From the NCBI GenBank assembly GCA_011524915.1, contig WTJH01000161.1, positions 1 to 32,669 of the forward strand: a stretch of DNA of 32,669 nucleotides, written 5' to 3'. Positions 1 through 32,669 of this stretch are shown here, in pieces; position 1 is the stretch's first letter, and each line of letters begins with the position of its first letter. The notes under the pieces were generated by a model, which saw only the letters and a program-made list of their open reading frames with translations, did not search any database and was not told where the DNA came from. A program made the position numbers and the translations under genes. This DNA comes from Flavobacteriales bacterium. Its GTDB lineage: Bacteria; Bacteroidota; Bacteroidia; Flavobacteriales; Flavobacteriaceae.

Positions 1-1326
1 ATACAGGGTTATGTTATTAAATATTGAATCTGCAAAAAGAAAAACATCCTGCAGCACCACTGCGACAGATTTCCGCAAGGAAGAAAGCTCATAGTCCCGT
101 ATAGAAACTCCGTCTACTTGGATATCACCAGCGTCGAATTCATAAAATCGAGAGATGAGATTGACAATGGTCGATTTTCCGGCCCCTGTAGCCCCCACGA
201 TCGCTACCGTTTGTCCTGCAGGGATCTCTAACGAAAGTTCTTCTAAAACGGGTTCTCCAGGGATATAAGAAAAGGCAACCTGATTTAATCGTACATGACC
301 TTCCAACTGATCTGCTGGAACCTTCCCTTTATTTTCGATGGCTGCGTCTGTTTCTAAAATTCCAAAAATCCGTTCGGCAGCTACCATTCCCATTTGTAGG
401 GTATTGAACTTATCAGCAATATGACGCAAGGGACGGAAAAGCATTTGAGACAATTGGATAAACAGGAATATGGTTCCTAAAGAAACCGATCCACCCGCAA
501 TAACATTCAGTCCGCCATACCAAACCAAAAGTCCTGTCGTTACCGATGAAGCGAGTTCCGCTACAGGAAAAAATATAGAGTTGAACCAAACCGTTTTAAG
601 CCAAGCCTTTTTATGCTTTTCGTTGATGGCAATAAAATTCTGCTGTTCGATACGTTCGCGATGAAACAGTTGTACCACCTTGATCCCACTAATCCGCTCT
701 TGAACAAATGAATTGAGATTCGCCACTTGTTTTCGAACATCCTCAAAGGCGGACTTCATAGATTTTTGAAACAATCGAGTTGCATACAGGAGAAAAGGAA
801 GTACAGAAAAGACAATAGCCGCCAAAATCCAATTCATCCAAATCATTACCCCTGCTACAAGTCCCATTTTTAGGAAGTCGGCTATAATCATAAATAGCCC
901 TTGAGAAAATATACTGGCGATGGTTTCAATATCGTTAACCGTCCGGGTCACCAATCGACCCACGGCAGAGCGGTCGAAATAGGCAAGCTTGAAGTTTATG
1001 ATTTTTTCAAATAAGCTGATTCGCAAATCCTTGATGACTTTTTGCCCCAACCAATTGGCAAAAAATACAAACAAGAACTGAAGCAACACTTCTAAGAGCA
1101 AGGTTCCCAACATCAACCCCACAAAGAGCTGCATACCGTTAAAATCCTTTTGACGGATGTAATCATCTACCGTAATCTTCAGTAAATATGGAGTAAGGGT
1201 AGAAACAACCGAAAGTAAAATGGCCGTAAACATCACCCCATAATAGGTTGCTTTATAGGGTTTAACGTAAACCATCAGTTTACGGTAAAGTTCTTGATCG
1301 AAAATTTTTCCTTTGGTTTTAGCCAT
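1..1326 (-). CDS. ABC exporter, MsbA/MdlB-like (fused permease + ATPase), C-terminal part beyond window edge
   Basis: Reverse-strand reading from ATG at 1326 gives MAKTKGKIFDQELYRKLMVYVKPYKATYYG..., TM region, then Walker A GATGAGKST (about 195-225) and Q-loop VVLQDVFLFADSIFNN; open to the window edge. Start overlaps the truA stop by 8 bp. Confidence 0.92.
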   Translation of the reverse strand, partial: MAKTKGKIFDQELYRKLMVYVKPYKATYYGVMFTAILLSVVSTLTPYLLKITVDDYIRQKDFNGMQLFVGLMLGTLLLEVLLQFLFVFFANWLGQKVIKDLRISLFEKIINFKLAYFDRSAVGRLVTRTVNDIETIASIFSQGLFMIIADFLKMGLVAGVMIWMNWILAAIVFSVLPFLLYATRLFQKSMKSAFEDVRKQVANLNSFVQERISGIKVVQLFHRERIEQQNFIAINEKHKKAWLKTVWFNSIFFPVAELASSVTTGLLVWYGGLNVIAGGSVSLGTIFLFIQLSQMLFRPLRHIADKFNTLQMGMVAAERIFGILETDAAIENKGKVPADQLEGHVRLNQVAFSYIPGEPVLEELSLEIPAGQTVAIVGATGAGKSTIVNLISRFYEFDAGDIQVDGVSIRDYELSSLRKSVAVVLQDVFLFADSIFNNITLY

Positions 1327-2074
1327 GATGTAAATATACAGATTCAGGGTATTCGATATGGGTTAAAAACAAACCTTCCCCGGGAACCGAATAGCCGGCT
1401 TTGCTTCTATCCTTACTGGCTACAATAGTCTTCAGGTCTTCTAGTTCAATTTTTCCCATCCCTAACTCCAGCAGTGTCCCGACAATCGCGCGAACCATGT
1501 TTCGCAAAAAACGATTGGCCTGAATGGTAAACACCAGCTCATTGGAATGTTCTTCCCATAGGGTCTTATATATGTTGCAGCGGAAGTGGGTTACATCGCT
1601 ATGGGCTTTAGCAAAACATTCAAAATCTTCAAAAGTTTCTAAAAGTTGAGCTCCGGCCCGCATTTTCTCAAGGTCTAAAGGAGCAGAAAGATGATAAAAC
1701 AATCCGGGCTTAAAAGGATCTTTTTGAGGGCATATATGATATTGATAGGTTCTTGAGCGAGCATCAAAACGCGCATGGGCATCTGCTCGAACCTGATGCA
1801 ATTGATGGACAAGGATGGGTACCTTGAGATACCTATTCAATTGATAGACTAGGTTGGCTGCTCTTTCAGTTTCCAAGTCCGCATCGAAATGAGCCATCAT
1901 CATTCGGGCATGAACTCCCGTATCTGTTCTGCCAGCGCCCACTAGAGCAATGGGCTCTCGAAGTAGGGTCGACAGGGCTTCCTCAAGGGCCTCTTGAACG
2001 CTATAGGCATTGGGCTGAATTTGCCAACCGTGAAAAGCTCCGCCATTGTATGAAAACTCAAGAAAGTATCGCAA
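1319..2074 (-). CDS. truA: tRNA pseudouridine(38-40) synthase TruA
   Basis: MRYFLEFSYNGGAFHGWQIQPNAYSVQEALEEAL..., catalytic motif GAGRTDTGVHA; full length 251 aa. Confidence 0.97.
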   Translation of the reverse strand: MRYFLEFSYNGGAFHGWQIQPNAYSVQEALEEALSTLLREPIALVGAGRTDTGVHARMMMAHFDADLETERAANLVYQLNRYLKVPILVHQLHQVRADAHARFDARSRTYQYHICPQKDPFKPGLFYHLSAPLDLEKMRAGAQLLETFEDFECFAKAHSDVTHFRCNIYKTLWEEHSNELVFTIQANRFLRNMVRAIVGTLLELGMGKIELEDLKTIVASKDRSKAGYSVPGEGLFLTHIEYPESVYLHHG

Positions 2075-2127
2075 TTTGTTTTGTATTGATGTACAAAGAT
2101 ATTTGATTTGTAGTCAAATCTTAAAGC

Positions 2128-2646
2128 ATGTCAAAAGAAGTCACTCGAATCATCTTACTCTCGGATACCCACGGATTTCTGGACGATTCGCTGCTTCAAA
2201 AATTAGCTTGGGCCGATGAAGTATGGCATGCTGGAGATATTGGAGGACTGGAAGTAAGCGATCGGATAGAAAAAATCAAACCCCTACGAGCTGTTTATGG
2301 GAACATCGATGATGCACAGCTGCGAATGCAACACCCGCTGAATCAAGTTTTCTATTGTCAGCAGATCAAAGTAGTTATCAGTCATATTGCTGGTTATCCT
2401 GGACGTTATAACAAACGAATACAGGAGCTACTCGAAGTAGAAAAACCGCAACTGTTTATTTGCGGGCATTCGCATATCCTTAAAGTGATGAAAGATCCCA
2501 AAAGAGGACATTTACACATGAACCCGGGGGCAGCTGGTATATATGGATTTCATCAGATCAGAACCCTGCTAAGATTTGAAATTTGTGGAAAAACGATCCA
2601 AAATTTAGAGGTCATGGAACTGGGTAAACGCGGACAATTATCGTAG
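2128..2646 (+). CDS. YfcE/MJ0936-family metallophosphoesterase
   Basis: Motifs LLSDTHG, HAGDIG, VYGNID, ICGHSHI, MNPGA typical of calcineurin-like phosphodiesterases. Confidence 0.93.
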   Translation: MSKEVTRIILLSDTHGFLDDSLLQKLAWADEVWHAGDIGGLEVSDRIEKIKPLRAVYGNIDDAQLRMQHPLNQVFYCQQIKVVISHIAGYPGRYNKRIQELLEVEKPQLFICGHSHILKVMKDPKRGHLHMNPGAAGIYGFHQIRTLLRFEICGKTIQNLEVMELGKRGQLS

Positions 2647-2991
2647 TCTATTGGCGTTTCTTAAAAGCTGTTGATCTCTTTTGATCAAACGAAGTGCTAC
2701 AAGCATACTCAGGAATTGAGCAGCACTCAAGACGAATTCCAATGATATTTTGTTGGGAAAATTACCAAGCCAGAGGAAGTATCCGGGGATGGACACAAGA
2801 GAAACAAGAAACAAAATTCTCAAAAGCAGCCCTTGTATATGCATCCGTTTATAGACGATGAGTACGGCCAGCCCCCCGAGGGCTTGCCCCAAAAACAGGG
2901 AGAACCAAAAAGCCTGATCAGCCCAATAAGCCCCTAAAAAACCTAGGGTGAGGATCAGCAAAATAAAAACAGATTGCAAACGAAAAATCAT
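2638..2991 (-). CDS. DUF4293-like integral membrane protein
   Basis: Four predicted TM segments; C-terminus RLIKRDQQLLRNANRLR resembles the conserved end of DUF4293 proteins, which often neighbour rho in Bacteroidota. Start MIFRLQSVF (2991) preferred over the upstream start at 3036. Confidence 0.7.
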   Translation of the reverse strand: MIFRLQSVFILLILTLGFLGAYWADQAFWFSLFLGQALGGLAVLIVYKRMHIQGLLLRILFLVSLVSIPGYFLWLGNFPNKISLEFVLSAAQFLSMLVALRLIKRDQQLLRNANRLR

Positions 2992-3120
2992 AAGTCTGGT
3001 TTTGGGATGTAAAACTACAGTAATTGCGATTAGCATTTAAAATTAATTTGTATCATTGTACAACTTCTTAGGACGACCCCTATAATCTCACAACCTTAAT
3101 TTCAAAAAAATAAGCATTTC

Positions 3121-4716
3121 ATGTTCGAAATTGCAGACCTTAAAAGCAAAAAGCTTCCTGAACTTCAAGAAATCGCCAAACAAATTGGTGTCAAACGAGT
3201 TACAGGATTAAAAAAAATGGACCTGATCTATCAAATTATCGATCAGGCTGCAAGTCAACCCTCAGCGGTTTCAAACGCCCCAAAAACAGAAGCGGAAACG
3301 GCTCCAAAAGCCGAACAAAATCCGTCTACTGCTAAAGCTGGAGCGTCTAAGAAAAAACGCAATCGCGTTGGGGACTCCCCAGCTCAAGAATCCAAAGAAT
3401 CAGAGGCAGCTCCCCAGAAAGCAGAAAAAGGCAAAAAACCCCATACAGAACACTCGGGAAAAGAAGGTGGAAATCCACGGAAGCACGAGAATCAACAGCA
3501 AGGGCATAAAAAACACAAGAACAAAAAACAATTCAATAAAAATCAAGAGGTCAATCACAACCGAGACAACCGCAACCGTTATCGGGAACCTGATTTTGAA
3601 TTTGAAGGCATCATACAAACAGAAGGAGTATTAGAAATTATGCCCGAAGGCTACGGTTTTCTTCGTTCTTCGGACTACAACTACCTATCCTCCCCAGATG
3701 ATGTTTATGTTTCACAGTCGCAAATACGCTTGTTTGGCCTGAAAACAGGGGATACTGTCCTGGGGACCGTTCGTCCTCCAAAAGAAGGAGAAAAGTACTT
3801 TCCACTGATCAAAGTGGACCGTATGAATGGTCTTGAACCCAAAGTGGTTCGTGACCGTGTTTCTTTTGAACACTTAACCCCCCTTTTCCCTCAGGAAAAA
3901 TTTAAATTGGCGGAAAACCAAAGCACGATCTCCACACGAATTATCGACCTCTTCTCCCCTATTGGGAAAGGCCAGCGAGGCATGATTGTTTCCCAACCCA
4001 AAACCGGGAAAACCATGCTTTTGAAAGACATCGCTAATGCAATTGCTGCCAACCACCCAGAAGTTTATCAGTTGATTTTACTGATCGATGAGCGTCCTGA
4101 GGAAGTGACAGATATGCAACGCAATGTAGCTGGTGAAGTGGTAGCTTCTACTTTCGATGAGCCGGCAGACAGACATGTAAAGGTGGCCAATATCGTCTTA
4201 GAAAAAGCTAAACGCTTGGTAGAATGTGGTCATGATGTGGTTATTCTTTTGGATTCTATCACTCGATTGGCACGTGCCTACAATACCGTTCAACCCGCTT
4301 CAGGTAAGATTTTAAGTGGAGGTGTGGATGCCAATGCCTTACACAAACCCAAGCGCTTCTTCGGTGCTGCCCGTAATATTGAAGGGGGCGGATCCCTTTC
4401 CATCATTGCTACAGCCCTGACCGAAACCGGTTCCAAGATGGACGAAGTGATTTTTGAAGAATTTAAAGGAACGGGGAATATGGAATTACAATTGGACAGA
4501 AGAATTGCCAATCGCCGTATTTTCCCTGCAATCGACCTGATTTCGTCCAGTACCCGAAGAGATGATCTTTTATTGGATGAAAACACCATTCAACGCATGT
4601 GGATCATGCGGAAATACTTGGCGGATATGAATCCTGTAGAAGCGATGGAGTTTATCAACGATCGATTCAAACAAACCCGCAACAACGAAGAGTTTTTGAT
4701 TTCGATGAATTCTTAA
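3121..4716 (+). CDS. rho: Transcription termination factor Rho with long N-terminal disordered insert
   Basis: N-terminal SAP-like helix domain, K/N/Q/E-rich insert, cold-shock-like domain ([39 protein letters not shown]), ATPase P-loop [12 protein letters not shown]-loop [35 protein letters not shown]. Confidence 0.98.
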
Positions 4717-4740
4717 TCGAATATCGAAAGAGTCCTCCAA

Positions 4741-4770
4741 AAAAAAAGCTTCCCGAGGGAAGCTTTTTTT
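4741..4770. terminator. Bidirectional intrinsic terminator between convergent rho and rpsT
   Basis: AAAAAAAGCTTCCC-GA-GGGAAGCTTTTTTT, perfect palindrome with A-tract and T-tract flanks. Confidence 0.9.
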
Positions 4771-4786
4771 ATGGGGTCATCTAAGA

Positions 4787-5038
4787 TTATAAAGCGCTTA
4801 CGTGCTTAGCTAACTTAGACTTTAGGTTGGCTGCCTTGTTGGCGTGGATGATGTTGCGCTTAGCGAGTTTATCAACCAAGGAAACAACTTGTGGGAAAAG
4901 TGTTTCAGCTTCCTTCTTGTCAGTCAACCCTCGAAGTTTGCGGATCGCATTTCGAGTTGTTTTGTGTTGGAAACGGTTGCGAAGACGTTTACGGTCGTTC
5001 GAACGGATTCTTTTTAATGCAGATTTATGATTTGCCAT
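4787..5038 (-). CDS. rpsT: 30S ribosomal protein S20
   Basis: [35 protein letters not shown]..., 83 aa. Confidence 0.97.
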
Positions 5039-5054
5039 GCTCTATTTTATATAG

Positions 5055-5126
5055 TAGCCCGTAGGGGAATCGAACCCCTCTTTCCAGGATGAAAACCTGG
5101 CGTCCTAACCGATAGACGAACGGGCC
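5055..5126 (-). tRNA. tRNA-Glu (anticodon TTC)
   Basis: Reverse complement GGCCCGTTCGTCTATCGGTTAGGACGCCAGGTTTTCATCCTGGAAAGAGGGGTTCGATTCCCCTACGGGCTA folds as a cloverleaf; anticodon loop TTTTCAT. Confidence 0.96.
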
Positions 5127-5141
5127 TTATTTTTGCGTTGG

Positions 5142-5149
5142 CAAATGTA
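5142..5149 (-). promoter_or_regulatory. Putative -7 element for tRNA-Glu (and possibly rpsT)
   Basis: Reverse strand TTG-N20-TACATTTG; matches the Bacteroidota TTG / TAnnTTTG promoter pattern. Confidence 0.5.
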
Positions 5150-5206
5150 ATCCGAAAAAAATAAATATCCAACCAAAAATGTCAATGAGATGTAAATTTT
5201 TAATCC

Positions 5207-6685
5207 CTAGTAAGCTTTAGCGAAAAGTACGCGACCACTAGAGGGCTTTCCGCTAAACACACAAGCTCCTGCTTCTTCCCTCTGGTTCAAGGGGATACAA
5301 CGAATGGTAGCCTTGGTTTGCTCTTTGATTTTTTGTTCCGTCTCTTCAGAACCATCCCAATGGGCAGAAATAAATCCACCTTTATTTTTTAAAACTTCCT
5401 TGAATTCATCGAACGAATCCACTTCTGTAATATGCTCTTCACGGAAATTTTTTGCTTTTTGATACAACTCCTGCTGAATTTCGTCCAAAAGCTTGGGCAA
5501 AAGATCTTCTAAAGCGTTGATTTCAACAAATTGTTTGGTTTTGGTATCCCGTCTGGCCAGCTCCACCTGATTTTTTTCCATGTCCTTGGGACCTATAGCC
5601 AAACGAATGGGTACTCCTTTAAGCTCATATTCATTGAACTTAAATCCAGGTTTAAAATTATCGCGATCATCAAACTTTACTCGAAGTCCCAGTTGTAGGA
5701 GTTGAGCTTTGATCTTCTCGGCATAGGCACACACAGCTGCGTACTGCTCTTCGCCCTTGTAGATGGGGACAATGACCACTTGTATGGGAGCTAGATTGGG
5801 CGGTAACACCAATCCCTGATCATCGGAATGTGTCATGATTAAGGCTCCCATCAATCGAGTAGAAACACCCCATGAGGTTGCCCATACATATTCTAAGCCC
5901 CCTTCTTTGGTTGCGTATTTAACATCAAAGGCTTTTGCAAAGTTTTGTCCAAGAAAGTGAGAAGTTCCCGCTTGAAGGGCTTTCCCATCTTGCATAAGTG
6001 CTTCAATACAAAAGGTCTCCTCTGCCCCAGCAAATCGTTCAGAAGCCGATTTAAGCCCTTGAATGACTGGGATGGCCATAAAATTCTCTACAAAATCGGC
6101 ATATACCTGATTCATTTGTTTGGCTTCTGCCAAGGCTTCTTTTCGGGTTTCGTGGGCCGTATGTCCTTCTTGCCACAAAAATTCGGCCGTGCGAAGAAAC
6201 AATCGGGTACGCATCTCCCAGCGTACCACATTGGCCCACTGGTTGAGCAGTATCGGAAGGTCTCTATAGGACTGGATCCAATTTTTATAGGTATTCCAGA
6301 TGATGGCTTCACTGGTGGGCCGAACCACCAACTCCTCCTCCAAACGAGCTTTGGGGTCCACCTGTAATTTTCCAGGCTGATCGGGGTCATTGGTGAGTCT
6401 ATAGTGTGTCACAACGGCACATTCTTTAGCAAAACCTTCCGCATTTTTTTCTTCAGCCTCAAAAAGACTTTTCGGAACAAAAAGGGGGAAGTATGCATTC
6501 TGATGTCCTGTTTCTTTAAACATTTGATCCAATTCGGCTTGCATTTTTTCCCAAATAGCATAACCGTAGGGCTTGATGACCATACATCCACGAACGGCAG
6601 AAGTTTCTGCTAAATCGGCAGATACCACCAGTTCGTTATACCATTTGGAGTAGTCTTGAGCGCGGGGAGTGAGTTTTTTCGCCAT
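5207..6685 (-). CDS. proS: Prolyl-tRNA synthetase (archaeal/eukaryotic-like ProS type)
   Basis: [49 protein letters not shown]...; motifs [38 protein letters not shown]-terminal ...[11 protein letters not shown]. Start at the internal ATG because the upstream TTG (6730) lies inside a candidate promoter (TAGTTTTG, reverse strand 6728-6735). Confidence 0.96.
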
Positions 6686-6768
6686 GAAAAATATTTTGGC
6701 ATAACTTTTGCCATTAATTAAGTGATACAAAACTAAATGTTTCCGTTGAACTACTAAAGAGATTCCAA

Positions 6769-7959
6769 ATGAAGAAAAAGCATTTTTTAGCGCCCCTGTT
6801 AGTTGCTGGGATATTGACGATTGTTGGTTGTGGTTCTTTTCAAGGAATCAGCTACTACTCTGCCGACGGAATTTACAACCCGGAAGGGAATTATGTTGCC
6901 CCTACGACAGAGGTGGTCATACAAGACAACAACACTCAGTATTATAAAAATTACTTTAGAGATGCTGGACGCGAGTTTTCGGACTATAGCGGTCAATCGA
7001 CAGAGACCTTTACGGATGTCGACAACTATGTAACCGATACTCAAAATCCACAAAGAAGTCAACAAATGTGGGGATCCAACCCCTCCAAAACAAACGTATA
7101 TATCTTCAATAACCCCAATGCGTGGGCTTTTAGTGCCTATCGTCCGTTTGGATTTGTAGATCCATGGTTGTGGAACGATTTTTACTATGGTCCTGGAGCT
7201 CTCAACTACCGTTTTGGGGGCTGGGGCAATCGTTTTTCCTATTGGAACAGGGGCTTTTATGACCCCTTTTACAGCCCTTGGGATCCGATCAACCGATGGG
7301 GTTGGGGCTGGGGTTCTCACCCACACCGCTATTGGGACCGATACAATCGGTATTATGGCTTTTATGGAGTGCCGAACTATGATTACAGACAGGATCGGAA
7401 TCAAAGACGCTCCTACAGTCGTGTCAACAGCAACCGTGGAGAACGAACCCAAACCAATACCCGAAGATCCTCTGCAGCTCTTGGTTCTCTCGGCGGGGAT
7501 CCTGTAGAAGTTCCCCGATTGACCAGGCGTTCCAATACCAGCCGTGTGGGGACCTATTATGGTCGTGTTCGAGGCGGGACTAATTCTAGTGGAAATTCCG
7601 AAGGGGTAATCAAAAGCCGTGCGGCCGCCAACCAAAGTGTAAGCCCAAAACAAACAGTACGGCAACGCTCCTATAACAGTGGACTTTCGCGTGCCCAACA
7701 GCAATATTTGAATCGTAAAATTCAATCGGATATCGATCGTTCGAGTAATGGACGCAGCCGAAGACCCTCGGCTCCTTCCACATCGAATCAGTCGAGTTCC
7801 AGACGTTCGTATAACAATTCTAATTTCTCCTCCAGTAATAGTTCCTCTGGCCGATCGCGCTCCACCTACAGCAGTGGTAGTTCCAGCAGCCGAAGGAGTT
7901 CTGGCAGTCCTTCCAGAGGCAGCAGTACGGCTGGTCGGTCCCGAAGTGGCGGAAGATAG
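6769..7959 (+). CDS. Predicted lipoprotein, aromatic/Gly-rich centre and Ser/Arg-rich low-complexity C-terminus, unknown function
   Basis: Signal peptide with lipobox ([23 protein letters not shown]); segments such as [26 protein letters not shown] and [26 protein letters not shown]. Confidence 0.85.
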
Positions 7960-7991
7960 AATTGATTGTACATCTAATCCCTAAACATTCT

Positions 7992-9512
7992 ATGAAAAAG
8001 AAAATAGCACTATTCCTATGCCTTGTTTTAAGTACAGCCACCTATTCCTATGGACAATCGCTCAATGATATAATCCGCTATAACAGCGAAAGTCCCCAAG
8101 GAGATGCGCGCTTTATGGCCATGGGAGGAGCCTTTGGAGCTTTGGGTGGAAACTTGTCTGGGATGAGCCAAAACCCTGCTGGAAGTTCGGTTTTTTTGTA
8201 TACAGAATTTGGAGTTACGGCCCAACTCACCAATCAAAACATCCAAACTTCCTATTTTTCGAATACTCAAGATTCAAGTACCGATCGCTTTCAAATACCT
8301 CAATTCGGTGGTGTATTTGTAATGGAAAATACTGCCTCTGATTGGAGTAAAGTCGCCTTTGGTTTTAATATTCAACGCGTTCAGGATTTTAATCAAACAT
8401 TTCGGGCCATTGGCACCAACCCCAACACCGGTCTAGATCAATATTTTTTAAGCTATGCGTCTGGCAATCGTTTGAGTGAGCTCGAACTCCGTAACGGAGA
8501 AAATATTGGAGAGGCCTATGCCGATATAGGAGAAGTATACGGTTTTGGAACACAACAAGCTTTTTTGGGTTATCAAGGGTATATGATCAATCCCGTATCC
8601 TATACAGATAACAATGAAAGCTATGTCTCCAATGCCCAATACAACAGCCTCAACCACGATTATCTAGTCAGCCGATCGGGTTTTCACCGGAAGTACACCT
8701 TTAACTTTAGTGCAGCCTATAAAAATCGTTTTCATCTGGGGCTAAACATCAACAGCCATCAGGTGGATTTTGAAGAGCGAAACGATTTGGAAGAAAGGGG
8801 CTACACTTCCGATTCTGGAGTCGAGTTTGCCAAATTCACCAACGATCTCAGTAGTCTAGGGAGAGGAATCTCTTTTGAATTGGGGGCCATCGCCTTGTAC
8901 AAGGATCTGAGGATTGGATGGAGCTATCAGAGTCCTACTTGGTTTACTTTTGTCGATGAAGAACAACAACGTTTGGAAGTAGACTACTATTTGAATAATG
9001 ATGATACTTTATACACCGAAATTGTTGAGCCCAGAGTTATCAACGGCTATCCCCAGTACAACTTACGACTTCCTTCTCGAATGACTCTTAGTTTGGCCTA
9101 TATCATCAAAGGGCGGGGGCTTATTTCTGCAGATTTTGGCACTCAAAATCCACAAAACACGCGCTACAACGATGAAAATTTTCCAAATTTAGGAAGCTTA
9201 AACGACCGCATCAAAAATGATTTTGTTCGGGGGAATTTTTTGCGCTTGGGAAGTGAAATCCGCCTCAACGAGCAAATAAGCTTAAGAGCGGGATATCGCA
9301 GCTCTAGTGCTATTCAAAGAAGTGTTCGCCAACAAAATCAGAGTTACAGTCTCGGGTTTGGATACGATATGGGAGACAGTGCTGTAAATGTTGCGCTTGT
9401 CAAACGCGAAAGACACACCCAACAGGGACTTTATTCAAGCGGACTAACGGATCCTATTCAACTACAAACAGCTCCGCTCCAAGTCTTAGCCTCCTATGTT
9501 TTCCGGCTCTAA
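7992..9512 (+). CDS. OmpP1/FadL-like outer membrane transport protein
   Basis: Signal peptide MKKKIALFLCLVLSTATYSYGQ; DARFMAMGGAFGALGGNLSGMSQNPAGSSVF is a typical FadL-like N-terminus; ends in aromatic-type C-terminus ASYVFRL. 32-bp gap from upstream gene suggests an operon. Confidence 0.88.
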   Translation: MKKKIALFLCLVLSTATYSYGQSLNDIIRYNSESPQGDARFMAMGGAFGALGGNLSGMSQNPAGSSVFLYTEFGVTAQLTNQNIQTSYFSNTQDSSTDRFQIPQFGGVFVMENTASDWSKVAFGFNIQRVQDFNQTFRAIGTNPNTGLDQYFLSYASGNRLSELELRNGENIGEAYADIGEVYGFGTQQAFLGYQGYMINPVSYTDNNESYVSNAQYNSLNHDYLVSRSGFHRKYTFNFSAAYKNRFHLGLNINSHQVDFEERNDLEERGYTSDSGVEFAKFTNDLSSLGRGISFELGAIALYKDLRIGWSYQSPTWFTFVDEEQQRLEVDYYLNNDDTLYTEIVEPRVINGYPQYNLRLPSRMTLSLAYIIKGRGLISADFGTQNPQNTRYNDENFPNLGSLNDRIKNDFVRGNFLRLGSEIRLNEQISLRAGYRSSSAIQRSVRQQNQSYSLGFGYDMGDSAVNVALVKRERHTQQGLYSSGLTDPIQLQTAPLQVLASYVFRL

Positions 9513-9564
9513 TCTGAGGGATATTTAGCCTTTAGTGATCCTTAAACAAAACTTGGAAAAAGAT

Positions 9565-9572
9565 TATCTTTG
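9565..9572 (+). promoter_or_regulatory. Putative -7 element of folE promoter
   Basis: TATCTTTG 16 bp upstream of ATG 9588; the longer ORF start at 9570 would lie inside it. Confidence 0.5.
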
Positions 9573-9587
9573 CACTTTCTTGAAGTT

Positions 9588-10271
9588 ATGAAATTAGAAA
9601 AAGTAAATCCTACTGAGGATTCGGATGGGCTGGACCACGATCATCACAGCAGTGCTGCAGACACGCCCCTTCGGGCAGATGCCTTTGAACTGAGCCCAGA
9701 TGAAAAAATTGAAGCCATCCAAACAAAAATGGCAGATATCCTGCATATCCTTGGGATGGACCTCACCGACGACAGCCTTAAAGGGACTCCCAAACGAGTT
9801 GCTAAAATGTTTGTTAACGATATTTTCGGTGGCCTACACCCCGATCGTAAGCCCAGTGCTTCTACCTTCGAAAACAAATACAAGTACGGGGAAATGCTGG
9901 TGGAAAAAAATATCACCCTCTACTCCACTTGCGAACATCACTTACTTCCCATTGTCGGGAAAGCCCATGTGGCATATATTTCTAATGGAACCGTTGTTGG
10001 GCTTTCCAAAATGAACCGTATAGTAGACTACTTTGCTAAACGACCTCAAGTACAAGAACGCCTAACGCTACAAATTGTCCATGAACTCCAAAAAGTATTA
10101 AATACCCCTGATGTCGCTTGTGTTATTGACGCCAAACATTTGTGTGTAAATTCTCGAGGGATTCGAGATGTGGCCAGTAGTACTGTTACAGCAGAATATG
10201 GAGGCGTTTTTAAGCAAGAAATTCACAAAAGAGCCTTTTTGGACTACCTAAAAATTGATACCGAATTTTAA
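9588..10271 (+). CDS. folE: GTP cyclohydrolase I
   Basis: Motifs [86 protein letters not shown]. Confidence 0.97.
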
Positions 10272-11752
10272 TGAAAGGTTCCCTTCACGTATATAACTCT
10301 CTGAGCGGCTCCAAAGAAGAGTTCCAAAGTCTGACAGCCGGACATGTAGGGATGTATGTCTGTGGCCCAACGGTCTATAGCAATGTGCACTTGGGCAATT
10401 GCCGAACCTTTATCTCTTTTGATCTCATTTATCGATACCTGAAGTTTTTGGGTTATAAAGTCCGTTATGTCCGAAACATAACTGATGCAGGCCACTTGGA
10501 AAACGACGAGGATGCTGGAGAGGATCGGATTGCAAAAAAGGCTCGTTTGGAAGAAATCGAACCTATGGAAGTTGTCCAACGGTATACAGTAGATTTTCAT
10601 CAGACCTTAGCCAAATTCAACACCTATCCCCCCAGTATAGAACCTACAGCGACGGGACATATCGTAGAACAAATCGAATTGGTCAAGGCCATCTTAGAAG
10701 AAGGATTGGCCTACGAAAAAAATGGTTCGGTCTATTTTGACGTCATCAAATTTAACGAGCGTGAACGCTATGGAAAGCTCAGCGGCCGAAAGATCGAAGA
10801 CCTGATCCACAATACGCGAACCTTAGACGGACAATCCGATAAAAGAAATCCGCAAGATTTTGCCTTGTGGAAAAAAGCTGAGCCGCAGCACATCATGCGA
10901 TGGCCCTCTCCTTGGGGCGATGGCTTTCCGGGCTGGCACCTGGAGTGTACGGCCATGAGCACTAAATATTTAGGAGAGCAGTTCGATATTCACGGTGGTG
11001 GAATGGATTTAAAGTTTCCCCATCACGAATGTGAAATCGCTCAGGCAGAAGCCGTCAACAAAAAAGCGCCTGTCCGTTATTGGCTCCATGCCAATATGCT
11101 GACGCTCAACGGCAAAAAAATGGCTAAGTCTACAGGAAACAATATACTTCCTGATGAACTTTTTAGTGGTAAAAACACCTTGTTTTCGAAAGCCTTTTCT
11201 CCGGCTGTGGTCCGCTTTTTCTTATTGCAGGCGCACTACAGAAGTATCGTAGATATTAGCGAAAACGCTTTAGAAGCCTCGGAAAAAGGCTACCATAGAC
11301 TTATGGATGCCCTCCGTTTATTGGAGGATTTAGCTCCGAGTACCCCAGCCGAAAATTTTGATCAAGACGCATGGCTGGATTGTTGCTATACTGCCATGAA
11401 TGACGACTTTAACAGTCCCATTTTAATTGCACAGCTATTCGAAGCTGCAAAACAGATTCAGGCTGCCCATGCAGGACAACAGACGTTGAGCAAAGAGCAG
11501 ATCAATACGCTTTCCGAAGGGATGCGTGGGTTTATCTTTGATGTCTTAGGACTTTTTGTTGAAGAGCAAGCTTCAGCAGCCCATGAAACTCCAGCCCTCG
11601 ATACCGCCATGCAGGTACTGATCGATTTAAGAAATGAGGCTCGACAGCAAAAAAACTTTGCATTAGCCGATAAAATTAGGGATCAATTGGCCGCAGGTGG
11701 GATTCAAATTCAGGATGGAAAAGAGGGTACAAGCTATCTGCTGAACACCTAA
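10271..11752 (+). CDS. cysS: Cysteinyl-tRNA synthetase
   Basis: [45 protein letters not shown] (HIGH-like), [23 protein letters not shown] (KMSKS). TAATG 1-nt overlap with folE. Confidence 0.98.
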
Positions 11753-11764
11753 AATATAAATCCA

Positions 11765-11977
11765 GTGCTTCGTTCTCTACTCATATTTTTGATCCGAGTA
11801 TATCAAACGATCATCTCCCCCTTGACTCCTCCAAGTTGCAGATTTCAACCGACTTGTTCGAGTTATAGTATCGAAGCCCTACAAACCCATGGCCTTCGAA
11901 AAGGCTTACTCTTAAGTATCAAACGGATTTCCAAATGCCATCCCTGGGGAAGTTCTGGTCACGATCCTGTTCCATAG
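11765..11977 (+). CDS. yidD: Membrane protein insertion efficiency factor YidD
   Basis: [69 protein letters not shown] start. Confidence 0.95.
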
Positions 11978-12014
11978 TTCGATTTAATGCGTAATTTTAA
12001 ACCAAACATTGTTT

Positions 12015-12842
12015 ATGTATTTTCTTAAAGTCAATTGGGCTCCCAGTAAAACCCTCTTCGAAATTGGTGGATTTGGGCTTCATGTTTACAGTTTAATGTT
12101 TGTCATTGCCTTTGCTTTGGGCTACCGGATGATGCAAAAGATGTTTAAACAAGAAGGCGTAGACGAAAAATATTTGGACCCTTATTTAGCCTATATGGTA
12201 CTCTCCACACTGATCGGTGCTCGCCTAGGAGATGTCTTTTTTTATTCTTGGGATTATTACCAAAATCACTTATTGGAAATTTTCTTACCCATCCGTGAGC
12301 AAACCGGAGGTGGTTGGGAATTTGTTGGTTTTCGAGGATTGGCCAGCCACGGAGCAGTTATAGGAATCCTAACGGGGATGTATTTATTTCAACGGAAATA
12401 CACATTTAAGCCGCTTTTATGGATTTTAGATCGCTTAGCGGTAGTTGTTGCCCTAGCAGGATTTTTTATTCGGGTAGGGAACTTTTTTAATTCCGAGATC
12501 GTCGGTAAATATACCGGGACTAATTTTGGCGTAATTTTTCAAAACCGAGGCGAAGTATTGCCCCGCCATCCAGCTCAATTATACGAAGCCATTGGATACT
12601 TAATCCTATTTTTCATCTTGAGAAATCTGTATAGGAGCGATAAAAAAGATAAACCTGGATATTTATTGGGCTTATTTTTTGCCGGAATTTTCGGTATTCG
12701 TTTTATCGTAGAGTTTGTAAAAGCCTCACAAGGAGGCTTTGAAAAATATCTTCCGGTACTTAGTACGGGTCAGTGGCTCAGTATTCCATTGGTCTGTTTG
12801 GGACTTTATTTAGCTTTTAGACCCCTCCCCTCCAAAGCATGA
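12015..12842 (+). CDS. lgt: Prolipoprotein diacylglyceryl transferase
   Basis: GARLGDVFFY, GFRGLASHGAVIGI, RVGNFFNSEIVGKYTGTNFGVIF, RHPAQLYEAIGYL; ATG 12015 preferred over TTG 12009. Confidence 0.96.
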   Translation: MYFLKVNWAPSKTLFEIGGFGLHVYSLMFVIAFALGYRMMQKMFKQEGVDEKYLDPYLAYMVLSTLIGARLGDVFFYSWDYYQNHLLEIFLPIREQTGGGWEFVGFRGLASHGAVIGILTGMYLFQRKYTFKPLLWILDRLAVVVALAGFFIRVGNFFNSEIVGKYTGTNFGVIFQNRGEVLPRHPAQLYEAIGYLILFFILRNLYRSDKKDKPGYLLGLFFAGIFGIRFIVEFVKASQGGFEKYLPVLSTGQWLSIPLVCLGLYLAFRPLPSKA

Positions 12843-13360
12843 ATATCGAACAACTGAAGTTTCCCATAGGTGAATTTATACCACCCCAAGAGGTGGACCT
12901 TAAGCTGATCCAAAAATCTTTAACAACACTTGAGGTATTCCCGCAACAATTGGAGCAACTCGTTCAAAATTTTAACCCGCGACATTGGAATACTCCCTAC
13001 CGAGAAGGGGGCTGGACTGCTGCTCAAGTGGTTCATCATTTAGCCGACAGCCATATGAACAGTTATATCCGCTTTAAGTTAGCTGCTTTGGAAGACTCCC
13101 CCACTATCAAAGCCTATGAAGAAAAAGACTGGGCCAAGCAAGTAGATGCTACAGACATAGATGTCAGCAATAGTATAGCCATCCTCAAAGGAGTTCACCC
13201 GCGTCTGGTTCGCTTTTTACAACATTTGGATGACGCAGCTTATCGGAGGTCCTATTTCCATCCGGAAATGAACGCCTATGTCCCGATCTATCAAGCCATC
13301 CCCATGTATGCTTGGCATAGCAAACACCACTTGGGACATTTGCAATTGATTGTAAAATAA
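12839..13360 (+). CDS. DinB/YfiT-family protein (bacillithiol-transferase-like putative metal-dependent hydrolase)
   Basis: PIGEFIPP..., [45 protein letters not shown]-type motifs and C-terminal [12 protein letters not shown]; His triad pattern of DinB fold. ATGA overlap with lgt. Confidence 0.9.
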   Translation: [173 protein letters not shown]

Positions 13361-13366
13361 TCGCAT

Positions 13367-13395
13367 AAAAAAAGCCGCTTTTCAGCGGCTTTTTT
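13367..13395. terminator. Bidirectional intrinsic terminator between convergent yfiT-like gene and secDF
   Basis: AAAAAAAGCCGCT-TTTC-AGCGGCTTTTTT. Confidence 0.9.
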
Positions 13396-13415
13396 ATTTC
13401 AGGTATCGCCCGAAG

Positions 13416-16364
13416 TTAATTTTGGTCGTCTTGCTTCTTTTGGGTGTCATACATGACAGGTGTTGCGATAAATACGGAAGAATACGTACCTACCAAAACT
13501 CCGACAATCAACGCAAACATAAATCCGCGGATGGACTCCCCTCCGAAAATAAAGATCGCTAACAATACGAGTAAAGTGGTTAAGGAAGTATTTAAAGTAC
13601 GACTTAAAGTACTGCTTAAGGCTTTGTTTACTGTAATGTCGAACGCCCATTTTTGGTGATCGTTTGCATATTCACGAATACGGTCGAATACAACTACAGT
13701 ATCGTTAAGAGAATATCCAATAACCGTTAGGATAGCCGCAATAAAGGCTTGGTTGATTTCCATATTGAAAGGCATCACTTGATAAGTAATGGAGAAGATC
13801 CCCAATACAATCAATACGTCGTGGAAAACGGCTGCTACCGCTCCAAGAGAGAATTGCCATTTACGGAAACGTACTAAGATGTATAAAAACACTACTATTA
13901 GAGAACCGATAACGGCTAAGAATGAATTGTTTTTAATATCATCTGCAATGGTTGGCCCTACCTTGATAGAAGACATAATCCCTACGGTCTTGTCTTCGGC
14001 ACCGTTTACAAAACTATCGTATGTAACTCCATCCGGTAAATAGGATTGAAGGCCTTTGAAGAGCATTTCTTGGATCTCCTGATCTACTGCAGTCCCTTCT
14101 TCGTTGACTTTGTATTTAGTCGTAATTTTTAATTGGTTGTCCGCTCCAAAGGTCTTTACCTCTGCACTTCCAAAAGCATCGCTTAAGGTTGTTTCTACTT
14201 CAGAAGGATTCATACTTTGTTCGAAACGAACCGTATAGGAACGTCCTCCCACAAAATCAACTCCTTGATTGAGACCGATAGTCGCTAGGGATCCTAAACT
14301 GATCGCGATCAAAGCCCCAGAAATGATGTAAGCAACTTTGCGCTTTGCTAAAAAAGCAATATCAATAGAGCTAAACCAATTTTTGGTTGCGGCAGATGCA
14401 AAACCTACGGTCTTTCCTTTCTGCGCACGCGAGTCAATCATCAAACGCGTGATAAAGATTGCCGTAAACAAAGAGGTTGCGATACCAATCAAAAGGGTCG
14501 TAGCAAAACCTTTGATGGGTCCCGTTCCGAAAGTAAAGAGGATTAAGGCGGTTAGTCCCGTTGTGATATTGGCATCTAAGATGGAAGAAAGGGCATTGCT
14601 AAATCCATCTGCAATAGCTTTTATCTGGCCTTTTCCTTTATTTAATTCTTCACGTATACGTTCGAAGATCAGTACGTTGGCATCTACAGAAATACCGATG
14701 GTCAAAACGATACCGGCGATTCCAGGAAGGGTTAACACCGCTCCGAGCCCTGCCAAAATCCCAAAAATGAGTAGGATGTTTAACAACAAAGCTACATTGG
14801 CAAATAGTCCCCCTGTGCTGTAGTAGAACACCATCCATAACAAGACGATGATCAAGGCAATCGCAAAGGAATAAATTCCGCTTTCGATGGCCTCTTTTCC
14901 TAAAGATGGTCCCACAATTTCGGATTGGATGATATCTGCAGAGGCAGGTAGTTTTCCTGCGCGTAGGACATTTGCTAAGTCAATCGCTTCGTTTAGCTGG
15001 AAGCTTCCAGAAATTTCGGATCGACCTCCAGTGATGGCCCCTTTGGAAACTCCGGGAGCCGAATACACTACATTATCCAATACAATGGCAATGTTGCTGC
15101 CTTCTTTAAAGGCTTTTCCGGTCATATTTTCCCAGGTGCGAGCTCCTGTGGCATTCATTTGCATCGAAACGGCCGGATTACCAAGCTGATCGTAGGTTTG
15201 TAAGGCATCCACTACCACTCCACCGGAGAGCGGAGGTTGTCCGTCACGGTTGGATCGCAAGGCATATAATTCGAGAGTTTCGGCACCCGTTGCAGGTTTT
15301 CCCCATGCAAATTTTACATAGCGGTATTCTTGAGGAAGTAAACGTCGAACGTCTGGTGAGTCTAAATACGACTGAATCAGGTCTTGGTCCTTAATCGCAA
15401 ATTGTGCGATTATAGGTCCGCCTTGATAGCCATAGCCTAAAATTTTATCTAAAATAGGGTTGGCTTCTTGTGCCAAGCTATCGGGGGTTTCGACATCAGC
15501 CAAAAGATCATCAATAGCGCTTGCAGCAGAATCGTCTTCTTCTGTTGTTTCTTCAGAAGCTTCTTGATCCTTGATCAATTCATTGGCTTGGGCTAAGAAA
15601 GGAAGGAAGGCTTCCCCTTTAAAGGTTTCCCAAAACTCCAATTGTGCCGTACTCTGAAGAAGGTTCTTTACCCGATCTACATCTTTAGCTCCGGGCAACT
15701 CAACCAAAATCCGACCGGAAGTTCCCAAACGTTGAATATTAGGTTGAGTAACTCCAAATTTATCGATACGCTTGCGCAATACTTCAAAAGCAGAAATGAT
15801 CGACTCATCAATTTTTCGACGGACAATCACCTGTACGGCCTCATTACTCATTTCGTAATTGATCTCATCGCTTAAGGTACGGTTGGCGAAGATATCTGGA
15901 GCAGCGAGCTTAGCCCCTCCTGCAGTAGCATCGAATGCTTTAAAGAAAGATTCTACATAAGGTTCGTCTGCACTTTGCTGAAGGATATCAGCATCATCGA
16001 GCGCCTTATTAAAATTTGGATTTTTTGAATTTTCTGCCAATCCTTTTAAGATATCCCGAACGGAAATTTGAAGGATCACATTGATTCCTCCTTTAAGGTC
16101 CAAACCTTTATTGAGTTCTTTCCCTTTGGCATCGTTATAAGAAGTGAAACCATACAAAGGAATGTTTCCAATAGAATCTAGATAATCTGCTTCGGCTTTG
16201 GCGCGAAGTTCAACCACATTGGGAAGATCAGCAGACACTTGCATTTGAGCAAATTGACGTGCTTCGTCTTCTTGACTATTGGCAATAAAAGTGTAGGACA
16301 GTTGGTATAAACTAACCAAACCGAACAGGATGGCAAAGATCCGTACTAATGAGCTGTTCTGCAT
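13416..16364 (-). CDS. secDF: Fused protein translocase subunit SecDF
   Basis: 982 aa; GLDLKGGINVILQI (SecD), P1 domain, GIAGIVLTIGISVDANVLIFERIREE, and SecF part GLNQGVDFVGGRSYTVRF ... GYSLNDTVVVFDRIRE. Confidence 0.98.
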   Translation of the reverse strand: MQNSSLVRIFAILFGLVSLYQLSYTFIANSQEDEARQFAQMQVSADLPNVVELRAKAEADYLDSIGNIPLYGFTSYNDAKGKELNKGLDLKGGINVILQISVRDILKGLAENSKNPNFNKALDDADILQQSADEPYVESFFKAFDATAGGAKLAAPDIFANRTLSDEINYEMSNEAVQVIVRRKIDESIISAFEVLRKRIDKFGVTQPNIQRLGTSGRILVELPGAKDVDRVKNLLQSTAQLEFWETFKGEAFLPFLAQANELIKDQEASEETTEEDDSAASAIDDLLADVETPDSLAQEANPILDKILGYGYQGGPIIAQFAIKDQDLIQSYLDSPDVRRLLPQEYRYVKFAWGKPATGAETLELYALRSNRDGQPPLSGGVVVDALQTYDQLGNPAVSMQMNATGARTWENMTGKAFKEGSNIAIVLDNVVYSAPGVSKGAITGGRSEISGSFQLNEAIDLANVLRAGKLPASADIIQSEIVGPSLGKEAIESGIYSFAIALIIVLLWMVFYYSTGGLFANVALLLNILLIFGILAGLGAVLTLPGIAGIVLTIGISVDANVLIFERIREELNKGKGQIKAIADGFSNALSSILDANITTGLTALILFTFGTGPIKGFATTLLIGIATSLFTAIFITRLMIDSRAQKGKTVGFASAATKNWFSSIDIAFLAKRKVAYIISGALIAISLGSLATIGLNQGVDFVGGRSYTVRFEQSMNPSEVETTLSDAFGSAEVKTFGADNQLKITTKYKVNEEGTAVDQEIQEMLFKGLQSYLPDGVTYDSFVNGAEDKTVGIMSSIKVGPTIADDIKNNSFLAVIGSLIVVFLYILVRFRKWQFSLGAVAAVFHDVLIVLGIFSITYQVMPFNMEINQAFIAAILTVIGYSLNDTVVVFDRIREYANDHQKWAFDITVNKALSSTLSRTLNTSLTTLLVLLAIFIFGGESIRGFMFALIVGVLVGTYSSVFIATPVMYDTQKKQDDQN

Positions 16365-16395
16365 TATTAGGTGTTTTTAGTGCTTTTCAAGCGTG

Positions 16396-16426
16396 CAAAT
16401 ATAAAATTAAACCCCCGATATCACAA
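16396..16426 (-). promoter_or_regulatory. Putative secDF promoter (TTG-N20-TATATTTG)
   Basis: Reverse strand -33 TTG at 16424-16426 and -7 TATATTTG at 16396-16403, 31 bp upstream of secDF start. Confidence 0.5.
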
Positions 16427-16435
16427 TACCGGGGG
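16412..16435 (-). terminator. Intrinsic terminator downstream of mdh
   Basis: Reverse strand CCCCCGGTAT-TGTG-ATATCGGGGG then TTTAATTTTA; 10-bp stem. Confidence 0.8.
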
Positions 16436-16454
16436 TTTTTAGAAAAGAATTCTT

Positions 16455-17387
16455 CTATAGGTGATCGGAAAGAGCAGCATTCATCGTACGAACCGCTTCT
16501 GCACTTTTAGCAAATTTAGCTTGTTCTTCTTCGTTCAGCTGAATATCTACAATTTGTTCTACTCCATTTTTTCCAATGATACATGGAACCCCAATACAGA
16601 TATCCTCCTGTCCGTATTCTCCTTCAAGATATACAGAACAAGGGATCATTCGCTTTTGATCGTTGAGGATACTATCCACCAAATAAGCCACGGAAGCACC
16701 CGGTGCATACCAAGCAGAAGTTCCGAGGAGTTTGGTAAGTGTAGCCCCTCCTACCATGGTATCTGCAGCTACTTTTTCTAAAGCTTCGTCCGTCAAAAAT
16801 TGAGAAACTGGACTTCCGTTATAGCTGGCTAAACGCGTTAAAGGAATCATAGTAGTATCGCCATGCCCTCCAATAACCATTCCTTGGATATCGTTGGCAG
16901 GCTTGTCTAAAGCATAAGACAAATAGGTTTTGAATCGGGAACTGTCCAGAGCTCCTCCCATTCCAATAATTTTATTTTTAGGAAGACCTGTGGCCTTAAG
17001 GGCTAAATAGGTCATGGTATCCATAGGATTCGAAACCACCACTACGGTAGCATTGGGAGAATGTTTTAAAAGATTTTCAGAAACCTGCTGTACAATCCCC
17101 GCATTGATACCGATCAGTTCTTCGCGAGTCATCCCAGGTTTTCTAGGAATCCCGGAAGTAATGACCACCACATCGCTATCCGCAGTTTGGGCGTAATCTC
17201 CTGTTACTCCAGTAATTTGTGTATTAAAGCCTAAAGTAGTTGCAGTTTGATAGAGGTCTAAGGCTTTCCCTTCGGCAAGACCTTCTTTAATATCCAGCAA
17301 AACAACTTTACTGGCGATTCTCTTTTGAGCGATATACTCAGCGCACGATGCACCAACATTTCCCGCTCCAACAATAGTTACTTTCAT
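16455..17387 (-). CDS. mdh: Malate dehydrogenase
   Basis: MKVTIVGAGNVGASCAEYIAQK, VVITSGIPRKPGMTREELIGINAGIV, VVSNPMDTMTYLA, MVIGGHGDTTMIPLTR. Confidence 0.97.
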   Translation of the reverse strand: MKVTIVGAGNVGASCAEYIAQKRIASKVVLLDIKEGLAEGKALDLYQTATTLGFNTQITGVTGDYAQTADSDVVVITSGIPRKPGMTREELIGINAGIVQQVSENLLKHSPNATVVVVSNPMDTMTYLALKATGLPKNKIIGMGGALDSSRFKTYLSYALDKPANDIQGMVIGGHGDTTMIPLTRLASYNGSPVSQFLTDEALEKVAADTMVGGATLTKLLGTSAWYAPGASVAYLVDSILNDQKRMIPCSVYLEGEYGQEDICIGVPCIIGKNGVEQIVDIQLNEEEQAKFAKSAEAVRTMNAALSDHL

Positions 17388-17426
17388 TTATGTTTAAATT
17401 AATTTAATTCTTGATTTTGGGTGGAC

Positions 17427-19388
<1,962 letters not shown>

Positions 19389-19404
19389 TTAAATGGTATT
19401 CTGA

Positions 19405-19412
19405 CAAATATA
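19405..19412 (-). promoter_or_regulatory. Putative -7 element of gyrB promoter
   Basis: Reverse strand TATATTTG 38 bp upstream of gyrB start. Confidence 0.45.
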
Positions 19413-19511
19413 ACGATTAAACCCCTCAAAAGCAGCGTAAACACTACTCCCAAGGGGTTAAGTTATCAACAGATTTGTGATAAAATACTCCTTAAAAAAA
19501 GGAATTCATCT

Positions 19512-21182
19512 CTATTTGCTGTAGGCGTCTTCATGGACAAAAGCAACCGCTCTTCCACTGGGGTCGTTTTGGTTCTGAAATGCTTCGTCCCAAGCCAATG
19601 CAACTGGCGTACTACAGGCAACTGAGGGGACCGAAGGAACACTCAAAGCAGCCGTATCGCTGGGGAAATGACTTTCAAAAATACTGCGGTAATAAAACTC
19701 CTCTTTGTTCTGAGGGGTTTGTACAGGAAAACGGTAATGGGCATTGGCCATTTGCTCGTCTGTAACTTCAGATTCCACAACTTCTTTAAGCGTATCAATC
19801 CAGCTGTAACCAACACCATCTGAGAATTGTTCTTTTTGGCGCCAAGCCACACTTTCGGGTAAATATTTTTCAAAGGCTTTGCGTAAAACCCATTTTTCCA
19901 TACGCTCTCCATTGATCATCTTATCCTTTGGATTGATGCGCATGGCGACATCGATAAACTCCTTATCTAAAAAGGGAACACGCCCTTCGATACCCCAAGC
20001 CGCAAGCGACTTGTTGGCCCGCAAACAGTCGTATTGATGGAGTTTATCTAATTTTCGTACAGTTTCTTCGTGGAATTCCTGAGCATTGGGAGCTTTATGG
20101 AAATATAAATAGCCTCCGAAGAGCTCGTCTGCCCCTTCTCCAGAAAGTACCATTTTAATCCCTAAAGACTTAATCATTCGGGCCATCAAAAACATAGGTG
20201 TTGAGGCACGAACAGTAGTTATGTCATAAGTTTCTAAATGATAGATCACATCTCGAATGGCATCTAAACCTTCCTGAATGGTAAATTCAATTTCGTGATG
20301 TACGGTTCCAATATGGTCTGCAACTTTGCGAGCAGCGGCTAAGTCCGGAGACCCTTCCAATCCCACCGAAAAAGAGTGTAATTGAGGCCACCAAGCCGAC
20401 TGTTCGTCGTTTGACTCTACCCGTTTAGCTGCAAATTTTTTGGCTAAAGCAGAAGTAATAGAGGAGTCTAGTCCCCCGGAGAGTAATACACCGTAGGGTA
20501 CATCACTCATCAATTGCCGATGTACAGCATCGGAAAGAGCATCGTGCAGGGCATCAATGGAAGTCTCTGCTTCGGCTACGGTATCGTAAGTACTCCAATC
20601 GCGCGTATACCATTGTTTTGGAGCATCCATCTCAGAGGTGAGATAGTGTCCTGGAGGGAACAATTCTATTTTGGAACACACCCCTTCTAAAGCCTTTAAT
20701 TCCGAGGCTACATAAAAAGTTCCATTGCTGTCCCAGCCCATATATAGCGGAATAATCCCCATATGATCGCGGGCAATCAGATAGCTGTCCTTTTCTTGGT
20801 CGTAGAGAGCAAAACCAAAGATCCCATTGAGCTCGTCAATAAAATCGGGACCCTTTTCTTGGTATAGCGCTAAAAGAACTTCACAGTCCGACTCTGTTTT
20901 GAATTCGTATTGTCCTTGGAGTTGACTTCTCAATTCCCGATGATTGTATATTTCTCCATTGGCTGCCAAGATCAATTGCTCGCTAGGAGAGACTAATGGC
21001 TGCCCACCAGAAATGGGATCGACTATCGCTAAACGCTCGTGCGCTAAAATAGCTTTATCGTGTGTCCATACACCGCTCCAGTCTGGACCGCGGTGACGAA
21101 TCCGTTTCGACATTTCTAATACTTGAGGTCTCAACTGTTCCGAAGATTCCTTCAATTCAAAAGCACATACAATTCCGCACAT
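19512..21182 (-). CDS. asnB: Asparagine synthetase B (glutamine-hydrolysing)
   Basis: MCGIVCAFEL (Cys2 nucleophile), RHRGPDWSGVW, GEIYNHRELR, GVLLSGGLDSSITSALAKK, GEGADELFGGYLYFHKAP. Confidence 0.97.
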   Translation of the reverse strand: MCGIVCAFELKESSEQLRPQVLEMSKRIRHRGPDWSGVWTHDKAILAHERLAIVDPISGGQPLVSPSEQLILAANGEIYNHRELRSQLQGQYEFKTESDCEVLLALYQEKGPDFIDELNGIFGFALYDQEKDSYLIARDHMGIIPLYMGWDSNGTFYVASELKALEGVCSKIELFPPGHYLTSEMDAPKQWYTRDWSTYDTVAEAETSIDALHDALSDAVHRQLMSDVPYGVLLSGGLDSSITSALAKKFAAKRVESNDEQSAWWPQLHSFSVGLEGSPDLAAARKVADHIGTVHHEIEFTIQEGLDAIRDVIYHLETYDITTVRASTPMFLMARMIKSLGIKMVLSGEGADELFGGYLYFHKAPNAQEFHEETVRKLDKLHQYDCLRANKSLAAWGIEGRVPFLDKEFIDVAMRINPKDKMINGERMEKWVLRKAFEKYLPESVAWRQKEQFSDGVGYSWIDTLKEVVESEVTDEQMANAHYRFPVQTPQNKEEFYYRSIFESHFPSDTAALSVPSVPSVACSTPVALAWDEAFQNQNDPSGRAVAFVHEDAYSK

Positions 21183-21198
21183 AAACTTAGATTTTGGA

Positions 21199-21206
21199 CA
21201 AAACTA
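21199..21206 (-). promoter_or_regulatory. Putative -7 element of asnB promoter
   Basis: Reverse strand TAGTTTTG 17 bp upstream of asnB start. Confidence 0.4.
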
Positions 21207-21240
21207 CGCAATGCTTTATAAATTAAAGAGGGAATACGTG

Positions 21241-21265
21241 TTTTAGTTTAAATTTTAAACTAAAA
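21241..21265. repeat. Perfect 12-bp inverted repeat upstream of asnB (candidate operator)
   Basis: TTTTAGTTTAAA-T-TTTAAACTAAAA. Confidence 0.75.
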
Positions 21266-21339
21266 AGGTTTATTTAAATATAAAATTAAACAAAAGGAGG
21301 GCAAACAGTGGGCTGAACTTAAAAAATGAAAGTTGGGAA

Positions 21340-22974
21340 CTAGTTGAAGCGGTTACTAAAGACGATATTTCCACTTAAAATCGTGGCCACAACTCTAGTT
21401 TCTAAAATCTCTTCCTCAGAGACGGTCATTAGATCCTGATCTAAAATGACAAAGTCGGCAAACTTACCCACTTCTATACTCCCCTTGAGTTGGTCTTCAA
21501 AGTTTGCATGAGCAGCCCAAAGGGTCATTCCTTTAAGAGCTTCCAAACGGCTCAAAGCACTTTTGGCTTGGAAACCACCCGCAGGATAGCCTTGCGCATC
21601 TCTTCTGGAAACAGCAGCATAAAAGGTTTTCATGGGAGACACCTCTTCTACAGGAAAATCGGTTCCCAAAGCAATGCTTCCAGACCAGTCCAAAAGTTCT
21701 TTAAATGCATAGGCTCCTGGCATACGGTCTTTGCCAATACGTTGTTCGGCCCAGTACATATCACTTGTCGCGTGGGTAGGCTGTACGGAAGGGATAATTT
21801 TACGGCCAAAACCGCTCCAATCTTTAGGGTCTACAATTTGAGCGTGTTCGATTCGCCAGCGGGGATCTTCGATGGAGGCTAGGACTTCGTTATATATGCG
21901 AAGGACTTCGGCATTGGCCGCATCTCCAATGGCATGTGTATTGAGTTGAAAAGGACTTTGGGCGAGCTTTTGTGCCAACTGGCGGATATCCGCTACAGGA
22001 GTCACAAATTTTCCGTGGTGATCTTGTTGGTCTGTATAGGGCTCTTTAAGAGCAGCTCCCCGAGAACCAAGAGCTCCATCGGCATATACTTTTACACTGT
22101 TGACATGCAACAAATCCGTTTGCAGCTTTCCATTTTTAAGAAAGTAGTCCACAGATGCAGAATCGTTTGCGATCATCGCATAGACCCGAAGTTGAATTCT
22201 TTTGGCTTGTTGAAGGCTGTCCAACAATAGGATGTTTTCTTTGGAAAGTCCGGCATCATCGACTGTCGTAAGCCCGTGTTGCAAACAAATATTCTGAGCC
22301 AGCTCAAAAGCTTTAATTTTTTCGGCCGTAGAAGCTTCGGGAAGTGCCGCATCGATAAGCCCCATGGGAGCATCCACCAAAATACCTGTAAGTACTCCTT
22401 GCTTTTGAACAATAGTTCCCCCCTCGACATCGGTTTCCGCAGTGATCCCAGCCAAATCCAATGCCTTTTGATTCACCAAATACGCATGTCCGTCTATACG
22501 TTCCAGTACCACAGGAGTATCGGGATATAATTGGTCCAATTCCGTTTTTGTGGGATATTGTTGATCTTTCCAATCGTTTTGGTCCCAGCCCCGGCCTCGA
22601 ATAACACTCGGCTGTTTGTCTTTTGCAAATTTCTGAACTCGGTTCAGAATTTCTTCAAAACTTTTGGTACCGACTAGGTCTACTTGTTGTAGGGTAAGCC
22701 CTAGGTTTAACAAATGGCAGTGGGCATCAATAAAACCGGGATAAATAGGCAAATACTGAGCGTTGACCACATTGCGTGCATTGTACTGATCTAAAAGCTC
22801 CTCTCCTCCAACAGCTACAAACTTTCCTTCGTGAACCGCAAAAGCCGTAACCACATCAAATTCGTCGTTTACGGTATATACTTGTGCGTTGTGGACGAGT
22901 AAGTCGATTTCGGGATTGCAGGCTCCTAAGAGTAAAGCGCCCAGCAGCAGGCAGATTTTATGGATAGCTTTCAT
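21340..22974 (-). CDS. Amidohydrolase family lipoprotein (YtcJ-like)
   Basis: Lipobox MKAIHKICLLLGALLLGAC; YPGFIDAHCHLLNLG, RGRGWDQNDW, DGALGSRGAALKEPY, NTHAIGDAAN, RIEHAQIV, ALGTDFPVE motifs. Confidence 0.92.
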   Translation of the reverse strand: MKAIHKICLLLGALLLGACNPEIDLLVHNAQVYTVNDEFDVVTAFAVHEGKFVAVGGEELLDQYNARNVVNAQYLPIYPGFIDAHCHLLNLGLTLQQVDLVGTKSFEEILNRVQKFAKDKQPSVIRGRGWDQNDWKDQQYPTKTELDQLYPDTPVVLERIDGHAYLVNQKALDLAGITAETDVEGGTIVQKQGVLTGILVDAPMGLIDAALPEASTAEKIKAFELAQNICLQHGLTTVDDAGLSKENILLLDSLQQAKRIQLRVYAMIANDSASVDYFLKNGKLQTDLLHVNSVKVYADGALGSRGAALKEPYTDQQDHHGKFVTPVADIRQLAQKLAQSPFQLNTHAIGDAANAEVLRIYNEVLASIEDPRWRIEHAQIVDPKDWSGFGRKIIPSVQPTHATSDMYWAEQRIGKDRMPGAYAFKELLDWSGSIALGTDFPVEEVSPMKTFYAAVSRRDAQGYPAGGFQAKSALSRLEALKGMTLWAAHANFEDQLKGSIEVGKFADFVILDQDLMTVSEEEILETRVVATILSGNIVFSNRFN

Positions 22975-23025
22975 ATGAAATATGAGACAAAAATAACAGA
23001 CTTTTACAATTAAGCCACAGGATGT

Positions 23026-24777
23026 TTATAAGTTCAGGTTAAATCGATATTGGACTCCCGCTAAAAACAACTGTTGAAATTGGGGAAAGCCAAGCCAGCG
23101 ACTGTTGGGGTCGCCCGTATTGAGTTGTAGTCTCGAAAAAATTTCCCAGCGCGGATGCAACTGATATAAAACCTCCGCTTGGACTTGTGAAAAAGCTGCT
23201 ACATCTACCACGGTTGCAGGATTATCACCCGGGTTCAAATTATTGAAATAGGTGTAGGAAGCACCTTTTCGGTTGCCTACAAAAGTATATTTCAATTGTA
23301 CTTGAGCTTTTTTAAACAAGCGAACAAAAGCTTTGGCAGAAGCTTCGATTTCTGGAATGTTCCAAGCAGCCTCTAAAGTTTCCGTTTCCGGATCCCGATA
23401 CACCGCTTCGAACTGTAGGCTGTTGTCTTTCCCAAAGCTGTAGGCCAAGGTCGAATGAAAACTCAGTTGATTAAAGGCATCGTAAACCCTCTGGAAAGCG
23501 TTGGAATATTCGAAAGCTTTTAGATTGTTTCCTTGCTGGTAGGGCAAGCGCTTAAAAAATCCTTTGCGGTCGTATTGCTCGTATTGAGCCTCCCACATAA
23601 AATCAATTTTTTTACCAATGGCCGAATGAAACCCAAGCTGCGCCTTAAAAATTTGCACTTCGGGAAGTATGTTAACCACGGGAGCTATAAACGGATTTTG
23701 CGAACTCAATTCTTGAAGACTCCAAATTTGCTCCCCTCCAGTGGCTTTGATAAAGGGTCTTAAACTTCCTTTTTTAGGTTTAATTTCCAATTGAAATTCT
23801 GGATAAATTCCCAGTTCAGCGCTTTCTGCCTGCGCATCGTCCGTAAAGTACTGCGCCACCTTTGCTCCGACTTGCCATTTGAGGCGTTGTCCCAAACGGG
23901 TCCACATCAAAGCTGCTTGCCCCACCCCATGGGTATATTCGGCCGCGGTAGCTCTTAAAAAATCCTCCGTAAAACTGTTTTGTCCCCCTGTAAAATTAAG
24001 TTTAAGATCGACAAAAGAACTCCCTAAATCGGCTCTGAATCGGGGATTAAATACCAAAAAAGTTTCTCGAGTTTCAAACGAATCTCCATAGAGATGCAGT
24101 TGAAGGGGGATTTCATTAACTATCCCATCATAGTTGCGCCACTGGGTTTGGAGTTGGAAATAGGTCCGCTTGTTGATGGGGTCCAAACTTTCAAGGGCAT
24201 CTTCCAACACATTGGGAACATCTAAGAGGCCGTAGAAATTATTCTGGTGGGCCTGAAATTTTAAACGGGTATCCCAACGGCTGTTGCGGAGGGTATAGTT
24301 ATGAGTGAGCAGCCCGCTGAATTGTGAGCGATGGGTGGGCAACCGCTGTTCGGCAAGATTTCTAGAAGTCTCGTCATAGAGCAATTCCAATCCAAAGGTT
24401 TGAACACGATCCAGTACAACCGATGCAGCTGCATTTAAATAGGTTTGTCCACTACCGCCAACACCCAAAGCCCCCAAAGCATTGTAGAGGGGTCCGGTTT
24501 GTTTGCGTTGCAATTTTAAGGGAGTAGCCTTGTTGGGAGTAAAGGTGGAAACGACAGGGAAATCCTCAAAACTAAAGGTGACACTTTGCTGCTTTTGAGC
24601 TAAGGAATCATAGGTTTGCGGTTTGGGGCGTTGTTTAAACACCTTGATCACTTCGGGATTAAACGATTTTACTACCGTCACCTGCTGTGCTTCGATGCTA
24701 GGCTCTTTTTCTTGGGCCTGTAACAGCTGAACCGAAACGAAAAAGCCCCAAAGGAACCAATGCTGTTTAATTCTCAT
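23026..24777 (-). CDS. Outer membrane beta-barrel / TonB-receptor-like protein without recognisable plug
   Basis: Signal peptide (...FFVSVQLLQAQEKE), VTVVKSFNPEVIKVFKQRPKPQ..., FEDFPVVSTFTPNKATPLK, alternating aromatic beta strands, C-terminal GVQYRFNLNL. Confidence 0.78.
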   Translation of the reverse strand: MRIKQHWFLWGFFVSVQLLQAQEKEPSIEAQQVTVVKSFNPEVIKVFKQRPKPQTYDSLAQKQQSVTFSFEDFPVVSTFTPNKATPLKLQRKQTGPLYNALGALGVGGSGQTYLNAAASVVLDRVQTFGLELLYDETSRNLAEQRLPTHRSQFSGLLTHNYTLRNSRWDTRLKFQAHQNNFYGLLDVPNVLEDALESLDPINKRTYFQLQTQWRNYDGIVNEIPLQLHLYGDSFETRETFLVFNPRFRADLGSSFVDLKLNFTGGQNSFTEDFLRATAAEYTHGVGQAALMWTRLGQRLKWQVGAKVAQYFTDDAQAESAELGIYPEFQLEIKPKKGSLRPFIKATGGEQIWSLQELSSQNPFIAPVVNILPEVQIFKAQLGFHSAIGKKIDFMWEAQYEQYDRKGFFKRLPYQQGNNLKAFEYSNAFQRVYDAFNQLSFHSTLAYSFGKDNSLQFEAVYRDPETETLEAAWNIPEIEASAKAFVRLFKKAQVQLKYTFVGNRKGASYTYFNNLNPGDNPATVVDVAAFSQVQAEVLYQLHPRWEIFSRLQLNTGDPNSRWLGFPQFQQLFLAGVQYRFNLNL

Positions 24778-27700
24778 TCGATGGGTTTTCTAAGGATTCG
24801 ACAGAGGCGTTTTCTTCTCCCAAGCGTTGGGTTACTTGTACTTGTAGTTCTAACGCTCGATCTGATATTTCGGGCGTTGAAGCATAATTTTCTAAAACAC
24901 TTTTAACGATAAAATCGGCCTGAAAGGCATCGCCCAAATCCAAAAAGTTTTGAGCCATCACCAAAAGTGCTTGCCCACCAATCAGGCTTTCGGAAGCATA
25001 CTTTTGAGCAATAAGAGCAATTTTAGCATTGGAATCTTCGAACTGTTTTTGGGTTCTCAACTGCTTGGCCTGCCATAAAAGTGCTTTCGCAGCCCGCTGG
25101 GCACTCGGGGCATCTACCAAACGTGCATAGGCTTGTTCTACGGCTTGGGCCTTTCCTAAAACCGTTCCCGCTTCTGCGATCAACTGTTGGGCATCCCAGT
25201 AGATCTGGGGGTCTAAATTAGGATCCTTTAAAAGGGCTTGGGCTTTGTCGAAGGCCTGTTCAAATTGTTGGTCGCTGGCATAGGCCTGCATCAGGTTCAC
25301 CGCTGCATATTGTTTGTTTTCCTCAAAATCAGCTTCTTGCTCCAGGCGTTCAAGAATCTGTATCAACTCCTTGGTTTGTCCCAAAGACCGAGCACATACA
25401 CTGGCCCGTACCAAAGATTTTTCACTGAATTCGTTGATGCCCGCCTCATACACTTCTCTGTAGGCGATCAGGGCATCTTTCCAGTTATCCGATTCAAAAT
25501 AGAGTTCTCCCTGATAGAAAACGACATTTCTACGATAGATGCCTTCTGGATATTGAGCTAAATATTCCAGTATGCTTTTTTGGGCTGCTTTGCTTTTGCC
25601 CTCCTGAAAGGTTTTGTCTAAAGCCTGGAAAGCAGTTTTTTCCAATTCGGCATCGCTCATGGTGGGCACTTCCAAAGAACGGACCCAAAGGGTAAATTGA
25701 TTGACTTCTCCGATATCTACCGCAATTTCTTTAGCCAAACGAACGGCTTCGGCCACCACAACATCTTTGGGGTACTGATCCACCAAAGCCCGCAGGGTTA
25801 ACAAAGCTTCTTTGGCCTGATCGCGGTTATACAGCAACAGCGCTTTAGCCAGATAGGCACGAGTTCTGTAGGGACTTTGGGTTTGTTCGCTGATCAATAA
25901 ATCAAAGGTCTGCAAGGCTTCTTCTGGCTGGTCTTCAGCAGCTAGAGTATTGGCCAATTCAAAAATGGCATCGTCTCGTAAGGGCACTTTGGGATACTGC
26001 TCCAATAAGCGTTTAAGGGTACTTATTTTTTGAGCTTTCCGATCCACAAACCCGTAGCTCATCGCTTTTTGATAATAGGCATAAGAACTGCGCTTGGGAG
26101 CCATGGCTATGGCGCTGTTATAGGCTTCCAGAGCGGGCCAAAACGCCCGAAGGGCATAGTGGCTATCGGCCAGTCGCAACTGTGCATCTCTCCGTTTGGA
26201 ATCGGCTGGAGCAACCGTCTTTAAAAAACTTTCAAAGGCCGTAAGAGCCTCCTCATAGGCTTTCAGCTTAAATCGGGCATAACCCAGATGGTAGGGCAAC
26301 TCCTGCGCTTCTTCCCCTGCAGTTCCGGCAGTGCTTTTTTGAGCTGCTTCCCAAGCTTTTTGAGCTTTGGCATATTGGCGTTGTTCATAATAGGCATGTC
26401 CGTTCCAATACTGGCTTAGAAATACAAAAGCCTCCCCTTTGTGTTTGAGGGCCGCTTCGAAATATTCGTTTGCCTGAGAATATTTGGCAGTGCTGTATTT
26501 TTCGACCCCAATCAAAAAGGCTAATTTTTGGAGGGTATTTTCTTCTTTAAGATTTCCAGAGTTTTGGAGTAAGGTGTAGGCCGCTTCGAAATTTCCAGAA
26601 CTGGTTAAGGAATCCACCAAAAGGGCTTCGATTTCTTCGGTTGCAGGATCCTTAGGGTATTTTTCTAAAAAGTGCTGCAAGACTTTTGGGGGAGCCTCAT
26701 AGGGGTTTCCAATGGCATAGCTAAGACGGGCATAATTGAGCATGGCCGCCCGTTGGATAGCCGCATCTGAACTTTTCTGACTGGCGGATCGGAAAGCGTT
26801 TAGCGCCTCCGTTTTTTTATCTGTTTTTAAGTAACAAAGGCCCAGATGATAGTAGGCATGCTGGATGAGAGCTGTATTTTTCCCCAGGATTTTATTGAAT
26901 TGGCCGATGGCTTTTTCATAGTCCTGCGCCTGAAAATAGGCATAGCCCAACTGATAAAAGTCTTCGTTGGTCCAGCGTTTGCGTTTGCCCTCATAGGCCT
27001 CTAGATAGGGCAAAGCCTTGGTGTATTCTTGCAGGTTAAAATAACTTTCTCCGATGATCTTGGACAACTGAGATTTATCGTTTCCTTTGGCATTCCTGTA
27101 CTGTTGCTCCCCCAAACGGATGGCTTCTTGGAAGCGTCCCAATCGGAAATTCATATCCACTTGGAAATAGGCCACATCGCCCTGTTTTTTCTTGTTGCTT
27201 TTTCCAAAGGCAGAGGTGGCACTTTCAAAATCATCGAGCTGATAAGCAATATGTCCCAGATAATAATGGGCATCCGACTCATAGGTAGGATGGTCCACTA
27301 CCCGCTCTAGATAGGGTTTGGCGGCTTTGTATTTTTTGGTAGCAAAATAGGTATAGCCCTTGTTGAAATTGTATTTAGGAATATCGCGTTTGGGAACATC
27401 AGCGGCTTTAACCTTCCCATACCACTTCAGGGCATAGCTGTATTTTTGTTGGTCGAAATAGTAGTTGGCCAAATCGAAATTGACGCGATCTACCTGAGGA
27501 TTTAAAGGATAGTTGATTTGAAATTGCTGTAAAAGCTTTTCGCTCCCGGACTGATTGAGTCGAAGTTTGGCCTTGGTTTCCAACAAAGCAAAGTGCTCCT
27601 GAGCCGAACTTCGATCGGCAAAATCGGTCCGCCCCTCTAAGGCAATATTGGCAATGCCAAAGTCTTGCGCCAAATAGCGGCCCATCAGTTGGGTTTCGAA

Positions 27701-27784
27701 ATCGTAGGAAGAATTTTGCTGACTCCACCCCAAAACACCGCTGCAAAGGAGAAAAATGGCAAAAATCGGCTGCTGCTTGAACAT
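24767..27784 (-). CDS. Large tetratricopeptide-repeat protein (1005 aa), exported
   Basis: Signal peptide MFKQQPIFAIFLLCSGVLGWSQQ; many TPR-like units (e.g. EDFYQLGYAYFQAQDYEKAIGQFNKIL, QHAYYHLGLCYLKTDKKTEALNAFRSA). 11-bp overlap with downstream barrel gene. Confidence 0.92.
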   Translation of the reverse strand: MFKQQPIFAIFLLCSGVLGWSQQNSSYDFETQLMGRYLAQDFGIANIALEGRTDFADRSSAQEHFALLETKAKLRLNQSGSEKLLQQFQINYPLNPQVDRVNFDLANYYFDQQKYSYALKWYGKVKAADVPKRDIPKYNFNKGYTYFATKKYKAAKPYLERVVDHPTYESDAHYYLGHIAYQLDDFESATSAFGKSNKKKQGDVAYFQVDMNFRLGRFQEAIRLGEQQYRNAKGNDKSQLSKIIGESYFNLQEYTKALPYLEAYEGKRKRWTNEDFYQLGYAYFQAQDYEKAIGQFNKILGKNTALIQHAYYHLGLCYLKTDKKTEALNAFRSASQKSSDAAIQRAAMLNYARLSYAIGNPYEAPPKVLQHFLEKYPKDPATEEIEALLVDSLTSSGNFEAAYTLLQNSGNLKEENTLQKLAFLIGVEKYSTAKYSQANEYFEAALKHKGEAFVFLSQYWNGHAYYEQRQYAKAQKAWEAAQKSTAGTAGEEAQELPYHLGYARFKLKAYEEALTAFESFLKTVAPADSKRRDAQLRLADSHYALRAFWPALEAYNSAIAMAPKRSSYAYYQKAMSYGFVDRKAQKISTLKRLLEQYPKVPLRDDAIFELANTLAAEDQPEEALQTFDLLISEQTQSPYRTRAYLAKALLLYNRDQAKEALLTLRALVDQYPKDVVVAEAVRLAKEIAVDIGEVNQFTLWVRSLEVPTMSDAELEKTAFQALDKTFQEGKSKAAQKSILEYLAQYPEGIYRRNVVFYQGELYFESDNWKDALIAYREVYEAGINEFSEKSLVRASVCARSLGQTKELIQILERLEQEADFEENKQYAAVNLMQAYASDQQFEQAFDKAQALLKDPNLDPQIYWDAQQLIAEAGTVLGKAQAVEQAYARLVDAPSAQRAAKALLWQAKQLRTQKQFEDSNAKIALIAQKYASESLIGGQALLVMAQNFLDLGDAFQADFIVKSVLENYASTPEISDRALELQVQVTQRLGEENASVESLENPSNEN

Positions 27785-27881
27785 GGACTTAAAATTACGG
27801 AAGACTAGCTATATGGGGAACGAAAAAACCTCCCGATTCGTATTTTTTATTCACAATCCTATCCAATCGCTTCAGTTGGAT

Positions 27882-27889
27882 TATCTTTG
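27882..27889 (+). promoter_or_regulatory. Putative -7 element of ftsE promoter
   Basis: TATCTTTG 18 bp upstream of ATG 27908; ORF start 27887 would lie inside it. Confidence 0.5.
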
Positions 27890-27907
27890 GAATACAGCAA
27901 TGTTTCT

Positions 27908-28582
27908 ATGGATGTAATTGTTTCGCTCGAAAATGCGACCATCTACCAAGACCAAAAACCCGTTCTTATGGGGGTTAATTTGTCGGTAGAAAAAGGATCT
28001 TTTGTCTTTTTAATCGGCCGAACGGGAACCGGAAAAAGTAGCCTGATCAAAACCCTCTATGGCGATCTAAGCCTAGAAGAAGGCAGCGGGAGCACGGTAG
28101 GCTTTGCCCTCAATGGACTTCGGGATCGAGACATTCCCCAACTTCGACGTAAGATTGGAGTGGTTTTTCAGGATTTTAAACTCCTGCCCGACCGCAATAT
28201 CAAGGAAAACCTGGCCTTTGTCCTAAGAGCTACCGGCTGGAAGGATAAGACCAAAATTGAAAGTCGAATTCTGGAAGTGTTGCAGATGGTAAAGGTCGAT
28301 AATGCCTTGGGGAAATTTCCCTTTGAACTTTCGGGAGGAGAACAACAACGACTGGCCATTGCCCGAGCCTTACTAAACGAACCCGAACTGATCATTGCCG
28401 ACGAACCCACCGGAAATCTCGACCCACAAACCAGTATCGAGATCATGGAACTGTTTAAAGAACTCCACCAAAAAGGGATGACCCTGCTGATGGCCACCCA
28501 CGACTATAATATGATCCTAAAGTACCCCGGAAAAATCTTCCAATGCGAGGATGGGAAAATCTTTGAGGTCGTCGCTCAATAA
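27908..28582 (+). CDS. ftsE: Cell division ATP-binding protein FtsE
   Basis: Walker A GRTGTGKSSL, VVFQDFKLLPDRNIKENLAFVLRATGW (FtsE-type Q-loop region), LSGGEQQRLAIARAL, EPTGNLDP, ATHDYNMI. Confidence 0.9.
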   Translation: MDVIVSLENATIYQDQKPVLMGVNLSVEKGSFVFLIGRTGTGKSSLIKTLYGDLSLEEGSGSTVGFALNGLRDRDIPQLRRKIGVVFQDFKLLPDRNIKENLAFVLRATGWKDKTKIESRILEVLQMVKVDNALGKFPFELSGGEQQRLAIARALLNEPELIIADEPTGNLDPQTSIEIMELFKELHQKGMTLLMATHDYNMILKYPGKIFQCEDGKIFEVVAQ

Positions 28583-28623
28583 TGGACAGCCTTGGTCGGA
28601 TCTATTGATTTTTTTACTAACTT

Positions 28624-28653
28624 ACAGATAGATAGATCTTTATCTGTTTTTTG
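28624..28653 (+). terminator. Possible intrinsic terminator downstream of ftsE
   Basis: ACAGATA-GATAGATCTT-TATCTGT followed by TTTTTT; AT-rich stem. Confidence 0.45.
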
Positions 28654-28794
28654 GCTGGTATCTACCGGCCTAGGCTACTATATTTTTGTTTTTTCGGAAG
28701 TTTTCGTTCAATCCCTTATCTGAATCAACTGATCCAATCAGTATTGGAAAAAACTTGATAGATGAAAAAGATTCGATTGGCAAATGTTTGAGTC

Positions 28795-29034
28795 GTGCAT
28801 TTAAAAACCTACAGGAAAAAAAATAGAACCAAAAGAAAAGTCTTTGGATTGCATATGTTATTGGCTCTGGCCACCCTAGCCATTAGTTTTATGCTTCTCA
28901 TCTACGATTTAGAAATTTTCCCAGATTTGATCTATTCTTCCATATTGATTTACCTGGTACTTGCCTTAATATTTAGTAAAAACACACCTATAGACATCCT
29001 TAGATATTTTAAACACTTCCTAAATAAAGACTAA
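28795..29034 (+). CDS. Small hypothetical protein with two predicted TM helices
   Basis: GTG-start 79-aa ORF; basic N-terminus then VFGLHMLLALATLAISFMLLIYDLE / LIYSSILIYLVLALIFS. Confidence 0.5.
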   Translation: MHLKTYRKKNRTKRKVFGLHMLLALATLAISFMLLIYDLEIFPDLIYSSILIYLVLALIFSKNTPIDILRYFKHFLNKD

Positions 29035-29121
29035 ACTATTTCTCCTCAAAAACTAGATTTTACAGTTCTTCAAATCGCCCCTGACGGAGGTATAGATTTA
29101 ATGCATTAAAATCCAATACAT

Positions 29122-29406
29122 ATGAAAATAAGGTCTTTTATTTTACTAACAATCTTTTTATGTACCCAATTTAATAAGGAAGTTACATATCAAACCGAAA
29201 ATGCAACCCTTTACTACGATGCTTCAGGAGTAGATAATTGTATATATACCCTACAAACCGATCTTAACCGCTTCTACACTGTAGCCTATTTAGATGAAGC
29301 GTTTCGGATCAATAATTTAAGAGTGAAAATATCTTTTCAAATCACAGATCAAGTAAGAAATTGTGGTTTCTCGGGTCCATTAACCCTTATCAGATCAAGA
29401 CCCTAG
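29122..29406 (+). CDS. Small exported hypothetical protein
   Basis: 94 aa; MKIRSFILLTIFLCTQF signal-like start; YTVAYLDEAFRINNLRVKISFQITDQVRNCGFSGPLTLI resembles a small Bacteroidota domain of type YxPxNLPxxFxxxGLxVxFxxxxxxxxxxCG (recognised by pattern memory only). Confidence 0.6.
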   Translation: MKIRSFILLTIFLCTQFNKEVTYQTENATLYYDASGVDNCIYTLQTDLNRFYTVAYLDEAFRINNLRVKISFQITDQVRNCGFSGPLTLIRSRP

Positions 29407-29486
29407 AAAAAATCTAAGGGAAGCTATATACCCTCCAAAAGTATATTGCGAAAGCCCAACAGAAAGGGTCCTAAAGCTCTTTCGAA

Positions 29487-31286
29487 TTAAACCTTAGCAT
29501 TTTGCCGTTTACGTTCGTTTTCGTCTAAAAAGACTTTCCGTAAACGCAGGGATTCGGGTGTTACTTCTACATATTCGTCTCCCTGGATATATTCCAAAGC
29601 TTCTTCTAAACTAAACTTGATCGGCGGTGCCAATTTTACTTTATCGTCGCTCCCCGCAGCTCGGACATTGGACAATTTTTTGGTTTTGGTCACATTGACT
29701 ACCATATCGTCTGGTCGACTGTTTTCGCCAATCACCTGCCCTGTATAGACATCCTCATTGGGGTGTACAAAAAACTTTCCACGCTCCTGAAGCTTATCTA
29801 AAGAATAGGGAATGGCTTGTCCTTTTTCCATAGAAATCAACGAACCGTTGATACGCCCGGGAATCGCACCTTTATAGGGTTGGAATTCTTTAAAACGGTG
29901 GTTCATAATCGCCTCTCCTGCGGTGGCCGTTAATAACTGATTCCGCAAACCAATAATTCCCCGAGAAGGGATATTAAATTCACAAATCATACGATCGCCT
30001 TTGGGCATCATGCTGAGCATTTCTCCTTTGCGGAGGGTCACCATTTCTACCGCCTTACCGGAAACCGTTTCGGGCAAGTCAATGGTTAGTTCCTCTACGG
30101 GTTCGTGTTTTTGTCCGTCGATTTCTTTTACAATCACCTGAGGCTGTCCAATCTGAAGTTCATAGCCCTCTCGGCGCATGGTTTCAATAAGGATGGACAG
30201 GTGCAAAACCCCACGACCAAACACTAAAAATTTGTCGGCCGAGTCGGTAGGTTCTACGCGCATGGCCAAGTTTTTTTCCAATTCGCGTTCCAAACGATCT
30301 TTGATGTGGCGGGAGGTGACATATTTCCCCTCTTTCCCAAAAAAGGGCGAGTCGTTGATGGTAAACAACATACTCATGGTTGGCTCGTCTATGGCAATGG
30401 TTGGCAGAGGTTCGGGCTGTTCGGGATCGGTGACAGAATCTCCGATTTCAAAATCTTCCAAGCCTACAATGGCACAAAGATCTCCCGCATGGACTTCGGA
30501 TACCTTTTTTCGGCCCAAACCTTCAAAGACATGCAATTCTTTGATACGGGATTTTTGCTGGGCACCATCGCGTTTGACCAAACAAATGGGGTCGTTGGTT
30601 TTTAGCAGGCCTCGGTGCAAGCGTCCAATGGCGATCCGTCCGGTAAAAGAAGAATAATCCAATGAGGTAATCAACATTTGCAGGTTCCCCTGCTCTACCT
30701 TAGGTTCTGGAACATGCTCCAATACCATTTCCAATAAGGAACTGATATCGGCTTGTGGCTTTTGCCAGTCGGGCGACATCCACCCATTTTTGGCGGATCC
30801 GTACACCGTAGGGAAATCCAACTGCCATTCTTCGGCGCCCAATTCAAACATCAAATCAAAAACAGCTTCATGGACTTCGTCTGGGGTACAGTTTTCTTTG
30901 TCCACCTTGTTGACGACTACCAAAGGTTTAAGTTTAAGGTCTATCGCTTTTTGCAAAACAAAACGGGTTTGCGGCATAGGACCTTCAAAGGCATCGACCA
31001 AGAGTAAAACCCCATCGGCCATATTCAAAACCCGTTCGACCTCCCCGCCAAAGTCGGCGTGACCCGGAGTGTCGATGATATTGATCTTAGTCCCCTTGTA
31101 GTTGACCGAAACATTTTTGGAAAGGATGGTAATTCCGCGTTCCCGCTCCAAATCATTGTTGTCTAGAATCAGATCCCCGGTTTCTTGGTGGGCTTCGAAG
31201 AGCGCACAATGGTGGAGGATTTTGTCGACAAGTGTCGTTTTTCCGTGGTCTACGTGGGCAATGATGGCAATGTTCCGAATGGACAT
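29487..31286 (-). CDS. typA: Ribosome-associated GTPase TypA/BipA
   Basis: NIAIIAHVDHGKTTLVDKIL, ERGITILSKNVSV, DTPGHADFGGEVERVL, VNKVDKE; C-terminal GGDMVVNVTKTKKLSNVRAAGSDDK-like signature. Confidence 0.98.
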   Translation of the reverse strand: MSIRNIAIIAHVDHGKTTLVDKILHHCALFEAHQETGDLILDNNDLERERGITILSKNVSVNYKGTKINIIDTPGHADFGGEVERVLNMADGVLLLVDAFEGPMPQTRFVLQKAIDLKLKPLVVVNKVDKENCTPDEVHEAVFDLMFELGAEEWQLDFPTVYGSAKNGWMSPDWQKPQADISSLLEMVLEHVPEPKVEQGNLQMLITSLDYSSFTGRIAIGRLHRGLLKTNDPICLVKRDGAQQKSRIKELHVFEGLGRKKVSEVHAGDLCAIVGLEDFEIGDSVTDPEQPEPLPTIAIDEPTMSMLFTINDSPFFGKEGKYVTSRHIKDRLERELEKNLAMRVEPTDSADKFLVFGRGVLHLSILIETMRREGYELQIGQPQVIVKEIDGQKHEPVEELTIDLPETVSGKAVEMVTLRKGEMLSMMPKGDRMICEFNIPSRGIIGLRNQLLTATAGEAIMNHRFKEFQPYKGAIPGRINGSLISMEKGQAIPYSLDKLQERGKFFVHPNEDVYTGQVIGENSRPDDMVVNVTKTKKLSNVRAAGSDDKVKLAPPIKFSLEEALEYIQGDEYVEVTPESLRLRKVFLDENERKRQNAKV

Positions 31287-31302
31287 GAGTGTAAATTTTG
31301 CG

Positions 31303-31310
31303 CAAAGATA
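31303..31310 (-). promoter_or_regulatory. Putative -7 element of typA promoter
   Basis: Reverse strand TATCTTTG 17 bp upstream of typA start. Confidence 0.5.
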
Positions 31311-31369
31311 GTTCTTCTCCTAAGGAAACCCGCCCAGAAATCACTTTTCTTCCAATGGAGATGTTTCAC

Positions 31370-31398
31370 TTGAAGTCGAGCGAATAATCGTATTTTTG
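31370..31398 (+). promoter_or_regulatory. Putative kdsA promoter (TTG-N18-TATTTTTG)
   Basis: TTG 31370-31372, TATTTTTG 31391-31398; ATG of kdsA only 4 bp further downstream. Confidence 0.6.
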
Positions 31399-31402
31399 GC
31401 GC

Positions 31403-32227
31403 ATGAAAATTGACTTAAGTAACCTCCCCCAAATTCGGCATCAAGATTCGGGTGCCTTTTTTCTGATTGCTGGCCCTTGTGCCATCGAAGGCGAAGAGAT
31501 GGCTTTGCGGATAGCAGACCAACTGGTTTCTATCTGCGACCGTCTAAAAATTCCCTTTATTTTTAAAGGCAGCTTTAAAAAAGCCAACCGCTCTCGTATC
31601 GATAGCTTTACTGGAATTGGGGACGAAAAAGCCCTGCAGATCCTAGAAAAAGTCGGGAACACCTTTGCTGTTCCTACCCTTACAGATATTCATGAAGTCG
31701 CAGATGCCCAAAAAGCAGCGGCTTATGTAGATGTCCTACAAATCCCTGCCTTTCTAGTGCGCCAAACCGATTTGGTGGTAGCGGCAGCCCAAACCGGAAA
31801 AACGGTCAATCTAAAAAAAGGGCAATTTATGAGTGCCGAAAGCATGCAGTTTGCCGTTAAAAAAGTTACAGACAGCAACAATCCACATGTGTGGCTAACC
31901 GACCGAGGGACTCAATTTGGATATCAAGACTTGATCGTTGATTTTCGAGGAATTCCCACCCTGCGTTCCTATGCCCCAACGGTTTTGGATGTAACCCATT
32001 CGCTACAGCAGCCCAATCAAAGTTCTGGGGTTACTGGAGGAAAACCGGAATTGATAGAAACCATTGCCCGTGCGGGAATTGCCACCGGAGTGGATGGATT
32101 GTTTATGGAAACGCATTTCGATCCGGCAAATGCCAAAAGTGACGGTGCCAATATGTTGGCTCTGGATCGGATGGAAGCCTTGTTGGAACGTTTATTAAAA
32201 ATCCGCCATTGCGTTCGCGACTTGTAG
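31403..32227 (+). CDS. kdsA: 3-deoxy-8-phosphooctulonate synthase
   Basis: FFLIAGPCAIEGEEMALRIAD, FIFKGSFKKANRSRIDSFTGIGDEKALQIL, QIPAFLVRQTDLV, VNLKKGQFMS, DVTHSLQQPN, ETHFDPANAKSDGANML. Confidence 0.98.
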   Translation: MKIDLSNLPQIRHQDSGAFFLIAGPCAIEGEEMALRIADQLVSICDRLKIPFIFKGSFKKANRSRIDSFTGIGDEKALQILEKVGNTFAVPTLTDIHEVADAQKAAAYVDVLQIPAFLVRQTDLVVAAAQTGKTVNLKKGQFMSAESMQFAVKKVTDSNNPHVWLTDRGTQFGYQDLIVDFRGIPTLRSYAPTVLDVTHSLQQPNQSSGVTGGKPELIETIARAGIATGVDGLFMETHFDPANAKSDGANMLALDRMEALLERLLKIRHCVRDL

Positions 32228-32251
32228 GCGGCGCTGGATTTTGTATTTTTG
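32222..32251 (+). promoter_or_regulatory. Putative ssrA promoter (TTG-N19-TATTTTTG)
   Basis: TTG 32222-32224 overlapping the last codon of kdsA, TATTTTTG 32244-32251, 21 bp before the mature tmRNA 5' end. Confidence 0.55.
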
Positions 32252-32272
32252 TAGTTGAGTTCTTTGAAACAT

Positions 32273-32669
32273 GGGGTCGACTGGTTTTGACAGCAGATGC
32301 CATAGAAACGTAAGCAAGTCGAGCGCTGAAATACAGCTCGTAAATCTCATGTTTTAGCTTTTTAAATGGCGAAAATAACTACGCTCTAGCTGCATAATTT
32401 GACCGAATTATAGTACGTCAATGCCAAGTCCCGACTAGGTCGGGAAGCTGGATGTCTCCTAATAGCCCTTGTTGACGGCGATTAATTTAGAGACACCATA
32501 AAAGTCAACAGCGAAATGCATCGGCATCGGATGTGTTTTGTATTGAGATGCTACGATAGATATAGGCTGTTTTTGGTCAGTATCTTTCCGACAATTAAGC
32601 AAAAACTAAACTTGTAGAAAGCCTTTTTATCATTTGTTTGGACGCGGGTTCGATTCCCGCCGACTCCAC
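32273..32669 (+). ncRNA. ssrA: tmRNA; 3' end (CCA) at or just beyond window edge
   Basis: 5' GGGGTCGACTGGTTTTGACAG pairs with 3' CGACTCC; tag ORF GGC GAA AAT AAC TAC GCT CTA GCT GCA TAA = GENNYALAA* at 32368-32397; T-arm GCGGGTTCGATTCCCGC. Confidence 0.98.

Follow-up and report, generated by a model that had tools for sequence, protein, structure and literature searches.

A 2025 survey did not find tol-pal loci in Bacteroidetes, and no Pal lipoprotein was found there either (PMC12204202). How, then, do these bacteria keep up their outer membrane and constrict it? The survey raised this question for Bacteroidota that lack Tol-Pal and nominated PorE, proposed as a tether between the outer membrane and the wall (PMC12204202).

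Here we analyse two adjacent genes of a Flavobacteriales bacterium, one for an exported TPR protein and one for an outer-membrane barrel. The literature that we searched contains no paper describing the barrel-TPR pair by title or abstract. A first-pass annotation of the same DNA had taken the pair for a secretion or envelope-assembly module rather than a nutrient receptor. We report that outside Bacteroidia the pair continues into genes for a SPOR-domain protein, ExbB, ExbD and TonB, an arrangement that is new here. A near-universal, single-copy and Ton-linked pair of this kind is a concrete, genetically testable candidate for outer-membrane upkeep without Tol-Pal. If the idea holds, TonB acts on a barrel that has no plug, and force transmission is separated from plug opening. 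The phylum includes major gut commensals and oral bacteria, and the pair could be a target in their envelope.

RESULTS

The gene pair and its surroundings

The window is one whole contig of 32.7 kb (32,669 nucleotides) out of a 2.07-Mb assembly; its features are listed in Table 1. We confirmed the two open reading frames of 583 and 1005 amino acids and the junction at which the barrel ATG overlaps the TPR stop. Both products have a signal-peptide-like start and no lipobox cysteine, as judged by reading the sequence. The overlap had suggested translational coupling. It is present in the window but is lineage-specific, and we reject coupling as a general feature of the pair. In most relatives the genes are separated by 6-98 bp, and in some a phzF-like gene intervenes; the overlap is thus a local detail. 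Such a gene lies between the TPR and barrel genes at locus L070 (5898-7001), with similar Flavobacterium loci at L076, L095, L109 and L126; the pair thus tolerates insertions.

The FtsE-like gene next to the pair recurs at 84 of 100 loci from the family and order. Elsewhere in the window, a 516-aa PorV/FadL-like outer-membrane protein is encoded at 7962-9512 (+), beside a prolyl-tRNA synthetase-like ORF (5207-6730). We suspected it to be BamG of the Bacteroidota BAM complex, but a PDB sequence search was empty, and NCBIfam gave only a weak PorV-family match (5e-6). A tmRNA gene (tag GENNYALAA) occupies the extreme end of the contig, at 32273-32669 (+).

Table 1. Features of the gene pair and its neighbours, in window coordinates
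Feature	Position	Strand	Description and basis
TPR gene, upstream member of the pair	24767..27784	(-)	1005-aa exported periplasmic TPR solenoid, predicted from ORF, Pfam and model
TPR protein, most conserved stretch (about residues 205-315)	26840..27172	(-)	Dense invariant columns in the family alignment
Overlap of TPR stop and barrel start (ATG at 24777)	24767..24777	(-)	11 bp, ATGAGAATTAA; lineage-specific
Barrel gene	23026..24777	(-)	583-aa plug-less outer-membrane barrel, probably TBDT-derived, about 22 strands; ORF, model, Foldseek, Plug search
Barrel N-terminal segment (residues 22-91)	24505..24714	(-)	In the plug's place; unfolded in the model, conserved across the class
Putative TonB-box-like strand QQVTVVKSFNP (barrel residues 31-41)	24655..24687	(-)	Aligned to the motif of distant orthologues
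FtsE-like ATPase gene, divergent, upstream neighbour outside the pair	27887..28582	(+)	NCBIfam best model FtsE, 8e-71, slightly under cut-off
Amidohydrolase-like gene	21340-22974		Downstream of the pair

A transporter-type barrel without a plug

AlphaFold2, run on 51 aligned sequences, predicts a confident barrel over about residues 92-583, with some 22 strands (counted by hand from the DSSP list) and no plug. In a Foldseek search of the PDB this model matched the TonB-dependent transporters (TBDTs) FrpB, BtuB, ZnuD and OprC with E about 1e-15. By predicted model and Foldseek, then, the 583-aa protein has the 22-stranded barrel of a TonB-dependent transporter. At the sequence level, TonB_dep_Rec_b-barrel gave weak matches in 7 of 30 family members, and a PDB sequence search with the barrel returned no solved relative.

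The first-pass annotation recognised no plug in this protein, and our results agree. In the model, residues 21-91 are unfolded, with pLDDT about 30 and no secondary structure, while residues 100-579 are confidently placed in a barrel. Pfam Plug (PF07715) is absent from all 30 family members and from all seven barrels of more distant relatives; an ordinary TBDT from the same phylum, our positive control, matched Plug at 2.9e-23. The short N-terminal segment quoted earlier is present. Unfolded as it is, it belongs to the most conserved parts of the barrel, reading TEVVNVVKPYTPTISDAFKIK...YSIFSVPVASTFTPAKGKA in Flavobacteriaceae and remaining recognisable class-wide. The best reading is that the barrel descends from TonB-dependent transporters and has lost the plug.

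The TPR protein

The partner matches Pfam TPR_16 at 4e-24, along with other TPR models, and its predicted structure is an all-helical solenoid (pLDDT 86). Orthologues across the phylum are about 1000 aa long. Searches for a specific relative returned generic matches: TPR proteins alone in a PDB sequence search, and generic solenoids alone with Foldseek. The YbgF/CpoB model TIGR02795 scores 154 bits against a cut-off of 90, although this model responds to repeated TPRs in many proteins. Its conservation makes the stretch around residues 205-315 a candidate binding surface. At the C-terminus (residues 985-1005) the family keeps a tail, EAKTNSS(I/V), with N992 and S994 invariant, which is disordered in the model; possibly it serves as a docking peptide. 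In one genome the TPR protein has an additional, partial homologue, encoded far from the pair (G061:C1:1170328-1172604, E 4.9e-197).

Distribution in Bacteroidia

The barrel is a single-copy, near-universal protein of Bacteroidia: a class-wide profile finds it in 228 of 237 genomes, and 222 of these matches have E values under 1e-10. The pairing is equally regular. In the 29 same-family relatives every barrel gene (29/29) is immediately preceded by the TPR gene in the same orientation. The same holds in 79 of 80 named genomes, where the sole exception is cut by a contig end, and at 28 of 28 further loci drawn from the order and class outside this family. The first-pass annotation had placed the pair in Flavobacteriia; its recurrence extends far beyond them, to genomes outside Bacteroidia as well. 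The neighbourhood comparison that it had called for finds the two genes linked in relatives. No cargo genes were found to recur around the pair.

Genomes that lack the barrel usually lack the TPR protein too (G324, G336, G370, G420, G450 and, with weak matches, G330, G360, G400 and G476). In others the barrel is missing and the gene lies near a contig end (G345, G410, G454, G501). G369 keeps the TPR protein with no barrel detected, and G468 has a diverged barrel adjoining it. Both members are absent from well-assembled, SprA-positive Bacteroidia of two genera, one represented by G450 and G476 and the other by G336, G370 and G400. Given G450 and G476, any machine built on the pair must be dispensable in some members of the class.

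Ton genes and a TonB-box-like motif

Beyond Bacteroidia we sampled 39 genomes, and the TPR protein was detected in 33. The typical gene order there is TPR, barrel, SPOR-domain protein, ExbB, ExbD and TonB, as confirmed by Pfam. The SPOR-domain protein of this distant operon often has an HU-like N-terminus, and the C-terminus of the transducer matches TonB_C. In 12 of the 33 TPR-bearing genomes no more than about 5 kb separates the whole pair from an ExbB-family gene. In 6 more the barrel alone heads the SPOR-ExbB-ExbD-TonB series; at the loci that were read out, FtsK and an LPG-synthase-like gene precede it. Linkage of the pair or the barrel to ExbB thus occurs in 18 of 33 genomes, a count inflated by relatedness, against about 0.4 expected by chance, given genomes of about 3 Mb with 1-5 ExbB-family genes each. 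About eleven sampled families are represented.

Some Bacteroidia have the order barrel-ExbB-ExbD-TonB-FolC (loci L033, L161, L168 and L171, with no TonB detected at L170 and the TPR gene alone at L215). In the window genome ExbB-ExbD-TonB-FolC lies on another contig, with the TonB gene at L261:8615-9466. The pair is away from motor genes in the window and in most Flavobacteriaceae, which counts against assigning it to a Ton-driven machine. The TonB linked to the pair could be that of the housekeeping Ton system. Subtype models rank the ExbB and ExbD of the module best on TolQ and TolR, below cut-off; a control ExbB was ranked no differently, so this comparison is not decisive and was not used.

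Near the mature N-terminus, 22 of 28 barrels from outside Bacteroidia carry a motif of the LPxFVITG type, such as IELPDFVITG or VELPDFVITG. We take this motif to resemble the TonB box of classical receptors. The pattern was defined post hoc; in the rest of these proteins it occurs in 2 of 183 stretches of sixty residues. Since the aligned position has diverged to VxVxKxYxP in Bacteroidia barrels, the window protein included, we infer the TonB-box-like strand of the latter, putatively QQVTVVKSFNP, from the alignment. Overall, a functional connection between the pair and Ton is probable.

These results change part of the earlier picture. The TBDT-derived barrel, the TonB-box-like motif of distant relatives and the ExbB-ExbD-TonB operon had not been foreseen; together they give the annotation 'TonB-dependent receptor' a real basis. 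A plug together with a TonB box had been named as evidence against the module idea. Judging from the distant orthologues, a TonB box probably exists; the plug does not.

Complementary distribution with TolB

Among 248 genomes of the phylum, the TPR profile was found in 175 and a strong TolB match in 53, with no co-occurrence; 20 have neither protein. With the TolB model TIGR02800 (E <= 1e-60), neither the window genome nor any sampled genome with the TPR protein gave a match. All 53 TolB-bearing genomes are TPR-free members of one family, and because TolB is confined to it, the exclusivity represents one evolutionary event.

DISCUSSION

What might the pair do? Our leading proposal, a tentative one, is that the plug-less, TBDT-derived barrel and the TPR scaffold make up the outer-membrane and periplasmic end of a Ton/Tol-type machine driven by the proton-motive force, most likely for envelope coupling and constriction in place of Tol-Pal. 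ExbB and ExbD in the inner membrane would drive a TonB-like transducer, which would grasp the flexible N-terminal tail of the barrel through the TonB-box-like strand. The long TPR solenoid would act as a periplasmic scaffold, binding the barrel, probably through its conserved tail, and bridging to wall-associated partners such as the SPOR-domain protein of the ancestral operon. The ligand of SPOR domains is denuded septal peptidoglycan. The outer membrane would then be pulled or held to the wall in growth and division, which is the work of Tol-Pal, a system absent from most of the phylum. The physical complex of barrel and TPR protein, the binding of TonB and the job itself we infer from gene order, motifs and models.

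The cell-division neighbours of the pair (FtsE-like, FtsK and SPOR) support such a machine. Together with single copy and near-universality, they also agree better with the earlier view of an envelope module than with a nutrient receptor. The proposal of PorE as the tether between outer membrane and wall counts against the pair as a stand-in for Tol-Pal. It is conceivable, though more doubtful than the proposal above, that most Bacteroidota share one proton-driven machine that replaces Tol-Pal and constricts and stabilises the outer membrane by means of a Ton motor, a TonB-box tail, the barrel, the TPR scaffold and a septal SPOR protein.

Among the possible tasks we rank envelope coupling and constriction first and an export or assembly channel driven by TonB second, although we consider the latter rather unlikely. 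A wide plug-less pore would pass proteins, lipoproteins or polymers or help to insert them at the outer membrane, with the TPR solenoid bringing the cargo and keeping the pore closed; such a channel might be the missing surface-lipoprotein flippase or an analogue of Oar in PopC secretion. A 22-stranded barrel without a plug would, on the model, make a large pore, and the many-TPR partner and the TonB linkage are also in keeping with a channel. There is precedent in Myxococcus, where the TBDT Oar is needed for PopC secretion (PMC6434023), and the surface-lipoprotein flippase of Bacteroidota is not yet known (PMC12578637). A secretion role, as first suggested, is possible. Yet a channel alone leaves the SPOR partner, the FtsE and FtsK neighbours and the exclusivity with TolB unexplained; recurring cargo genes are absent from the neighbourhood, and SprA-positive genomes without the pair exist.

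The separation of the pair from motor genes in most Bacteroidia, and the failure of subtype models to single out a dedicated motor, would suit a structural tether that needs no energy: the barrel would give the TPR rod its hold on the outer membrane, and the TonB genes nearby would serve other receptors. The recurrent ExbB-ExbD-TonB operon in about eleven families outside Bacteroidia and the TonB-box-like motif speak against such a tether, and we regard it as improbable. Least credible of all is that the barrel is a nutrient receptor that has diverged, or that the pair is an accessory to the type IX secretion system (T9SS). The TBDT-type barrel, the weak TonB_dep_Rec_b-barrel matches, the TonB linkage and the fact that the T9SS marker and the pair are both common in Bacteroidia point in this direction, but the barrel is linked to the TPR protein phylum-wide. 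We reject a nutrient receptor as unlikely, since the barrel has no plug and is single-copy and near-universal, unlike nutrient receptors. We reject a T9SS part because the distribution is independent of SprA both ways: the pair occurs without SprA in G061, G285, G293 and G423, and SprA without the pair in G336, G370, G400, G450 and G476.

How, finally, does the proposed machine compare with described systems? With TBDTs of the BtuB, FrpB and ZnuD type the barrel shares its fold, sequence similarity in the terminal strands, an operon with ExbB-ExbD-TonB and, in distant orthologues, a TonB-box-like N-terminus. Unlike them, it has no plug, an obligatory TPR partner gene, a single copy and a near-universal distribution. 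Slam likewise joins a TPR part to an outer-membrane barrel, but here the two are separate proteins and the barrel matches TBDTs. We rejected Slam on the grounds of the separate genes, a Slam TPR match of only 0.013 (below cut-off) and the Foldseek result. The Bacteroidota BAM complexes (BamA-D-G-H-M-P and BamG-K) also serve the outer membrane, are specific to the phylum and include an accessory barrel; their published subunits, however, include no TPR partner or TBDT-like barrel, BamG being FadL-like. The pair is not in the published complexes, and its relatives in PDB sequence searches are generic TPRs, so we rejected a BAM subunit as well. PorE, like the pair, is proposed to assume Tol-Pal duties (PMC12204202), but it consists of one multidomain lipoprotein, which binds the wall through an OmpA-like domain, and has no barrel. 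With Tol-Pal itself the module would share a proton-driven motor and transducer, a TPR protein, links to division genes and a distribution complementary to that of TolB. It differs in having neither TolB nor Pal, in ending at the outer membrane in a barrel rather than a lipoprotein, and in the TonB-like C-terminus of its transducer.
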